64,000 nucleotides of DNA, taken from NCBI RefSeq assembly GCF_004323595.1, contig NZ_AP019373.1, positions 1,488,001-1,552,000 on the forward strand, given 5' to 3'. Made by a program: the position numbers and the translations under genes. The notes under the pieces were generated by a model. That model had not been told where the DNA came from, made no database searches, and saw only the letters and a program-made list of their open reading frames with translations. The stretch is from Sulfuricystis thermophila (GTDB lineage Bacteria > Pseudomonadota > Gammaproteobacteria > Burkholderiales > Rhodocyclaceae). Below, one piece after another: positions 1-64,000 of this stretch; position 1 is the first letter of the stretch; each line of letters begins with the position of its first letter.

Positions 1-807
<807 letters not shown>

Positions 808-809
808 CC

Positions 810-835
810 GTGCCGTCCCGCCAGCGCCGACTTTC
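810..835 (-). repeat. 26-bp dispersed repeat, copy 1
   Basis: Reverse-oriented copy of the window-wide repeat (core GGCGCTGGCGGGACGGCA read on the minus strand). It fills the dapE-prmB gap and ends at the base before the prmB ATG, so it occupies the place where the Shine-Dalgarno sequence should be. Confidence 0.85.
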
Positions 836-1726
836 ATGCCCGAACTCCTCGACGACCTGATCACACTGCGCGACTGGCTGCGCTGGGGTGTGAGCCGCTT
901 CAACGAGGCGAAGCTCTTTTTCGGCCACGGCTGCGACAACGCGCACGACGAGGCCGCCTGGCTGATCCTCCATGCGCTGCACCTGCCGCCCGATCGCCTC
1001 GATCCCTACCTCGACGCGCGGCTCACCCGCCCTGAGCGCCTCGCGGTGCTCGAACTCTTGCAGCAGCGCATCGCGCGCCGCCTGCCGGCCGCCTATCTGA
1101 CGCACGAGGCCTGGCAGGCGGGCTTGCGCTTCTATGTCGACGAGCGCGTGCTGATCCCACGCTCCTACTTCGCCGAGCTGCTGGTCGAAGGCTTCGCCCC
1201 CTGGGTCGAAGATCCGGCAGCGATCGCATCGGCGCTCGATCTGTGCACCGGCTCGGGGTGTCTCGCCATCCTGATGGCGCATGCCTTCCCGAACGCCCAC
1301 ATCGACGCCACCGACCTCTCGGCCGATGCGCTGGAGGTCGCGCGCCGCAACGTCGCCGACTACCATCTCGAAGATCGCATCCGCCTCGTCCAGGGCGACC
1401 TGTTCGCGGGACTCCGCAAGCGCAAATACGATCTGATCATCAGTAACCCGCCCTATGTCACGGCACAGGCGATGCGCGATCTGCCGCCCGAATATCGCCA
1501 CGAGCCGGAAATCGCGCTCGCCGCCGGCGAGGACGGGCTCGACATCGTGCGCCGCATCCTCGCCGAGGCGAAAAAGCATCTGACGCCGCAGGGACTGCTG
1601 GCCGTCGAGGTCGGCCACAACAAGGAGATCGTCGAGGCCGCCTTCCCGAATCTGCCTCTCGTCTGGCTCGACACCGAAAGCGGCGAAGGAAAGATCTTCC
1701 TCCTGCGCCGCGAGGATCTCACCTGA
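836..1726 (+). CDS. prmB: 50S ribosomal protein L3 N5-glutamine methyltransferase
   Basis: SAM-dependent methylation of a glutamine in ribosomal protein L3. The 296 residues show an N-terminal helical substrate-recognition domain, then a Rossmann methyltransferase with CTGSGCLAI (res. 137-145, SAM-binding motif I) and NPPY (res. 204-207). The IPRSYFAELL segment (res. 107-116) is typical of PrmB; the release-factor enzyme PrmC usually has IPRPET. Length is normal. The start codon directly abuts a dispersed repeat and no purine-rich ribosome-binding site is visible, so translation may depend on coupling to dapE. Confidence 0.95.
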   Translation: MPELLDDLITLRDWLRWGVSRFNEAKLFFGHGCDNAHDEAAWLILHALHLPPDRLDPYLDARLTRPERLAVLELLQQRIARRLPAAYLTHEAWQAGLRFYVDERVLIPRSYFAELLVEGFAPWVEDPAAIASALDLCTGSGCLAILMAHAFPNAHIDATDLSADALEVARRNVADYHLEDRIRLVQGDLFAGLRKRKYDLIISNPPYVTAQAMRDLPPEYRHEPEIALAAGEDGLDIVRRILAEAKKHLTPQGLLAVEVGHNKEIVEAAFPNLPLVWLDTESGEGKIFLLRREDLT

Positions 1727-1749
1727 GCTCTGCTTTCGAACCCCAGCGC

Positions 1750-1785
1750 AAAAACATCAACGCCCGCTCAAAGCGGGCGCTGATG
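1750..1785 (-). terminator. Rho-independent terminator of the PEP-CTERM gene
   Basis: Arms CATCAACGCCCGCT (1755-1768) and AGCGGGCGCTGATG (1772-1785) form a 14-bp stem with one mismatch and a 3-nt loop. Read on the minus strand, the stem is followed by a T run (complement of the A run at 1750-1754), just after the stop codon at 1811. Confidence 0.75.
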
Positions 1786-1810
1786 CGGTCACGAGACTAT
1801 CAGGCAAGCA

Positions 1811-2581
1811 TCAAGCGGCCTTGCGGCGCCTCACGGCGAGACCGGCGAGCCCCAATCCCATCAGGGCCAGCGTAGCCGGCTCGGGGACATTGCCACCGCC
1901 ACCCGTGCCGTTGTCGCCGCCGCCGCCCTGCACGGTGCCAAAGCCATCGAGATAGACATAACCGGCATGTGCACCATACGGACAGTCCGCCGCCAGCAGG
2001 CTGACCTCGAAATTGTGGCCCTGCGAGACGTTCAGCGAAACTTCCGTCCAGGGGTTCCAATACCAGCCCGACGAATAGTTGAACAAGCCAGGGGCGGTTG
2101 CTGAGGAATAAGCCACATTGTAGAGAACCGTGTTCGTCGTCAAGTCGGTGATCTTGAGACCGAAAATATCGGAATCGGTCACGCCATGAGAGGACTGAAG
2201 CACTGCGGCCCAGGCAAAGTTGATCGACGTCCCGTCGTAATTATTGACGATTTGGCGGATCACATTGACAGAAAAATTATTGACGGAATTATTGATCCGG
2301 GCTGAGTAGGTGCCATACTTGACCATGCTCTGGCCTGTGATCGGATCGTTGCCCGCAGAGACGATGGCCCCCTGCCAATTGGTATTGCTGCCCAGATAGC
2401 TTGCCGGGTTGAGCGCCAAGCTTCCGTCAGAGTACCCAGTATTGCCGTAATTAACTCCCGACCCCTGTTCCCAGCCGGTGAAGGTCCCGTTTTCGAAACC
2501 GCCATTCACGAAGCTTGCCGCATTCGCTGTTCCAATGGCGCCCAAGGATAACAATGCGACTGCCAATGCCGTTTTTTTCAT
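1811..2581 (-). CDS. PEP-CTERM sorting domain protein
   Basis: Exported protein of unknown function, predicted to be cleaved and anchored by an exosortase (XrtA-type system). The start ATG at 2581 was preferred over the one at 2587 because it lies 7 nt from the GGGG Shine-Dalgarno. The 256-residue product begins with a Sec signal (MKKTALAVALLSLGAIGTANA). A Ser/Asn/Gly/Tyr-rich, beta-type body follows, with NGGFENGTFTGWEQG near the N terminus. A Gly-rich linker precedes the C-terminal VPEPATLALMG motif, hydrophobic segment and RRRKAA tail. The gene is monocistronic with a sigma-54 type promoter. Such proteins usually act in exopolysaccharide or floc formation; the specific role cannot be read here. 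Confidence 0.92.
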   Translation of the reverse strand: MKKTALAVALLSLGAIGTANAASFVNGGFENGTFTGWEQGSGVNYGNTGYSDGSLALNPASYLGSNTNWQGAIVSAGNDPITGQSMVKYGTYSARINNSVNNFSVNVIRQIVNNYDGTSINFAWAAVLQSSHGVTDSDIFGLKITDLTTNTVLYNVAYSSATAPGLFNYSSGWYWNPWTEVSLNVSQGHNFEVSLLAADCPYGAHAGYVYLDGFGTVQGGGGDNGTGGGGNVPEPATLALMGLGLAGLAVRRRKAA

Positions 2582-2671
2582 TTTCATACCCCTTTCGATT
2601 TTGTCTATCAACGAAGGTTGCCGTGACATCGCAATCCCAACATCTCGTCATGCACGACACACCGAACTGAA

Positions 2672-2687
2672 TGCACATTACATGCCA
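2672..2687 (-). promoter_or_regulatory. Sigma-54 promoter of PEP-CTERM gene
   Basis: Minus-strand TGGCATGTAATGTGCA matches the RpoN consensus TGGCAC-N5-TTGCW in 9 of 11 fixed positions, with the invariant GG and GC dinucleotides exactly 10 nt apart. It lies about 85 nt upstream of the ATG. Confidence 0.7.
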
Positions 2688-2749
2688 GATTTATTTAGTC
2701 TTTTATAATCAGTTCGTTAGCGCATTCTATTTTTTTCGTAGGGAGAGAA

Positions 2750-2765
2750 TGTAAAAAAAATCGAC
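2750..2765 (-). promoter_or_regulatory. Candidate enhancer box (PrsR-like)
   Basis: Minus-strand GTCG-N7-TTACA box with an all-A/T spacer, 62 bp upstream of the sigma-54 promoter. The same box occurs upstream of the second PEP-CTERM gene, 52 bp from its sigma-54 promoter. Binding by the PEP-CTERM regulator PrsR is inferred. Confidence 0.5.
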
Positions 2766-2791
2766 GTTTTATGAGTCGTCTGACAAGGGAT

Positions 2792-3424
2792 TCATGACAA
2801 ACCGACCGTGGGGTTCAACGTGTAAACCCCGGTCAGGCTCGCCTGGGCGAGGATGTGCCCCTGCATCGCCGCCAGCGCCTCTTGGCCGGTGAATTTGCCC
2901 TCCAGCGGCAGACGCTCGAGGTCGAGCGCATAGACGGTGAATACGTAGCGGTGGCGCAGCTCGTCGTTCCACGGCGGGCAGGGACCGTCGTAGCCGTAGT
3001 AGTCGCCGCTCATGTCGCGGTCGCTGGCGAACCAGCCGGTGTAATCGTTGATGCCCTGGCGCGCGCCATGCGCCGCCGCCGGCTCTGCCTTGCCTCGTGG
3101 CGTGACGCCATTGGAGAACTCGCCCGCGGCGATGCTCGTCACGCTCGCCGGCAGATCGATCAGCACCCAATGGAAGAAATCGACGCGCGGCAGGCTCGCC
3201 GGCACCGTGCGGCCTTCCTGATTGACGTCGTCGCCCCGGCTCGGCACGTCCGGGTCAACGCAGATCACCGCGAACGATTTCGTCCCCGCGGGTGCGCCGG
3301 TCCAGGCAAGCTGCGGATTGCGGTTGCCGCCGAGGCACACGTGCGCGGCCTCATCGGGTCTGCAGAACGCGAATTCCCCGGGAATACGTTCTCCATCCTT
3401 GAAACTGTTGCTGGTCACCTGCAT
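2792..3424 (-). CDS. YbhB/YbcL-family (PEBP/Raf kinase inhibitor-like) protein
   Basis: Phosphatidylethanolamine-binding-protein fold. The 210-residue product carries the family signatures VDPDVPS, HWVLIDLP, and YDGPCPPWNDELRHRYVFTVYALD, which form the ligand pocket. Bacterial members are small cytoplasmic or periplasmic proteins with no settled substrate; no signal peptide is seen here. ATG 3424 (MQVTSNSF) was chosen over the frame's upstream start at 3442 because homologues begin near this point. It starts 15 nt after the stop of the pseudouridine synthase gene upstream and is probably co-transcribed with it. Confidence 0.88.
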   Translation of the reverse strand: MQVTSNSFKDGERIPGEFAFCRPDEAAHVCLGGNRNPQLAWTGAPAGTKSFAVICVDPDVPSRGDDVNQEGRTVPASLPRVDFFHWVLIDLPASVTSIAAGEFSNGVTPRGKAEPAAAHGARQGINDYTGWFASDRDMSGDYYGYDGPCPPWNDELRHRYVFTVYALDLERLPLEGKFTGQEALAAMQGHILAQASLTGVYTLNPTVGLS

Positions 3425-3438
3425 GATCGCCCTCCTCG

Positions 3439-4185
3439 TCAAAAACGCTCATCGGCCCCAAGGAAGCGCCATTGGCCGAGCGGCAGCTCGCCGAGTCTCA
3501 CGCGGCCGATGCGCACGCGCTTGAGACCGACGACGCGCAAACCCACCCGCTCGCACATGCGGCGGATCTGGCGCTTCTTGCCTTCCTTGAGGATGAATTG
3601 CAGCTGGTCTTCATTCTGCCAACGCACCTTGGCCCGTTTCAGGGGGCGGCCATCGAGGCTGAGGCCATGGTTGAGCAGCGCCAGCCCGCGTTCGTCGAGC
3701 CGGCCTTCGACCCGGACGAGATATTCCTTCTCGATCTCGCTGTCCTCGCCGATCAGCTGGCGGGCAATGCGGCCGTCCTGCGTGAGGACCAGCAAGCCCG
3801 TCGAATCGATGTCGAGCCGGCCGGCCGGCGCCAGACCTTTCAAGATCGACGGCTGGAAGCGCCGCACATCGCCCGCCATCTGGTTTTCGGGCTTCACCAG
3901 CACGACGGCGGGCAGATAGCCATCTTCGGCCTGTCCGGAAACATAGCCCACCGGCTTGTGCAGCAGAATCGTCGCCAGTTGCGCCTGCCGGTTCTGCGCC
4001 CGCGAGGCCAGCTCGATCTTGGCATCGGGTGCGCAGCGCGTGCCGAGCTGCGTCACCTTCTGGCCATTGACGAACACCAGCCCCTGCTCGATGAAGGCAT
4101 CGGCTTCGCGGCGCGAGCAGAGCCCGCGCTGCGCCATCAGTTTCGAAACCCGCTCGCCGGGTTGCGTATCATTCATGCTCACCAT
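3439..4185 (-). CDS. RsuA/RluB/RluF-family rRNA pseudouridine synthase
   Basis: Isomerises a specific uridine in rRNA. The 248-residue product has an N-terminal S4 RNA-binding domain ([28 protein letters not shown]) and a catalytic domain with [11 protein letters not shown] and [17 protein letters not shown], whose first Asp is the nucleophile. [16 protein letters not shown] is the conserved C-terminal motif. Sequence alone does not separate RluF (23S U2604) from RluB or RsuA; RluF-like is favoured. ATG 4176 (MNDTQPG) is an alternative start. It is divergent from rlmJ, whose ATG is 14 nt away, so both promoters must overlap the two gene starts. Confidence 0.88.
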
Positions 4186-4199
4186 TCTAGTCGCCGCTC

Positions 4200-5048
4200 A
4201 TGCTTTCCTATCGCCACGTCTTCCATGCCGGCAACCACGCCGATGTACTCAAGCACACGGTGCTCCTCGCGGTGCTCGACTACCTCAACCAGAAGGAGAA
4301 ACCGTATTGGGTGATCGATACCCATGCCGGCGCGGGCGGCTATGTGCTGACGGCGGGCCGGGCGAAAACCCACGCCGAGTGGCAGGAGGGCATCGGCCGG
4401 CTTTGGCAGCGCGACGATCTGCCGCCGCTCATCGCGCGTTATGTCACGGCGGTGCGTGCCGACAACCCAGAGGGCAAGCTCCGACGTTATCCCGGCTCGC
4501 CGCTCTTTGCCCTGCGCACGATGCGGCCCGCCGACCGGCTGCGGCTGTTCGAGCTGCATCCGGCCGACGTGAAGCTCTTGGCGCAGAACATCGCCGCCGC
4601 AGCGCCGGATGCACGAAAACGCGTGCAGATCCGTCAGGAAGACGGCTTTGCTGCCCTGAAAACCCTGCTGCCCCCGCCCCCGCGCCGTGGGCTGGTGCTG
4701 ATCGACCCTTCCTATGAAGACAAGCGCGACTACGCAGCCGTGGTCACGGCGCTCAAGGAAGGCCTGCAGCGCTTCGCCAATGGCGCCTTCATGGTCTGGT
4801 ATCCGCTCCTGCAGCGCAACGAGAGCCTGACGCTGGCCGGCAAGCTCAAGAAGCTCGCGCCGGACTGGCTCGACTGCACCCTGACCGTGCAACCGCCCTC
4901 CCCCGATGGCTTGGGGATGCACGGCAGCGGCGTCTTCCTCGTCAATCCGCCCTGGACGCTCGCAGCGGCGCTCAAGGAAACGCTGCCGTGGCTGGCAAAC
5001 GTGCTCAAACTCGGCGCTGGCGGGACGGCATCCTGGGCCGTGGACGTA

Positions 5049-5060
<12 letters not shown>
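4200..5060 (+). CDS. rlmJ: 23S rRNA (adenine(2030)-N6)-methyltransferase
   Basis: SAM-dependent N6-methylation of A2030 in 23S rRNA. The 286 residues begin with the family signature [28 protein letters not shown] is SAM motif I, and [11 protein letters not shown] is the catalytic (D/N)PPY-like motif. The C-terminal residues [12 protein letters not shown] are encoded by a copy of the dispersed 26-bp repeat, so the last roughly 15 residues are not family-conserved. The 3' end overlaps the convergent acetoacetyl-CoA synthetase gene by 12 nt. Confidence 0.95.
5006..5031 (+). repeat. 26-bp dispersed repeat, copy 2
   Basis: Near-perfect copy located in-frame at the 3' end of rlmJ, where it encodes LGAGGTA. 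Confidence 0.85.
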
Positions 5061-6987
<1,927 letters not shown>

Positions 6988-6995
<8 letters not shown>

Positions 6996-7401
6996 CGGGA
7001 TAGAGCCTGCGAATGAAATCGGGGAGTGGTAAGGATTTACCGGTCTTGGGGTTCCACCAGACGATCTTCGCCGCGCCTTCGGCATAGAGCGTGTCTTCGC
7101 CGAGACAACGCATCTCGTAAAAAGTTGGCAGGCTGCTCTTGCCGGGCTTGCCGATCAGCGTGCGCACCTCGACGGTGGCCGGAAAGGTAATCGGCTTGAG
7201 AAAGGTGCAGCTGGCGTTGATGATCACCGGCCCTTCCTCGACCTCGACGATGTCCTTCATGCCCAGCGAGACCAGCCAGTCGATGCGCGCCTGCTCGGCG
7301 AAGCGGAAATAGACCGTGTTGTTGACGTGGCCCAAGGCATCCATGTCGCCCCAGCGCACGGGGATCTGCGTGATGTGAACCAGATGGCGGGGATGGTCCA
7401 T
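6988..7401 (-). CDS. 4HBT-family acyl-CoA thioesterase
   Basis: Hot-dog-fold thioesterase of the YbgC/FadM type, hydrolysing acyl-CoA to acid and CoA. The 137 residues contain the family motif [20 protein letters not shown] (Asp nucleophile/base and N-N pair) followed by [20 protein letters not shown] 7401 begins a protein of typical length (about 135); upstream readings of this frame lack homology. Coupling to acetoacetyl-CoA synthetase suggests a role in recycling CoA esters, but substrate cannot be inferred. Confidence 0.88.
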
Positions 7402-7431
7402 GTCTGGAATGCCGTAAGAAGGTGGCCAAAT

Positions 7432-7437
7432 TATAAT
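7432..7437 (+). promoter_or_regulatory. Probable -10 box for the ETF-QO gene
   Basis: Perfect TATAAT 34 nt before the ATG at 7471, in the divergent gap with the thioesterase gene. No good -35 box is visible. Confidence 0.4.
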
Positions 7438-7470
7438 CACGCGACCAATAACGCCACGAGGGAGAACGGG

Positions 7471-9114
7471 ATGGAAGCGATCGAGCGCGAGACGATGGAA
7501 TTCGACGTGGTGGTGGTCGGCGGTGGGCCCGCTGGACTCGCGGCGGCGATCCGGCTCAAACAGCTCGATGCCAACCTCAATGTCTGCCTGATCGACAAAG
7601 GCGCGGAAATCGGCGCTCATATCCTCTCCGGCGCGGTGATGGACCCGCGCGCGCTCACAGAACTGTTCCCCGACTGGCAGGAACGCGATGCGCCGCTCAA
7701 CACGCCGGTGACCGAGGACCGTCTGCTGTTCCTGTCCGAAAAGAGCGCCTGGTCGCTGCCCAATGCCCTGCTGCCGGCCTGCTTCCACAATGAAGGCAAT
7801 TACATCATCAGCCTCGGCGAAGTCTGCCGCTGGCTGGGCCAAAAGGCGGAAGCGCTGGGTGTCGAGGTCTATGCGGGCTTCGCCGGCGCCGACGTGCTCT
7901 ACGAAGGTGATCGTGTCGCCGGCGTGATCACCGGCGACATGGGCGTGCTGAAGAGCGGCGAGCCGGGTCCCAATTTTCAGCCCGGCATGGCGCTGCGCGC
8001 GAAATACACGCTGTTCGCCGAAGGCTGCCGCGGCCATCTCGGCAAGCGGCTCGAACAGCGCTTCGCCTTGCGTGCCGGCGCCGATCCGCAGGTCTATAGC
8101 ATCGGCATCAAGGAGCTCTGGCAGGTGACACCGGAGCAACATCACAAGGGACTGGTGATGCACACCGCCGGCTGGCCATTGGACAACGATACCTACGGCG
8201 GCGGCTTCTGCTACCACTACGCCAGTGCCACGCAGCAGAATCTGGTTTCCTTCGGACTCGTCGTCGGCCTGAGCTACCGCAACCCGTATCTCTCGCCCTT
8301 CGAGGAAATGCAGCGGCTGAAGACCCATCCAGCGCTCAAGCCGATCTTCGCCGGCGGCACACGGCTCGCCTACGGCGCCCGCGCGCTCGTCTCGGGCGGT
8401 CTGCAGGCGCTACCGAAACTGATCTTCCCCGGTGGCGCATTGATCGGCGACGATGCCGGCTTCCTCGTCGCCTCGCGCATCAAGGGTTCGCACGCGGCGA
8501 TCAAGTCCGGCATGCTCGCCGCCGAGGCCGTCGCTGCCGCACTGGCGGAAGGCCGCAGCGGTGACGAGCTCACCACCTATCCGGAGGCTTTCCGCAATTC
8601 CTGGCTGTTCGACGAGCTCCACCGCGCGCGCAATTTCAAGCCGCTGATGGCCAAGGGGCTGTGGAAGGGTTCCCTCCTCTTCGGCATCGACCAGCAGCTC
8701 TTTCGCGGCAAGGCGCCCTGGACGCTGCGGCTCACCGCCGACCACGTCAAACTCAAACCCGCCGCGCAGTGTAAGCCGATCGACTATCCGAAACCCGATG
8801 GCGTGCTCACCTTCGACCGGCTCTCTTCAGTCTTTCTCTCCAACACCAATCACGAGGAAGACCAACCCTGCCATCTCCGCCTCAAGGACGCTCAAGCGCC
8901 GATCACCCACAACCTGGCGCTCTACGCCGCGCCCGAGCAACGCTACTGCCCGGCCGGCGTCTATGAGATCGTCGAGGAGGGCGGCCGCCCGCGCCTGCAG
9001 ATCAACGCCCAGAACTGCGTGCACTGCAAGACCTGCGACATCAAGGATCCCGGGCAGAACATCGACTGGGTGCCGCCGCAGGGCGGCGAAGGGCCGATCT
9101 ACCAGGGGATGTGA
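7471..9114 (+). CDS. Electron transfer flavoprotein-ubiquinone oxidoreductase
   Basis: Membrane-associated FAD and [4Fe-4S] enzyme passing electrons from reduced ETF to ubiquinone. The 547 residues fit the family. The N terminus has the FAD motif VVVVGGGPAGLAAAIRL. The centre contains the quinone-site and membrane-surface region. The C terminus has the ferredoxin-like motif CVHCKTCDIKDP, which with an upstream Cys (ERYCPAG) ligates the cluster. ATG 7471 follows a GAGGGAGAA ribosome-binding site. etfBA lies 2 kb downstream on the other strand, so both halves of the electron-transfer chain are present. Confidence 0.96.
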   Translation: MEAIERETMEFDVVVVGGGPAGLAAAIRLKQLDANLNVCLIDKGAEIGAHILSGAVMDPRALTELFPDWQERDAPLNTPVTEDRLLFLSEKSAWSLPNALLPACFHNEGNYIISLGEVCRWLGQKAEALGVEVYAGFAGADVLYEGDRVAGVITGDMGVLKSGEPGPNFQPGMALRAKYTLFAEGCRGHLGKRLEQRFALRAGADPQVYSIGIKELWQVTPEQHHKGLVMHTAGWPLDNDTYGGGFCYHYASATQQNLVSFGLVVGLSYRNPYLSPFEEMQRLKTHPALKPIFAGGTRLAYGARALVSGGLQALPKLIFPGGALIGDDAGFLVASRIKGSHAAIKSGMLAAEAVAAALAEGRSGDELTTYPEAFRNSWLFDELHRARNFKPLMAKGLWKGSLLFGIDQQLFRGKAPWTLRLTADHVKLKPAAQCKPIDYPKPDGVLTFDRLSSVFLSNTNHEEDQPCHLRLKDAQAPITHNLALYAAPEQRYCPAGVYEIVEEGGRPRLQINAQNCVHCKTCDIKDPGQNIDWVPPQGGEGPIYQGM

Positions 9115-9138
9115 ACATCGGCGCTGGCGGGACGGCAC
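9113..9138 (+). repeat. 26-bp dispersed repeat, copy 3
   Basis: Perfect core. The copy begins within the TGA stop codon of the ETF-QO gene. Confidence 0.85.
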
Positions 9139-9184
9139 CCTTCCGGCTGGTGGCAAGATCGGAATCCAGCAGTCCCACCAAATG

Positions 9185-9208
9185 GAAAGGCCCCTCGCGG
9201 GGCCTTTC
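9185..9208. terminator. Bidirectional hairpin terminator
   Basis: Perfect 10-bp stem GAAAGGCCCC/GGGGCCTTTC with TCGC loop between the convergent ETF-QO and PEP-CTERM genes. There is no long T run, so intrinsic termination strength is uncertain. Confidence 0.65.
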
Positions 9209-9231
9209 GAAGGGCGATCGCCGACGAACGC

Positions 9232-10380
9232 TCAAGCAGTCTTGGCTGATTGGCGGCGGCGCAAGCCGGCCAGTCCGAGCAGTCCAAGACCGGCAAGTGC
9301 CAGTGTGTAAGGCTCGGGCACTTGACCATTCTCCGGACCCGCCATCAGGAAGACATCCCCGTAACCGCCGCCATCACAATGCGTCGTCGGCAGGCCATCC
9401 GCCAGCGCGGGACCGTTTTTTCTATCGGTTCCACCAAAACAGCCCATGCGCAACTGTACCGAAATCGTGTCATAACCTTGCGCCAGTAGCGCTTCCAGAT
9501 TGGCGTTCAACTCCGGAACGAAGTTGACGAACTCGGTGCTATTGGTGGCTTTCGAGGTCGGATACTCGACATAACCTGCATAACCGTTACTCGCGCAAGT
9601 GCCACTGTAGATCGGTTTGATGTCGGTAATCGTACCGTTCGTATACTGCACGCAGTCGGCAGCCACGACGGAGACGAAATCGGTCGATTTCGGCACGGTA
9701 TTGTTCGTGCCATCGAAATCATATGGCGAATTGTAAGCCGCGTATCCCACCGTGCTGCTGTTCAATTCGTAGTTGATGTTCGTCTTCCCCCCTTGCAAGT
9801 CACGCACGGTGATCAACGCCCACACATCGAGTGACCCTAGCCCATTTTGAGGCTGGTTGAAATCGAAACCGATAAAAAGATCTCTCCGCGTGCCGCCGAT
9901 GGTCAAAGCCTGGATCAGATAATCGATACCAACGTCCCAGGTTTTTGCCGTATCACCTGCGGGACCGCCGCTGGGATCGTTGCCGTCGCCCGTCATGAAA
10001 TAGTTTTTGCCTTGGGTGTTGGCGAAATAACCATTCTCGACCTGTCCATTGACGGGGTTGGTGTCGGAGTTGTCGAGTGCTGCATTACCACCTGCATCGA
10101 TGACGATATAGCTCTTCAACGCTCCTTGCGGCGTCGGGATCGCATAGCCTGTCGGAATGTCAGTCTGATTATTCAGGCCTGACAGCAGGTTCAACAGGCT
10201 CGTCGAACAACTCACCACATCGCCATAGGAAGCGCAAGCGTAGGAGTTGTTGTAATCGATAGCCTTGGGATAGACGGGCAAAGGATCAGCACTTGCTATA
10301 CCAGGGAAAGCCAATGCGGAAAGCAAGCCGAGCGAAGGAAGGAGCTTGCGGATCGATCCGGTGTTTTTGAGAGTTTTCAT
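9232..10380 (-). CDS. PEP-CTERM sorting domain protein
   Basis: Second exosortase substrate, 382 residues, function unknown. It has a signal peptide (KLLPSLGLLSALAFPGIASA), a large Asn/Gly/Thr/Ser-rich exported body with Cys residues (for example YACASYGDVVSCSTS), and a C-terminal VPEPYTLALAGLGLLGLAGLRRR sorting signal. ATG 10380 has a clear GAGG ribosome-binding site; the frame extends upstream but has no homology-type start. The body, with GNDPSGGPAGDTAKTWDVGIDYLI, shows no enzymatic motif that I recognise. It shares promoter architecture with the PEP-CTERM gene at 1811-2581. Confidence 0.92.
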   Translation of the reverse strand: MKTLKNTGSIRKLLPSLGLLSALAFPGIASADPLPVYPKAIDYNNSYACASYGDVVSCSTSLLNLLSGLNNQTDIPTGYAIPTPQGALKSYIVIDAGGNAALDNSDTNPVNGQVENGYFANTQGKNYFMTGDGNDPSGGPAGDTAKTWDVGIDYLIQALTIGGTRRDLFIGFDFNQPQNGLGSLDVWALITVRDLQGGKTNINYELNSSTVGYAAYNSPYDFDGTNNTVPKSTDFVSVVAADCVQYTNGTITDIKPIYSGTCASNGYAGYVEYPTSKATNSTEFVNFVPELNANLEALLAQGYDTISVQLRMGCFGGTDRKNGPALADGLPTTHCDGGGYGDVFLMAGPENGQVPEPYTLALAGLGLLGLAGLRRRQSAKTA

Positions 10381-10421
10381 GATCTGCCTCGAAATGAAAT
10401 GTGCCCTTACTTCCGTAATAG

Positions 10422-10437
10422 AGCAACATTTATACCA
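10422..10437 (-). promoter_or_regulatory. Sigma-54 promoter of second PEP-CTERM gene
   Basis: Minus-strand TGGTATAAATGTTGCT fits the RpoN consensus well, with exact GG/GC spacing and a perfect TTGCT -12 element, about 42 nt before the ATG. Confidence 0.75.
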
Positions 10438-10489
10438 ATCATGCAACCCATTGATTATCAGTATTTATTCATTTGAAATCTATCTGTTG

Positions 10490-10505
10490 TGTAATTTTTT
10501 TCGAC
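10490..10505 (-). promoter_or_regulatory. Candidate enhancer box (PrsR-like)
   Basis: Minus-strand GTCG-A7-TTACA, the same GTCG-N7-TTACA pattern as at 2750-2765, placed 52 bp upstream of the sigma-54 promoter. Confidence 0.5.
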
Positions 10506-10583
10506 ACCTCGTTCCAGACCGAGTCTCCAGATACACGGGACGCGGCCAGGGCTATCTCCATCTGTTTCTGGGCAGCCAGGGAA

Positions 10584-11276
10584 TCAAGCTCTAGGTTCCT
10601 TCTTCTTCCAGAGATAGCGCCGGTCATCGAAGCTGCCGACCCAGCGCGGGAAATACACCACCATCAGCGTGATCGCCGCGCCATTGAGCCAGGCTTCGGC
10701 GAAGCCAAGCAGGATGTAGAACGGCAGGTAATCGGAGAACAACAGTTCGGCGGTATAAGTGCCGGTCGCCCAGAGCAGAATGCCGCTGAACACGCCGCTC
10801 GCCACCACGGCCAGCGCGCCGCCGAAGAAGGCGGCGACGAAGAAGAAGACGAAGATGTTGGGTGGCAGGAAACGCTCGACGAAGCGCCAGACATAGTGGG
10901 CGACGAAGATCGGCACCGCGGCGAATGCCAGTGCGTTCAACGCATAGGCCTGCCAGCCGGCGATGCCCTTCAGGCCGGCGTTGAAGGTCACCGCCGCGAG
11001 CACCACCGACAGGCCGATCAGCGCGAGCTGGCGGCCGAACATCAGGGTGAAGGCCGTCGCGCCGAGCAGATGCAGATGCAAGCCGGGCTTGGCGCCGGCC
11101 TTGAGGCTCCAGACCAGCGTCAGCACGACGATCGTGGCCATCCAGACGTGCATCTGGCCGTTGTCGGCCAGCCGCTTCCACGGCGCGGTGCGGACGGCCC
11201 ACAGCAACAGCAGGGCGTAGGGGAAGAAGGCCCCGTAAGCCCAGAAGTCGCCGAACAGGCCGTCTGTGAAGTTCAT
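10584..11276 (-). CDS. CbiM-like energy-coupling-factor membrane protein
   Basis: Polytopic membrane protein of 230 residues related to the CbiM/ECF permease family (cobalt or nickel uptake S-components). It has about seven hydrophobic segments. Family-type features are the GLHLHLLGATAFTLMFG segment and a His-rich first half; the N terminus lacks the canonical CbiM Met-His-Ile start, reading MNFTDGLF instead. No ATPase or T-component genes are adjacent, so transport activity is uncertain. It begins 10 nt downstream of etfA and is presumably in the etfBA transcript. Confidence 0.75.
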   Translation of the reverse strand: MNFTDGLFGDFWAYGAFFPYALLLLWAVRTAPWKRLADNGQMHVWMATIVVLTLVWSLKAGAKPGLHLHLLGATAFTLMFGRQLALIGLSVVLAAVTFNAGLKGIAGWQAYALNALAFAAVPIFVAHYVWRFVERFLPPNIFVFFFVAAFFGGALAVVASGVFSGILLWATGTYTAELLFSDYLPFYILLGFAEAWLNGAAITLMVVYFPRWVGSFDDRRYLWKKKEPRA

Positions 11277-11286
11277 TGCCCGCTGC

Positions 11287-12216
11287 TCACAGCGCCGCGG
11301 TCAGCTCCGGCACGGCCTGGAACAGATCGGCCACCAGCCCGTAGTCGGCCACCTGGAAGATCGGCGCGTCCGGATCCTTGTTGATCGCGACGATCACCTT
11401 GCTGTCCTTCATGCCGGCCAGATGCTGGATCGCGCCGGAAATGCCGATCGCGATGTAGAGCTGCGGCGCCACCACCTTGCCGGTCTGGCCGACCTGGTAG
11501 TCGTTCGGCACGAAGCCGGCGTCGACGGCGGCGCGTGAGGCGCCCAAGGCCGCGCCGAGCTTGTCGGCGAGCGGTTCGAGCAGCTTGTGGTAGTTCTCGC
11601 CGGAAGCCAGTCCGCGGCCACCGGAGACGATCACCTTGGCGGCGCCGAGCTCGGGCCGCGCCGACTTTGTCAGCTCGCGGCCGACCAGCTTGGAGAGCCC
11701 CAGATCGGGGCCGGCCGGGATGTTCTCGATGGCCGCGGCGCCCCCCTGCCCGACGGCGTCGAAGGCGGTGGTGCGCACGGTGATCACCTTCACCGGATCG
11801 GCGGATTTCACCGTCGCCAGCGCATTGCCGGCATAAATCGGCCGCACGAAGGTGTCAGGATTTTCGACAGCGCAGATCTCGGAAATCTGCGCCACGTCGA
11901 GCAATGCGGCGACGCGCGGCAGCAGGTTCTTGCCGAAGGTGGTCGCCGGCGCGAGGATGTGCGTGTAGCCGGCGGCATTGGCATGGATCAGCGCGGCGAG
12001 GTTCTCGGCGGTCTGTTCGGCGTAATGCGCGGCATCGGCGCATTTCACCTTCGCCACCCCCGCAAGCTGGGCGGCGGCCTGGGCAACGGCGGCGCAGCCG
12101 CTGCCGGCGACGAGGACATGGATCTCGCCGCCGATCTTCTGCGCGGCGGCGACGGTGTTGAGCGTAGCCGCCTTCAGCGCGGCGTTGTCGTGTTCGGCGA
12201 TGACGAGTATGGCCAT
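11287..12216 (-). CDS. etfA: Electron transfer flavoprotein alpha subunit
   Basis: FAD-binding subunit of the heterodimeric ETF that collects electrons from acyl-CoA and related dehydrogenases. The 309 residues show the N-terminal nucleotide-binding-like domain and the conserved C-terminal FAD domain, with [48 protein letters not shown] and [10 protein letters not shown]. The start lies 2 nt after the etfB stop. Order etfB-etfA is standard. Confidence 0.97.
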
Positions 12217-12218
12217 GA

Positions 12219-12980
12219 TCAGATCACCTTCGCTTCGTTCTTGAGTTTGGCGACGAGTTCGGCGACGTCGGCCACCTTGACGCCGGCCTGGCGCTTCGGC
12301 GGTTCGACGACTTTCAGCGTCGTCAGGCGCGGCGCGATGTCGACGCCGAGGTCGGTGGGCTTCATCACATCCAGCGGCTTCTTCTTCGCCTTCATGATGT
12401 TCGGCAGTGTCGCATAGCGCGGCTCGTTGAGGCGCAGGTCGGTGGTCACCACCGCCGGCAGCTTGAACGACAGCGTTTCCAGGCCGCCGTCGATCTCACG
12501 CGTCACCTGCGCGCGGCCGTCGGCGATCACCACCTTCGAGGCAAAGGTCGCCTGCGGCCAGCCCAAGAGCGCGGCGAGCATCTGGCCGGTCTGGTTGGCG
12601 TCGTCGTCGATCGCCTGCTTGCCGAGGATCACCAGCCCGGGCTGTTCCTTGTCGCAAACGGCCTTGAGCAACTTGGCGACCGCCAGCGACTGCAGCGCTT
12701 CGGCCTGCGCCGCATCGGTCTCGACGAGGATCGCCCGGTCGGCGCCGAGCGCCAGCGCGGTGCGTAGCTGTTCCTGGCAGACCGCCGCGCCGCAGGAAAC
12801 GGCGACCACTTCGCTGGCGATGCCCGCCTCTTTCATGCGCACGGCTTCTTCCACCGCGATTTCATCGAAGGGGTTGAGCGCCATCTTGACGCCGGCGAGT
12901 TCGACGCCGCTCTGATCGGCCTTGACGCGCACCTTGACGTTGTAATCGATCACCCGTTTGACGGGCACCAGAACTTTCAT
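12219..12980 (-). CDS. etfB: Electron transfer flavoprotein beta subunit
   Basis: AMP-binding subunit of ETF. The 253 residues begin [20 protein letters not shown] and include [16 protein letters not shown] and the conserved [28 protein letters not shown] signature, as well as [10 protein letters not shown]. The length is typical (about 250). It starts the etfBA-CbiM-like transcription unit. The 107-bp gap to uvrB contains one dispersed repeat copy and no clear promoter that I could fix. Confidence 0.97.
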
Positions 12981-13087
12981 GAAGGGCTCCTTGGAATCGG
13001 TTGCAGAGATTCTACGACCGCGAATCTAGCCTGCGGGAATCGCCGCCGTTGTCGCCGGCAAGACAATCACGAGAGGGTGCCGTCCCG

Positions 13088-15166
<2,079 letters not shown>

Positions 15167-15180
15167 TGGAAACTTCTATG

Positions 15181-15206
15181 AAAACTCGGCGCTGGCGGGA
15201 CGGCAC
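15181..15206 (+). repeat. 26-bp dispersed repeat, copy 5
   Basis: Perfect core, located in the divergent gap between uvrB and the aminotransferase gene. Confidence 0.85.
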
Positions 15207-15259
15207 GATCCGGTATTATGGCGCTTTTGTCTTTCTACCCTTTCCGGAGCCTTGTCCCA

Positions 15260-16462
15260 ATGAGCACGTCCCTCTTCGCCAATGTCGAAATGGCCCCCCG
15301 CGATCCGATCCTGGGCCTCAACGAAGCCTTCAATGCCGAAACCAATCCGAACAAGGTAAACCTCGGTGTCGGGGTTTATTTCGGCGACGATGGCAAGATT
15401 CCGCTGCTCGCCTGCGTCAAACAGGCCGAAAAAGCCCGCCTCGAAGCCCAGCCGCCGCGCGGCTACCAGCCGATCGAAGGCACACCCGCCTACAACGGCG
15501 CCGTGCAAAACCTGCTCTTCGGCAAAGATTCCGAATTGCTCGCTGCCGGCCGCGCCGTCACCTGCCAATGTTTGGGCGGCACGGGCGCGCTCAAGGTCGG
15601 CGCCGATTATCTCAAGCGCTTGTTGCCCGACGCCACCGTCTACATCTCCGATCCGAGTTGGGAAAACCACCGCGCACTGTTCGAGGCCGCTGGCTTTCCG
15701 GTCAAGGAATACGCCTATTACGACCCGGCGACGCGCGGCGTGAATTTCGCCGGCATGAAGGCAGCTTTGCTGGCCATGCCCGCCCGCAGCATCGTCGTGC
15801 TGCATGCCTGCTGCCACAACCCGACCGGCGCCGACCTGACGCTCGAACAGTGGAAGGAAATCGTCGCCGCGATCAAGGAGCGAGATCTGGTCGCCTTCAT
15901 CGACATGGCCTACCAGGGGTTCGCCGATGGCATCAAGGAAGACGCCGCCGCGCTGGATCTCTTTGCCGCCTCGGGCCTGCAGTTCTTCGTCTCCAGCTCG
16001 TTCTCGAAGTCCTTCTCGCTCTATGGCGAACGCGTCGGCGCGCTGACCATCGTCACCGCGAACAAAGACGAATCCGCCCGCGTGCTCTCACAGGTCAAGC
16101 GCGTGATCCGCACCAATTACTCGAACCCGCCCACCCACGGCGGCGCCATCGTCGCGGCCTGCCTCTCCAGCCCCGAGCTGCGCCAGATGTGGGAAGACGA
16201 ACTCGCCGGCATGCGCAACCGCATCCGCACCATGCGCACGAGCCTGGTCGAGAAGCTCGCCACCAACGGCGCCAAGGGTTTCGAATTCATCAATGTGCAG
16301 CGCGGCATGTTCTCCTACACGGGTCTTTCCGCCGCACAGGTCGAGCGGCTCAAGAGCGAATTCGGCATCTACGCCGTCTCGACCGGCCGCATCTGCGTCG
16401 CGGCGCTCAACACCCGCAACATCGAGTACGTCGCCAAGGCGATCGCCGCCGTGATCCAATGA
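15260..16462 (+). CDS. Aromatic/aspartate aminotransferase (class I, PLP)
   Basis: Transfers amino groups between aspartate or aromatic amino acids and 2-oxoglutarate. The 400 residues begin FANVEMAPRDPILGLNEAF, the N terminus of AspC/TyrB enzymes. SSSFSKSFSLYGERVGAL contains the PLP-binding Lys. CCHNPTGADLT is the Asn/Pro loop, and TGRICVAALN near the C terminus carries the carboxylate-binding Arg. ATG 15260 has a GGAG ribosome-binding site 10 nt upstream. AspC and TyrB cannot be separated by eye. A tRNA-Val locus follows 22 nt after the stop. Confidence 0.93.
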   Translation: MSTSLFANVEMAPRDPILGLNEAFNAETNPNKVNLGVGVYFGDDGKIPLLACVKQAEKARLEAQPPRGYQPIEGTPAYNGAVQNLLFGKDSELLAAGRAVTCQCLGGTGALKVGADYLKRLLPDATVYISDPSWENHRALFEAAGFPVKEYAYYDPATRGVNFAGMKAALLAMPARSIVVLHACCHNPTGADLTLEQWKEIVAAIKERDLVAFIDMAYQGFADGIKEDAAALDLFAASGLQFFVSSSFSKSFSLYGERVGALTIVTANKDESARVLSQVKRVIRTNYSNPPTHGGAIVAACLSSPELRQMWEDELAGMRNRIRTMRTSLVEKLATNGAKGFEFINVQRGMFSYTGLSAAQVERLKSEFGIYAVSTGRICVAALNTRNIEYVAKAIAAVIQ

Positions 16463-16465
16463 GGT

Positions 16466-16471
16466 TATAAT
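16466..16471 (+). promoter_or_regulatory. -10 box of the tRNA-Val locus
   Basis: Perfect TATAAT ending 13 nt before the tRNA 5' half. No convincing -35. In the present arrangement it would transcribe the broken half-tRNA and then the complete element-borne tRNA-Val. Confidence 0.6.
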
Positions 16472-16484
16472 GCATGCCTCTATC

Positions 16485-16526
16485 GGGCGGTTAGCTCAGC
16501 GGTAGAGCACTGCCTTCACACGGCAG
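16485..16526 (+). pseudogene. 5' half of host tRNA-Val(CAC), split by integration
   Basis: Carries the acceptor 5' strand (GGGCGGT), D arm and a full anticodon arm CTGCC-TTCACAC-GGCAG (anticodon CAC), but no variable loop, T arm or acceptor 3' strand. These missing 33 nt are found at 25417-25449. Joining the two halves gives an intact 75-nt tRNA whose arms all pair. Confidence 0.9.
16513..16526 (+). other. attL core
   Basis: 14-nt direct repeat CCTTCACACGGCAG, identical to 25403-25416. It covers the 3' side of the anticodon stem and the loop, the usual crossover site of tRNA-targeting tyrosine recombinases. Together with element bases to 16530 it forms a perfect 9-bp palindromic stem AGCACTGCC/GGCAGTGCT. 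Confidence 0.85.
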
Positions 16527-16540
16527 TGCTAAATGGAAGT

Positions 16541-16615
16541 GGGCGGTTAACTCAGCGGTAGAGTGCCACCTTCACACGGTGGAAGTCACTGGTTCGATCC
16601 CAGTACCGCCCACCA
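16541..16615 (+). tRNA. tRNA-Val (anticodon CAC), element-borne, complete
   Basis: 75 nt including encoded CCA. Acceptor GGGCGGT/ACCGCCC, D arm CTCAGCGGTAGAG, anticodon stem CCACC/GGTGG with loop TTCACAC, T arm CTGGTTCGATCCCAG. Its anticodon stem differs from that of the split host gene (CTGCC/GGCAG), so it is a different allele brought by the element, not a duplication of the target. It lies 14 nt inside attL and should be expressed from the host tRNA promoter, replacing the destroyed gene. Confidence 0.95.
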
Positions 16616-16630
16616 CTTCCAAGGTTTCAG

Positions 16631-16648
16631 GGTTAGCATTCGCTAACC
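16631..16648 (+). terminator. Hairpin after tRNA-Val
   Basis: Perfect 7-bp stem GGTTAGC/GCTAACC with ATTC loop followed by TTT. It could terminate tRNA transcription ahead of the integrase gene. Confidence 0.5.
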
Positions 16649-16695
16649 TTTGGTAGCACGATAGTTTGGGGTTCATGCTTGGGGCAGGCATCTTT

Positions 16696-16706
16696 TGCAC
16701 AGTGCA
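16696..16706. promoter_or_regulatory. Palindrome before integrase gene
   Basis: TGCAC-A-GTGCA, a perfect dyad directly upstream of the AAGGAG ribosome-binding site of the integrase gene; a possible operator, inferred only from symmetry. Confidence 0.35.
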
Positions 16707-16721
16707 CAAGGAGCCTGAAGA

Positions 16722-17612
16722 ATGCGTCCCAAAATCGATCTGCGCCTGGCGATGGCGCATGTAACTGAACATATCGCCGCCGAAATGACCTTCGCCGAAT
16801 TGGTGAAGGCTTACTGCGCCGTGCAGTTCGACGGCGCGGATTTGCGTCTGCGCAAGTGGGTTGAGGCCTTCGGCCCCGAATCCGCGTGGTCGCTATCGAC
16901 CCGCCAGATCAGCCTCGCCGCCGAGGCGATGCTGCAATCCGGCCTCTACAAGGCCTCCACGATCAATCGCGACACCAGCACCCTCGGCACGGTCTTCAAG
17001 TGGGCCATCCGCCGCCACCTGGCCCCGGTCGGTTTCGTCTCGCCGACCATCGGCCTGCAGCGCTATGAAGAGGCGATCCGTCGCGTCGAGCTCAATGACG
17101 AAGAGGTTGCCAAGCTGATCGATGGCGCCAAGGCCTTCAAGGATAGGCGCTTCGCCGCCTTCGTGCGGCTGGTGATCGAAACCGGCGCGCGGCGCAGCGA
17201 GATCCTCAATCGCCGCTGGGCGGAAGTGGATCTCGACAAGCGCACCGTCGAAGTGCTCGACACCAAGACCGGCAAGCCGCGGATGCTGTTTTTCAGCGAA
17301 AGCACGGCCGCCTTGATGAAGCGCATCTGGCCCAAGCAACCGCCCGGCGAACTGCTGTTCGAGAGTACCCGCGTCAAGGGGCAGCCGATCAATTACCGCA
17401 ACCAGTGGGCGGCGCTGACAACATCCATCGGGCGCGCCGATCTGCATCTGCATGACCTGCGCCACCATCGCGCGGCCGAGTTGCTTAAGAGCGGCGCCAC
17501 CATTGCCGTCGCCGCCCAGGTACTCGGGCATTCCAGCCTGATTTTGCAGCGCCGCTACGGTCATCTTGAAACGAAAACCTTGCGCGCCGCGACGGAGGCA
17601 TCATGGAACTAA
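16722..17612 (+). CDS. int: Tyrosine recombinase/integrase of the satellite
   Basis: Site-specific recombinase expected to integrate and excise the element at tRNA-Val. The 296 residues have an N-terminal SAM-like core-binding domain (about 20-110) and a catalytic domain. Catalytic residues are visible as R157 in TGARRSEIL, H244-x-x-R247 in HDLRHHR, H270 in LGHSS, and the nucleophile Y279 in RRYGHL. It is short, without an obvious arm-binding domain. The ATG follows AAGGAG by 9 nt. Position next to attL is typical. The next small gene overlaps its end by 10 nt. Confidence 0.93.
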   Translation: MRPKIDLRLAMAHVTEHIAAEMTFAELVKAYCAVQFDGADLRLRKWVEAFGPESAWSLSTRQISLAAEAMLQSGLYKASTINRDTSTLGTVFKWAIRRHLAPVGFVSPTIGLQRYEEAIRRVELNDEEVAKLIDGAKAFKDRRFAAFVRLVIETGARRSEILNRRWAEVDLDKRTVEVLDTKTGKPRMLFFSESTAALMKRIWPKQPPGELLFESTRVKGQPINYRNQWAALTTSIGRADLHLHDLRHHRAAELLKSGATIAVAAQVLGHSSLILQRRYGHLETKTLRAATEASWN

Positions 17613-17821
17613 CCTTACGCGAACAAAGGCTGTTGGTTGCTTTCCGGGAACGCTCTGCAGGCACCCAAAAGGTCATTGAGGACGTTGCGGTTCATATGAT
17701 GGGACACAACCGCCGCGTGGCAGCAAAAAATGATTTGATCGCCCTCGATGCAGCGGCTACCAAGCGCAAGCTTGGTAGCCGTGCTTTGCCGTGTCAAGTA
17801 AGGGAGGCATCATGGCAATGA
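17603..17821 (+). CDS. Hypothetical satellite protein (72 aa)
   Basis: Not recognised. 72 residues, Arg/Ala-rich, with a helical N-terminal half (LTLREQRLLVAFRERSAGTQKVIEDVAVHM). Strong GGAGG ribosome-binding site in the same GGAGGCATCATGG context that precedes the next gene, and it overlaps both neighbours by 10 nt. This translational coupling argues that it is a real gene. It could be a small DNA-binding or excision protein, but no helix-turn-helix can be claimed. Confidence 0.6.
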   Translation: MELTLREQRLLVAFRERSAGTQKVIEDVAVHMMGHNRRVAAKNDLIALDAAATKRKLGSRALPCQVREASWQ

Positions 17822-18333
17822 CATTGTATGAAGCCAAAAAGATCGTCGGCGAAGGATCGGCAGAGGTCTATCTGCAGCGCTTTATCGAGAAAACCTTGAA
17901 AGCACATCATGCGGGACTGATCGATGGCGCGGCGCTAGCACCGGAAGCCGACGATGCGTGTATCGCGGCGGTTTGTCTCGCGATGGTGCTGGATGAGCCG
18001 GGCGTCCGGAAAGCGCTCAATCTCAAGCGCCTGCCGCGCGGTCGGGCGTTCGATCCCTGGGAATTGGCGGCGCGCTCTGGCATGCGCGCCATGCATACGG
18101 CTTTGCGATACCGCCTGGGCTTGATTGACCAGTCTGCCGCTCTGAACGAGCTGGCGAACGCGTGTGAGGATGTTTACGGCCGGCAGCCAAAGGACGACAA
18201 GACCATCGCCAGCATGTTGCAAGAACTGGTTGGCGAGGCTGACGCGGATATCGAGAGGGCTGGCGCCGGGGTACTGGTCGAGATCGAAGAAATCATGAAA
18301 CGTTGGACAAGGGGGCGGGAAAATGATCGATAA
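17812..18333 (+). CDS. Hypothetical satellite protein (173 aa)
   Basis: Not recognised. Start ATG 17812 was chosen because it sits 5 nt after AGGGAGG; an earlier in-frame start has no ribosome-binding site. The product MAMTLYEAKKIVGEGSAEVYLQ is predicted mostly alpha-helical, with an Ala/Leu-rich centre and an acidic C-terminal part (VGEADADIERAGAGVLVEIEEIM). No transmembrane segment or Cys/His cluster. It overlaps the upstream gene by 10 nt and the downstream gene by 11 nt. Confidence 0.65.
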   Translation: MAMTLYEAKKIVGEGSAEVYLQRFIEKTLKAHHAGLIDGAALAPEADDACIAAVCLAMVLDEPGVRKALNLKRLPRGRAFDPWELAARSGMRAMHTALRYRLGLIDQSAALNELANACEDVYGRQPKDDKTIASMLQELVGEADADIERAGAGVLVEIEEIMKRWTRGRENDR

Positions 18334-18568
18334 CTTCTTCGCCAAGATGAGCAAGCCGGAAATCCGCAAGCTAATCTTGGAGCAAATCGAAGGCCGACCC
18401 CTATGGCAAGGTTTGCTTGAAGAAAGCAGCTTCCGATTTGATCCGTTCACCGAGAAGGCAATCGAGGACTGTTTCAGGCGGATTCGCGCCCTCGCCCGCA
18501 ATGGCGAATTGATCCGAAAAAACACACCAACCGCCAGCAAAGGCGTGGTGCTGCAATTTCGGGCTTGA
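18323..18568 (+). CDS. Hypothetical satellite protein (81 aa)
   Basis: Not recognised. MIDNFFAKMSKPEIRKLILEQ begins a short helical protein. Spacing of hydrophobic residues and the C-terminal stretch RIRALARNGELIRKNTPTASKGVVLQF resemble the beta-wing of a small winged-helix protein, but this is only an impression. It overlaps the upstream gene by 11 nt. It is followed by a 150-bp gap with a GC-rich hairpin (GGCGGACTTCGGTCCGCC, about 18588-18606). Confidence 0.6.
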   Translation: MIDNFFAKMSKPEIRKLILEQIEGRPLWQGLLEESSFRFDPFTEKAIEDCFRRIRALARNGELIRKNTPTASKGVVLQFRA

Positions 18569-18663
18569 TCCGGACGGCCGGCGGACTTCGGTCCGCCGTG
18601 GCACTACCTAAGACAGAAAGTAATCGCCGGGCATTTTGGTTTTATTGATCCAAGCAGCTAACT

Positions 18664-18716
18664 AACCTCTCCTTCGCGCCTGCCCCAAGCGTGATCGCTC
18701 AAGTTAAGGAGAGGTT
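18664..18716 (+). promoter_or_regulatory. SD-sequestering hairpin, copy 1
   Basis: Perfect 11-bp stem AACCTCTCCTT (18664-18674) / AAGGAGAGGTT (18706-18716). The right arm is the Shine-Dalgarno of the ATG at 18719. The loop contains CTGCCCCAAG and a small AGCG-TGAT-CGCT stem. Homologous to the hairpin at 18787-18840. Confidence 0.7.
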
Positions 18717-18718
18717 CG

Positions 18719-18886
18719 ATGAAAAACTCGCAAGCAATAGACCGGCGAAATTCTTCCGGTAACAATTTCGCAGCACCAAAACTACTCTCTCCTTCACTTA
18801 AGCGTCTGCCCCAAGACATGTTCAACCAAGTGAAGGAGAGTTTTGATGGGAATTTTTCAAACAACAGGATGGATACCGGCTTCTGA
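18719..18886 (+). CDS. Small satellite ORF (55 aa)
   Basis: MKNSQAIDRRNSSGNNFAAP is the start of a 55-residue basic, Asn/Ser-rich peptide, not recognised. It has an ideal AAGGAGAGG ribosome-binding site that is buried in a perfect hairpin, and spacing identical to that of the next gene (18846). It overlaps the first 41 nt of that gene. It may be a real small protein or a leader peptide whose translation opens the second hairpin inside it. Confidence 0.45.
   Translation: MKNSQAIDRRNSSGNNFAAPKLLSPSLKRLPQDMFNQVKESFDGNFSNNRMDTGF
18745..18771 (+). repeat. 27-bp hairpin repeat, copy A
   Basis: Stem GCGAAATT/AATTTCGC around a CTTCCGGTAAC loop. It is 23/27 identical to 23070-23096 elsewhere in the element. 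Confidence 0.65.
18787..18840 (+). promoter_or_regulatory. SD-sequestering hairpin, copy 2
   Basis: Perfect 13-bp stem CTCTCCTTCACTT (18787-18799) / AAGTGAAGGAGAG (18828-18840). The right arm holds the Shine-Dalgarno AAGGAGAG for the ATG at 18846. The loop shares CTGCCCCAAG with copy 1. Confidence 0.75.
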
Positions 18887-19235
18887 AGCCTGGTTTAATT
18901 TCGTCCGCGATCACCCAGAGTTCGGCGTCAAGCCGACCGAAAGTTCCTGGATTCACTTCCAGCGCACCCATGCGAAAGCCCTGATCGATGCCGACGTAAT
19001 ACGCCGCATCGCCTGGCGCGGTCGCATGCTGGCAGATACATCGCGCTTCGATACGGCGACGTTCAATCTGCTGACGACTGGCAGCGTTGAAGGAAGGAAT
19101 CGAACCGGGAGCGCTGCCCCTAAGATCGATTACGAAGGGCAGGCAAAAACCTTGCACGAAGCGGGTGATGGCCTTCGGCAGTTATTGGGTGGCAAACAGC
19201 CCGCCGCTCAGACTGTGGAGCCAAGCCATGACTAA
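18846..19235 (+). CDS. Hypothetical satellite protein (129 aa)
   Basis: Not recognised. MGIFQTTGWIPASEAWFNFV begins a 129-residue mixed protein, with a Trp-rich N terminus and WIHFQRTHAKALIDADVIRRIAWRGRML in the centre. It ends with a polar, probably disordered tail (KQPAAQTVEPSHD). ATG 18846 sits 6 nt from AAGGAGAG, which is part of a 13-bp hairpin. The next gene overlaps by 8 nt. Confidence 0.65.
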   Translation: MGIFQTTGWIPASEAWFNFVRDHPEFGVKPTESSWIHFQRTHAKALIDADVIRRIAWRGRMLADTSRFDTATFNLLTTGSVEGRNRTGSAAPKIDYEGQAKTLHEAGDGLRQLLGGKQPAAQTVEPSHD

Positions 19236-19446
19236 GCCCGCGAATGCGATCACCAAGCCGAAGAACCCCCCCGGCCTGGCACTGCGGCTGCTGCGTGACG
19301 TGTCTTTATCAGCGGCCGATTACGCTCAATGCGTAGTAGCTGGCGGCATCGCCTCAGTCCCTGCCCGGATCGCCAACGGGCGATTGGATGACGACCTCAA
19401 GGCGGCTTCCGAATTCCTCTCGAAAATCGACGGGGCGACATCATGA
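19228..19446 (+). CDS. Hypothetical satellite protein (72 aa)
   Basis: Not recognised. ATG 19228 has GGAG 9 nt upstream and overlaps the previous stop by 8 nt. The product MTKPANAITKPKNPPGLALR has a basic, Pro-rich N terminus and a helical C-terminal half (VSLSAADYAQCVVAGGIASVPARIANGRLDDDLKAASEFLSKI). The latter has the length and helix-turn-helix rhythm of small phage regulators, but no definite family can be named. Stop and next start overlap as ATGA. Confidence 0.55.
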   Translation: MTKPANAITKPKNPPGLALRLLRDVSLSAADYAQCVVAGGIASVPARIANGRLDDDLKAASEFLSKIDGATS

Positions 19447-19607
19447 GCAAGGGAAACCGCCGGCGCTTTTTTGTGGCTCTCGCGAATCGCAAACGCAATC
19501 CCGAATCGTGGTTCCCTGGGGTGCCGACCATGGCGGAAAAAGCGGGTAAGAACAGAGTGTGGACGAAACCGCCAAAACCCAAAGGTGGAAGGGGGCGCAA
19601 TGTCTGA
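19443..19607 (+). CDS. Small basic satellite protein (54 aa)
   Basis: MSKGNRRRFFVALANRKRNP begins a 54-residue protein that is very rich in Lys and Arg (about one third of residues) and ends GGRGRNV. It is joined by ATGA to the gene before and overlaps the primase start by 8 nt. A nucleic-acid-binding role is suggested by charge and by coupling to primase, but there is no motif. The length is too short for most gene finders. Confidence 0.5.
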   Translation: MSKGNRRRFFVALANRKRNPESWFPGVPTMAEKAGKNRVWTKPPKPKGGRGRNV

Positions 19608-21972
19608 TCTCGGCATCCCGGAGGCATTGCGCGCCCGCCGCCAGTGGTTGATCTGGAAGCTTGAAGAGAAGCCGGGCGCGAAGAAGCCAGCGAAGATGCC
19701 CTACTACGCGAATGGCAAGCGACGCACGGGGCAGCAAGGATCGGCGGCGGATCGCGCGGCGCTGGTCGACTATGTGACTGCGCTGGCCGCCGTCGAGCAA
19801 CATCAAGCATCAGGCCTTGGCTTCGCCTTCCTGCCGGATGATGGCTTGATCGGCATCGACCTGGATAACAAGGTCGATGCGGAGACCGGCGAAATCTCGC
19901 CGTCCGCGCAGCGCATCATCGAGGCCTGCGCTTCCTATACCGAATGGTCGCCATCGGGTCGCGGCTTCCATATCTACGTCGCTGGCAGCACCCAAACCGC
20001 CAAGGACAACGGCAAGGGCATTGAGATGTTCTGCGGGCGGCAGTTCTTCACCGTGACCGGCAAGCACCTGACCGGCACGCCGGTCGATATCCGACCGATT
20101 GAACCCGATGTACTCGCGCGCCTGCATCAGGCCATCAAAGGCAGCAACCCTACCCCGACCGGCGAAATGCCGGTCGATGCCAAGATCGCATCGGCGCTCG
20201 ATTATCTCTCTCCCGATTGCGGTTACGACGATTGGCTGCACGTCGGCATGGCGATCCATGCCGAGCTGGGGGAGTCGGGCTTTGCGCTGTGGAACAGATG
20301 GAGCGCCAAGTCGGGAAAGTATCCCGGTGAACGCGAGATGCGCGCCAAGTGGAAATCGTTCCGACCTGGTGCGATCACTGGCGCGACGCTCTACGGCTTG
20401 GCGCATGCGGCCGGCTGGCGCGTTGCGCGGCTGGTTGATACCAATACCCCGCCCACCCCGAAAAAATCGCCCAGCGGCGATTCTGGTGCAAGTGTTAACG
20501 AGGATGCCGTGTGGCCCGATCCGATTCAGCCGGGCAGCCGCACGACACCGGAAATTCCCGCCGCCATCCTGCCGGGGATTTTTGGCGAGCACGCGGCGGC
20601 CGTGGCGCAATCAACGCAGACGCCCCCTGCCCTGGCGACGCTGTTCACCATCAGCGTGCTGGGGTGCGTCCTGCATGGGCGGTTCGAAGTCTCGCCCTTC
20701 GACGACGACTATCGTGAATCGTTGGCGATCTGGACGAATACCTGCTATCCCGTGGGCGGCCGCAAAACCGCCGTTTTTGCGGCCTGCTGCGCCCCGCTGG
20801 TCCGTTTCGAAAAGCTCGCCGGAGATCGCGCTCGACCGGAGATTTATCGCCGCTTTGCCGCGCGAGAAGTCGCCACGAAGCGAATCGAGAAACTGAGGCA
20901 GGACGCCGCCCGCGAGGACAATGCCGAGCGGCGCGCGAAGATCGAGGACGAAATCCGCCGCACGCGCGAGGAGATGCCCGACGAGCTGAAGGCGCCGCGC
21001 ATCTTCACGACCAATGCCACTCCGGAGCGCTGCGAGAGCCTGTTGGCCGAGCAAGGCGGGAAGATCGGCATCCTATCCGACGAGTCGGATACCTTCCTGA
21101 ATCTTTCCGGCGCTCTGCGCGGCGGCGTGGCCAGTTTGGACGTGGTGCTGAAGGGGCACGCCGGCAGCGCGATCCGCGTGGATCGGCAAGGCCGGGAAGC
21201 GCATCTTGATCGGCCGTGTCTCTCCATGGGGTTGATCGTGCAACCGGAGTCATTTGCCGAGCTGGCCGCCGGTCGCCGCCTGCGCGCCACGGGCGTGCTG
21301 GCCCGCTACCTGTACGCCATCCCGAAAAGCAACATCGGTCTGCGCGATGTGCGGCAACGGTGCCCGATCCCGCAGCGCGTCGCCGACGACTATCAGGATG
21401 CCGTGTTGCGCCTTCTCGACGGCTATGAGGAGCGCGGGCGCGAGCCGCGCATCCTGCCCTTCACGGCCGCCGCGCTGGAACCCTGGCTGAGCTTTGCCGA
21501 GGGCGTGGAGCGTCACCAAGGGGAAGGCGGACGTTATGAGGCGATCTCCGACTGGACATCCAAGCTGCCCGGCCATGCCGCGCGCCTCGCCGCCTTGTTC
21601 CAGATTGCCGAGGAGGGACTCGACGCGGTTGAGATCGGTATCGAGGCCGTGAATCGTGCGCTCGACCTGTGTCGGCTGCTGGTGCCGCATGCCGAGGCGG
21701 CCTTCGCCATGTTGGGCAGCGACGATACCGATATCGATGCACTGGCCGTCCTGCGCTGGATCAAGGCAGGCAACCGGCAATACTTCACCCGGCGCGAGGC
21801 GCAACGGGCCATGCACGGCCGTTTCTCCAAGGTGGAGCGGCTGGAACGCGCGCTTGCCCACCTGCGCGACCTGTACGTCATCAGCGGCGAGAAAAAGGCG
21901 GCGACCGGCGGCCGTGCATCGGCGTACTACCTGGTCAATCCCAAGCTGCATGTGACAAAAGGTGCCGCATGA
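19600..21972 (+). CDS. Primase-polymerase with PriCT_2 and DUF3987 helicase-like domain
   Basis: Probable replication protein of the satellite. ATG 19600 gives 790 residues. Residues 1-170 look like an archaeo-eukaryotic primase-polymerase: GIDLDN (85-90, metal Asp pair), SPSGRGFHIY (117-126) and GRQFFTVTG (146-154). Residues about 195-270 match PriCT_2 (YDDWLHVGMAIHAELGESGF). From about 320 the DUF3987 region begins, with IWTNTCYPVGGRKTAVFAA as a degenerate P-loop. The C terminus (ALAHLRDLYVISGEKKAATG) resembles a winged-helix tail. Purines and spacing support the start; an upstream 43-codon extension is rejected because it overlaps a basic ORF in another frame. Confidence 0.85.
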   Translation: MSDLGIPEALRARRQWLIWKLEEKPGAKKPAKMPYYANGKRRTGQQGSAADRAALVDYVTALAAVEQHQASGLGFAFLPDDGLIGIDLDNKVDAETGEISPSAQRIIEACASYTEWSPSGRGFHIYVAGSTQTAKDNGKGIEMFCGRQFFTVTGKHLTGTPVDIRPIEPDVLARLHQAIKGSNPTPTGEMPVDAKIASALDYLSPDCGYDDWLHVGMAIHAELGESGFALWNRWSAKSGKYPGEREMRAKWKSFRPGAITGATLYGLAHAAGWRVARLVDTNTPPTPKKSPSGDSGASVNEDAVWPDPIQPGSRTTPEIPAAILPGIFGEHAAAVAQSTQTPPALATLFTISVLGCVLHGRFEVSPFDDDYRESLAIWTNTCYPVGGRKTAVFAACCAPLVRFEKLAGDRARPEIYRRFAAREVATKRIEKLRQDAAREDNAERRAKIEDEIRRTREEMPDELKAPRIFTTNATPERCESLLAEQGGKIGILSDESDTFLNLSGALRGGVASLDVVLKGHAGSAIRVDRQGREAHLDRPCLSMGLIVQPESFAELAAGRRLRATGVLARYLYAIPKSNIGLRDVRQRCPIPQRVADDYQDAVLRLLDGYEERGREPRILPFTAAALEPWLSFAEGVERHQGEGGRYEAISDWTSKLPGHAARLAALFQIAEEGLDAVEIGIEAVNRALDLCRLLVPHAEAAFAMLGSDDTDIDALAVLRWIKAGNRQYFTRREAQRAMHGRFSKVERLERALAHLRDLYVISGEKKAATGGRASAYYLVNPKLHVTKGAA

Positions 21973-22125
21973 GTTTCGTCACCAAAAGCCATTTGTCAGT
22001 AGACATGATTAACAGAGTTTCTTTTCTTTTAAAGACATATCCATCCATGCTCGGTGACAGTGACAGAAGTGCCAAAAGGTCGATTATGGCTTTTGTCGCT
22101 TTTGTCGCTTTTGTCACTGTCACCG
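21954..22125. other. Iteron-rich candidate replication origin
   Basis: Six copies of (A/C)CAAAAG(G/C) within 162 bp: direct at 21954, 21981 and 22071, and inverted as a head-to-tail triplet GCTTTTGTC at 22089, 22098 and 22107. A perfect 14-bp inverted repeat CGGTGACAGTGACA (22052-22065) / TGTCACTGTCACCG (22112-22125) encloses the triplet. Position immediately after a primase gene resembles satellite-phage origins. Confidence 0.5.
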
Positions 22126-22133
22126 GGGTGTAA
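21969..22133 (+). CDS. Possible small ORF (54 aa) over the iterons
   Basis: ATG overlaps the primase stop (ATGA). The product starts MSFVTKSHLSVDMINRVSF and ends with a hydrophobic AFVAFVAFVTVTGV made by the 9-bp iteron triplet. Because the DNA repeats dictate the C terminus, this may be non-coding origin DNA that happens to be open. Confidence 0.3.
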   Translation: MSFVTKSHLSVDMINRVSFLLKTYPSMLGDSDRSAKRSIMAFVAFVAFVTVTGV

Positions 22134-22166
22134 GTAGCACTGCCATTTGAATAGGAGGCAATCGAA

Positions 22167-22466
22167 ATGAACCTTGCATCAATCGGACTTGAAGTAACCA
22201 ATCCCGATCAAAGCGTCGAGATCGAGGGCAGCAGTTTCGGTGAGTTCTGTCTGTTCTTGCATGCGCACGCAAGCAATCTTGAAATGCTGGTGCGTGTGGT
22301 GGAGATGGAAAATCCAGACGGATCGAACACCCGCTTACTGTCCGCGCAGCAAGCCATGACCAACATGAGCAACGCAGTACGGAATGCCCTGCACGAGCAC
22401 CTGCGGCTAGCTCAGGAGCAAGGCCTGCGCTTCGCTATCAAGGATGGTCCGCGCACCGCACATTGA
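22167..22466 (+). CDS. Hypothetical satellite protein (99 aa)
   Basis: Not recognised. MNLASIGLEVTNPDQSVEIE begins a 99-residue protein. A beta-rich N-terminal part is followed by a helical C-terminal part (SAQQAMTNMSNAVRNALHEHLRLAQEQGLRF). AGGAGG ribosome-binding site 9 nt upstream of the ATG. It stands alone between the iteron region and the packaging genes, with 113 bp to the small terminase gene. Confidence 0.6.
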   Translation: MNLASIGLEVTNPDQSVEIEGSSFGEFCLFLHAHASNLEMLVRVVEMENPDGSNTRLLSAQQAMTNMSNAVRNALHEHLRLAQEQGLRFAIKDGPRTAH

Positions 22467-22579
22467 CTGGCCGTGAGTACAGCGGGTCCTTCCCAGCTAA
22501 ATCCCACACGGCGCGAAACGACCGCAGGAAATCGCCAGTTCTCTGAACTGTAAGAGCTTGACTGACAAAGGATATTGCC

Positions 22580-23068
22580 ATGAACATAGTTGGACAGCAG
22601 CAGATTGCCGACCTCTTTGCAGTAAGTCGCGAGACTATCGATAGTTGGCAGAAGGAAGGCATGCCCGTCGCCGTGCGCGGCGGGCCGGGAACGTCGAGCG
22701 AATACAACAGCCGCGCCTGTATCGACTGGCTGGTGGATCGCGAGTTGCGCAAGGCACAGGCCGTGCGGCCGCAAGACCGCCTGGCACGTGCGCAGGCCGA
22801 CAAGATCGAGATGGAGAACGCCGAGCGCCGCGGGATGCTGATTCCGGCCGATCAGCTTGAGCCAAAACTGAAGGCCGCCTTTGTCGCTGCGCGCGAGGCT
22901 TGGCTCGAGGCACCACAGCGCCTGGCGCGCGAACTGCCAGAAGATCTGCGTCTGCGCGAAGAGATGCTGCAGGCCGAGTTCGAGGCATTCCTGAATCGTC
23001 TGGCGGATTGGGCCTGCGCGGGTCCTGGTTACGACGAGGACGAGGCCGAAGCCAATAGGGGAAAGTAA
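22580..23068 (+). CDS. Nu1-like small terminase subunit / DNA-packaging recognition protein
   Basis: Probable DNA-recognition component of packaging. The 162 residues open with a winged-helix motif of the lambda gpNu1/MerR type (IADLFAVSRETIDSWQKEGMPVAVRGG). A coiled helical middle follows (PQDRLARAQADKIEMENAERRGMLIP), as in Nu1/DUF1441 proteins. The C terminus is acidic. No large terminase partner lies in the element, so it may redirect a helper phage's terminase to the satellite's packaging site. GC and strand match the rest of the element. Confidence 0.78.
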   Translation: MNIVGQQQIADLFAVSRETIDSWQKEGMPVAVRGGPGTSSEYNSRACIDWLVDRELRKAQAVRPQDRLARAQADKIEMENAERRGMLIPADQLEPKLKAAFVAAREAWLEAPQRLARELPEDLRLREEMLQAEFEAFLNRLADWACAGPGYDEDEAEANRGK

Positions 23069-23069
23069 T

Positions 23070-23096
23070 GCGAAATTATTCCGGTATAAGTTTCGC
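23070..23096 (+). repeat. 27-bp hairpin repeat, copy B
   Basis: GCGAAA/TTTCGC stem, 23/27 identical to 18745-18771. It is followed by a second stem (CAGTGC 23110-23115 / GCACTG 23139-23144, with CCCCT/AGGGG outside), recalling the arrangement at 18745-18840. Confidence 0.6.
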
Positions 23097-23316
23097 TTCC
23101 CTCCCCTTACAGTGCCGACATGCTTGAGCTTCCGTCGAGCACTGCTGAGTAGGGGTTCAATCGCTTCGCGCTTGCCCTGCCACCAGCGGTAATCCGGAAT
23201 GCGGGAGGCCTGCAGAGCGCGGGTTCTGGTCAAAGCGAAGGCCCATCCGAAGGGATGGATTTTCACGGCCGGTCCCGCGTTTTGCTTTTTTGGCCCGGTC
23301 ACATCAGGAGAATCAT
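23097..23316 (+). other. Structured leader before the capsid gene
   Basis: Non-coding stretch between small terminase and capsid genes with several stems: CCCCT..AGGGG (23103/23151), CCATCC-GAAG-GGATGG near 23243, and GCGGG/CCCGC (23219/23274) followed by T-rich sequence. It is a candidate for a packaging (cos/pac) site, terminator or translational control region; none can be proven from sequence. Confidence 0.35.
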
Positions 23317-25143
23317 ATGCCTGGCAATAGAGATCGCCGTGTCAGATCGATCGAGCTACGGGTTGCCGACATCGAGGGGGACCGTATCCCCTGCGTCGTC
23401 AGTTCCGAGGAGCCCGTTGATCGCGGTGACTATTTCGAGGTGCTGAGTCACAACCCGTCCGATATCGACCTGCGTCGCGCGCCGCTGCCGTTGATCGTTC
23501 AACACGATCACAGACAGCTTAACGTCGGCGTCGTCGAGGATCTGCGGGTTGAAGGCCGGAAGCTGCGCGGCATGGCCCGCTTCGGTTCCAGCGAACTGGC
23601 GCAGCAGCTCCTCCGCGACGTGAAAGACGGCATCGTCCGCAATCTTTCCGTCGGCTATCGAATCAATAAAGCACTTGAAGAGCTGGGCCGCGTGGTTCGT
23701 TTCAGTTGGCAGCCGCTTGAAGTCAGCGCGGTTTCCATTCCTGCCGACCCGCAGGCCGGCTTCTTTCGTTCCCTCACATTGGAAGGAAATCACATGAACA
23801 CCAATACCGAAAACGTCACCACCCCTGACCACCAGTCGCGCTCGCAGCAACGCGCCTCGCGCCGCTACGAATCGGAGATTCGCGAGTCGGTGCGGGAGAT
23901 CAACGCGCTGGCCGAGCAATTCAATATTTCCAGCCGCGACGTAAACAACTTCATCGACGACGCTGGCCTTGACGTTGCCGGATTCCGGGCCTTCGTCATG
24001 GACAAGATTAAGGATCGCGGTACCGGGAGCATCCGGTTTGACGAGTCTCCCGAACTGGGCATGACCGGCCGCGAGATCGAGCGCTACAGCGTCACGCGCG
24101 CACTCCGCGCCCTGACCGACCCGATGGCAAAGCGCGATGCTGGATTCGAAATCGAATGCAGCCGCGCCTATGCGCAGAAGATCGGCAAGGAACCCCAGGG
24201 GCTGTTCATTCCATTTGAAGCACTGCAGACGCGCGACCTGACGGTTGGCACGCCGTCCGATGGCGGCTACTTACGCCCGACAGATCACCTCGCCAATCAG
24301 TTCGTCGATTACCTGCGCAAGCGTTCTTTCACGGCGGCGCTGGGTGCAACGATGCTGTCCGGTCTGAATGGCAACGTTTCCATCCCGACGCAAACTGGAA
24401 CGAGCACAGGTTACTGGGTGACGGAAAACGGTGCTGTAACCGAATCTCAGCCCACCTTCGGCCAGATCAACCTGACGCCGAAAACCGTTGGCTCCTATAC
24501 CGATTACTCACGCAAGATGCTGTTGCAGGCCTCGCCCGAAATCGAAATGCTGGTGAGGCGCGACCTGGCCGGCATGATCGCGACGGAAATCGATCGTGCC
24601 GCGATCCACGGGTCCGGCACCAACAACCAGCCGACGGGCATCCTGAATACCTCGGGAGTTGGTTCGGTTGCTCTCGGCAGCAACGGCGGCGCACCTACAT
24701 GGGAAAGCATGCTGCAGCTCGAAGAAAGCATTGCTCTGGCCAATGCCGACATTCAAGGCATGGCGTTTATGACAAATGCCAAAGTGCGCCGCAAGCTCCA
24801 ATCAACGCTGAAAGTCACTGGCGATGCGGGCGGCGGCTGGGTTTGGGAGTCGATTGCCGCCCAGGAGCCAGGCTGGGGCCGGATCGGCGGCTATCGTGCG
24901 GTGAGCACAAACCAGGTGCCGAGCAACCTCACCAAGGGCACCAGCGTCGGCGTCTGCTCGGCGATTATCCTGGGCAACTGGAGCGATTTGCTGATTGGCA
25001 TGTGGGGCGGCCTTGATGTGCTCGCCGACCCCTACAGCGGCGGCACAGCCGGCATTCATCGCATCATCACCCTGCAGGATGTCGATGTTGCCCTACGCCG
25101 CCCGGTTAGCTTCGCCGCCATCCTGGATGCCCTGACGGCTTGA
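23317..25143 (+). CDS. Fused HK97-type prohead protease and major capsid protein
   Basis: 608-residue polyprotein. Residues 1-155 are an HK97-like prohead protease (U35/S78 type), with H63/H65 in VQHDHRQLNVG and Ser111 in NLSVGY as likely catalytic residues, ending PLEVSAVSIPADPQAGF. From about 165 there is a charged helical delta-like scaffold region. An HK97-fold capsid follows, with GGYLRPTDHLANQFVDYLRKRSF, TGYWVTENGAVTESQPTFGQI and AAIHGSGTNNQPTGIL. ATG 23317 has AGGAG upstream. An internal ATG at 23794 with GGAAGGA 6 nt upstream could yield the 449-residue capsid alone. Self-cleavage during assembly is inferred. Confidence 0.93.
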   Translation: MPGNRDRRVRSIELRVADIEGDRIPCVVSSEEPVDRGDYFEVLSHNPSDIDLRRAPLPLIVQHDHRQLNVGVVEDLRVEGRKLRGMARFGSSELAQQLLRDVKDGIVRNLSVGYRINKALEELGRVVRFSWQPLEVSAVSIPADPQAGFFRSLTLEGNHMNTNTENVTTPDHQSRSQQRASRRYESEIRESVREINALAEQFNISSRDVNNFIDDAGLDVAGFRAFVMDKIKDRGTGSIRFDESPELGMTGREIERYSVTRALRALTDPMAKRDAGFEIECSRAYAQKIGKEPQGLFIPFEALQTRDLTVGTPSDGGYLRPTDHLANQFVDYLRKRSFTAALGATMLSGLNGNVSIPTQTGTSTGYWVTENGAVTESQPTFGQINLTPKTVGSYTDYSRKMLLQASPEIEMLVRRDLAGMIATEIDRAAIHGSGTNNQPTGILNTSGVGSVALGSNGGAPTWESMLQLEESIALANADIQGMAFMTNAKVRRKLQSTLKVTGDAGGGWVWESIAAQEPGWGRIGGYRAVSTNQVPSNLTKGTSVGVCSAIILGNWSDLLIGMWGGLDVLADPYSGGTAGIHRIITLQDVDVALRRPVSFAAILDALTA

Positions 25144-25402
25144 TGAGCGAGCTGGCCAGGCGAGAGAGTTGCCCATAGCCTGGCTGGCTTTGCATCAACA
25201 CTAACTTGAGGTTGATGCAATTCTCCCATGGGAAACACCGGCCGCTTGATTGCGGGACGCCACTCCGGGCGCTGAGGAGGTTCAGCTCGACGTGGCACCC
25301 TCCCCTCCCCGTTTCAATTTTGCAGACGTATGCAACGGCTAATCGCGCTATTGCTTTGCGCTCCACTTGCGCTATACTTGCTCGGGCCTGTTTCAGTATA
25401 TA
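25144..25402. other. Right-end non-coding region of the element
   Basis: About 260 bp with no credible gene. It contains a perfect 10-bp hairpin TTGCATCAAC (25190-25199) / GTTGATGCAA (25211-25220), which may act as a terminator for the capsid gene or an integrase arm site, and an outward promoter near the end. The rest shows nothing I recognise. Confidence 0.6.
25351..25378 (+). promoter_or_regulatory. Outward promoter at the element's right end
   Basis: TTGCTT (25351-25356), 16-bp spacer, TATACT (25373-25378). In the integrated state it points into the orphan 3' half-tRNA. In the excised circle it would lie just upstream of attP, the element's tRNA-Val and int. Confidence 0.5.
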
Positions 25403-25416
25403 CCTTCACACGGCAG
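25403..25416 (+). other. attR core
   Basis: CCTTCACACGGCAG, identical to attL at 16513-16526. Confidence 0.85.
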
Positions 25417-25449
25417 GGGTCACTGGTTCGAACCCAGTACCGCCCACCA
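25417..25449 (+). pseudogene. 3' half of host tRNA-Val(CAC)
   Basis: Variable loop, T arm (CTGGTTCGAACCCAG) and acceptor 3' strand ACCGCCC plus ACCA. Together with 16485-16526 it restores a 75-nt tRNA-Val. Its original terminator follows. Confidence 0.9.
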
Positions 25450-25458
25450 GACATCGCC

Positions 25459-25487
25459 AGGCCCGGTCATTCCGACCGGGCCTTTTC
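25459..25487 (+). terminator. Original tRNA-Val terminator
   Basis: Perfect 10-bp stem AGGCCCGGTC/GACCGGGCCT, 5-nt loop, then TTTT. Confidence 0.85.
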
Positions 25488-25510
25488 ATTTCCTCCCCGC
25501 TGTCGCCCTT

Positions 25511-25536
25511 GTGCCGTCCTGCCAGCGCCGAATTTC
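25511..25536 (-). repeat. 26-bp dispersed repeat, copy 6
   Basis: Two substitutions from the consensus. It lies in the 3' gap 8 nt after the stop of the AttH-like gene. Confidence 0.8.
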
Positions 25537-25543
25537 ATCCGCG

Positions 25544-26638
25544 CTACAGCCGCATCGGCCGGTGGTAGCCGACGAGTTCGAGGTAGCCGCGCCCACGGCG
25601 CTTTCCCTCGGCGAGCAAAGTCACGGCTCCCTCCCAATACACCGCGCCGGTCGAGCGACGCGCGTCGAGTTCCTGGTCTTCCATCAGCGGTTCGATCTCG
25701 AACCGCAGCGCATCGGCGCGGCTGCCCAGTGTCAGGCGACAGCGCACCGGATAGTCCGTGCCGGTATGCGGCGAGCGCCAGGTGCCGATCGGCTCGAAAT
25801 GCACCTCGTCCGGCGCGAAGCTGCGCTCATGACCCTCCGCCGTGCGCAGCCGTGCGGCGGCCCAGAGACTGCCCTCGCCCGAGCGCGGCCGGATGCGGAA
25901 GGCCATCAGCGCGCCGCCATCGTCGAGATTGATGCCCACCCAGTCCCAGCCGGTTGCCGTGGCATCGAGGATCTGGCTCGACCATTCGTGATCGAGCCAG
26001 GCGCGACCACCGACCTCCAGGCGTTCGCCGCCTGCGCCAACTATGCCGGCGACGTCGAGCTGCGGCTGGCTATAGTAGTGACTCGCCTGGTCCGGCCGCG
26101 GCCCTTTCCGAGAGAATCCTCCCTCGCCCTGCAGCAGCAGCGGTTGCGTCGGCGCAAAGCGCAGATCGAGGGCGAAGGCTGCGGCGTCGATCCGCGCCTC
26201 ATAGCGACCGTCCGCCCCACGCCGCAAGCGCCAGCCGGCGAGGATCAGATCGGTATCGACACTCGAAAAGCCCGCCGCCGGATCGTCGCGCACCACGCGC
26301 GCCGCCCGCTGGTCGTGCAGCAGGCGGCCTTCACGCGGGCGCGCCAGCGCGGCGTGGGCGAACAGCAGCTGATGCGGCGCGAAGCGCGACGGATTACCCG
26401 GATCGTGCGTGGTGCGGCTGCGGAAAAAAGTGATCTGGAAGCCGAGCGCTTCGGCGGCCGTTTCGAGCCAGCCGGTGACATACCACCATTCGGTGCGGAA
26501 TTCCGGATGCGCGCCATGATCGCGCGGGAAGATCAGCGGACGTGGCACGACGGACGGAAACGAGGGCGCCGCTGCCAGCAGACGACGCGGCAGCAGCGCG
26601 GTCAAGAGAAGCATTTCCAGCCAGCGCCGGCGCTGCAT
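25544..26638 (-). CDS. AttH/CrtC-like lipocalin-domain protein
   Basis: 364-residue exported protein of the hydroxyneurosporene synthase/AttH (carotenoid 1,2-hydratase-like) family. It has an Arg-rich N terminus with a hydrophobic signal segment (RRRWLEMLLLTALLPRRLLAAA), possibly Tat-like. Family signatures are HPEFRTEWWYVTGWLE, RAWLDHEWSSQILDATATGWDWVGINLDDG and MAFRIR. No carotenoid genes are nearby; the neighbours are an ABC ATPase and an FtsX permease, the Att-type arrangement, so a role with an exporter of lipid-like or toxic compounds is more likely. ATG 26638 overlaps the permease stop as ATGA. Confidence 0.85.
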   Translation of the reverse strand: MQRRRWLEMLLLTALLPRRLLAAAPSFPSVVPRPLIFPRDHGAHPEFRTEWWYVTGWLETAAEALGFQITFFRSRTTHDPGNPSRFAPHQLLFAHAALARPREGRLLHDQRAARVVRDDPAAGFSSVDTDLILAGWRLRRGADGRYEARIDAAAFALDLRFAPTQPLLLQGEGGFSRKGPRPDQASHYYSQPQLDVAGIVGAGGERLEVGGRAWLDHEWSSQILDATATGWDWVGINLDDGGALMAFRIRPRSGEGSLWAAARLRTAEGHERSFAPDEVHFEPIGTWRSPHTGTDYPVRCRLTLGSRADALRFEIEPLMEDQELDARRSTGAVYWEGAVTLLAEGKRRGRGYLELVGYHRPMRL

Positions 26639-29190
26639 CACCAATCCTCCCGCACCGCGTGCACCGGCCCCGGCCCGGTCGCCTGGCGTGCCGCCAGCAG
26701 CGCAGTGCTCACGGCGGCGACGAGCAGCAACACGGTGACTGCACCGAGCAGGCGCCAGGGCACGGCAATATCCATGTTCCAATGAAAAGACTGCGGATTG
26801 ACGACCCGGATCAGCACCAGCGCGATCGCCAGGCCGAGCACGCCCCCCGCCGCGATGCCGAACAGTGTCAGCCCGCCGGCCTCCAGGCCCAGCAGGCGCA
26901 GCACTTCGCGGCGCGTCATGCCCAGATGACGCAGCATGCCGAACTCGCGGGCGCGAACGAGCACCTGAGCGGAAAAGCTGGCGCCGATACCGGCCAGCCC
27001 GATGACGATGGCCACCCCTTCGAGCAGGTAGGTGACGGCGAAACTGCGATCGAAGATGCGCAATGAGGCAGCGCGAATCTCCCCCGGCTCGGCGAACTCG
27101 AGCTGCCGGGTGGCCGGCACGGCACGCCGGATCGTCTCGGCCAGCTCACGCGGGGCAATGCCGGGTTTTGGCCACAGCGCGCCATCGGTGATCCCCTCGT
27201 CGCCCGTCAGGCGCCGGTAATCATCGAGCGCCATCGTCACCGTGCCATGCTGGCGCGCAAAATCGCGCCATACCCCCGCCACGGTGACATCGACCGCCTG
27301 ACCAGCCAGCGGCAACCGTTGGCGGCTGCCAACCGACCAGCCGTAGAGATCGACCATCGCCTCGGATACCCAGACCGGCACGCTGCCGACCTTCACGGCC
27401 TCGGGCGGCAGTGCGGCGCCAGTGAGCGGAATGCGCCGGCCCGGATCGCGCTTGTCGAGCGTGCGCGCCATCAGCGTCACCGGCGGCCGGCGCGGATCGA
27501 GATCGAGCTGCAGGATGCGCAGCCACTCGAAACGTTCCAGCTGCGGCTGGGCAGCGATCGCCGTCAGCGCTTCCGGCGGGACGAAAGCGCTGTTGCCGCC
27601 GGCCGGCACACGAAAATACAGCGGCGCGGCCAACACCCGACCGAGCCAGCGGTCGACCGAATCGCGGAAGCTGCCGACCATGATCGCCATCGCCACCATC
27701 AACGCGAAACTCGCCACCACGCCGGCGAGCGCAATGCCGGCCTGGCTGGGTGCCGCGGCGAGCCGTTGCAGGGAAAGGAAAGCAAACGGCCAGCCCCCGG
27801 CGCGGACGTCCAGCCAGCGGGCGCAAGCCGCGAAGGTCCTACCAGCCAGCCCCGGCATCAGGCTGATGCCGCCGACGAGCCAGCAGACGATGGCGAGATA
27901 CCCCGCCACCGGCAAGCCGTCGATCGGCGGCAGCTGGGTCAAAACGGCGCCGGCGAGAAGCAGCGCGATCCCCGGCCAATCGCGCCCCATGCCGTGTGCC
28001 GAAATGGCTTCCGCACCACTCTTGAGCGCCTGGGCCGGCTCGGCCCGTGCGATCTCCAATGCCGGCATGAGACTGCCCGCGGCTGCGGCAAGCACGCCCA
28101 GCAGCACGAAGCCGCCGACGGTGGGCGTATCGACGATCAGTGCCGGCACGATGCCGGCGAAATAACCGCCGCCCAGATCACCCCCGAGGAGATCGAGGGC
28201 GAAACGCGCCACGCCGATGCCGGCGAACGCGCCGAGCAGGCTGCCGGCACCCCCCAGCGCCGCGCTCTCGGCGACGACGTAGGCTTGCAGTTGCCTGGCC
28301 GGCCAGCCGAGCGTGCGCAGCAGCGCGAATTCGCCGCGCCGCCTTGCCACGGCGAGCGTCTGTGTCGAAAACACCAGGAAGGCGCCGGTGAATAGCGCCA
28401 CCAGCGCGAGCACATCGAGATTCACCCGGTAGGCACGCGAGAGGTTGCTGGCGCGCACATCGGCATCCTCGGGCGCGGCGATGAAGACCCCCGAGGGCAG
28501 CAAGGCGGCGATGCGCGCCTTCGCCATGGCGAGATCACTGCCGGATTTCAGACGCACGGCGATGCGCGTCAAGACGCCCAGCCGCGCGAGACGCCATTGG
28601 GCGGCGCCGATGTCCAGCGTCGCCAGGCGCTGACGCGGCCTTGCGCCCGGCAGGCCCCCGGCGATGCGCAGCGTCACCACCTCGAGGCCACTCTGCAGAC
28701 CCAGTGTCTGGCCGGGCGCGACGCCGAGCCAGGCCTGTGCGGCAGGCGAGAGGAACAACGCATCGTCGGCCAGCAGCGCCATCCCCTCTTCGTCTGCCGC
28801 CGGCACGCCGATGAGCGCCGGCGTCACCTGCCCGGCGCGGAACGGGTCGATGCCGATCACCTTGAGGATGCGCGTCTCGTTGCGTGTCTCGGCGCCGTCG
28901 AGCACGAGGGCATCGACTTCGACCATCGGGCTGGCCACCGCGACGGCCGGATCAGCCGCGACGCGCTCCAGCACCCGGTCGTCGAAGCCACCGCGCGGAC
29001 CGCGGATCTCGAAATCGGCCTGGCCAGTCGTGGCTCGCACCGCCTGGGAAAACTCCGTGGCCGCCGAGGCGTTGATGAGTTGGACGGCCAAGCCGAGTGC
29101 GACGCCAATGGCGATCGCCGCCAGCGCGACGAGCAGACGGCCCGGGTGCGCGCGCAGTTCGCCAGTCGCCAGCCAGGCAGCGAGTTTCAT
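26638..29190 (-). CDS. FtsX-family ABC transporter permease
   Basis: 850-residue inner-membrane permease with two FtsX repeats. There is an N-terminal helix (RLLVALAAIAIGVALGLAVQLI), a large periplasmic domain, and three helices near residues 250-380. A central pair around 420-500 is followed by a second periplasmic domain, and three C-terminal helices end near MDIAVPWRLLGAVTVLLLVAAVSTALLA. The charged ARRRGEFALLRTLGWPARQL and VRAREFGMLRHLGMTRREVLRLLG loops are the coupling helices typical of MacB/LolC-type mechanotransmitters. It overlaps the upstream ATPase gene by 4 nt. Confidence 0.92.
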   Translation of the reverse strand: MKLAAWLATGELRAHPGRLLVALAAIAIGVALGLAVQLINASAATEFSQAVRATTGQADFEIRGPRGGFDDRVLERVAADPAVAVASPMVEVDALVLDGAETRNETRILKVIGIDPFRAGQVTPALIGVPAADEEGMALLADDALFLSPAAQAWLGVAPGQTLGLQSGLEVVTLRIAGGLPGARPRQRLATLDIGAAQWRLARLGVLTRIAVRLKSGSDLAMAKARIAALLPSGVFIAAPEDADVRASNLSRAYRVNLDVLALVALFTGAFLVFSTQTLAVARRRGEFALLRTLGWPARQLQAYVVAESAALGGAGSLLGAFAGIGVARFALDLLGGDLGGGYFAGIVPALIVDTPTVGGFVLLGVLAAAAGSLMPALEIARAEPAQALKSGAEAISAHGMGRDWPGIALLLAGAVLTQLPPIDGLPVAGYLAIVCWLVGGISLMPGLAGRTFAACARWLDVRAGGWPFAFLSLQRLAAAPSQAGIALAGVVASFALMVAMAIMVGSFRDSVDRWLGRVLAAPLYFRVPAGGNSAFVPPEALTAIAAQPQLERFEWLRILQLDLDPRRPPVTLMARTLDKRDPGRRIPLTGAALPPEAVKVGSVPVWVSEAMVDLYGWSVGSRQRLPLAGQAVDVTVAGVWRDFARQHGTVTMALDDYRRLTGDEGITDGALWPKPGIAPRELAETIRRAVPATRQLEFAEPGEIRAASLRIFDRSFAVTYLLEGVAIVIGLAGIGASFSAQVLVRAREFGMLRHLGMTRREVLRLLGLEAGGLTLFGIAAGGVLGLAIALVLIRVVNPQSFHWNMDIAVPWRLLGAVTVLLLVAAVSTALLAARQATGPGPVHAVREDW

Positions 29191-29858
29191 GCCGCGAGAT
29201 GCCTCTGCCGCAAACCGCTCGCAGTCAATTCGAACACCCGGTCGGCGCTCGCCGCCGCCTGCAGGGAATGGGTGACGAGGATCGCCGTCGTGCCGTTGGC
29301 GCGGATTTCCTCATGCAGCAATTGCAGGATTTCCCGCGCGGTGTCCGGATCGAGATTGCCGGTCGGCTCGTCGGCGAGCAACAGCGCCGGACGATGCACC
29401 AGCGCCCGCGCGATCGCGACGCGTTGCAGCTCGCCGCCCGACAACTCGCGTGGATAGGCACCGAGACGATCGCCGAGACCGACGGCCGCGAGCATCGCCG
29501 CCGCCCGTGCCGGATCGTCACGGCCGAGCAGCAGCAGCGGCACGCGCACGTTCTGCATCAGCGTCAGATGAGGCAGCACATGGAACGCCTGGAAGACGAA
29601 GCCGAGCTTCTCCCGGCGCAGTCGCGCCGCCGCCTCGTCAGGCAGACCGGAAATCGGCTGGCCGGCGATGCGGATGCTGCCGCGGTCGGGCTGCTCCAGC
29701 CCGGCGATCAGATTGAGCAGCGTCGACTTGCCGACGCCGGATTCGCCCATGATCGCCACATATTCGCCCGCAGCCAGCGAAAGCGACAGATCGTCGAACA
29801 AGGCATGCCCGCCGGGATGAGTCTTGGCGAGCGAACGGATTTCGAGCAGCGCCCTCAT
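29187..29858 (-). CDS. ABC transporter ATP-binding protein (LolD/MacB type)
   Basis: 223-residue ATPase driving the downstream FtsX permease. Walker A GESGVGKST, Q-loop FVFQAFHVLPHLTL, signature LSGGELQRVAIARAL, Walker B LLLADEPTGNLD and H-loop VTHSLQ are all present. The start ATG 29858 (MRALLEIRS) matches family N termini; no strong ribosome-binding site. The three-gene ATPase-permease-AttH unit resembles Att systems of agrobacteria and vibrios. Confidence 0.94.
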   Translation of the reverse strand: MRALLEIRSLAKTHPGGHALFDDLSLSLAAGEYVAIMGESGVGKSTLLNLIAGLEQPDRGSIRIAGQPISGLPDEAAARLRREKLGFVFQAFHVLPHLTLMQNVRVPLLLLGRDDPARAAAMLAAVGLGDRLGAYPRELSGGELQRVAIARALVHRPALLLADEPTGNLDPDTAREILQLLHEEIRANGTTAILVTHSLQAAASADRVFELTASGLRQRHLAA

Positions 29859-29981
29859 GTCCCGCCCGCCGCCGGAAGAAAAGGTTTCATCGCGCGTCTG
29901 CAAGCCGTGCAAGGAAACCCGCATGTTAGCCAGTTTCTCCGCGGACGCCGCTTTGCGCGCAATCTGCTAAGCTTCGCCTTC

Positions 29982-30512
29982 ATGTCGCTCGCCAACCCTA
30001 CCAACCTCTATCTCGACGTCGAATATCTCGGCAGCGCGGAAAGCCATGTCGACGATGTTCTCGCTGCGATCAACAAGGAAGCGCTGTTCGACGAGTTCTA
30101 CCGCTATGAGATCGAAGAGCTCTGTCAGTTCATGCACTGCTTCAGCGCGCCGGCCGGCACGGTGTTGCTGCAGGAAGGCGAGGAAGGCGACCACCTGATC
30201 CTGCTACTCTCCGGACAGGTCATCGTGCGCAAAACCGATCTGGCCGGCAAGCCCCACAGCCTGGCGTTGGTCGGCGAGGGCAGCATCCTCGGTGAGATGT
30301 CGCTGATCGACGGTCAGCCGCGCTTCGCCAGCTGCATCGCGGCCGAAGCCACGCGCTTCGCGGTGCTGTCGAAATCCGATCTGAACGAAATCATGGCACT
30401 CCATCCGCGCCTGGCCAACAAGTTCCTCACCATGCTGCTGCAGATCATGGTCGAACGGCTGCGCGACCTCGGCACGCGGGTCGTTTCTCCCGCCACGCGG
30501 CCGCTCGTCTGA
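29982..30512 (+). CDS. Cyclic nucleotide-binding (CRP-type) domain protein
   Basis: 176 residues: an N-terminal extension of about 45 residues ([21 protein letters not shown]) and a CAP effector domain with [56 protein letters not shown] and a C-helix. There is no C-terminal helix-turn-helix, so it is probably not a classical transcription factor. It could bind cAMP or c-di-GMP, or act as a protein-interaction module. The [15 protein letters not shown] loop resembles the phosphate-binding cassette (usually GE.ALL...RSA). Next to glgB by 11 nt. Confidence 0.85.
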
Positions 30513-30523
30513 CCGTTTCCCCC

Positions 30524-32437
30524 ATGTCCTCCCTGCCAAGCATCCAGAGCCGTTTCGGCGAACTCGACCTGCATCTGTTTCGTGAAGGCAGCCATAGCCG
30601 CGTCTATCGTTGCCTGGGCGCCCACCCGGAGACACGCGACGGCGTGGCCGGCTGTCATTTCGCGGTCTGGGCGCCGAATGCCCATGCCGTCTCGGTGATG
30701 GGCGATTTCAACGGCTGGCATCGCCATAGCCATTGGCTGCGCCAGCTCCATCCCGGCTCCGGCATCTGGGAAGGTTTCGTCGTCGGCGCGCAGGTCGGCC
30801 AGCGCTACAAGTTTCACATCGAGTCGAACTTTCACGGCTACAAGGTCGACAAGGCCGATCCCTTCGCCTTCGCGGCCGAAGCGCCGCCCGCCACCGCCTC
30901 GGTGATCGCCGATCTTGCCTACGAGTGGCATGACCACGAATGGATGGCGCGCCGCAAGACGGCCAATGCCCTCGATGCGCCCTTCGCCGTCTATGAGGTG
31001 CATTTGGGCTCCTGGCGACGCTCGCCGGAAACGCCGGACCGGCCGCTCGGCTACCGCGAGCTGGCCATCGAGCTCGCCGACTACTGCGTCGAGATGGGCT
31101 TCACGCACGTCGAGCTGTTGCCGGTGATGGAGCACCCGTTCTACGGCTCCTGGGGCTATCAGGTCACCGGTTACTTCGCGCCCACCGCCCGCTACGGCAG
31201 CCCGCAGGATTTCATGTTCCTGGTCGACCATCTGCATCAGAAGGGCATCGGCGTGATCCTCGACTGGGTGCCCTCGCACTTCCCGAACGACCAGCATGGG
31301 CTGGCCTATTTCGACGGCACGGCGCTCTACGAGCACGCCGACCCGCGTCAGGGCTATCACCCGGAGTGGAGCAGCCAGATCTTTAACTACGGCCGTCACG
31401 AGGTGCGCTCCTTCCTGCTCTCTTCCGCGCTGTTCTGGCTCGAGCAGTATCACGTCGACGGCCTGCGCGTCGATGCGGTGGCCTCGATGCTCTATCTCGA
31501 CTACGCCCGCAAGCCCGGCGAATGGGTGCCGAACGAACACGGCGGCCGCGAGAACCTCGCCGCGATCCACTTCCTGCGCCAGCTCAACGAGGCGGTGTAT
31601 CGCGATTTCCCGGACACCCAGACCATCGCCGAGGAATCCACCGCCTGGCCGATGGTCTCGCGCCCGACCTGGCTCGGCGGCCTGGGTTTCGGCATGAAGT
31701 GGAACATGGGCTGGATGCACGACACGCTCGACTACTTCGCGCACGATCCGATCCACCGCAAGTATCACCACGACCAGATCACCTTCAGCATCTGGTACGC
31801 CTTCCACGAAAACTTCATGCTGCCGATCTCGCACGACGAGGTCGTGCATGGCAAGGGTTCGCTGGTCGGCAAACTGCCGGGCGACGAATGGCAGCGCTTC
31901 GCCAACCTGCGCCTGCTGCTCGGCTACATGTGGGCGCATCCGGGCAAGAAACTGCTCTTCATGGGCTGCGAATTCGGCCAGACCGCCGAATGGAACCACG
32001 ACAAGAGTCTCGACTGGCATCTGCTGCAATACTGGCCGCATGCCGGCGCACAAGCCTGGCTGCGCGACTTGAACGCCGTCTACCGCTCGCGTCCGGCGCT
32101 GTTCGCGCGTGATTTCAGCAACGACGGTTTCGAGTGGATCGACTGCCACGACAGCGACGAGAGCGTGCTCTCCTTCCTGCGCAAGGGCCCGGCAGGAGAA
32201 ACGATGCTGGTCGTGGCGAACTGCACACCGGTGGTGCGCGAAGGCTATCGCCTCGGCGTGCCCCGCGGCGGCTGGTGGCGCGAGGTGTTGAACAGCGACG
32301 CGACCTGCTACGGCGGCAGCGGCCAGGGCAACGCCGGCGGCTGCCAGGCGCAGGACATCCCCCGCCATGGTCGATCACACTCGCTCGACCTGCGCCTGCC
32401 GCCGCTGGCGGTGCTGTTTTTCGAGCCGGCCGACTGA
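30524..32437 (+). CDS. glgB: 1,4-alpha-glucan branching enzyme
   Basis: Glycogen branching, GH13 family. The 637 residues have an N-terminal CBM48 domain ([22 protein letters not shown]) and a TIM-barrel with [20 protein letters not shown] and [10 protein letters not shown]. Nucleophile Asp is in [15 protein letters not shown], acid/base Glu in [10 protein letters not shown], and the transition-state His/Asp in [14 protein letters not shown]. It is shorter than E. coli GlgB because it lacks the extra N1 domain. No other glycogen genes are adjacent in this window. Confidence 0.97.
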
Positions 32438-32490
32438 ACGGTCGGCGCTGACGAAAAACTCAACGTCCCGCCGGGCGCCGACTCGTTTCG

Positions 32491-32516
32491 GAAAGTCGGC
32501 GCTGGCGGGACGGCAC
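32491..32516 (+). repeat. 26-bp dispersed repeat, copy 7
   Basis: Perfect consensus copy in the glgB-dnaQ gap, 4 nt from a 144-bp inverted-repeat element. A truncated copy (GTCGGCGCTGACG) lies at 32441-32453. Confidence 0.85.
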
Positions 32517-32520
32517 GTCA

Positions 32521-32664
32521 GAGGCTGTGAAAAAATTCGTCGCGAGCGCAGCCAAGACGCGACGCGAGTGAGCGAAAGTCAAGACATATCATTTGAGATA
32601 GGCGCAGACTTGAGCGAACGAGCAACAAAGTATTGGCAAGCGCAGCAGAATTTTTCACAGCCTC
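32521..32664. repeat. Inverted-repeat intergenic element, family A copy 1
   Basis: 144 bp bounded by arms 32521-32538 and 32648-32664 (17 of 18 positions pair). It contains CGTCGCGAGCG at offset 17 and a small TATC/GATA hairpin at offset 66, both shared with 53968-54113. Located tail-to-tail between glgB and the dnaQ-like gene, whose stop codon starts at the next base. Confidence 0.75.
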
Positions 32665-33369
32665 TCAGGCTGTCATCAGCCGCCACAGCGTCTTGCCGCC
32701 GCTGGCCTTGTCGATCTCGGCGAGCACGCGCTCGTGTTCGGCGAGCTCCTCTGGCTTCGGCGCGAGGACGCGGATCGGCGGACGTTCGCCGGCGGCGAAA
32801 TCGCTCGCCGTCACGCCGGCGTCGAGCGCGATCATCAGGCTTTCCTGCCCGCGCGTCATCGCCAGATAGACCTCGGCAAGGAGTTCCGCGTCGAGCAGCG
32901 CACCGTGCAGCTGCCGGTTCGAATTGTCGATGCCGAATTCGGCGCACAAGGCATCGAGGCTGTTCTTCTTGCCGGGACGCAGCTCGCGCGCCATCTTCAA
33001 CGTATCGGTGATCGCGCCACAGACCTTCGCCAGCGGGCCGCGCCCGATCAGGCTCAGCTCGTAATCGAGGAAACCGACGTCGAAGGGCGCATTGTGGATG
33101 ATCACCTCGGCGCCGTTGAGGAATTCGAGCAATTCGTCGGCGATGTCGGCGAACTTCGGCTTGTCGGCGAGGAACTCGTCGGTCAGGCCATGCACCGCCT
33201 GCGCACCGGCGCCGATCGGACGTTCGGGGTTCAGGTACCGATGCAGGCGCCGGCCGCTGGGCCGGCGATTCAACAGCTCGATGCAGCCGATTTCGATCAC
33301 GCGGTCACCCTGGCGCCATTCGAGACCCGTGGTTTCGGTATCCAGAATCACCTGTCGGTGGGCACTCAT
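32665..33369 (-). CDS. dnaQ: DNA polymerase III epsilon subunit (3'-5' exonuclease)
   Basis: Proofreading exonuclease of the replicative polymerase. 234 residues with Exo[22 protein letters not shown], Exo[20 protein letters not shown] and ExoIII-epsilon [18 protein letters not shown], completing the DEDDh active site. The C-terminal tail ([25 protein letters not shown]) matches the alpha-subunit-binding region. ATG 33369 follows GGGAGGAAAAG. It overlaps the rnhA stop (ATGA), the same dnaQ-rnhA-methyltransferase-gloB neighbourhood as in enteric bacteria. Confidence 0.95.
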
Positions 33370-33809
33370 CTTTTCCTCCCTTGTTCGATCGCCGCACGGG
33401 CCAGGGCATCGACGCGCTCGTTCTCGACATGGCCGGCATGGCCGCGCACCCACACCCATTCGATACGATGACGACTGGCGAGCGCATCGAGCGCTTGCCA
33501 CAGATCGGCGTTCTTCACCGGCTGACGGTCGGCGGTCTTCCAGCCGCGCTTCTTCCAGCCGTGGATCCATTCGCTGATGCCTTTCTGCACGTATTGCGAA
33601 TCGGTATGCACGCGCGCCGTCACCGGCCGTTTCAAGGCCTTCAGGGCCTCGATCACTGCGGTCAGCTCCATGCGGTTGTTGGTGGTGGCCGGATCGAAAC
33701 CCGACAGTTCCTTTTCCTGGCGGCCTGCGCGCAGCAGAGCGCCCCAGCCGCCCGGGCCGGGATTGCCGCTGCAGGCGCCATCGGTATAGATCTCGACGAT
33801 GTCGGTCAT
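33366..33809 (-). CDS. rnhA: Ribonuclease HI
   Basis: Degrades RNA in RNA-DNA hybrids. 147 residues with the DEDD catalytic set: [16 protein letters not shown] (Asp), [10 protein letters not shown] (Glu), VHTDSQYV (Asp) and [15 protein letters not shown] (Asp, with the catalytic His loop). The basic handle is [15 protein letters not shown]. Start ATG 33809 shares one base with the stop of the upstream methyltransferase (TAATG). Confidence 0.97.
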
Positions 33810-34537
33810 TATTCTTCGCGTTTCTGCGTCAAGGGCTTTTGCGGCAAGAGCGCCAGCGCCTTCGCCCGCGCCATGCGGTCTTTCCATTTCGGCGTGACGA
33901 GCCGCAGGCCGTGCTGGCGCTTGATCGCCTGCAGCACATACACCGCCCCCAGGAAAGGCCACCAGCGGTCCCCCGCCGCTTCCAGGAAATGCAAACGTTG
34001 CAGCCATTTTTCCTGCCGCAAGGGCGGCGCATAGCAGCCGAAGGCGCCGCTGTGCGTCTCGAAGCCCAGCAGCGCGAACCAGTCGCGCAGGCGCGGCACG
34101 GACAGATAGCGCCCCTGCCAGGGCGGCTCGCCGCGCCCGCGGGCGAACAAGCGCCGCAGACCCCAGAGGCTGAAGGGATTGAAGCCGATCACCAGCACGC
34201 TGCCCTCGGGCACCAGCACGCGATCGACCTCACGCAGGATCTGGTGCGGGTTGGCAGCGAATTCGAGCAGGTGCGGCAGCACGACGAGATCGACGCTGTT
34301 CGTCGCGAAGGGCAGATGATGAGGGTCGGCACGGGTGGTGCAAGCGCCCTCCTCACAACAGGTGAAGCGAAACGGCATGCGGTTGGCACGCAGGAAATCG
34401 ATCTGCGGAAAGCCGATCTGCACCGCATTGAAGCCGAAGATGTCGGCGGCCAACAGATCGGTCTTCGTCTGCTCCCAGGCCAGCGCGTAACGGCCCTGCG
34501 GCGTTTCCAGCCAGGCGGCGAAGCTCTCCACAGCCAT
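33809..34537 (-). CDS. SAM-dependent methyltransferase (YafS-like)
   Basis: 242-residue class I methyltransferase with a degenerate motif I ([16 protein letters not shown]), [40 protein letters not shown] (motifs II-III, methyltransferase type 11) and [15 protein letters not shown]. Substrate unknown. It occupies the place of E. coli yafS between gloB and rnhA. ATG 34537 is 14 nt from the divergent gloB start, so the promoters must be very compact or within the genes. Confidence 0.85.
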
Positions 34538-34551
34538 TACAATCCCCCGCC

Positions 34552-35307
34552 ATGCACATCGAACCGATCCCCGCTTTCGAGGACAACTACATCTGGGCGC
34601 TCCGCCGGCAAGGCCATGTCGCCCTCGTCGACCCCGGTGAAGCGACGCCGGTGTTGCGTTTCCTCGCACAAAGCGGCGACCGTCTGGCGGCGATCCTCGT
34701 CACCCACCGCCACGGCGACCACATTGGAGGGATCGCCGAACTGGTCGCGCAGCATCCTGTGCCGGTATACGGCCCGGCGTTGGAGGCCACGGATGTCGTC
34801 ACCCGGCCCTTGCAGGATGGTGATCGGGTGTCGGTGCTGGGCACCGATTTCGAGGTGTTGCATCTGCCGGGACATACGCGAGGCCATATCGCCTATTATC
34901 GCCTGGGGATGCTGTTGTGCGGTGACGTGCTGTTCGGCGCCGGCTGCGGCCGAGTCTTCGAAGGCACGATGGAGGAGATGCATGCCTCGCTGGCGCACAT
35001 CGCCGCCTTGCCGACCGAGACGCAGATCTATTGCGCGCACGAATACACACAATCCTGCCTGCGTTTTGCCCAGCAGGTAGAGCCGGACAATGCCGCGATC
35101 GCTGAACGCAGCGCAGCGGTCGCCCGCTTGCGCGCGTCCGGCGCGCCTTCGGTGCCGTCGACGCTCGCAGCGGAGCTCGCCACCAATCCCTTCCTGCGCT
35201 GGCGCTCGCCCGGCGTGATCGCCGCCGCCACCCGCTGGCTCGGCCATCCTCCGGCCAACGATGTGGAAACCTTCGCCGCGATACGGCGCTGGCGGGACAG
35301 CCTGTAA
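34552..35307 (+). CDS. gloB: Hydroxyacylglutathione hydrolase (glyoxalase II)
   Basis: Hydrolyses S-lactoylglutathione to lactate and glutathione in methylglyoxal detoxification. 251 residues; the metallo-beta-lactamase metal site THRHGDHIGG, further ligands in HLPGHTRGHIAYY and CGDVLFGAGCGRVFEG, and CAHEYTQSCLRFAQ near the glutathione site. The C terminus FAAIRRWRDSL is family-like even though its DNA resembles the dispersed repeat. Confidence 0.96.
   Translation: MHIEPIPAFEDNYIWALRRQGHVALVDPGEATPVLRFLAQSGDRLAAILVTHRHGDHIGGIAELVAQHPVPVYGPALEATDVVTRPLQDGDRVSVLGTDFEVLHLPGHTRGHIAYYRLGMLLCGDVLFGAGCGRVFEGTMEEMHASLAHIAALPTETQIYCAHEYTQSCLRFAQQVEPDNAAIAERSAAVARLRASGAPSVPSTLAAELATNPFLRWRSPGVIAAATRWLGHPPANDVETFAAIRRWRDSL
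35278..35303 (+). repeat. Weak match to the 26-bp repeat
   Basis: CGGCGCTGGCGGGACAGC matches the core, but the encoded IRRWRDSL is normal for GloB, so this may be chance or a source-like sequence. Confidence 0.35.
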
Positions 35308-35313
35308 TTCTTC

Positions 35314-35486
35314 GAGGAAACGGCCGGGCGATTCGGCTCATGGTTCGCGTTCGGGGGCCTCGTAAGGCTCGCGCACGGGCCGCCCACAACTCGCTGCGCT
35401 CGAACAAGTGGGCAGCTTTTCCGTGCGCTTCGCCAACGATGCCCGACGAACGCTCTCAAATCGCCTCACCGCCCGGCCGATTCCTC
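35314..35486. repeat. Inverted-repeat intergenic element, family B
   Basis: 173 bp with 17-bp terminal arms GAGGAAACGGCCGGGCG (35314-35330) and its complement (35470-35486, 16/17). Inside are nested stems GCGCACGG/CCGTGCGC (35371/35421) and GCCCAC/GTGGGC (35382/35408). It fills the tail-to-tail gap between gloB and recN. Confidence 0.65.
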
Positions 35487-35514
35487 AACGCTCTTCTCGA
35501 CGGTTGCCGATCGG

Positions 35515-37164
35515 CTACAGTCCCAGCATTTCCCGGGCGTGTTTGCGCGTCGTCTCGGTGATGTTCACCCCGCCGAGCATGCGGGCGATCTCCTCGACGC
35601 GGCCGGCGTCATCGAGCGGGGTCACGCGGCTCACCGTCCGCCCCTCGCGCGTTTCCTTGCGGATCGACCACTGCCAGTGCGCGCAGGCCGCGACCTGCGG
35701 CAGGTGAGTGACGCACAACACCTGCCGGTCGCTGCCGAGCTGCCGCAGCATGCGGCCGACGATCTCGGCGACGCGCCCGCCGATGCCGACATCGACCTCG
35801 TCGAAGATCAGCGTATCGACGGCATGGCTCTGGCTGGCGATCACCTGCAATGAGAGTCCGATGCGCGAGAGCTCGCCTCCCGAAGCCACCTTGGCGAGCG
35901 GACGCAAGGGCTGACCGGCATTGGCGCTGACGAGGAATTCGACCGTCTCGAGCCCATGGGCGCCCCCTTCGGGAAGTGTCGCCAGCTCGATGGCGAAGCG
36001 CCCCCCCGGCATCGCCAATTCCTGCATCGCCTGGGTTACGGCGGCGGAGAGCTTTTCCGCCGCCTGCCGCCGCGCCTCGCTCAGCTGCCGGGCGACTGCG
36101 AGATAAGCGGCCTGCGCCTCACGTTCGCGCTCGGCGAGCAATGCCGGGTCGGCGGCAAGCTGCAATTCGGCCAGCCGCGCTTCGAGCCGCGCCTGCACTG
36201 CCGGCAACTCTTCCGGCGTCACCCGGTGTTTGCGCGCCAGCTGCGTCACGGCGTCGATGCGCGCATCGAGCTCGGCGAGCCGCGCCGGATCGAGGTCGAG
36301 TCTCTCGCGATAGCGCCGCAGTGCCAGCGCCGCCTCGTCGAGCTGGATCAGCGCACTTTCGAACAGTTGCGCCGCCTCGCCGAGGTTGGCATCGACCGCG
36401 GTCAGCTCGGTGAGCCGGCCGCTGGCCTGCTGCAAGAGCGGCAGGACGGGCAGCTCACCCTCCTCGAGCGCGGCCAGCGCCGCGCTACTCGCCTCGAGCA
36501 GGCTCGCGGCATGGGAGAGCCGCCGCTGCTCGGCTTCGGTCTCCTGCCAGTCGCTCGCCTCGAAGCCCAGCGCGGCGAGTTCCTTGACCTGCCATTCGAG
36601 CAGTTCGCGCTCGCGCGCGCTCGCCGCGACATCCCGCTCGGCCGCCGCACGTGCCGAGCTGAGCTTGCGCCAGTCGGCATGGCGCGCCGCCACGTTGCGC
36701 GCCAGCGCTTCGACGCCCGCATAGGCATCGAGCAGCGCGCGCTGGGCTTCTGGACGCAACAGCGAATGATGCGCATGCTGGCCGTGGATGTCGCAAAGGA
36801 ATTCCGCCACCTCGCGCAACTGGGCGAGCGTCGCTGCCGTGCCGTTGATCCAGGCGCGCGAACGCCCCGTCGCCTCGACGACACGGCGCAGCAGACAGGT
36901 ATCCGTGGCGAAATCGTTCGCGGCGAGCCAGTCCGCGAGCGGCGCATCGGGCGTCAGCGAAAACTCGGCCGCGATGTCGGCTCTCAAGGCGCCGCTCCTC
37001 ACCACCGTGGCATCGGCTCGTTCGCCCAGCGCCAGCGACAGGGCATCGACGAGGATCGACTTGCCGGCGCCGGTCTCGCCGGTCAGCGCGCCGAAGCCGG
37101 GCTCGAACTCGAGATCGAGCCGATCGACGATGACGAAGTCGCGGATCGTCAGGCTGAGCAGCAT
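35515..37164 (-). CDS. recN: DNA repair protein RecN
   Basis: SMC-like ATPase for double-strand-break repair. 549 residues: Walker A GETGAGKSILVDALSLALGERAD at the N terminus, long coiled-coil arms (for example SSARAAAERDVAASARERELLEWQVKELAAL) and the C-terminal signature KVASGGELSRIGLSLQV. Walker B is LIFDEVDVGIGG, followed by CVTHLPQVAACAHWQW. It starts 3 nt after the nadK stop. Confidence 0.97.
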   Translation of the reverse strand: MLLSLTIRDFVIVDRLDLEFEPGFGALTGETGAGKSILVDALSLALGERADATVVRSGALRADIAAEFSLTPDAPLADWLAANDFATDTCLLRRVVEATGRSRAWINGTAATLAQLREVAEFLCDIHGQHAHHSLLRPEAQRALLDAYAGVEALARNVAARHADWRKLSSARAAAERDVAASARERELLEWQVKELAALGFEASDWQETEAEQRRLSHAASLLEASSAALAALEEGELPVLPLLQQASGRLTELTAVDANLGEAAQLFESALIQLDEAALALRRYRERLDLDPARLAELDARIDAVTQLARKHRVTPEELPAVQARLEARLAELQLAADPALLAEREREAQAAYLAVARQLSEARRQAAEKLSAAVTQAMQELAMPGGRFAIELATLPEGGAHGLETVEFLVSANAGQPLRPLAKVASGGELSRIGLSLQVIASQSHAVDTLIFDEVDVGIGGRVAEIVGRMLRQLGSDRQVLCVTHLPQVAACAHWQWSIRKETREGRTVSRVTPLDDAGRVEEIARMLGGVNITETTRKHAREMLGL

Positions 37165-37167
37165 CGA

Positions 37168-38040
37168 TCACCTGTGCGGCGTCGCGCTCCAGTGCAGTTT
37201 CTCGCGCAGCATCGCGAAATAGCTGTAGCTCGGCGGATGCAGGAGGGTCAGCGGATGCTGCGAACGCGTCAGCTGCACGCAATCGCCGGCCTTGGCATCG
37301 AAGAAATTCTGGCCATCGCAATGCACGCGGCCATCATACGAATGCACCAGCCGCAGCTCGACGGCGCAGCTGTCGGCGATCGTGATCGGCCGGTAGGTGA
37401 GCCCATGCGCGCACAGCGGCACCAGCGCGATGCCCGGCACGGCGGGCTGCAGGATCGGGCCGTTGGCCGACAGCGCATAGGCGGTCGAACCGCTCGGCGT
37501 GGCGACGATCATGCCGTCGGCACGCAGCACATAGAGGAATTCTTCATCGACGCGCACCTCGAGCTCGATCATGCGGCCGAGATCACCCTTGTTGACGACG
37601 ACCTCATTGAGCGCCAGCGTGCGGAACACCTCTGTGCCGTCGCGCAGCACACGCACTTCGAGGCGCATGCGCCGGTCGGCGGTGAATTCGCCCGCCAGCA
37701 GGCGGTCGATCGCCCCCAGCATGTCGGCGCGCGCGATGTCGGTCATGAAGCCGAGCCGCCCCAGATTGATGCCGACCAGCGGCACCTCGGCGGCATCGAG
37801 CTTGCGCGCCGCGGCGAGCAGGGTGCCGTCGCCGCCGACGACGATCGCGACCTCGGCCCGTTGCCGGATCGTCGCGATCTCGGCGCAATCCCGGGCAAGC
37901 CCCGCGACGCTGCAGAACGCATCATCGACCAGCACTGTGATGCCGCGCTGAATGAGGTAGTCGTGCAGTTCACCCAAGGCCTCGGCGACGAGCTCGCTGT
38001 CCTGTTTGCCGAACAGGGCGATGGTGCGATAGCGACTCAT
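37168..38040 (-). CDS. nadK: NAD kinase
   Basis: ATP-dependent phosphorylation of NAD to NADP. 290 residues starting [18 protein letters not shown]. Signature GGDGTLLAAAR, followed by GINLGRLGFMTDI, NEVVVNKGDLGRM, and TPSGSTAYALSANGPI with its conserved Gly-rich NAD-binding segment. The start codon overlaps the stop of the upstream DNA methyltransferase gene by 4 nt (ATGA), so the order is methyltransferase-nadK-recN. Confidence 0.97.
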   Translation of the reverse strand: MSRYRTIALFGKQDSELVAEALGELHDYLIQRGITVLVDDAFCSVAGLARDCAEIATIRQRAEVAIVVGGDGTLLAAARKLDAAEVPLVGINLGRLGFMTDIARADMLGAIDRLLAGEFTADRRMRLEVRVLRDGTEVFRTLALNEVVVNKGDLGRMIELEVRVDEEFLYVLRADGMIVATPSGSTAYALSANGPILQPAVPGIALVPLCAHGLTYRPITIADSCAVELRLVHSYDGRVHCDGQNFFDAKAGDCVQLTRSQHPLTLLHPPSYSYFAMLREKLHWSATPHR

Positions 38041-39218
38041 GCGGCCGTCCTCATACGCTGGGTTTGCGCTTCGGCCATTCGGCGCAACTTGTCGAACACT
38101 GGCGGCAACAGGCAGTGCTGCAGCGTGCGCTGGGTGAACAGAAAGCGCCCGTCGCAGACGAAGCCGAGCTCGGCCCAATCGACCGCGTCGTTCAACATGT
38201 CGGCGGCGAGCGCCACATCCAGCCCCGGCAGGCGCGGAAACAGCGCCAGCACCGAGCCATCGTAATTCGGGCAGTCATGGACGAAGAACGGCCGCGGCCG
38301 GCGCGTCTTGCCATTCACATAGACGCGTGGTGCCGTCGAGACATGGTGCAACCGCCCCCACTGCCACCAGTTCGACTCGTCGAAAGGCCGCACGCGCCGG
38401 GCCAGCAATCTCTCCTTGAAGGCCTCGAGATGCGGATGCGGCGTATTGAAGATCATGCGTCGCGTGCTGCCGTCATCCACCGTGCGCGAGCAGACGAACT
38501 CGGCGTTGCCTTCCGGATGCTCGAAGACGTCGTCGGCCCCGGAAACCGCACCGACCTTGACCTCGAACAGCTCGGCGAGCGGCACCCGGTAGTCGCCGCG
38601 CAGGAACATCAGCTGGCCATCGACCAACGCGAAACGCCGGCCGTCGGCCAGGCGCCGCTCGCGGCGGCCGCGCTCGAAGCGGAAGATCGCGCAGTTGGGC
38701 GTATGCTCGCCAAAGACGCGCGCATCGCCCAGCTCGATGAAATCGGTGATGTCGCCCTCCTCGAAGAGAAAGGCATTGAGCCGCCGCGCCGCGGTGAGCT
38801 TGGTGAATTCGCGCGGCACGATGAAGATCAGTTCGCCGCCGCGGCGCAGATGGCGCACCGCCTTCTCGATGAAATAGAGATAGAGATTGCTGCGCCGGTC
38901 GAACATTTCGTGGTCGAGCAAGGCCAGCGTGCGCGGCGGGATGTCCTGGAAACGCACATAGGGCGGGTTGCCGATGATGGTGTCGAATTTTTCGTCGAGT
39001 GGCAGCGCGAAGAAATCCATCACCTGTGCGCCTGCGGGCGCCACGCCCGGGTCGATCTCGATCGCCTCGCACCCCGGAATGCGCGTCGAGAAGGCGCCGT
39101 CTCCGGCGGCCGGATCGAGGGTACGGCCCCGCCTCTGACGCAGGGCGAGCATTCTCTCGACCACCGATGGCGGGGTGAACACTTGCCCCAGGGCATGTAC
39201 ATTGAGTTGTTTTGGCAT
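38037..39218 (-). CDS. Orphan adenine-N6 DNA methyltransferase
   Basis: 393-residue class I DNA methylase. Motif I is [15 protein letters not shown]; motif [13 protein letters not shown] indicates N6-adenine specificity; [23 protein letters not shown] follows as motifs VI-VII. The remaining 200 residues probably include the target-recognition region ([30 protein letters not shown]). No restriction endonuclease or specificity subunit is adjacent. It is translationally coupled to nadK and divergent from hrcA, which suggests a stable core location, not a recent mobile R-M system. Confidence 0.85.
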
Positions 39219-39234
39219 AGTAAAACCCGCCGCT

Positions 39235-39260
39235 GAAAGTCGGCGCTGGCAAGACGGCAC
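39235..39260 (+). repeat. 26-bp dispersed repeat, copy 8
   Basis: One substitution region (GGCAAGAC for GGCGGGAC). It lies in the divergent gap between the DNA methyltransferase gene and hrcA. Confidence 0.85.
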
Positions 39261-39300
39261 GATTGTAATCCACGCTAACGCTACAATCTTCCTTGCCATG

Positions 39301-40320
39301 ATGCTCGATGCCCGTGCCAAGACCCTGCTCAAGACCCTGATCGAACGCTACATCGTCGAAGGTCAGCCGGTCGGCTCGCGCACGCTCGCCAAATACTCCG
39401 GCCTGGAACTGTCGCCGGCGACGATCCGCAACGTGATGGCCGATCTCGAAGAGCTGGGCTTCATCGCCAGCCCACACACTTCGGCCGGCCGGGTGCCGAC
39501 GCCCAAGGGTTACCGCCTGTTCGTCGACACCCTGCTCACCGTGCAGCCGCTCGATCCCCAGCACGTCTCCGAGCTCAAGGAGGCGCTGTTGCCCGATGTG
39601 CCGCAGCGCGTGATCAGCCATGCCTCGCAGCTGGTCTCGGAACTCACCCACTTCGCCGGTGTCGTCATCGCGCCGCGCCGCCAGGCGCCGAAGATCCGCC
39701 AGATCGAGTTCCTCAACCTGACCGAGACGCGCATCCTGCTGATCATCGTCACCACCGAAGGCGAGGTGCAAAACCGCATCCTGCTCACCCAGCGACCCTA
39801 TGCCCAGAGCGAGCTGATCGAAGCAGCGAATTACCTGACGCAGAATTTCGCCGGTCTCGACTTCATGCAGATCCGCCAGCGGCTGCACCACGAGCTGCAA
39901 CAGCTGCGCAGCGACATGACCGAACTGATGAATGCCGCCGCCGACGCCGGCGCCCAGGCGGCCAGCGAGGCGAGCCAGCAATACGTGATCAGCGGCGAGA
40001 AGAACCTGCTCGACAGCGAAGATCTGGCCGCCAACATGGCGCGGCTGCGGCAGCTGTTCGATCTTTTCGAACAGAAAACCGGCCTGATGCAGCTGCTCGA
40101 CCTGTCGAGCCGTGCCGAGGGCGTGCATGTCTTCATCGGTGGCGAATCGGGCATCGCGCCGCTCGACGAATGCAGCATCGTCGCTGCCCCTTACGAGGTC
40201 GAAGGCCAGGTCGTCGGCACCATCGGCGTGATCGGCCCGACGCGCATGGCCTACGAGCGCGTGATCCCGATCGTCGACATCACCGCACGATTGCTGTCTT
40301 CCGCATTGAGTCCCAATTGA
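39301..40320 (+). CDS. hrcA: Heat-inducible transcription repressor HrcA
   Basis: Repressor of class I heat-shock genes, binding CIRCE operators. 339 residues: N-terminal winged helix ([45 protein letters not shown]) and the family core [49 protein letters not shown]. The tandem ATG at 39298 is an alternative start. No CIRCE element (TTAGCACTC-N9-GAGTGCTAA) is seen upstream here or before grpE and dnaK. Confidence 0.96.
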
Positions 40321-41294
40321 GCCGCCAAGCCCTCCTGCTCATCAACCTCGGCACGCCCGATGCGCCGGATACGCCGGCCGTCAGGCGCTATCTGGCCGAG
40401 TTTCTCGGCGATCCGCGCGTCGTCGAGCTGCCGCGCCTCCTTTGGCTGCCGATCCTGCATGGCATCATCCTCAACACCCGGCCGGCGAAATCGGCAGCGA
40501 AATACGCGACGATCTGGACCCCCGAAGGCTCGCCGCTCAAAGTGCATACCGAGCGCCAGGCCAAATTGCTGCGCGGCCTGCTCGGCGAACGCGGCCGCCA
40601 GGATTTGCTGATCGACTGGGCGATGCGTTATGGCAATCCGGCCATCCCCGCCGTGCTCGATCGGCTGACGGTTTCAGGCGCAGAGGAAATCCTCATCCTG
40701 CCGCTCTATCCGCAATGGGCCGGCAGCACCACTGGCAGCACACAAGACGCCGTGACCGGCTGGCTTAAGCGCCAGAAACGACCGCCGGTGATCCGCTGGA
40801 TCGAAGATTTTCACACCGACCCCGGTTACATCGGCGCGCTGGCCAACGCAGTCCGCGAGCACTGGCAGGCGCACGGACGCGGCGAGAAGCTGGTGATGAG
40901 CTTCCACGGCATTCCGCAGCGCTCGGTGGATCGCGGCGACCCTTATGCGCGTCAGTGCCACGCCACGGCGCACGCACTGGCCGCCGCGCTCGGCCTCGAA
41001 ACCGGCGAGTGGCTCGCCACCTTCCAGTCTCGCTTCGGCGCGGCGAAATGGCTGCAACCCTATACCCAGCCGACGCTGGAAGAACTCGCGCGCAGCGGGC
41101 TCAAGCGCGTCGATGTGATTTGTCCAGGCTTTCCGGCCGACTGCCTGGAAACACTCGAAGAGATCGCCATGGAATGCAAAGAAGCCTTCTTGCATGCCGG
41201 AGGGCAGGAATTCCATTACCTGCCCTGTCTGAACGAACGCCCGGACTGGATCGCTGCGTTAGCCGATCTGTGCCAGCCCCGCCTGGCCGATTGA
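40317..41294 (+). CDS. hemH: Ferrochelatase
   Basis: Inserts Fe2+ into protoporphyrin IX, the last step of haem synthesis. The chosen TTG start overlaps the hrcA stop (TTGA), giving 325 residues beginning (M)[20 protein letters not shown], close to family N termini. No ATG exists nearby in frame; an ATT at 40305 is the only other nearby option. Active-site His is in [15 protein letters not shown] and the catalytic Glu in [15 protein letters not shown]. Coupling to hrcA is conserved in betaproteobacteria. Confidence 0.92.
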
Positions 41295-41311
41295 AATCGC
41301 ATTTCCGGCAC

Positions 41312-41337
41312 CTATATCAGCGAAAACCGATATAGGA
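41312..41337 (+). promoter_or_regulatory. Inverted repeat overlapping the trxC ribosome-binding site
   Basis: Perfect 8-bp dyad CCTATATC (41312-41319) / GATATAGG (41330-41337), 10-nt spacer. The right arm runs into TATAGGAGATT, the Shine-Dalgarno of trxC. Confidence 0.5.
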
Positions 41338-41344
41338 GATTGCC

Positions 41345-41779
41345 ATGTCCGACTCACTGATCATCGTTTGCCCGCACTGCCACGCGCCGAACCGCGTACC
41401 TCATGACAAGCTCGCCGCCGGCGGCAGCTGCGGCAAATGCAAGCAGCCGCTGTTTTCCGGCTACCCCGTCGAGCTCGACGCGGCGAGCTTCGAAAAACAC
41501 ATCGGCCGATCGGAGATCCCGGTGCTGGTCGATTTCTGGGCCCCCTGGTGCGGCCCGTGCCGGATGATGGCGCCGGCCTTCGTCCAGGCCGCGAGCCAGC
41601 TCGAACCCCAGGTCCGTCTGGCGAAGCTGAACACCGAGGAACATCAAGGCATCGCCGCACGCTTCGGCATCCGCAGCATCCCGACGATGATCCTGTTCAA
41701 GGGCGGCCGTGAGATCGCCCGGCAATCCGGCGCCATGGATGCCGGCAGCATCGTGCGCTGGGTCCGCGCCGTACTCTGA
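41345..41779 (+). CDS. trxC: Thioredoxin 2
   Basis: Zinc-containing thioredoxin. 144 residues: zinc-binding Cys pairs C9/C12 and C29/C32 (CPHC and CGKC), then a thioredoxin fold with active site WCGPC (68-72), FWAPWCGPCRMMAPAF, and the cis-Pro loop IRSIPTMILF. Usually induced by oxidative stress in gammaproteobacteria; here a dyad overlapping the ribosome-binding site may regulate it. Confidence 0.95.
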   Translation: MSDSLIIVCPHCHAPNRVPHDKLAAGGSCGKCKQPLFSGYPVELDAASFEKHIGRSEIPVLVDFWAPWCGPCRMMAPAFVQAASQLEPQVRLAKLNTEEHQGIAARFGIRSIPTMILFKGGREIARQSGAMDAGSIVRWVRAVL

Positions 41780-41884
41780 ACCTCGCCCTCCTACCGGCTT
41801 CGCGTAACGCCACATCGCCGACCTCGGCCACCCGCGCTCGATCGAATGCGAGGGGTCGCGGTCGGCATGTCAGGCGTTTCCCGC

Positions 41885-41890
41885 TATACT
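41885..41890 (+). promoter_or_regulatory. Probable -10 box of the chemoreceptor gene
   Basis: TATACT 28 nt before the ATG; the -35 region is poor. GGGGAG follows as ribosome-binding site. Confidence 0.35.
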
Positions 41891-41917
41891 CCCCCCACTT
41901 TCGTGGGGAGATGATTC

Positions 41918-43534
41918 ATGCGCCTTTCCGACATGAAAATCTGGCTGCGCCTGACTGCCGGAATCTGGTTGATCCTGGTGCTCGTGTGGACCGGGATGAT
42001 CTTCTGGCAAAGCCAGGTCAATCGTGACACCGCGATCGAGCAGGCCACTCGTTTTTCCCTATCGATGCACGAGGCGACGCTAGCGGGGCTCACCGGCATG
42101 ATGATCACCGGCACCATCGGCCAGCGTGAGGTTTTCCTCGACCAGATCAAACAGCTGTCGGTGATCCGCGACCTCAAGGTCATCCGCGGCGAAGCCGTCA
42201 CCAAACTTTACGGCCCCGGCAAGGGCGACGAAGGTCAGCCCGACGCGATCGAACAGCAGGTGCTCGCGAGTGGTAAGGAATTCCGCGAAGTGCAACAGGA
42301 CGCCAAAGGCGAATTTCTGCGCGTGGTGCGCCCAACACTTGCCAGCAAAAACTATCTCGGCAAGGATTGCATCGCCTGCCATCAGACGCCTGAAGGGACG
42401 GTTCTGGGCGTCGTCAGCATGAAGGTCTCCCTCGACGACGTCGAAGCGGCCATCGCCGCGCAGCGCATCAAGATCCTGCTGGCGGCGATCGGCGTCAGTA
42501 TGCCCGTGCTGCTGTTCATTTGGTTCTTCGTCACACGCGTCGTGACCCAGCCGCTCGACGACATGGTCGCTGGGCTGCGCGCCATCGCCAGCGGCGAGGG
42601 CGACCTGACGCGCCGTCTGGAAGTGAAGAGCAACGACGAGATCGGCCAGGCGAGCCGGGTGTTCAACGAAATGATGGCGAATTTCGCCAATTTGGTACGC
42701 CAGGTCGACACTTCGGCGAAACACGTCTCCGCCGCCGCCCGCGATCTGGTCGGCGGCGCGCAGCAGGTCGCCGCAAGCTCGCGCCAGCAAAGCGAGAAAT
42801 CCGCTGCCGTGACAGACGCGGTCGAGCGCATGGTGAGAAGCATCGTCGCGGTCGCCGAGAGCGCCGAGCGCGTCCACGTCCAGTCACAGGAAAGCCTCGC
42901 CCGCTCGCGTGAAGGCAAGGAAACCCTCGAACGCCTGATCGGCGAGATCGGCCGCGTCAAGTCCGCCGTCGATGAGATGGCCGAAGCCGTCAATGAATTC
43001 GTCAGCAGCACGGCATCGATCACCAACATGACGCGCGAAGTCAAGGACATCGCCGATCAGACCAACCTGTTGGCGCTCAATGCGGCGATCGAGGCGGCGC
43101 GCGCCGGTGAGCAGGGACGCGGTTTCGCGGTGGTGGCCGACGAAGTGAGGAAGCTCGCCGAGAAATCCGCCGCTTCGGCCAACGAGATCGACGTCATCAC
43201 CCGCACGCTGAACAGCAAGTCCGATCTCGTGCGCAGCGCGATCGAAACCGGTCTGGCCGACATCGCTTCGAGCGAGCAGTCGCTCGCCGCCGTCGCCAAT
43301 GCGATCAACCAATCCAACGCCTCGGTCGAAGAGGTGGGACGCGGTCTCGACACGATCGCCGCTGCCACCGAAGAACAGCGGCAGGTCAGCGCCGCTGCAC
43401 TGACGGACATCGAGGCGATCGCCACGATGGCGCGCGAAAACAGCACCGCCGTCGAGCAGAATGCCCTGGCGGCGGAACGACTCGAAACGCTCGCAGACGA
43501 GCTGCAAGGCACCGTCGGCCGGTTCCGCACCTAA
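41918..43534 (+). CDS. Methyl-accepting chemotaxis protein with a periplasmic haem-c site
   Basis: 538-residue transducer. TM1 about 8-30, periplasmic domain 31-185, TM2 about 186-206, HAMP, then a long coiled-coil signalling domain with the hairpin tip [45 protein letters not shown]. The periplasmic part contains CIACH (C151-H155) in [16 protein letters not shown], a covalent haem-c motif, within a DUF3365-like sensor. Such domains in Geobacter and Desulfovibrio chemoreceptors sense oxygen or redox. No CheB/CheR-binding pentapeptide at the C terminus (ends TVGRFRT). Confidence 0.92.
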
Positions 43535-43561
43535 TACGCCCCCAGCCGGAAAATGCGCCGT

Positions 43562-43581
43562 CGCCCCTTGAAAAAGGGGCG
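43562..43581. terminator. Hairpin after the chemoreceptor gene
   Basis: Perfect 8-bp stem CGCCCCTT/AAGGGGCG with GAAA tetraloop. It overlaps the -35 element of the grpE heat-shock promoter, so it may serve as terminator and promoter DNA together. Confidence 0.55.
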
Positions 43582-43593
43582 GGGAGCCCATAT
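43567..43593 (+). promoter_or_regulatory. Sigma-32 promoter of grpE
   Basis: CTTGAAA (43567-43573), 13-bp spacer, CCCATAT (43587-43593): an exact match to the RpoH consensus, 34 nt before the grpE ATG. Confidence 0.85.
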
Positions 43594-43627
43594 TCCCTCC
43601 ATGGTTTAATTCTCGAGGCCCCATGCC

Positions 43628-44203
43628 ATGCAGGACGATCACACGCCCAACTCCCCCGAAGCTCCTGAACTGACAGCCAAACTCGGCGCTGGCGAGACGG
43701 CAGCCGAATCCCCGGTCGACGCCCCCGAGCCGGCGGAAGTCATGCCGAGTCTGGAAGAACTGCTCAAGGCCGCGGAACTCAAAGCCGCCGAGCATCATGA
43801 TGCCTGGCTGCGCGCCAAGGCCGAAACCGAGAACGTGCGCCGCCGCGCGCAAGAGGACGTCGCCAAGGCGCACAAGTTTGCGATCGAGAAATTCGCCGGC
43901 GAATTACTGGCGGTCAAAGACAGTCTGGAAGCCGCGCTCGCCAACGAAACGCAGACCGTCGAGGCGCTCAAGGCCGGCGTCGAGCTGACCTTGAAACAGC
44001 TCGCCGCCGCTTTCGAGAAATCGGCGCTCACCGAGATCAATCCGGTCGGCGAAAAGTTCGACCCCCACAAGCACCAGGCGATCGCGATGGTCGATGCCGA
44101 TCAGGAAGCGAACACGGTCGTCACCGTGCTGCAGAAGGGTTATGCACTGCACGACCGCATCCTGCGCCCGGCGCTGGTCACCGTCGCCAAACCCAAGGCT
44201 TGA
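43628..44203 (+). CDS. grpE: Nucleotide exchange factor GrpE
   Basis: Releases ADP from DnaK. 191 residues: disordered N terminus, long helix ([58 protein letters not shown]) and the C-terminal beta domain [53 protein letters not shown] copy of the dispersed repeat encodes LGAGETA within the disordered N terminus, where sequence is unconstrained. Confidence 0.97.
43678..43703 (+). repeat. 26-bp dispersed repeat, copy 9
   Basis: Sense-oriented copy within the grpE coding sequence. Confidence 0.8.
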
Positions 44204-44226
44204 AGCCTCACGCGATAACCCCATAT
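44199..44226 (+). promoter_or_regulatory. Sigma-32 promoter of dnaK
   Basis: CTTGAAG (44199-44205, spanning the grpE stop codon), 14-bp spacer, CCCATAT (44220-44226). One mismatch to the RpoH consensus. It gives dnaKJ a promoter separate from that of grpE. Confidence 0.75.
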
Positions 44227-44273
44227 TGAGCGCAGGTTAATTTTTCTCCCTGCAATTCACAAAGGAAACGAAC

Positions 44274-46202
<1,929 letters not shown>

Positions 46203-46229
46203 ACCGGCCGCTGGCGCGGCGTTTTAAGT

Positions 46230-46273
46230 GGCCGAGTTCAAGCGGGCGGCGCATGCCGCCCCTTAACTCGGCC
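46230..46273 (+). other. dnaK-dnaJ intercistronic stem-loop
   Basis: Outer stem GGCCGAGTT/AACTCGGCC (46230-46238 / 46265-46273) and inner stem GGGCGGC/GCCGCCC with GCAT loop. It lacks a T run, so it more likely adjusts dnaK/dnaJ expression or mRNA stability than fully terminates. Confidence 0.5.
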
Positions 46274-46301
46274 GTATCGCTTCAACAGATCGAAGGCCGA
46301 C

Positions 46302-47420
46302 ATGGCAAAACGCGACTACTACGAAGTGCTTGGCGTCAATCGGGATGCCTCGGAAGAAGAAATCAAGAAAGCCTATCGCCGCCTGGCGATGAAATACCAT
46401 CCGGACCGCAACCCGGACAATCCCAAAGCCGAGGAACTCTTCAAGGAAGCGAAAGAAGCCTACGAAATCCTCACCGACGCGAGCAAACGCCAGGCCTACG
46501 ACCAGTTCGGCCATGCCGGCGTCGATCCCCAGGCCGGCATGGGCGGCGGCTTCGGCGGCATGGGTGGTTTCGCCGATGCCTTCTCCGACATCTTCGGCGA
46601 CATCTTCGGCGGCGGCCGCGGCCGCTCGAACGTCTATCGCGGCGCCGACCTGCGCTACAACCTGGAAATCACCCTCGAAGAAGCCGCACGCGGCACCGAG
46701 ACGCGCATCCGCATCCCGACGATGGTGGAATGCGAAGCCTGTCACGGCACCGGTGCGCGAAAGGGCAGCGAGCCGAAAATCTGCCCGACCTGCGGCGGCC
46801 ACGGTCAGGTGCGCATCCAGCAGGGCTTCTTCTCGATCCAGCAGACCTGCCCGAGATGCCACGGCAGCGGCCGCTACATTCCTGACCCCTGCCCCACCTG
46901 CCATGGCGCCGGGCGCCTCAAACAACACAAGACGCTTTCGGTCAAGATTCCCGCCGGCGTCGACGAAGGCGATCGCATCCGCCTCTCCGGCGAGGGCGAA
47001 CCCGGCGTGAATGGCGGCCCACCCGGCGACCTCTACGTGCAGATCCACCTCAAGGCCCACGCGGTCTTCCAACGCGATCGTGACGACCTGCATTGTGAAA
47101 TGCCCATTTCCTTCGTCACCGCCGCGCTGGGCGGGGAAATCGAAATTCCCACCCTCGATGGCGTCGCCAAACTGAAGATTCCCGCCGAAACCCAGACGGG
47201 CAAGGTGTTCCGCCTACGCGGCAAGGGCATCAAGGGCGTGCGCTCCTCTGCGCCGGGCGATCTGCTCTGCCATGTCGTCGTCGAAACGCCGGTCAACCTC
47301 ACCGAGCGGCAAAAGGAACTGCTGCGCGAGTTCGAAGAGATCAGCCAGGGCAATGCCGCCAAACACAACCCCAAGGCGCAGGGGTGGATGGATAGGGTGA
47401 GGGAATTTTTCGGCGGCTAG
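46302..47420 (+). CDS. dnaJ: Chaperone DnaJ (Hsp40)
   Basis: 372 residues. J domain with the HPD motif ([10 protein letters not shown]), Gly/Phe-rich region ([25 protein letters not shown]), four zinc-binding repeats ([32 protein letters not shown]) and C-terminal substrate-binding domains. Family-length. It follows dnaK across a strong stem-loop. Confidence 0.99.
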
Positions 47421-47510
47421 GTCCTCGGCCGAGGTCGAATCGAAACCTCTGAATGATGGCAGTTCGGCGGGCGATGCGATAATGCGCGCCCTGCCCGACC
47501 CTCCTCCACC

Positions 47511-50500
47511 ATGTCGTTTCAGCTTGACTTGCCCGCGCCGCCGAAAGCCGGTCAGCGCGTAGTTTTACCCTACCTTGCCGGCTCGGCCGATGCCCTGGCG
47601 CTCGCGCAGCTTGCCGACGGCAAACATCTCTTGACGATCGTCGCCGCCACCCCGCTCGAAGCCCAGCGGCTTTACGATGAGATCGGCTGGTTCGCGCCGA
47701 ACCTGCGCACACACCTGCTGCCCGACTGGGAAACCCTGCCTTACGACCATTTCTCGCCGCACCAGGATCTGATTTCCGAGCGGCTGGCGACCCTGTTCGC
47801 GGTCTCGCAGGGGCAGTGCGACGTGCTGATCGTCGCCGCCTCCACCGCCGCCACACGTCTCGCACCCCCCGCCTTCCTCGCCGCCCACACCTTCTTCATG
47901 AAGAAGGGCGACACGCTCGACATCGAGCGTTTCCGCACGCAGATGACCCTGGCCGGCTACCAGCACGTCACGCAAGTCGTCGCGCCCGGTGAATACAGCA
48001 TCCGGGGCGGCCTCATCGACCTCTTTCCGATGGGATCGAGCCTGCCCTACCGCATCGAGCTCTTCGACGACGAGATCGAGACGATCCGCTGCTTCGATGT
48101 CGACAGCCAAAGGAGCCTCTATCCGGTGCCGGAGATACGCCTTCTGCCGGCGCGCGAGTTTCCCACGACGGAAGCCGGCCGCACGAAATTCCGCCAGCGC
48201 TTCCGTGAGACCTTCGAGGGCGACGCCTCGCGCATCGCGCTCTACAAGGATGTCTCGAACGGCGTGTTTCCAGCCGGCATCGAGTATTACCTGCCGCTCT
48301 TCTTCGATGAGACGGCGACATTGTTCGATTACCTGCCGCAGGATGCCCGGCTCGTGCTGCATGGCGACGTGTCTCGTGCGCTCGCCGAGTTTTGGAGCGA
48401 CTTACAAGAGCGCCACAACATGCTCGGCGGCGACAAATCGCGCCCCATCCTGCCGCCGCAGGCGCTCTTTGTGCGCGACGAGGAATTTTTCGTCACGGCG
48501 AATCGCTTTGCACAATACGTTGCGAAAGTCGGCGCTGACGGGACGGCATCTCTGCCGAATGTCGCCGTCGATCGCAAAGCCGATGATCCATTGGCGGCCT
48601 TGCGCCGCTTCCTGGACGGATATCCGGGCCGCGTGCTGCTCATTGCCGAATCGCCAGGCCGGCGCGAGACGCTGCATGAATCTCTCACGGAGCATGGGCT
48701 TGCCACGACGCTCGTCGCCGACTTCGCGGCCTTCCTTGCCGGCTCCGCTGCGCTCTCTCTGACAGATGGGCCGGTTTCCGGCGGCTTTGCGCTCGATGAT
48801 TTCGCCCTCATCACCGAAAACGAGCTCTATGCCGCCACCGCGCGGCCGCGCCACAAGCGTTCGGAGGCGCGGCGCGCCAATCTCGACGGCTGGCTGCGCG
48901 ATTTGTCGGAACTCAAGATCGGCGATACGGTGGTGCATGAAAACCACGGCATCGGTCGTTATCTCGGCCTCGTACGCATGGATCTCGGGCAGGGCGAGGA
49001 AGAGTTCCTCCAGCTCGAATACGCCAATGAAGCGAAGCTCTACGTGCCGGTCGCCCAGCTCGAAGTCATCTCGCGCTACAGCGGCGTCGATCAGGAAAGC
49101 GTGCAATTGCACACGCTGGGCTCCGGCCAGTGGGAGAAGGCGAAGAAGAAAGCCGCGCTGCAGGTGCGCGACACCGCCGTGGAACTGCTCGCGCTCTACG
49201 CCCAGCGCGCCGCGCGCCAGGGCCATAAGTTCAGCTTCAAGACCCACGATCTGGAAGCCTTCGCCGCCGGTTTCGGCTTCGAGGAGACGCCCGACCAGCT
49301 CGCCGCGATCGGCGCGGTGATCTCCGACATGGTCTCCGGCAAACCGATGGATCGCCTGGTCTGCGGCGACGTCGGTTTCGGCAAGACGGAAGTCGCCTTG
49401 CGCGCCGCCTTCGTCGCGGTGGCCGACGGCAAGCAGGTCGCCGTCTTGTGCCCCACCACACTGCTGGCGGAACAGCACTATCAGACCTTCGCCGATCGTT
49501 TCGCTGACTGGCCGGTAAAGGTTGCCGAACTCTCCCGCTTCAAATCGAAGCAGGAGCAAGCCGCGGCCATCGAGCAACTGGCGATGGGCACCATCGACAT
49601 CGTGATCGGCACGCACCGATTGTTGCAGCCGGATGTGAAATTTGCCCGGCTGGGCCTCGTGATCATCGACGAGGAGCACCGCTTCGGCGTGCGGCAGAAG
49701 GAAGCCTTGAAAGCCCTGCGCGCCGAGGTCGATGTACTGACCCTCACCGCGACGCCGATTCCGCGCACCCTCGGCCTGTCGCTCGAAGGCTTGCGCGATT
49801 TTTCGGTGATCGCCACACCGCCGCAAAAGCGCCTGGCGATCAAGACCTTCGTGCACCAATGGTCGAACGGCCTCGTGCGCGAAGCAGCCTTGCGGGAATT
49901 CAAGCGTGGCGGACAAGTCTATGTTCTGCATAATGAAGTCGAGACGATCGAAAATATGCGCGACCGGTTGCAGAAATTGTTGCCGGAAGCGCGCATCGTC
50001 GTCGGCCACGGCCAACTGCCCGAGCGGGAGCTGGAGCGCGTGATGCGCGAATTCACCCAGCAGAAACACAACCTGCTGCTGTGCTCGACGATTATCGAAA
50101 CCGGCATCGACAATCCGCACGCCAATACCATCATCATCCACCGCGCCGACAAATTCGGTCTGGCGCAGCTGCACCAATTGCGTGGCCGGGTCGGCCGCAG
50201 CCACCATCAGGCCTATGCCTATCTGCTCACCGACGAGCACGCCAAACCCAGCGCACAGGCACAACGGCGGCTGGAGGCGATCCAGGCGATGGAAGAACTC
50301 GGCTCGGGCTTCTTCCTCGCCATGCACGATCTGGAGATTCGCGGCGCCGGCGAAGTGCTCGGCGAAGCCCAATCGGGCGAAATCCACGAGATCGGTTTCG
50401 CGCTCTACACCAACATGCTCAACACCGCCGTGAAGGCGCTCAAGGACGGCAAACCGATGCCGGACCTCACGCGGCCGCTGTCGGTCACCGCGGAAATCGA

Positions 50501-50921
50501 TCTGCACACCCCGGCGCTGCTGCCCAACGACTACTGCCCCGACGTCAACGAGCGGCTGACGCTCTACAAGCGGCTCGCCAACTGTGAGACGGAAGACGCG
50601 CTGCGCGCGATGCAGGAAGAGCTGATCGACCGCTATGGCGAACTGCCCGCCCAGGCCCAGGCGCTGATCGAAACCCACCGCTTGCGCATCCTCGGCAAGC
50701 CGCTCGGCGTGGGCAAGCTAGATGCCGGCGAGAAATCGATTCAGCTGCAGTTCGTCGCCAATCCCCCGATCGAGCCGGCGAGCATCATCCGGCTGATCCA
50801 GAACGATCGCAGCTTCAAGCTCGCCGGGCCGGACAAACTCGTCTGGCAGAAGGCCACGAACACGCTCAAGGAGCGCGTCGGCGCGGTGAAGGAACTGTTT
50901 GCCCAACTGAAACTTGCTTGA
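47511..50921 (+). CDS. mfd: Transcription-repair coupling factor Mfd
   Basis: Removes stalled RNA polymerase and recruits UvrA. 1136 residues: UvrB-like N-terminal domains (LLPDWETLPYDHFSPHQDLISERLATL), CarD-like RNAP-interaction domain (IGDTVVHENHGIGRYLGLVRM), RecG-type helicase with Walker A GDVGFGKTEVALRAAF and DEEHRFGVRQKEALK, and a C-terminal TRCF domain. A dispersed repeat within a variable region (nt 48524-48549) encodes KVGADGTA. UvrB is encoded in the same window. Confidence 0.98.
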   Translation: MSFQLDLPAPPKAGQRVVLPYLAGSADALALAQLADGKHLLTIVAATPLEAQRLYDEIGWFAPNLRTHLLPDWETLPYDHFSPHQDLISERLATLFAVSQGQCDVLIVAASTAATRLAPPAFLAAHTFFMKKGDTLDIERFRTQMTLAGYQHVTQVVAPGEYSIRGGLIDLFPMGSSLPYRIELFDDEIETIRCFDVDSQRSLYPVPEIRLLPAREFPTTEAGRTKFRQRFRETFEGDASRIALYKDVSNGVFPAGIEYYLPLFFDETATLFDYLPQDARLVLHGDVSRALAEFWSDLQERHNMLGGDKSRPILPPQALFVRDEEFFVTANRFAQYVAKVGADGTASLPNVAVDRKADDPLAALRRFLDGYPGRVLLIAESPGRRETLHESLTEHGLATTLVADFAAFLAGSAALSLTDGPVSGGFALDDFALITENELYAATARPRHKRSEARRANLDGWLRDLSELKIGDTVVHENHGIGRYLGLVRMDLGQGEEEFLQLEYANEAKLYVPVAQLEVISRYSGVDQESVQLHTLGSGQWEKAKKKAALQVRDTAVELLALYAQRAARQGHKFSFKTHDLEAFAAGFGFEETPDQLAAIGAVISDMVSGKPMDRLVCGDVGFGKTEVALRAAFVAVADGKQVAVLCPTTLLAEQHYQTFADRFADWPVKVAELSRFKSKQEQAAAIEQLAMGTIDIVIGTHRLLQPDVKFARLGLVIIDEEHRFGVRQKEALKALRAEVDVLTLTATPIPRTLGLSLEGLRDFSVIATPPQKRLAIKTFVHQWSNGLVREAALREFKRGGQVYVLHNEVETIENMRDRLQKLLPEARIVVGHGQLPERELERVMREFTQQKHNLLLCSTIIETGIDNPHANTIIIHRADKFGLAQLHQLRGRVGRSHHQAYAYLLTDEHAKPSAQAQRRLEAIQAMEELGSGFFLAMHDLEIRGAGEVLGEAQSGEIHEIGFALYTNMLNTAVKALKDGKPMPDLTRPLSVTAEIDLHTPALLPNDYCPDVNERLTLYKRLANCETEDALRAMQEELIDRYGELPAQAQALIETHRLRILGKPLGVGKLDAGEKSIQLQFVANPPIEPASIIRLIQNDRSFKLAGPDKLVWQKATNTLKERVGAVKELFAQLKLA
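48524..48549 (+). repeat. 26-bp dispersed repeat, copy 10
   Basis: Sense-oriented copy within mfd, carrying the CTGACGG variant also seen in uvrB. Confidence 0.8.
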
Positions 50922-50969
50922 TCGATGATGGTCATGTAGGATGACCAATCATTTGTTTCAGCGACAGCC

Positions 50970-51200
50970 ATGCCACAGTTCAACATCGCCGAAGCCAAGA
51001 CCCATCTCTCAGAACTCGTCCACAAAGCCATGCGAGGCGAAGAAGTCATCATCGCGCGCGACAACAAACCCCAAGTGAAGATCGTCCCGCTCAAGCCGCC
51101 GAGCGGAAAGCGCGTTCCAGGCTCTGGCAAAGGCCAGATCCGCTTCATCGCCGATGACTTCGACGCCACGCCGGACGACTTCGCCGATTACCTCCGATGA
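50970..51200 (+). CDS. Phd/YefM-type antitoxin
   Basis: 76 residues: MPQFNIAEAKTHLSELVHKA matches the N-terminal DNA-binding fold of Phd/YefM antitoxins. The C-terminal part (PGSGKGQIRFIADDFDATPDDF) is acidic and probably wraps the toxin. It is expected to neutralise the downstream PIN toxin and autoregulate the pair. Its stop overlaps the toxin start (ATGA). Confidence 0.88.
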   Translation: MPQFNIAEAKTHLSELVHKAMRGEEVIIARDNKPQVKIVPLKPPSGKRVPGSGKGQIRFIADDFDATPDDFADYLR

Positions 51201-51583
51201 AGCTGTTGCTCGACACCCACGCTTTTTTGCGCTGGGTGGAAGATGACCCCCAGCTGTCGGCGAAGGCACGCGGCGCCATCGCCGACTTGGACAACGAGGT
51301 GTTCGTCAGCTTGGTCGTGCCTTGGGAACTCGCCATCAAGTCGGCGCTAGGCAAGATTCGCCTGACACAACCGGTCGGTCGCTATGTAGCGGATCATGTC
51401 GAAGCGAACGGCTTCAGCCTGCTGGGCATCGATCTAGCCGACGTTGCCCTCGTTGAGAAAATGCCGTTGCACCATCGCGATCCCTTCGATCGCCTGTTGA
51501 TCGCGCAGGCGAAGAACAGAAAACTCACCGTCGTCAGTAGTGATGCTGCGTTTTCTGCCTACTCAATCAAACGTCTCTGGTAA
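51197..51583 (+). CDS. VapC-type PIN-domain toxin
   Basis: 128-residue putative ribonuclease toxin. PIN acidic residues are visible as D6 (LLLDTHAFLRW), E44 (VPWELAIKSALGK), D95/D98 (HHRDPFDRLLIAQA) and D116 (SSDAAF). All are intact, so the toxin should be active. It belongs to the PIN subfamily that pairs with Phd-type antitoxins. It lies between mfd and aroG, with only 7 nt to aroG. Confidence 0.9.
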   Translation: MKLLLDTHAFLRWVEDDPQLSAKARGAIADLDNEVFVSLVVPWELAIKSALGKIRLTQPVGRYVADHVEANGFSLLGIDLADVALVEKMPLHHRDPFDRLLIAQAKNRKLTVVSSDAAFSAYSIKRLW

Positions 51584-51590
51584 CTACGCC

Positions 51591-52670
51591 ATGCAGCCCA
51601 CCGAAAACCTCAACATCGAAACCTTCGAACCGATGCCGACGCCGGCGGAGATCCATGCCCGCGTGCCGATGACCGAAGCCGCGGAAAAATCGGTGCTGGC
51701 GGGACGGCACACGATCGAGGCGATCCTTGACAGGAAGGATCCGCGCCTGTTCGTCGTCGTCGGCCCCTGCTCGATCCACGACCCCGGCGCCGGGCTCGAT
51801 TATGCGCGGCGCCTCAAGGCGCTGGCCGACGAAGTCGCCGACACGCTGTTTCTCGTCATGCGCGTCTATTTCGAAAAGCCGCGCACCGCCACCGGCTGGA
51901 AGGGCTTCATCAACGACCCGCGCATGGACGATTCCTTCCACATCGAGGAAGGCATCTACAAGGCGCGTGAATTCCTGCTCGCCATCAATGAGCTGGGGCT
52001 GCCCGCCGGCACCGAGGCGCTCGATCCGATCACCCCGCAATATCTCGGCGATCTGGTCAGCTGGACGGCGATCGGCGCCCGCACCTCCGAATCGCAGACG
52101 CACCGCGAGATGGCATCGGGCCTATCGACGCCGGTGGGTTTCAAGAACGGCACCGACGGCTCGGTCGAGACCGCGGTGAATGCGATCCTCTCCGCCTCGA
52201 AACCGCACAGCTTCCTCGGCATCAACATGGAAGGCCGCACCTCGGTCGTCCGCACCCGTGGCAACCGTTATGGCCATCTCGTCTTGCGCGGCGGCGGTGG
52301 CCGGCCGAACTACGATTCGGTCTCGGTGGCGATCGCCGAACAGGCGCTCGCCAAGGCAGGGTTGGCGCAGAACATCGTCATCGACTGCTCGCATGCCAAC
52401 AGCTACAAAGACCCGGAACGTCAGCCGCTGGTGCTGCACGACGTCGTCAACCAAATCCGGCTCGGCAATCGCTCGATCGTCGGCCTGATGATCGAAAGCT
52501 TCCTCGAAGCCGGCAACCAGCCGATCCCCGACGATCTGACGCAGCTCAAATACGGCTGTTCGGTCACCGATGCCTGCGTGGACTGGCCGACCACCGAAAA
52601 GATGATCCGCGAGGCGTATGACATCCTGCGCGGCCCACTGGCTGGCCGTGCCGTGCGAAAGGCCGCCTGA
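51591..52670 (+). CDS. 3-deoxy-7-phosphoheptulonate synthase (class I DAHP synthase)
   Basis: First enzyme of the shikimate pathway, condensing PEP and erythrose-4-phosphate. 359 residues with VVVGPCSIHDPGAGLDYARRL, MRVYFEKPRTATGWKGFINDP and IDCSHANSYKDPERQ metal and substrate motifs, and the GTDGSVETAVNAI loop. AroF, AroG or AroH type cannot be assigned by eye. The DNA encoding KSVLAGRHTIEAIL matches the dispersed repeat, but this peptide is close to family sequence. No clear ribosome-binding site; 7 nt after the toxin stop. Confidence 0.95.
   Translation: MQPTENLNIETFEPMPTPAEIHARVPMTEAAEKSVLAGRHTIEAILDRKDPRLFVVVGPCSIHDPGAGLDYARRLKALADEVADTLFLVMRVYFEKPRTATGWKGFINDPRMDDSFHIEEGIYKAREFLLAINELGLPAGTEALDPITPQYLGDLVSWTAIGARTSESQTHREMASGLSTPVGFKNGTDGSVETAVNAILSASKPHSFLGINMEGRTSVVRTRGNRYGHLVLRGGGGRPNYDSVSVAIAEQALAKAGLAQNIVIDCSHANSYKDPERQPLVLHDVVNQIRLGNRSIVGLMIESFLEAGNQPIPDDLTQLKYGCSVTDACVDWPTTEKMIREAYDILRGPLAGRAVRKAA
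51685..51710 (+). repeat. 26-bp dispersed repeat, copy 11
   Basis: Full right half (GCTGGCGGGACGGCAC) and A-rich left end, in frame in the DAHP synthase gene. Confidence 0.65.
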
Positions 52671-53920
52671 TGTCGACCCTGATCAAACCCTTGCGCGGGC
52701 TGTGCCCCGCTCCCGGTCGCGCTCAGGACGTCGCCGCGCCGCCCTACGACGTGCTCTCCTCCGACGAAGCGCGCATCCGCACCGCCGGCCATCCCTGGTC
52801 GTTCCTGCACATCTCGAAACCGGAAATCGACCTGCCCGTCGACATCGATCCTTACGATCCTGCCGTCTATGCCAAAGCCGCCGAAAACCTGCAACGCATG
52901 ATCGCCGCCGGCGTGCTGCTGCGCGATAGAGCGCCCTGCTACTACGCCTATCGGCTGACGATGCGCACCGATCGCGGAACGCACGAGCAGACCGGGCTGG
53001 TCGCCATCGCCTCGGTCGCCGCTTACGAGGCCAACCGCATCCGCAAACACGAATTCACCCGCCCGGACAAGGAAGACGACCGCGTGCGCCAAATCGAAGC
53101 CACCAACGCCCAGACCGGGCCGGTGCTGCTCGCCTACCCTTCCTCGGCGGAGGCAGACCGGCTGATTGCCGCGATGGCGCAAGGCGACCCGGCGGCCGAC
53201 GTCACCCTCAGCGAACCGACGCACACGGTGCGTCACCAGATCTGGCGCTGTGATGACCCCGTGCATCTCGATGCGCTCACCCGCTGCTTCGATGGCATGG
53301 CGGCGCTCTACATCGCCGACGGCCATCACCGTTCGGCGGCCGCCGCACGCGTGGCCGCGGCACGGCGCATCCCCGGCCGCGAAATTTCTTCGGATTACTT
53401 CCTCAGCGTGATCTTCCCGCATCGGCAGATGCAGATCCTCGACTACAACCGGGTCGTCAAGGATCTGAACGGCCTGACGGCGGACGAATTCCTCGCCCGC
53501 CTCGGCGAAAAATTCCGCATCTCGCCGAGCTGCGATGCGGTCCGTCCAGCCTGCCCCGGCGAATTCGGCCTCTATCTGCCCAAGCGCTGGTACCGCCTGA
53601 ACATCGATCCGCAGCTGTTTTCCCAGGACCCGGTCGCCGGCCTAGACGTCTCGTTGCTCTCCGATCACGTGCTGGGGCCGATCCTCGGCATTCGTGACCT
53701 GCGGCGCGACAAGCGCATCGATTTCGTCGGCGGCATCCGCGGCCTGGCGGAGCTGGAACGGCGCGTCGATTCCGGCGAAATGGCGGCCGCGTTCGCCCTC
53801 TATCCCACGCGCATGGATCAACTGATGGCCGTGGCGGACAGCGGCCAGGTCATGCCGCCGAAATCGACCTGGTTCGAGCCCAAGCTTGCGGACGGGCTGG
53901 TGTCCCACGTACTCGACTGA
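52670..53920 (+). CDS. DUF1015 family protein
   Basis: 416-residue protein of a widespread family, predicted to be related to serine-kinase/ParB-like (SerK) proteins, but without a settled role in proteobacteria. Visible signatures are LCPAPGRAQDVAAPPYDVLS at the N terminus, FTRPDKEDDRVRQIEATNAQTGPVLLAY, and YIADGHHRSAAAARVA with its invariant DGHHR, then FPHRQMQILDYNRVVKDLNG. Start ATG overlaps the DAHP synthase stop (TGATG), so the two are co-translated. Confidence 0.9.
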   Translation: MSTLIKPLRGLCPAPGRAQDVAAPPYDVLSSDEARIRTAGHPWSFLHISKPEIDLPVDIDPYDPAVYAKAAENLQRMIAAGVLLRDRAPCYYAYRLTMRTDRGTHEQTGLVAIASVAAYEANRIRKHEFTRPDKEDDRVRQIEATNAQTGPVLLAYPSSAEADRLIAAMAQGDPAADVTLSEPTHTVRHQIWRCDDPVHLDALTRCFDGMAALYIADGHHRSAAAARVAAARRIPGREISSDYFLSVIFPHRQMQILDYNRVVKDLNGLTADEFLARLGEKFRISPSCDAVRPACPGEFGLYLPKRWYRLNIDPQLFSQDPVAGLDVSLLSDHVLGPILGIRDLRRDKRIDFVGGIRGLAELERRVDSGEMAAAFALYPTRMDQLMAVADSGQVMPPKSTWFEPKLADGLVSHVLD

Positions 53921-53926
53921 AGACAA

Positions 53927-53943
53927 GCCCGGCAATGCCGGGC
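53927..53943 (+). terminator. Short GC hairpin after the DUF1015 gene
   Basis: GCCCGGC-AAT-GCCGGGC, 6 nt after the stop. It is not followed by a T run. Confidence 0.5.
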
Positions 53944-53967
53944 CATTCCGTAGCTTGGAAAACGATC

Positions 53968-54113
53968 AGGGAACGCTGAAAAGTCGTCGCGAGCGGCCGG
54001 AGGGCAAGGCGCCCGGAGCGCAGGATGCGAGACATACCTGGTAGGTAGGCGAGCATCCGAGCACCGCGCAACACCGCCATCCGGTCGCGCAGCAGACTGA
54101 TTCAGCGTTTCCT
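53968..54113. repeat. Inverted-repeat intergenic element, family A copy 2
   Basis: 146 bp with arms AGGGAACGCTGAA (53968-53980) and its complement (54101-54113, 12/13). It shares CGTCGCGAGCG at offset 17 with 32521-32664. Its own central hairpin (TACCT/AGGTA at 54035/54043) sits at offset 67, versus 66 in copy 1. Tail-to-tail between the DUF1015 gene and tpx, ending on the tpx stop codon. Confidence 0.75.
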
Positions 54114-54610
54114 CAAAGCACCTTCAGCGCCGCCTCGTAATCCGGCTCTTGGGCGATTTCGGGCACCAGCTGGCTGTGCAGCACCTTGTCGTTCTCATCG
54201 AGCACCACCACTGCCCGGGCAGTGAGGCCCAACAGTGGCCCTTCGGCCATCTTGACACCCCAGGTCGCCATGAATTCGGGATGGCGGAAGGTCGACAGGT
54301 GCACAACGTTCTTGAGGCCCTCGGTGGCGCAGAAGCGACCGGCGGCAAAGGGCAGATCGGCCGAGATCACCAGCACGACGGTGTTGTTCAGACCGGCCGC
54401 CTTTTCGTTGAACTTGCGTGTCGAGGTGGCACAGGTGGGGGTGTCGAGGCTCGGGACGATGTTCAGGATCTTGCGCTTGCCGGCGAAGTTCGCCAGGGTG
54501 ACATCGGCCAGCTCGCCGTTGGTGAGCGTCAGCGCAGGCGCCTGGCTGCCGACCGGGGGCAGCATGCCTTCGACCTTGAAAGGATTTCCTTGCAGGGTAA
54601 CGGTAGTCAT
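54113..54610 (-). CDS. tpx: Thiol peroxidase
   Basis: Atypical 2-Cys peroxiredoxin reducing lipid and alkyl hydroperoxides with thioredoxin. 165 residues; peroxidatic C60 in [16 protein letters not shown] and resolving C94 in [19 protein letters not shown], the Tpx spacing. The start overlaps the tatD-like stop (ATGA), a coupling also useful for fixing the start. Thioredoxin 2 is encoded 12 kb away. Confidence 0.96.
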
Positions 54611-55434
54611 GGGTGTTCTCCGTGGGTGATGAAGTTTTCGAGTCGCGGCAGTATGGCCAAAGCATTGCCGCGGGTCACCGCGGCGATTTCCGTCAGCGGC
54701 ATCCCCCGCAATTGTGCCAGCGTTTCGGCGATCGGCACCAGATCGGCGGGCGTGTTTCTGCCGCCTGCTTTCCAGGCCGGCGGGATGTCGGGCGCATCGG
54801 TCTCTAGCACGATCGTCTCGAGCGGCAGGCTGGCCGCCAATTCGCGGATGCGCTTCGAGCCGGGAAAGGTCATCGCGCCACCGAAACCCAGTTTGAAGCC
54901 GAGTTTGATGAGCTGCTCAGCCTGTTCCCGACTGCCGTTGAAGGCATGGGCGATGCCGCCGGGCACGGGGACTTCGCGCAGGGCCTTGAGAATCGGATCG
55001 ATCGCCCGACGCACATGCAGCAGCACCGGTAGCCCAAACTCAGCCGCGATCTTCAGCTGCTCGACGAAGTAGAACCTCTGTCGCGCATCATCGCGCGGCT
55101 CGACATGACGATCCAGGCCGATCTCGCCGACCGCGACGGCCGGTTCGCGCTGCAAGCTGTCGCGCAAGGCATCGAGATCTTCGGGACGCGCACGATCGAC
55201 ATAGAGTGGATGGATGCCATAAGCCGGGGCACAGCCCGGATACTCGCGGCAAACACTGGCGACGGCGCCGAAGTTGGCGCGCTCGACCGCCGGGATGACC
55301 ACGACTTCGACTGCCGTGCCGCCAGCGCCGAGTTTCGCGGCCGCGAACACCTCGTCGCGATCGGCGTCGAATTCCGCCGCATCGAGGTGGCAGTGGGTAT
55401 CGATCAGCGGGGCCAACGGCAAGCTAACGCGCAT
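54607..55434 (-). CDS. TatD-family metal-dependent hydrolase
   Basis: TIM-barrel DNase-like hydrolase. The protein from ATG 55434 has 275 residues, starting [20 protein letters not shown] (HxH metal motif). Other conserved segments are [42 protein letters not shown] and LLETDAP-like [16 protein letters not shown] 55470 would add 12 residues. A reverse copy of the dispersed repeat lies within it, encoding [11 protein letters not shown] between beta-strand segments. Confidence 0.88.
55311..55336 (-). repeat. 26-bp dispersed repeat, copy 12
   Basis: Sense-oriented relative to the tatD-like gene it lies in; one substitution in the GGGACGG part. Confidence 0.75.
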
Positions 55435-55510
55435 GCCGGCAATCGGCGCCCGCAGAGGATGAAATACCATGCGCAAAAATAAACGTCCGCCCTCCCCCAG
55501 CCTGTCCCAC

Positions 55511-55562
55511 GGCCGGCTTTGCACAGCCGGCCGGCTCCGGCGGCGCGAAGCAGTGCTTCGCG
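55511..55562. other. Hairpin cluster between iscX and tatD-like gene
   Basis: GGCCGGCT/AGCCGGCC (55511/55525) and CGCGAAGC/GCTTCGCG (55544/55555) stems in a 240-bp gap without genes. A further CCCCTC..GAGGGG stem follows near 55575. Possibly the terminator region of the isc operon or a REP-like sequence. Confidence 0.4.
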
Positions 55563-55676
55563 AAACCCCGCCTCCGCCCCTCGCGGGAGGGGAGACTATC
55601 AGCGCGGCTTGCGCTGCGAAGGTAGGCTGCCGTCAAGGAAACGAAAGGCGGCGCACTTTTTGCTTTGTATTTCACG

Positions 55677-55871
55677 TTAATCGACCTCTTCTATCCAGGC
55701 CTGCTGGATGGCCTCCAACTTCTTCTCGCCGCAGTGGCGCTCATCCTCCTCGAAACCCGGCAACTCCATCACCCAGCGCATCAGATCGACGAAGTTGATC
55801 TTGGTCGGATCGACGTCGGGATGACGTTCGGCGAGCTGAATGGCGATCTCGAGACTGTCGGTCCATTTCAT
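55677..55871 (-). CDS. iscX: IscX (Fe-S cluster assembly adaptor)
   Basis: 64-residue acidic protein that binds iron and Isc[37 protein letters not shown] and EAIQQAWIEEVD are typical. It is the last gene of the isc operon and overlaps fdx by 4 nt. Confidence 0.96.
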   Translation of the reverse strand: MKWTDSLEIAIQLAERHPDVDPTKINFVDLMRWVMELPGFEEDERHCGEKKLEAIQQAWIEEVD

Positions 55872-56215
55872 TTGCGTCCGCCTCCTTCCTTGACCATGTT
55901 GATCGTGTATTTCGGAATTTCGACCACTAGCGGTGTCTCGGCGACCATCGCCTGACAGGAGAGCCTCGAAGTCGGCGTCAGCCCCCAGGCCTTGTCGAGC
56001 ATGTCTTCTTCGAGCTCATCGGGCGGTTCCAGCGACTCATAGCCTTCGCGCACGATCACATGGCAGGTCGTGCAGGCGCAGGACATTTCGCAGGCATGCT
56101 CGATCTCGATTTCGTTGGCGAGCAGCGCCTCGCAGATCGAGGTTCCCGGTTCTGCTTCGATGACCGCGCCGGCGGGGCAAAGCTCTTCGTGGGGCAGAAC
56201 GACGATTTGAGTCAT
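55868..56215 (-). CDS. fdx: ISC-system [2Fe-2S] ferredoxin
   Basis: Electron donor to Fe-S assembly on IscU. 115 residues with cluster ligands C42, C48, C51 ([10 protein letters not shown]) and C87 (RLSCQAM); C46 is the extra Cys common in ISC ferredoxins. It overlaps hscA and iscX by 4 nt each. Confidence 0.96.
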
Positions 56216-58083
56216 AGCTGTTCCATCTCTTCGATTTTCTTGCCGGCCAGCGCGCGCTGCACGCCCTGATTCATGCGCCGCGCGGCGAATTCCTCGGTGG
56301 CTTTGGAGAGCGCATCCATCGCCGCATCGATCGCGCGCCGGTCGTCGCCAACCAGCACGCTTTGCAGTTTCGTCAAGCAGTTGTCGATGTGTGCGCGTTC
56401 CGCCTCGGAGAGCAGATGGGCATCTTCCTTCAGCGCCGACTGCACCGCCTCGACGAGCCGCTGCGCTTCGACCTGCGCTTCGCGCAAGGCGCGGCGGAAG
56501 GCGTCGTCGGCCGCATGGGCGAAACCATCCTTGAGCATCGCCGCGATCTCGTCGTCGGTCAGCCCATAGGAGGGTTTTACCTCGATGTGTGACTCGACGC
56601 CGGTGGTCTGCTCGCGCGCCGTCACCGACAGCAGGCCATCGGCATCGACCTGGAAGGTGACGCGGATGCGCGCCGCGCCCGCCACCATCGGCGGAATGCC
56701 ACGCAGTTCGAAGCGCGCCAGACTGCGGCAGTCGGAAACGAGCTCACGTTCGCCCTGCACGACGTGCAGCGCCATCGCGGTCTGGCCGTCCTTGAAGGTG
56801 GTGAAATCCTGGGCGCGCGCCACCGGAATCGTCGAATTGCGCGGGATGATCTTCTCGACCAAGCCCCCCATCGTCTCGAGCCCCAGCGAGAGCGGGATCA
56901 CGTCGAGCAGCAGCCAGTCGTCGCCCGCGGCACGATTGCCCGCCAGCAGATTCGCCTGGGTCGCCGCACCCAGGGCGACGACCTTGTCCGGGTCGAGATT
57001 GTTGAGCGGCTCGCAGCCGAAGAAATCCTCGACCGCCTTCTGGATCTGCGGCATGCGCGTCGCGCCGCCGACCATCACCACGCCTTTCACGTCGTCGACC
57101 GACAGTCCGGCATCGCGCAACGCTTTTCGCGTCGGTCCCAACGTCTTTTGCACCAGCGTGCGGGTGATCTCGGTGAAGGTTTCCGAGGTCAGCTTCAGAT
57201 CGACGAATTCGCCTGACGACAGCCGGGCGGTGATCGGCGCTTCGCCATTGAGCGTCAAAAACTCCTTGGCCTCGCGCGCCCGCATCAGGAGCAGACGCGC
57301 ATCCTCGTGCGACAGTGGCGCGAGCTTCGCCTGCTCGATGATCCAGCAGAACACGCGGTGATCGAAATCGTCGCCGCCCAGCGCGGAATCGCCGCCGGTG
57401 GCGAGCACCTGGAAGACGCCCTTCGACAGCTTGAGGATCGAGATGTCGAAGGTGCCGCCGCCGAGGTCATACACCGCATAGATGCCTTCGGAACCATTGT
57501 CGAGGCCATAGGCGATCGCCGCCGCGGTCGGTTCGTTGAGCAAACGCAGCACGTTGAGACCCGCAAGCCGCGCGGCATCCTTGGTCGCCTGGCGCTGGGC
57601 GTCGTCGAAGTAGGCGGGCACGGTGATCACCGCTCCGGTCAATTGCCCACCGAGCGAAAGTTCCGCACGTTCGCGCAACACGCGCAGGATTTCCGCCGAA
57701 ACTTCGACGGGACTCTTGACGCCCTGCGCGGTGCGAAGCTTCACCATCCCCTCGCCCTCGACGAAATCGTAAGGCATGCTCTCGACATGCTCGATGTCCT
57801 TCAGGCCCCGCCCCATGAAGCGCTTCACCGAAACGATGGTGTTCTTGGGGTCGATGGCCTGATGCGCCTGCGCCTCATAGCCGACCTCGACCTTGCCATC
57901 GGGCGCGTAACGCACGATGGATGGCAGCAGCGGGCGGCCGAGTTCGTCGTTCAGCACGACCGCCATGCCGCTCCTCACGGTGGCGACGAGGGAGTTGGTG
58001 GTGCCGAGGTCGATGCCGACCGCCAGACGGTGTTCATGCGGCGCGGCTGACTGGCCGGGCTCGGAGATTTGCAGCAGTGCCAT
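56212..58083 (-). CDS. hscA: Fe-S cluster assembly chaperone HscA
   Basis: Hsp70-class chaperone that drives cluster transfer from IscU. 623 residues: [60 protein letters not shown] and [15 protein letters not shown]. The C-terminal lid is shorter than in DnaK and lacks the EFTEV-like tail. It begins 21 nt after hscB. Confidence 0.98.
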
Positions 58084-58104
58084 TTTGTGCTTGGTGAGTG
58101 AGCT

Positions 58105-58641
58105 TCAGGTTTCCAAAACTTCCAGGGCGTCGCCGATTTCCTGCAGCAGTTTTTCCTGGAACATCAGCTGGCGAACGAGCTCGCCGGCGCGTTGCCGATC
58201 GCCGCCATCGAGCGCCGCCTGCAAAGCCGCATATTCATCGCGGATCGTGCGCCGCAAGCGCCGGTGGAGCGCATCGAGCGCATCGATGTCGCCGCTTTCC
58301 TTCGCTTCTGCCACCGCCTCGCGCAGTTCCATTTGTTCCATCAGAAACTCGACCGGCATCGCGGTATTGGTCTCGAGGCGCACATCGTGGCCGGCCAGCT
58401 CGAGCAGATAGCGCGCCCGCTTGAGCGGATCCTTGAGTGTCAGGTAGGCCTCATTGACGCGCGAGGCCCATTGCATCGCCTGGCGTTTCTCGGCGTCGGA
58501 CAGATGCGCATAGCGGTCCGGGTGCACCTCGGCCTGCAGCTCACGATAGCGCGCTTCCAGCCGCTCGGTATCGAGCGCCTGGGTGCGCGGCAGTCCGAAC
58601 AGCGCGAAGTGGTCTTGGCCCAGATCGAATGACTGAATCAT
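58105..58641 (-). CDS. hscB: Co-chaperone HscB
   Basis: J-protein that delivers IscU to HscA. 178 residues: J domain with HPD motif ([33 protein letters not shown]) and the IscU-binding three-helix C-terminal domain ([23 protein letters not shown]). ATG 58641 overlaps the iscA stop by 4 nt, which fixes the start. Confidence 0.97.
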
Positions 58642-58964
58642 TTGACGTTGAAGCTCTCGCCACAGCCGCATTGATCCTTGACGTTCGGGTTGTTGAACTT
58701 GAAGCCCTCGTTCAACCCCTCCTTGGCGTAATCGAGTTCCGTGCCGTCGAGGTAGGGCAGACTCTTCGGATCGACCAACACCTTGACGCCGTGGCTCTCG
58801 AAGACGATGTCCTCGGGCTCGGCCAAATCGGCGAACTCGAGCTTGTAGGCCATGCCGGAGCAACCGGAGGTCTTCACGCCGAGACGGATGCCGATGCCCT
58901 TGCCGCGCTTGGCGAGGAAGCGGGCGACATGCTGGGCAGCGGCTTCGGAAAGGGTCACGGCCAT
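58638..58964 (-). CDS. iscA: Iron-sulfur assembly protein IscA
   Basis: A-type Fe-S carrier. 108 residues with the three conserved Cys: C35 (TSGCSGMAY), C99 and C101 (DQCGCGESF). 4 nt after iscU and overlapping hscB. Confidence 0.98.
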
Positions 58965-58968
58965 GACG

Positions 58969-59352
58969 TCACTCCGCGTGCTTCTTCTTGTAATCGGCGA
59001 CGGCCGCCTTGATCGCGTCCTCGGCGAGGATCGAGCAATGGATCTTCACCGGCGGCAAGGCCAGTTCCTCGGCGATCTGGGTGTTCTTGATCTGCAGCGC
59101 CTCGTCGAGCGTCTTGCCCTTCACCCATTCGGTGACCAGCGACGACGAGGCGATCGCCGAGCCGCAGCCGTAGGTCTTGAACTTGGCGTCTTCGATGACG
59201 CCATCCTTGTTGACCTTGATCTGCAGCTTCATCACGTCGCCGCAGGCCGGCGCGCCGACCATGCCGGTGGCGACACCTTCCTCGTCCTTCGGGAATGAGC
59301 CGACGTTGCGGGGGTTTTCGTAGTGATCGAGTACTTTTTCGCTATAGGCCAT
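58969..59352 (-). CDS. iscU: Fe-S cluster scaffold IscU
   Basis: Scaffold on which clusters are built. 127 residues; cluster ligands C37 (GAPACGDV), C63 ([10 protein letters not shown]) and C106 ([12 protein letters not shown]), with D39, and the HscA recognition motif LPPVK (99-103). It starts 15 nt after iscS. Confidence 0.99.
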
Positions 59353-59367
59353 GATGGTTCTCCAATA

Positions 59368-60582
59368 TCAATGTGCCGCCCACTGGACGGTGGAAAGATC
59401 GATGCCTTCCAGATGCATCTCCCACAAGGGCGAAAGCTCGCGCAGCTTGCCGATCTTTTCATGTAGGAGCTTGATCGTGAAGTCGATTTCCTCTTCGGTG
59501 GTGAAGCGGCCGAGGGTGAAACGAATCGAGCTGTGCGCCAGCTCGTCCGAGCGACCGAGCGCGCGCAGCACATAGGAAGGCTCCAATGATGCCGAGGTGC
59601 AGGCCGAGCCGCTGGAGACCGCGATGTCTTTGACCGCCATGATCAGCGACTCGCCCTCGACGAAGTTGAAGCTGACGTTGAGGTTGTGCGGCACGCGGTG
59701 TTCCATGTCACCGTTGATGTAGGTCTCTTCGATGTCCATGATGCCCTTGAGCAACCGGTCGCGCAGCATGCGGATGCGTTCGTTTTCCGTCGCCATTTCC
59801 TCACGGGCGATGCGGAAGGCTTCGCCCATGCCGACGATCTGGTGCGTCGGCAGCGTGCCGGAGCGCAGCCCCCGCTCGTGCCCGCCGCCATGCATCTGCG
59901 CCTCCAGACGCACGCGCGGCTTCCTGCGCACGAACAAGGCGCCGATGCCTTTCGGACCGTAGGTCTTGTGCGCCGAGAACGACATCAAGTCGACTTTCAG
60001 CTTGGCCAGATCGATCGGCATCTTGCCGGTCGCCTGCGCGGCATCGACATGGAAGATCGTGCCGTTGGCACGGCAGACTTCGCCCAGTTCGGCGATCGGC
60101 TGGATCACGCCGATCTCGTTGTTGACCGCCATCACCGAGGCGACCACGGTGTCTTTGCGCAGTGCCTGCTTGAACTGCTCGACGGTGATCAGGCCGTTTT
60201 CCTGCGGCGTGAGATAGGTGGCCTCGAAGCCCTGGCGTTCGAGTTCCTTGACGGTGTCGAGCACCGCCTTGTGCTCGGTGGCGACGGTTAGGATGTGCTT
60301 GCCTTTCGTTTCGGCATAGAAATGCGCCGCCCCTTTGAGCGCCAGGTTGTTCGACTCGGTCGCGCCGGAGGTCCAGATGATTTCCTTGGGATCGCAATTG
60401 ACCAGCGCGGCCACCTGCTCGCGCGCCTCCTCGACGGCCTTTTCTGCCTCCCAGCCGTAGGCATGGGAGCGCGAGGCAGGATTGCCGAATTTTTCCGTCA
60501 GGTAGGGGATCATCTTTTCCGCGACGCGCGGGTCGACCGGGGTGGTCGCCGAGTAGTCGAGGTAAATGGGCAGTTTCAGCAT
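59368..60582 (-). CDS. iscS: Cysteine desulfurase IscS
   Basis: PLP enzyme providing sulfur for Fe-S clusters and tRNA thiolation. 404 residues, starting [23 protein letters not shown] Lys is in [16 protein letters not shown]; catalytic Cys in [21 protein letters not shown]. The C terminus ends in [22 protein letters not shown], typical of the IscS group that binds IscU. 16 nt after a second desulfurase gene. Confidence 0.98.
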
Positions 60583-60598
60583 GTCGGGAATCTCCGGT

Positions 60599-61774
60599 TC
60601 AAACAGCCACGTGCGGGTGCACGGTGGTCAGGGATTGCAGTTGGAAAACGGTCTCAGTCAGCGTACGCAGGAACCCCGCGACATCGTCCGCCGTGTTTTG
60701 CCGGCCGAGGCTGACCCGTACGGCGCCTCGGGCAAGCCGCGGCTCGACGCCCATCGCCAGGAGCACATGCGAAGGCTCCGGGTTCGCCGAGGAACAGGCC
60801 GCGCCGCTGGCGACCGCGTAGCCGGCGCGGTCGAGCTTGGCGACCAGCGTCTCGCCATCGATGCCGGGAAAGGCGAAATAGACGGTGTTGGGCAGACGTT
60901 CGGCAGCCAAGGCGAAGATCGTCGCGCCCAGTTCCGCCAAGCCTCGTTCGAGCTCTGCACGCAATGCCGTCAGACGCTGCCTCGCGGCGTCGAGTCCGGC
61001 GACGGCTTCCTCGCAGGCGATGCCGAAGCCGACGATCGCCGGCACATTCTCGGTGCCGGAACGGTAGCCCCGCTCATGGCCGCCGCCATCGATCAGCGGG
61101 GCGAGCTCGACGCGCTTGTCGACGATCAGCGCACCCGCGCCTTTCGGCCCGCCCAGCTTGTGAGCAGAAAGGCTCATGGCATGGACGCCGGCGGCATTGA
61201 GGGCACGAAAATCGAGCAGCAACTTCCCCAGCGCCTGCACCGCGTCGGTATGGAACCAGACACCGATGCCGGCCGCCCTGGCCTGGGCCGCAAGCGTCTC
61301 GACCGGCTGGATCGCGCCGGTTTCGTTGTTCGCCAGCATGATAGAGATCAGCGCCGGCCGCTCTGCCAGAGCTGCTTGAAAGTCGGCGCTGGCGAGACGG
61401 CACTGCGTATCGACCGCGATCTCGCGCACGCGCCAGCCGAGCCTGCGGAGGGCCTTGGCCGGTTCGCGCACGCAAGGGTGTTCGATCGCCGAGATGGCGA
61501 CGGTGCCGGCGGGCAGATAGGCCGCTGCGCCCTTGATGAACAGGTTGTTGGCCTCCGAGCCGCCGCTGGTGAAGATCACTTCGGTCGGATGCGCGCCGAT
61601 GGCAGCGGCGACCCGTTGCCGCGCCTCATCGATCGCACGCCGCGCCGCGCGGCCGTATTCGTGCCGGCTCGAGGCATTGCCATGCCGGGCGCTGAAATAC
61701 GGCAGCATCGCCTCCAGCACACGCGGGGAGACCGGCGTCGTGGCGTTGTGATCGAGGTAGACCGGCGCGAACAT
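60599..61774 (-). CDS. Second cysteine desulfurase (NifS/IscS-like) in the isc operon
   Basis: 391-residue class V PLP aminotransferase, starting [30 protein letters not shown] Lys is in [16 protein letters not shown] and the active-site Cys in [21 protein letters not shown], so it should be active. It lacks the IscS C-terminal tail that contacts IscU and is more NifS-like. It lies between iscR and iscS, 11 and 16 nt from its neighbours. A dispersed repeat inside it encodes CRLASADFQ, antisense to the repeat's usual direction. Confidence 0.92.
61378..61403 (+). repeat. 26-bp dispersed repeat, copy 13
   Basis: Antisense to the second desulfurase gene in which it lies; one substitution (GGCGAGAC). 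Confidence 0.8.
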
Positions 61775-61785
61775 GGCGTTGGCAA

Positions 61786-62274
61786 TCAGGCGGTGGCGAG
61801 CGGCGCGGCGCGTCTTCCAGCGGCGGTCTTGGCAAGCCGGACGGGCTGGACGTCGTCGGCACAGCGGGCCACGTTTTGCTGCCGCACCAGATCGTCGAGG
61901 CTCACCGAGCTCAGGTATTCGTGCATGCGGGCATTCAGGCTCATCCACAGATCGTGGGTCATGCACGGATGATCGTCGTGACAGTTGCCCCGCCCGCCGC
62001 AATTGGTGGCATCCAGCGGCTCATCGACGGCGCTGATGATGTCGGCCACCGAGATGGCGGCGAGCGGCTTGGCCAGCGTGTAGCCGCCGCCAGGGCCGCG
62101 CGTGCTCGCCACCAGATGGTTGCGGCGCAGCTTGCCGAACAACTGCTCGAGATAGGAAAGCGAAATTTTCTGGCGTTCGGCAATGCCGGCCAGCGTGACG
62201 GGACCGGCATGCTGGCGCAGGGCCACGTCGATCATCGCCGTCACGGCAAAACGTCCTTTGGTCGTCAGTCTCAT
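61786..62274 (-). CDS. iscR: Fe-S cluster regulator IscR
   Basis: Rrf2-family repressor with a [2Fe-2S] cluster. 162 residues: winged helix MRLTTKGRFAVTAMIDVALR and ISLSYLEQLFGKLRRNHLVASTRGPGGGYTLA. Cluster ligands are C92, C98, C104 and H107 (C-x5-C-x5-C-x2-H). It has a typical type 1 IscR site in its own promoter. Confidence 0.97.
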   Translation of the reverse strand: MRLTTKGRFAVTAMIDVALRQHAGPVTLAGIAERQKISLSYLEQLFGKLRRNHLVASTRGPGGGYTLAKPLAAISVADIISAVDEPLDATNCGGRGNCHDDHPCMTHDLWMSLNARMHEYLSSVSLDDLVRQQNVARCADDVQPVRLAKTAAGRRAAPLATA

Positions 62275-62332
62275 GGGAATACCTCGTCAGGATCGCGCGT
62301 TCGGAATATCAGTCATTCGGACCGATGGCTGG

Positions 62333-62361
62333 AAGATATAGTTCCCGATTAAATTAGTCAA
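62333..62361 (-). promoter_or_regulatory. iscR operon promoter
   Basis: Minus-strand TTGACT (62356-62361), 17-bp spacer, TATCTT (62333-62338). Confidence 0.6.
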
Positions 62362-62365
62362 GTAT
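62340..62365 (-). promoter_or_regulatory. IscR type 1 binding site
   Basis: Minus-strand ATACTTGACTAATTTAATCG followed by GGAACT: a good match to the type 1 IscR pattern seen in proteobacterial isc promoters. It covers the -35 box, as expected for autorepression by cluster-loaded IscR. Confidence 0.65.
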
Positions 62366-62366
62366 T

Positions 62367-63119
62367 TCAATCGACGATTTTCGACAAACGGTTCGGATCG
62401 AACTTGTCGGCCGTCGCCACGTCGTCCTCCAAGGAGACGCCGGCCCGCTCGATCGATTTCAGCAGCGCCTCGATGCGACGATCGGTTTCGACCGCATGGT
62501 CGAGCAGCCCGTGGATCGCCAGCGCGATCGGATCGTCTTCGTTGCGTGTCACGGCATAGGCGGAAAAGCCCAGGTTCTCGGCTTTTTCCTGCCGCAGCTG
62601 CGCCTGGCCCGGCTCGATGATGCGCGCCGGGATGCCCACCGCCGTGGCTCCCGCCGGCACCTCACGCACCACGACGGCGTTCGAGCCGATCTTCGCCCCG
62701 GCGCCGACCGTGATCGGTCCGAGCACCTTTGCGCCGGCACCGATGACGACGCCCTTCTCCAGCGTCGGATGGCGCTTGCCCTTGTTCCATGAGGTGCCAC
62801 CCAGGGTCACGCCGTGGTAGAGCGTGCAATCATCGCCGATCACCGCGGTCTCGCCGATCACGACCCCCATGCCATGGTCGATGAAGACCCGGCGGCCGAT
62901 CGTCGCCCCGGGATGGATCTCGATCCCGGTGAGAAAACGCGTGAAATGCGAAGTGAACCGCGCCAGCCAGCGTAAGCCGTGATGCCACAGCCAATGGGCC
63001 AGGCGATGCATCAACAGGGCATGGAACCCAGGGTAGCAGGTCAGCACTTCCCAGGTCGAGCGGGCGGCAGGATCGCGTTCGAAAACGCAGGCAATGTCTT
63101 CTCGCAGGCGGGAGAACAT
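62367..63119 (-). CDS. cysE: Serine O-acetyltransferase
   Basis: Makes O-acetylserine for cysteine synthesis. 250 residues: N-terminal helical domain, then a left-handed beta-helix of hexapeptide repeats ([38 protein letters not shown]) with catalytic His residues. The conserved [25 protein letters not shown] is followed by a long C-terminal tail. Its stop is next to the IscR site, linking cysteine supply with Fe-S assembly. Confidence 0.96.
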
Positions 63120-63202
63120 GGTTTCCGGGAAGCCTTATAAATTTTGGGGGAATTCTAGAATTCCCGATCACACCGGTCAACTTAAGTTCGTTGATGGGGA
63201 TA

Positions 63203-63994
63203 TCAAGCTCCTTGGTGGTAACGCTTGCCAGTGGGTCGCTGAAACGAAGCCAGCAGTCCACGCAGGATGTTGACCTCCTCTCTTTCCAGTCCGGCACGCG
63301 CGAATAGCCGGCGCAGGCGCAGCATCAGCCTTCCCGGCCTTTCCGGATCGAGAAAGCCGCTTGCGACGGCCATGCCTTCGATCTGCGCGAGCAGCCCCTC
63401 GATCTCCTCATGGGTCGCCGGCATGCCGACAGGGCTGAAAGTCGGCGCTGGCGAAACGGCACCTTGCGCCGCCTCGATGCCGAGGCGCAATTCGTAGCAC
63501 AGCACCTGCACCGCCGCGGCGAGATTGAGCGACGCATAGGCCGGATTGGCGGGAATCATCGCCCAGCGGTTGCAAAAAGCCAGCTCTTCATTGCTGAGCC
63601 CAGTGGTCTCGTTGCCGAACACCAGCGCGACCTCAGAACCGGTCACGGCCAGTCGCGCCAGTTCGGCAGCGCCCTCGCGCGCCCACAGCGGTGCCGTGGC
63701 CAGATCACGACGCCGCGAGGTCAGCGCCAAGGCGAGGGTCACGCCTGCGAGCGCAGCAGGGAGCGTTGCGACCGTCTCGGCCGCCGCCAGCACATCGGTC
63801 GCGCCGGAGGCCATCGCCTCCGCCTGCGCATCGGGCAAGGCTTTCGGCGCGACGAGCACCAGGCGCGCGAAACCCATCGTCTTCATCGCCCGCGCCGCCG
63901 CGCCGATGTTGCCCGGATGACTGGGTCGCACCAGCACAATATGCACCCGTCCGAAGGCATCGGGCGTCAGCGGAGTCGAAGGATTAGAATCCAC
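63203..63994 (-). CDS. trmJ: tRNA (cytidine/uridine-2'-O-)-methyltransferase TrmJ
   Basis: SPOUT enzyme methylating the 2'-O of nucleotide 32 in tRNA. 263 residues from a GTG start at 63994: VHIVLVRPSHPGNIGAAARAMKTMG, LVFGNETTGLSNEEL and IPANPAYASLNLAAAVQVLCYEL (SAM knot). The C-terminal extension is TrmJ-type. A dispersed repeat within the linker encodes GAVSPAPTF. An earlier start outside the window cannot be excluded. Confidence 0.93.
   Translation of the reverse strand: MDSNPSTPLTPDAFGRVHIVLVRPSHPGNIGAAARAMKTMGFARLVLVAPKALPDAQAEAMASGATDVLAAAETVATLPAALAGVTLALALTSRRRDLATAPLWAREGAAELARLAVTGSEVALVFGNETTGLSNEELAFCNRWAMIPANPAYASLNLAAAVQVLCYELRLGIEAAQGAVSPAPTFSPVGMPATHEEIEGLLAQIEGMAVASGFLDPERPGRLMLRLRRLFARAGLEREEVNILRGLLASFQRPTGKRYHQGA
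63437..63462 (+). repeat. 26-bp dispersed repeat, copy 14
   Basis: Antisense within trmJ; GGCGAAAC variant of the centre. Confidence 0.78.
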
Positions 63995-64000
63995 GCATTT

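Follow-up and report, generated by a model that had tools for sequence, protein, structure and literature searches.

The window analysed, a 64,000-nucleotide stretch of the Sulfuricystis thermophila genome, contains a mobile element of 8,890 bp (~8.9 kb, positions ~16513-25416) inserted in a tRNA-Val gene. The ends are marked by an exact 14-nt repeat, CCTTCACACGGCAG, which forms the att core (16513-16526 and 25403-25416) and splits the native tRNA gene in two (Table 1). An empty site is found in a genus-mate of a different species (G019), where tRNA-Val is contiguous. The element also carries a complete tRNA-Val, whose anticodon stem (CCACC/GGTGG) differs from that of the native tRNA-Val but is still self-complementary; a single base separates it from the native tRNA-Val of L145, a further species in the genus. 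Like PICIs in the broad sense, the element has its own integrase and a chromosomal att site, and integrase homologues 76% (G286) and 68% (G266) identical likewise adjoin tRNA-Val(cac); inspection of the tRNA-Val site covered the genus and two relatives. The locus is a discrete 8.9-kb insertion in tRNA-Val, holding an integrase, a replication gene, a cos site, the small terminase subunit (TerS) and a complete-looking shell module, and lacking motor, portal and tail genes.

Table 1. Features of the element and its insertion site (positions in the window)
Feature	Position	Strand	Evidence
Native tRNA-Val(cac), 5' half	16485..16526	+	split by insertion; 16513-16526 is the attL core
Complete tRNA-Val(cac) inside element	16541..16615	+	ARAGORN
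Tyrosine integrase	16722..17612	+	PF00589 E=4e-25
180-aa protein, integration/regulation module	17791..18333	+	41% identical homologue in L026/L029
81-aa protein	18323..18568	+	ORF only
130-aa protein	18843..19235	+	63-67% identical over 78-87 aa in L028/L029
Primase-helicase (PriCT-2 + DUF3987)	19600..21972	+	PriCT_2 2e-21; DUF3987 5e-85
Candidate replication origin	22052..22125	.	27-nt inverted repeat with three CTTTTGTC direct repeats
99-aa protein	22167..22466	+	nine homologues; predicted helical hairpin
Lambda-type cos site	22482..22550	+	cosQ-like CGGGTCCTTCC then cosN-like CACGGCGCGAAACGACCGCAGG
Nu1-like terminase small subunit (TerS)	22580..23068	+	PF07471 1.8e-12; phrog_57 1.2e-28
S78 prohead protease / delta-like region / HK97-fold major capsid fusion	23317..25143	+	capsid part PF05065 8e-43; N-terminal S78 protease 3e-4; whole fusion phrog_617 'major head protein' 2e-131
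Native tRNA-Val, 3' half	25403..25449	+	attR core 25403-25416

A preliminary description of this DNA had reported an integrase, a primase, a Nu1-like TerS and capsid/protease genes, all on one strand and with no recognisable repressor. The profile matches in Table 1 confirm this gene content and every element gene lies on the + strand, while the span it gave, 16722-25143, gives way to the bounds set by the att core repeats. The tRNA att sites, the lambda-type cos, the iteron-like repeats, the 99-aa protein and the element-borne tRNA-Val had been overlooked.

Pfam and PHROG profile searches gave no family match for the 180-aa protein, and profile searches gave none for the 81-aa or 130-aa proteins. 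The homologues of the 130-aa protein in L028/L029 sit near the same integrase, and the protein is a candidate excision or regulatory factor. No repressor, AlpA, MerR or Stl/Rpr regulator was recognised in the window element by family profile searches; AlpA-like regulators occur in two relatives, L042 and, just below the cut-off, L031. The primase-helicase reading frame opens at 19471, with the ATG near 19600 probably being the start, as judged from alignment. The iteron-like repeats of the candidate origin lie 3' of the primase gene, and comparable repeats follow that gene in most of the relatives inspected; 7-mer repeats in such number are common in the window, so the repeats are weak evidence for an origin on their own.

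The 99-aa protein is a conserved neighbour of TerS and the capsid gene in this family of satellites; the AlphaFold2 model consists of helices (pLDDT ~87-96), for which a fold search returned no significant match. Alignment of lambda cos with the satellites identified the cos site, and what is new here is its position directly upstream of the TerS gene, which is the same in most relatives. In 11 of 13 satellites the motif GGGTCCT precedes TerS by 55-140 bp, against an expectation of 0.016 per 500 nt. The site has the cosQ-cosN layout of lambda, as in a cos-packaging satellite, with cosN placed from alignment only and cosB not identified. The 11-mer cosQ pattern occurs five times in the host genome, three of these apparently by chance in coding DNA, and the motif is therefore convincing only through its position and its conservation across elements.

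The capsid gene encodes a fusion, which probably starts at the ATG at 23317, again from alignment. Residues H72, S120 and E144 (numbered from 23290), the candidate catalytic residues of the protease, are conserved, and a helical delta-like region lies within the fusion. The element encodes a capsid together with a maturation protease, as cf-PICIs do, and protease, delta-like region and capsid together look like a shell module sufficient in itself. The AlphaFold2 model of the capsid matches phage capsids, the best being 8gta of phage R4C (Foldseek E 9e-21, sequence E 3.5e-44), and encapsulins are among the fold matches. R4C is the only PDB relative by sequence; the capsid of the cf-PICI EcCI2, which is present in the PDB, gives no such match. 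An IMG/VR search with the single capsid sequence found nothing, unlike a search with a three-row capsid alignment, which found matches.

Six phages or phage-like regions with a capsid of this family served to build profiles, and these profiles match the great majority of genuine phage contigs. In the window element they gave no match for the large terminase (TerL), portal, head-tail joining protein (HTJ), Hc1 or Neck1, in agreement with the earlier report that large terminase and portal are missing; TerL, portal and HTJ were likewise not found in the relatives. Comparison of 46 non-structural proteins from the elements with the full Pfam list revealed no TerL or portal family. The element thus has TerS without TerL and, by these profiles, neither the portal nor the head-tail connectors that a cf-PICI encodes.

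More than 12 relatives share the reduced gene set, mostly in other proteobacteria, in different hosts and tRNA genes. Those in beta- and gammaproteobacteria keep the layout while using other tRNA genes, and the length between att repeats is 8314-9508 bp (8.3-9.5 kb) in eight elements from different tRNA genes. The constant length suggests a small capsid, but does not distinguish one copy in a small shell from about four in a full-size shell. In the capsid tree, 18 of 20 satellite capsids form one clade (SH-aLRT 99) apart from phage capsids; the remaining two, L041 (Nitrosospira) and L043 (Synechococcus), were grouped as satellites but lie within the phage part of the tree and perhaps represent separate captures. 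The satellite capsid genes are open, with dN/dS of 0.10-0.20 (purifying selection) and intact protease residues. In several relatives there are additional proteins, either of the gpZ tail-completion type or resembling short tape measures, which is consistent with the fitting of borrowed tails.

A look for helper prophages in the host genomes had been suggested as a check. Searches of the host genome with phrog_2, PF03354 and PF04860 turned up neither a terminase nor a portal in intact form and would by themselves have pointed, wrongly, to the absence of a helper; GpA_ATPase found two lambda-like prophages with matching TerS, TerL and portal classes. GpA-terminase prophages are not enriched in satellite genomes (3/17, versus 27/151 over the cut-off in the family), so the helpers are not necessarily resident prophages. 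Incomplete MAGs make up many of the satellite genomes in this count. The capsid of the resident prophages is of lambda gpE type (phrog_29), a different family from the satellite capsid, and the fit of their portal to the satellite shell is therefore an assumption. Their cosN also differs in sequence from that of the satellite, and direct DNA comparison with the element gave only chance-level matches except for the short cosQ core.

The element is probably a phage satellite, integrated and dependent on a helper, from a family that is being maintained, and it would make its own shell and use the motor, portal and tails of the helper. On infection by, or induction of, a lambda-like helper with a Nu1/GpA terminase and lambda-type portal, it would excise, replicate from the origin beside its primase gene and produce its own capsid and TerS. 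The satellite TerS would then recruit the helper large terminase to the satellite cos, and the cos-cut DNA would be packaged through the helper portal into satellite-made shells, which would receive helper tails. The narrow element length may be the imprint of shell space, whether a small shell holds a single copy or a full-size one an exact number of copies. More tentatively, the family could represent a widespread class of satellites in which the container alone is exchanged, standing between PICIs that redirect capsid size and cf-PICIs: the self-maturing shell, TerS and lambda-type cos would be its own, the portal, motor, neck and tail borrowed, and the gpZ or short tape-measure proteins of some members would adapt the borrowed tail.

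A rather unlikely alternative, though one with precedents, is that the satellite capsid forms no shell alone but co-assembles with that of the helper and forces small heads, all other steps being as in the favoured reading. SaPIbov5 Ccm, from a cos system, has a capsid fold and enters small capsids but still needs the helper capsid protein (PMC6893505), PmCI172, which encodes a homologue of a capsid protein, gives rise to small heads (PMC6092414), and the Vibrio PISP, with capsid E, protease and TerS, has been so interpreted (PMC13230959). Such redirection fits less well with a protease whose candidate catalytic residues are conserved, with the delta-like helical region, and with the different family to which the capsid of the resident prophages of lambda type belongs. 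Divergence by itself is not enough to reject redirection, since Ccm is only 23% identical to the capsid protein of its helper. Co-option of the capsid gene for a role other than DNA transfer, as an encapsulin-like compartment or in interference with phages, is improbable: HK97-fold shells include encapsulins and the element could inhibit phage assembly, but cos and TerS in conserved position and the near-constant length point to packaging.

That the element is a true or truncated cf-PICI is highly improbable. It shares an HK97-type capsid, integrase and primase with cf-PICIs, and the AlpA-like regulators of L042 and L031 recall them, but the TerL, portal, connectors and HNH that cf-PICIs encode (PMC10690885) were not found here, TerL and portal are missing in the relatives too, and the sequence relationship is to R4C rather than to EcCI2. 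The cf-PICI-like logic of the preliminary description therefore stands in part: a borrowed terminase motor and tails fit cos plus TerS, but portal and connectors are also missing, and a cf-PICI makes all but the tails (PMC10690885). Strongly disfavoured, as the least probable reading, is a decayed prophage that has lost its motor, portal and tail genes. Phage homologues of the capsid and TerS do have TerL, HTJ and portal between the two, but the reduced set recurs in different hosts and at different tRNA genes, the capsid genes are open and element length hardly varies, and the separate capsid clade and purifying selection argue strongly against decay. A search for longer homologous prophages, which the preliminary description had named as its refutation, found neither pseudogenes nor full-gene-set relatives at the same site; the relatives closest to the element are likewise minimal, and with the capsids in a clade of their own its view of a phage satellite is well supported.

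On the favoured reading of a satellite with its own shell, satellites can hold stable positions between stealing everything and stealing only tails. The family signature is a fused capsid, TerS, cos and ~9 kb, and it suggests that functional satellites, rather than remains of prophages, may lie behind small 'capsid-only' contigs or islands in genomes and in viral databases. If containers are indeed swapped, the portal of a helper has to function with a shell that is foreign to it; both shell specificity for foreign portals and the relation of element length to shell size are directly testable in this family.

The family was thought to be undescribed in this host group, which agrees with literature searches covering part of the literature; comparable designs, with a capsid homologue but only part of the head genes, are known elsewhere, in SaPIbov5, PmCI172, PISP/TG93 and the E. 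coli elements of PMC10448857. By its genes, the element appears to work most like PICIs carrying a capsid homologue. PmCI172/EcCICFT073 (Gram-negative) and SaPIbov5 are likewise integrated, with int, primase, cos and/or TerS and a capsid homologue, and lack TerL, portal, tail and lysis genes (PMC6092414, PMC6893505). Unlike these, the element combines an S78 protease-HK97 capsid fusion with Nu1 TerS and cos together, measures ~9 kb as opposed to typically ~15 kb, has no AlpA in the window and belongs to a mostly betaproteobacterial family. The cf-PICIs resemble it in a satellite-encoded HK97-type capsid and a capsid clade apart from phages, but they also encode the portal, the connectors and both subunits of the terminase, and tails are all that they borrow (PMC10690885), a definition that the element, without TerL, portal and connectors, falls outside. 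The PISP satellite-plasmid TG93 also has only capsid protein, head protease and small terminase (PMC13230959), but its capsid is PF03864 and it is an 11.1-kb plasmid without integrase, restricted to Vibrio. Putative E. coli satellites (PMC10448857) have capsid genes without most cf-PICI genes and, like some relatives, tape-measure proteins; they differ in having no terminase genes or prohead protease, and in their decoration protein and RepA_N replication. Finally, phages ep3, PPpW-3, S-LBS1 and CRP-811 carry a homologous protease-capsid fusion (35-39% identity), but within complete TerS-TerL-HTJ-portal-capsid-tail modules (32-44 kb).

The element lies within a host tRNA-Val(cac) gene, the two halves of which share a 14-nt core, CCTTCACACGGCAG. 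When joined, its flanks form an unbroken match across the junction to the genus-mate G019, in which the junction holds one intact tRNA gene; the split gene with its repeated core, together with this contiguity, defines an insertion of 8,890 bp. The element also carries a complete tRNA-Val whose anticodon stem differs from that of the native gene and is internally matched. Judged from sequence, this gene may replace the tRNA broken by insertion, and it is also possible that it is a trace of the element's former host.

Coordinates of features in the window and in related loci
Feature	Position	Remark
Host tRNA-Val(cac), 5' half	16485-16526	split gene
Host tRNA-Val(cac), 3' half	25403-25449	split gene
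Complete tRNA-Val carried by element	16541-16615	1 base off native tRNA-Val of another species in the genus
Copies of dispersed motif	815 (+), 25516 (+), 32511 (-), 15201 (-), 9133 (-), 5026 (-)	
L150 and L153, own genome	about 1.826-1.866 and 1.901-1.941 Mb	lambda-like prophages
Tail-related genes in relatives	L042:12032-13848, L053:6878-8260, L034:8594-9199, L039:8000-8620, L038:12022-12909	gpZ-type or shortened tape-measure-like

Pfam and PHROGs bore out the gene set of the preliminary description, on the + strand throughout: a tyrosine integrase, a PriCT-2/DUF3987 primase-helicase, a Nu1-like terminase small subunit (TerS) and a single protein in which a prohead serine protease is fused to an HK97-type capsid. 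No family in these collections matched the three small proteins encoded between integrase and primase or the 99-aa protein directly 5' of TerS. Profiles for TerS, the large terminase subunit (TerL), head-tail joining protein (HTJ), portal and capsid were derived from six annotated phages or phage-like regions with the same fused capsid. Only those for TerS and capsid matched the element, in agreement with the earlier observation that it has no large terminase or portal. Relatives matched the capsid profile and mostly that for TerS; none matched TerL, HTJ or portal, and a Neck1 profile matched one (L042) weakly. Almost all phage contigs with the same capsid, where long enough, did match the missing-gene profiles. 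No TerL, portal or lysis family emerged when 46 non-structural proteins of the elements were scanned separately against Pfam.

Searches with three capsids yielded 22 loci from bacterial genomes and a further 80 from IMG/VR. The nearest relatives are same-plan elements from Thiobacillus, Hydrogenophilales, Burkholderiaceae, Rhodocyclales/Zoogloeaceae, Thauera and gammaproteobacteria, adjoining or within differing tRNA genes. Their usual order is integrase, small genes, primase/helicase, cos, TerS, 99-aa protein, capsid, optional cargo and att; in the window element the 99-aa gene instead lies 5' of cos and TerS. The draft genome of Hydrogenophilales bacterium 16-64-46 holds at least two different elements of the family, its four loci (L040, L046, L047, L049) being partial and some perhaps halves of one element.

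It is very improbable that the element is a decayed prophage. Same-plan elements recur across several bacterial groups at similar lengths between att repeats (8,888, 9,508, 8,936, 8,953, 9,085, 9,261 and 8,314 bp, compared with 8,890 bp for the window element). A 57-capsid tree places 18 of the 20 satellite sequences in a single group (SH-aLRT 99). No internal stops interrupt the capsid reading frames that were used, and close pairs give dN/dS values of 0.10-0.20. The integrase is absent from other sampled members of the host genus at the cut-off used. Relatives, lengths, tree, intact frames, dN/dS and integrase distribution together argue strongly against decay. The two remaining satellite capsids, L041 (Nitrosospira) and L043 (Synechococcus), fall among phages; both loci have the fused capsid without TerL or portal nearby, and are possibly independent origins of the same plan. 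Another locus, L029:6057-14600, combines the same integrase, tRNA-Val site and a cos-like motif with a stand-alone 325-aa HK97 capsid, so the capsid module appears exchangeable within the integrase family.

When the stretch preceding TerS was aligned, CGGGTCCTTCC emerged with a cosN-like segment at a fixed distance downstream; both align with phage lambda's joined ends. In 11 of 13 elements, GGGTCCT precedes TerS by 55-140 bp (0.016 expected per 500 nt). In most of the elements inspected, the primase gene is followed by iteron-like or inverted repeats, suggestive of a candidate origin. A separate motif, GTGCCGTCC[CT]GCCAGCGCCGA, is dispersed through the window, with about twenty further partial matches in other parts of the genome and among genus-mates; might it be a REP-like or uptake-like repeat?

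Two lambda-like prophages, related to each other, are present in the host genome. Both have Nu1 TerS, GpA TerL, a portal and a similar cos-like site, which lies about 5 kb upstream of TerS, and one was confirmed to have a gpE-type capsid, decoration protein and tail proteins. They are plausible helpers. GpA terminase is found in 3 of 17 other satellite-bearing genomes versus 27 of 151 across the family as a whole; co-residence of satellite and GpA prophage is thus not required, and helpers may mostly come from outside.

The element's anatomy is consistent with cos packaging by the motor of a helper, which would be steered by the satellite TerS and would fill shells built of satellite capsid protein, with portal and tail borrowed from the helper. 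Candidate protease residues H72, S120 and E144 are conserved in the fused protein, which also has a delta-like helical region, and the shell module therefore looks complete. It is rather unlikely, though far less so than decay, that the protein instead redirects the helper capsid, as does Ccm, the capsid homologue of SaPIbov5 (PMC6893505). Relatives L034, L039 and L042 encode gpZ-like tail-completion proteins (L038 also, by PHROG), and L042 and L053 shortened tape-measure-like proteins, with no further tail genes found in these relatives; such proteins suggest selection on fit to the helper tail.

No description of this satellite family was found in the open-access literature, the scope of the search, as the preliminary description had supposed. 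Its comparison with capsid-forming PICIs (cf-PICIs) does not hold: what defines these is a complete set of head and packaging genes (PMC10690885), which the window element lacks. The nearest logic is instead that of PICIs with a capsid homologue (PMC6092414, PMC6893505) and of the Vibrio satellite-plasmid PISP (PMC13230959).

Follow-up and report, generated by a model that had tools for sequence, protein, structure and literature searches.

Shine-Dalgarno hairpins with loops complementary to the integrase leader in a satellite-like element of Sulfuricystis thermophila

Introduction

Why do two consecutive small ORFs in a satellite-like element of Sulfuricystis thermophila both start just behind a perfect hairpin that buries their Shine-Dalgarno (SD) sequence? 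The locus lies in a 64-kb stretch of the genome (64,000 nucleotides of contig NZ_AP019373.1; hereafter the window, whose numbering is used throughout). A sequence-only reading had described the hairpins and suggested that they might serve as a translational relay, an RNA thermometer or a binding site for a phage protein. Here we follow up these suggestions with structure prediction, comparison with related elements and searches for pairing partners.

Results

The host element is approximately 9 kb long, satellite-like and inserted at tRNA-Val; it spans 16541-25449 on the plus strand. No large terminase, portal or tail genes were found among the proteins identified in this interval. Its main features are as follows.

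16541-16615: tRNA-Val, left end of the element
16722-17612, plus strand: tyrosine integrase gene (int), Pfam Phage_integrase, 67-76% identical to the integrases of the relatives
16541-25449: several small ORFs within the element
19600-21972: primase, PriCT_2/DUF3987
22580-23068: Nu1-type small terminase
about 23317-25143: protease-capsid fusion
25433-25449: 17-bp copy of the tRNA 3' end, right end of the element

Two hairpins before two small ORFs

The hairpins and the ORFs that follow them are arranged in this order.

18664-18716, plus strand: hairpin 1; its right arm contains the SD AAGGAGAG of ORF 18719, and its stem covaries in relatives
18719-18886, plus strand: ORF 18719, 55 amino acids, with hairpin 2 inside it
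18787-18840, plus strand: hairpin 2; its right arm contains the SD AAGGAGAG of ORF 18846, and its stem covaries in relatives
18846-19235, plus strand: ORF 18846, 129 amino acids, a predicted winged-helix DNA-binding protein

The stems, the SD-bearing right arms, the shared loop motif, the start codons and the nesting of hairpin 2 within the first ORF agree to the base with the sequence-only reading. Hairpin 1 pairs AACCTCTCCTT (18664-18674) with AAGGAGAGGTT (18706-18716) over 11 perfect bp around a 31-nt loop (18675-18705), and hairpin 2 pairs CTCTCCTTCACTT (18787-18799) with AAGTGAAGGAGAG (18828-18840) over 13 perfect bp around a 28-nt loop (18800-18827). The two structures are about 120 bases apart and clearly similar in arms and loops; both loops contain CTGCCCCAAG, at 18680 and 18806, and ATG codons follow the right arms after 2 nt (18719) and 5 nt (18846). 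Folded alone, hairpins 1 and 2 have predicted energies of -22.3 and -23.0 kcal/mol, with z-scores against shuffled sequences of about -3.3 and -3.1, respectively. Counting stems of at least 11 perfect bp with a loop of at most 50, an SD-like word in the right arm and then a start codon, we found exactly two on the plus strand of the 64-kb window; in 40 dinucleotide shuffles the same class occurred 0.05 times per strand on average and never more than once. Neither hairpin had a match in Rfam. Cross-pairing between the arms of hairpin 1 and hairpin 2 in the window was also considered and set aside, as L006 (see below) lacks it.

The sequence-only reading called both ORFs genes. The product of ORF 18846 is conserved, with 60% identity in each of the two relatives described below, whereas ORF 18719 had no family match and no detected protein relative; it probably serves as a leader ORF, extending across hairpin 2 and overlapping the start of ORF 18846 out of frame. 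The AF2 model of the ORF 18846 product is a winged helix of modest quality (mean pLDDT 65) that weakly matches MerR-type winged helices, TraN and a phage P2 DNA-binding protein; Foldseek returned no match with E <0.1 in either library. The protein may be an excisionase or AlpA-like regulator.

Stem covariation in related elements

IMG/VR, phages, plasmids and GTDB genomes were searched for relatives of the integrase or of ORF 18846. Close relatives came only from G264 (locus L005) and G284 (locus L006), identified by whole-genome searches of the same bacterial family, with integrases 67% and 76% identical to that of the window, respectively; integrase matches in plasmids and phages stayed below 60% identity. 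In IMG/VR, pattern searches at the DNA level with the int leader and loop sequences found no match. The three elements share the integrase, a gene like ORF 17812 (by inspection) and the ORF 18846 homologue. No Pfam family is common to the replication gene of the window and that of L005, which indicates that the hairpins travel with int and the 17812-like and 18846-like genes. A Phage_capsid gene is present in L005 as well (L005:10455-11432).

In both relatives a hairpin lies directly 5' of the ORF 18846 homologue. The single hairpin of L005 reads CCGTCA...TGACGG, followed by AGATTTTCAATG; that of L006 (hairpin b) reads CTCCGTCG...CGATGGAG, followed by GTTTTATATG, and L006 has a second hairpin (hairpin a) further upstream. 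The SD falls within or touches the right arm in four of the five hairpins. Hairpin a of L006 has no well-spaced start codon, and an open frame that begins in its right arm continues across hairpin b in the reading frame of the downstream gene.

Because MAFFT left the variable outer arms unaligned, a script counted the stem pairs in register. For the six loop-proximal pairs, all 30 cells are paired across the five hairpins (two each in the window and L006, one in L005), and every one of the six positions has changed on both sides while remaining paired. The loop sequence is kept, CCTGCCCCAAGCA-like, while the stem sequence drifts. The sequence-only reading had staked its proposal on the stems being conserved or covarying in homologous elements, and their recurrence in two relatives with different paired sequences thus supports SD-burying hairpins. 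With the SD inside a stable hairpin before a start codon, and a stem kept by compensatory change (five hairpins, three elements), these structures share two features with SD-sequestering translational control hairpins.

Complementarity to the int leader

The strongest lead, absent from the sequence-only reading, is the complementarity between the hairpin loops and a segment of the int leader about 2 kb upstream. The sequences involved are the following.

16674-16689, plus strand: int leader segment CATGCTTGGGGCAGGC, the complement of loops 1 and 2, conserved in L005 and L006
16685-16717, plus strand: predicted int leader hairpin CAGGC...GCCTG, with a weak z-score and a sequence conserved in the three elements
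18678-18693, plus strand: loop 1 core GCCTGCCCCAAGCGTG, whose complement in the int leader is its best-ranked partner in the element
18806-18820, plus strand: loop 2 core CTGCCCCAAGACATG, also complementary to that leader if one base is bulged

An exact reverse complement of loop 1, GCTTGGGGCAGGC (13 nt), occurs at 16677-16689, giving a pairing of 13 nt that is perfect, or 16 nt with one wobble; when the region before int was shuffled 400 times, a complement of this length was reached once. The int leaders of the relatives, CATGCTTGCGGCAGGC in L005 and CCTGCTTGGGGCAGGC in L006, show the same arrangement. When duplex energies were scanned over 1,768-3,510 segments per element (both strands, hairpin antisense excluded), the int leader ranked first for all five loops in all three elements. 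The complementarity also follows the element: the 16-nt leader core has two variable positions in the three elements, and every matching loop carries the compensating base at both. Where loop and leader differ, most of the differences preserve a wobble pair or amount to one bulged base. Compared with the leader, three of the five loops contain one extra base; an RNA duplex would accommodate it as a bulge more readily than a protein site. In co-folding, each of the five hairpins favours the leader of its own element, a preference that is suggestive rather than strong, since with only three elements known a permutation of the cognate labels cannot give p below 1/6.

Partition-function co-folding was used to predict SD exposure. 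With the int leader present, the unpaired share of the SD in the four SD-burying hairpins rose from 0.09 to 0.74, from 0.003 to 0.67 (hairpin 2), from 0.05 to 0.66 and from 0.30 to 0.72; the corresponding means with shuffled leaders were 0.17, 0.04, 0.26 and 0.30. In the model, window hairpin 1 and some others were opened by non-cognate leaders as well. This energy model has no means of representing a kissing complex in which the outer stem stays intact, so pairing might also repress translation.

The int leader may itself fold over the int SD: its predicted hairpin partly hides AAGGAG (16708-16713) and overlaps the loop-complementary segment; pairing with the loops is predicted to change this fold little. 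Because no sigma70-like promoter was found in 16450-18900, transcription of the int leader is putative. Just 5' of the int SD, a palindrome-like sequence, TGCACAGTGCA (16697-16707), is identical in all three elements and is a possible operator or the top of the int leader hairpin.

Discussion

We propose that the hairpins act as cis-acting translational off-switches located 5' of, and overlapping the start of, the winged-helix gene, and that their conserved loops would be landing sites for the int mRNA leader. The two RNAs would pair over approximately 16-20 nt, either in trans or within a single long transcript from int to ORF 18846. The most likely outcome would be that the loop and the 3' bulge are drawn into the intermolecular duplex, which would loosen the outer stem and free the SD; ORF 18719 and then ORF 18846 would be translated only with int mRNA present, and the passage of ribosomes through hairpin 2 could provide a relay in addition. 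That RNA-RNA control of this kind links int and the downstream gene, the int leader landing on the loops and freeing the SDs, seems to us plausible, though somewhat short of an even chance. A more specific version is tentative and on the unlikely side: the int mRNA leader would be a riboregulator that opens the hairpins before the gene for a partner DNA-binding protein, likely an excisionase, and the partner would be made only when, or only from transcripts where, int mRNA is present.

The main rival to RNA pairing is a protein-DNA site, which we consider unlikely but serious. Here the shared motif CCTGCCCCAAGCAKGA would be bound as double-stranded DNA by the winged-helix protein or by the integrase. 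One copy would lie in the int leader, next to the integrated tRNA end, and the others before the protein's own gene for autoregulation, and the complementarity would be a by-product of inverted orientation. Excisionase sites often lie near such attachment junctions, and the int copy is about 60 bp from the tRNA junction; the resemblance of the ORF 18846 product to a winged-helix DNA-binding protein and the quasi-palindromic int copy of L006 (CCTGC-N5-GCAGG) point the same way. However, a single inserted base sets three of the five hairpin copies apart from the int copy, the covariation of the outer stems that flank the motif is left unexplained, and there is no further copy of the motif near the right end at 25433.

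A conserved loop on a stem of drifting sequence is what would be expected of a hairpin read by a protein, and the hairpins could be repressive sites at which an RNA-binding protein, from a helper phage or from the element, recognizes the loop motif. We regard this as improbable: it does not explain why the reverse complement in the int leader is the best-ranked partner in three of three elements, and no candidate protein is known.

The relay suggested by the sequence-only reading is plausible where a frame runs through a hairpin, as it does through hairpin b in L006, but it is not universal, because L005 has a single hairpin and hairpin a of L006 lacks a well-spaced start codon. The stronger claim of a pure cis relay, with hairpin 2 opened only by ribosomes on ORF 18719 and no role for the int leader, has little chance of being correct. 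It draws on the passage of ORF 18719 through hairpin 2 and on the open frame of L006, from the right arm of hairpin a through hairpin b and in frame with the gene; the opening of hairpin 1 is left unexplained, no ORF of this kind was identified with the one hairpin of L005, and loop conservation would not be needed.

An RNA thermometer, to which an SD sequestered in a stem 5' of a start codon would be suited, is scarcely credible, as the stems are long and perfect (11-13 pairs, -22 to -23 kcal/mol), the SD of the window hairpins is predicted to be closed at 37 C (0.3-9% unpaired) and the conserved loop would have no explanation.

With regard to pairing between the int leader and the loops, the nearest worked example is IsrK of the Salmonella prophage Gifsy-1, an RNA that makes the ribosome-binding site of the small ORF orf45 accessible, with translation coupled to anrP (PMC4825925). 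The window system would resemble it in outline: in the IsrK/orf45/anrP case, too, an element-encoded RNA pairs with an mRNA that has a small upstream ORF and a coupled downstream gene, and the ORF is conserved in nucleotides, not in amino acids, and can be fused to the downstream gene (PMC4825925). Judged by sequence complementarity, the element would encode an RNA able to pair with the sequestering structure, as in the IsrK type. In contrast to IsrK, the partner here would be the integrase mRNA leader and the target a looped SD hairpin in two copies; no Rfam match links the systems, and the effect in the window is a predicted one.

The CI RNA of satellite phage P4 pairs with two sites, seqA and seqC (PMC4825925), and offers a second parallel, in that a satellite element has a single RNA segment complementary to two target sites. 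The P4 RNA lies between its targets and acts by premature transcription termination, whereas the targets in the window are SD-burying hairpins and the complement lies upstream, in the int leader. No C4 / P4 CI-type Rfam family matched the interval 16000-26000, with E values up to 10 allowed.

If pairing takes place as proposed, a satellite-like element would couple its integrase to a probable partner protein at the RNA level, by means of a leader that adjoins the tRNA insertion site. This would differ from the known RNA controls considered here: P4 CI RNA targets replication genes by termination, and IsrK targets anrP. To connect int by RNA with a second gene of the recombination module would put the principle to a new use.

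The int-alpA RNA (RF02996) is also a structured RNA between int and a regulator gene, and a clear copy is present in L005 (L005:5255-5321), between int and the hairpin gene. Its consensus shape and sequence differ from those of the window hairpins, and its covariance model had no match in the window even at E up to 10. It scored above the cut-off in 54 of 199 genomes of the bacterial family; none of 40 int-alpA RNA loci of that family that we examined had a convincing loop motif. A crude test of pairing between int-alpA RNA and the int leader, in which the integrase was found by pattern in only four loci, gave no signal and is uninformative. The CCTT loop of the int-alpA RNA and its 3' AAGG look able to pair as a pseudoknot.

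Two further structures were noted in the element. A perfect 12-bp hairpin, CGGCTACCAAGC-gcaa-GCTTGGTAGCCG (17754-17781), lies 5' of ORF 17812, at a position near that of the int-alpA RNA in L005. An inverted repeat 3' of the primase gene (22052-22125) has 27-nt arms that are 89% complementary and spaced by 20 nt, and overlaps a 9-nt tandem repeat.
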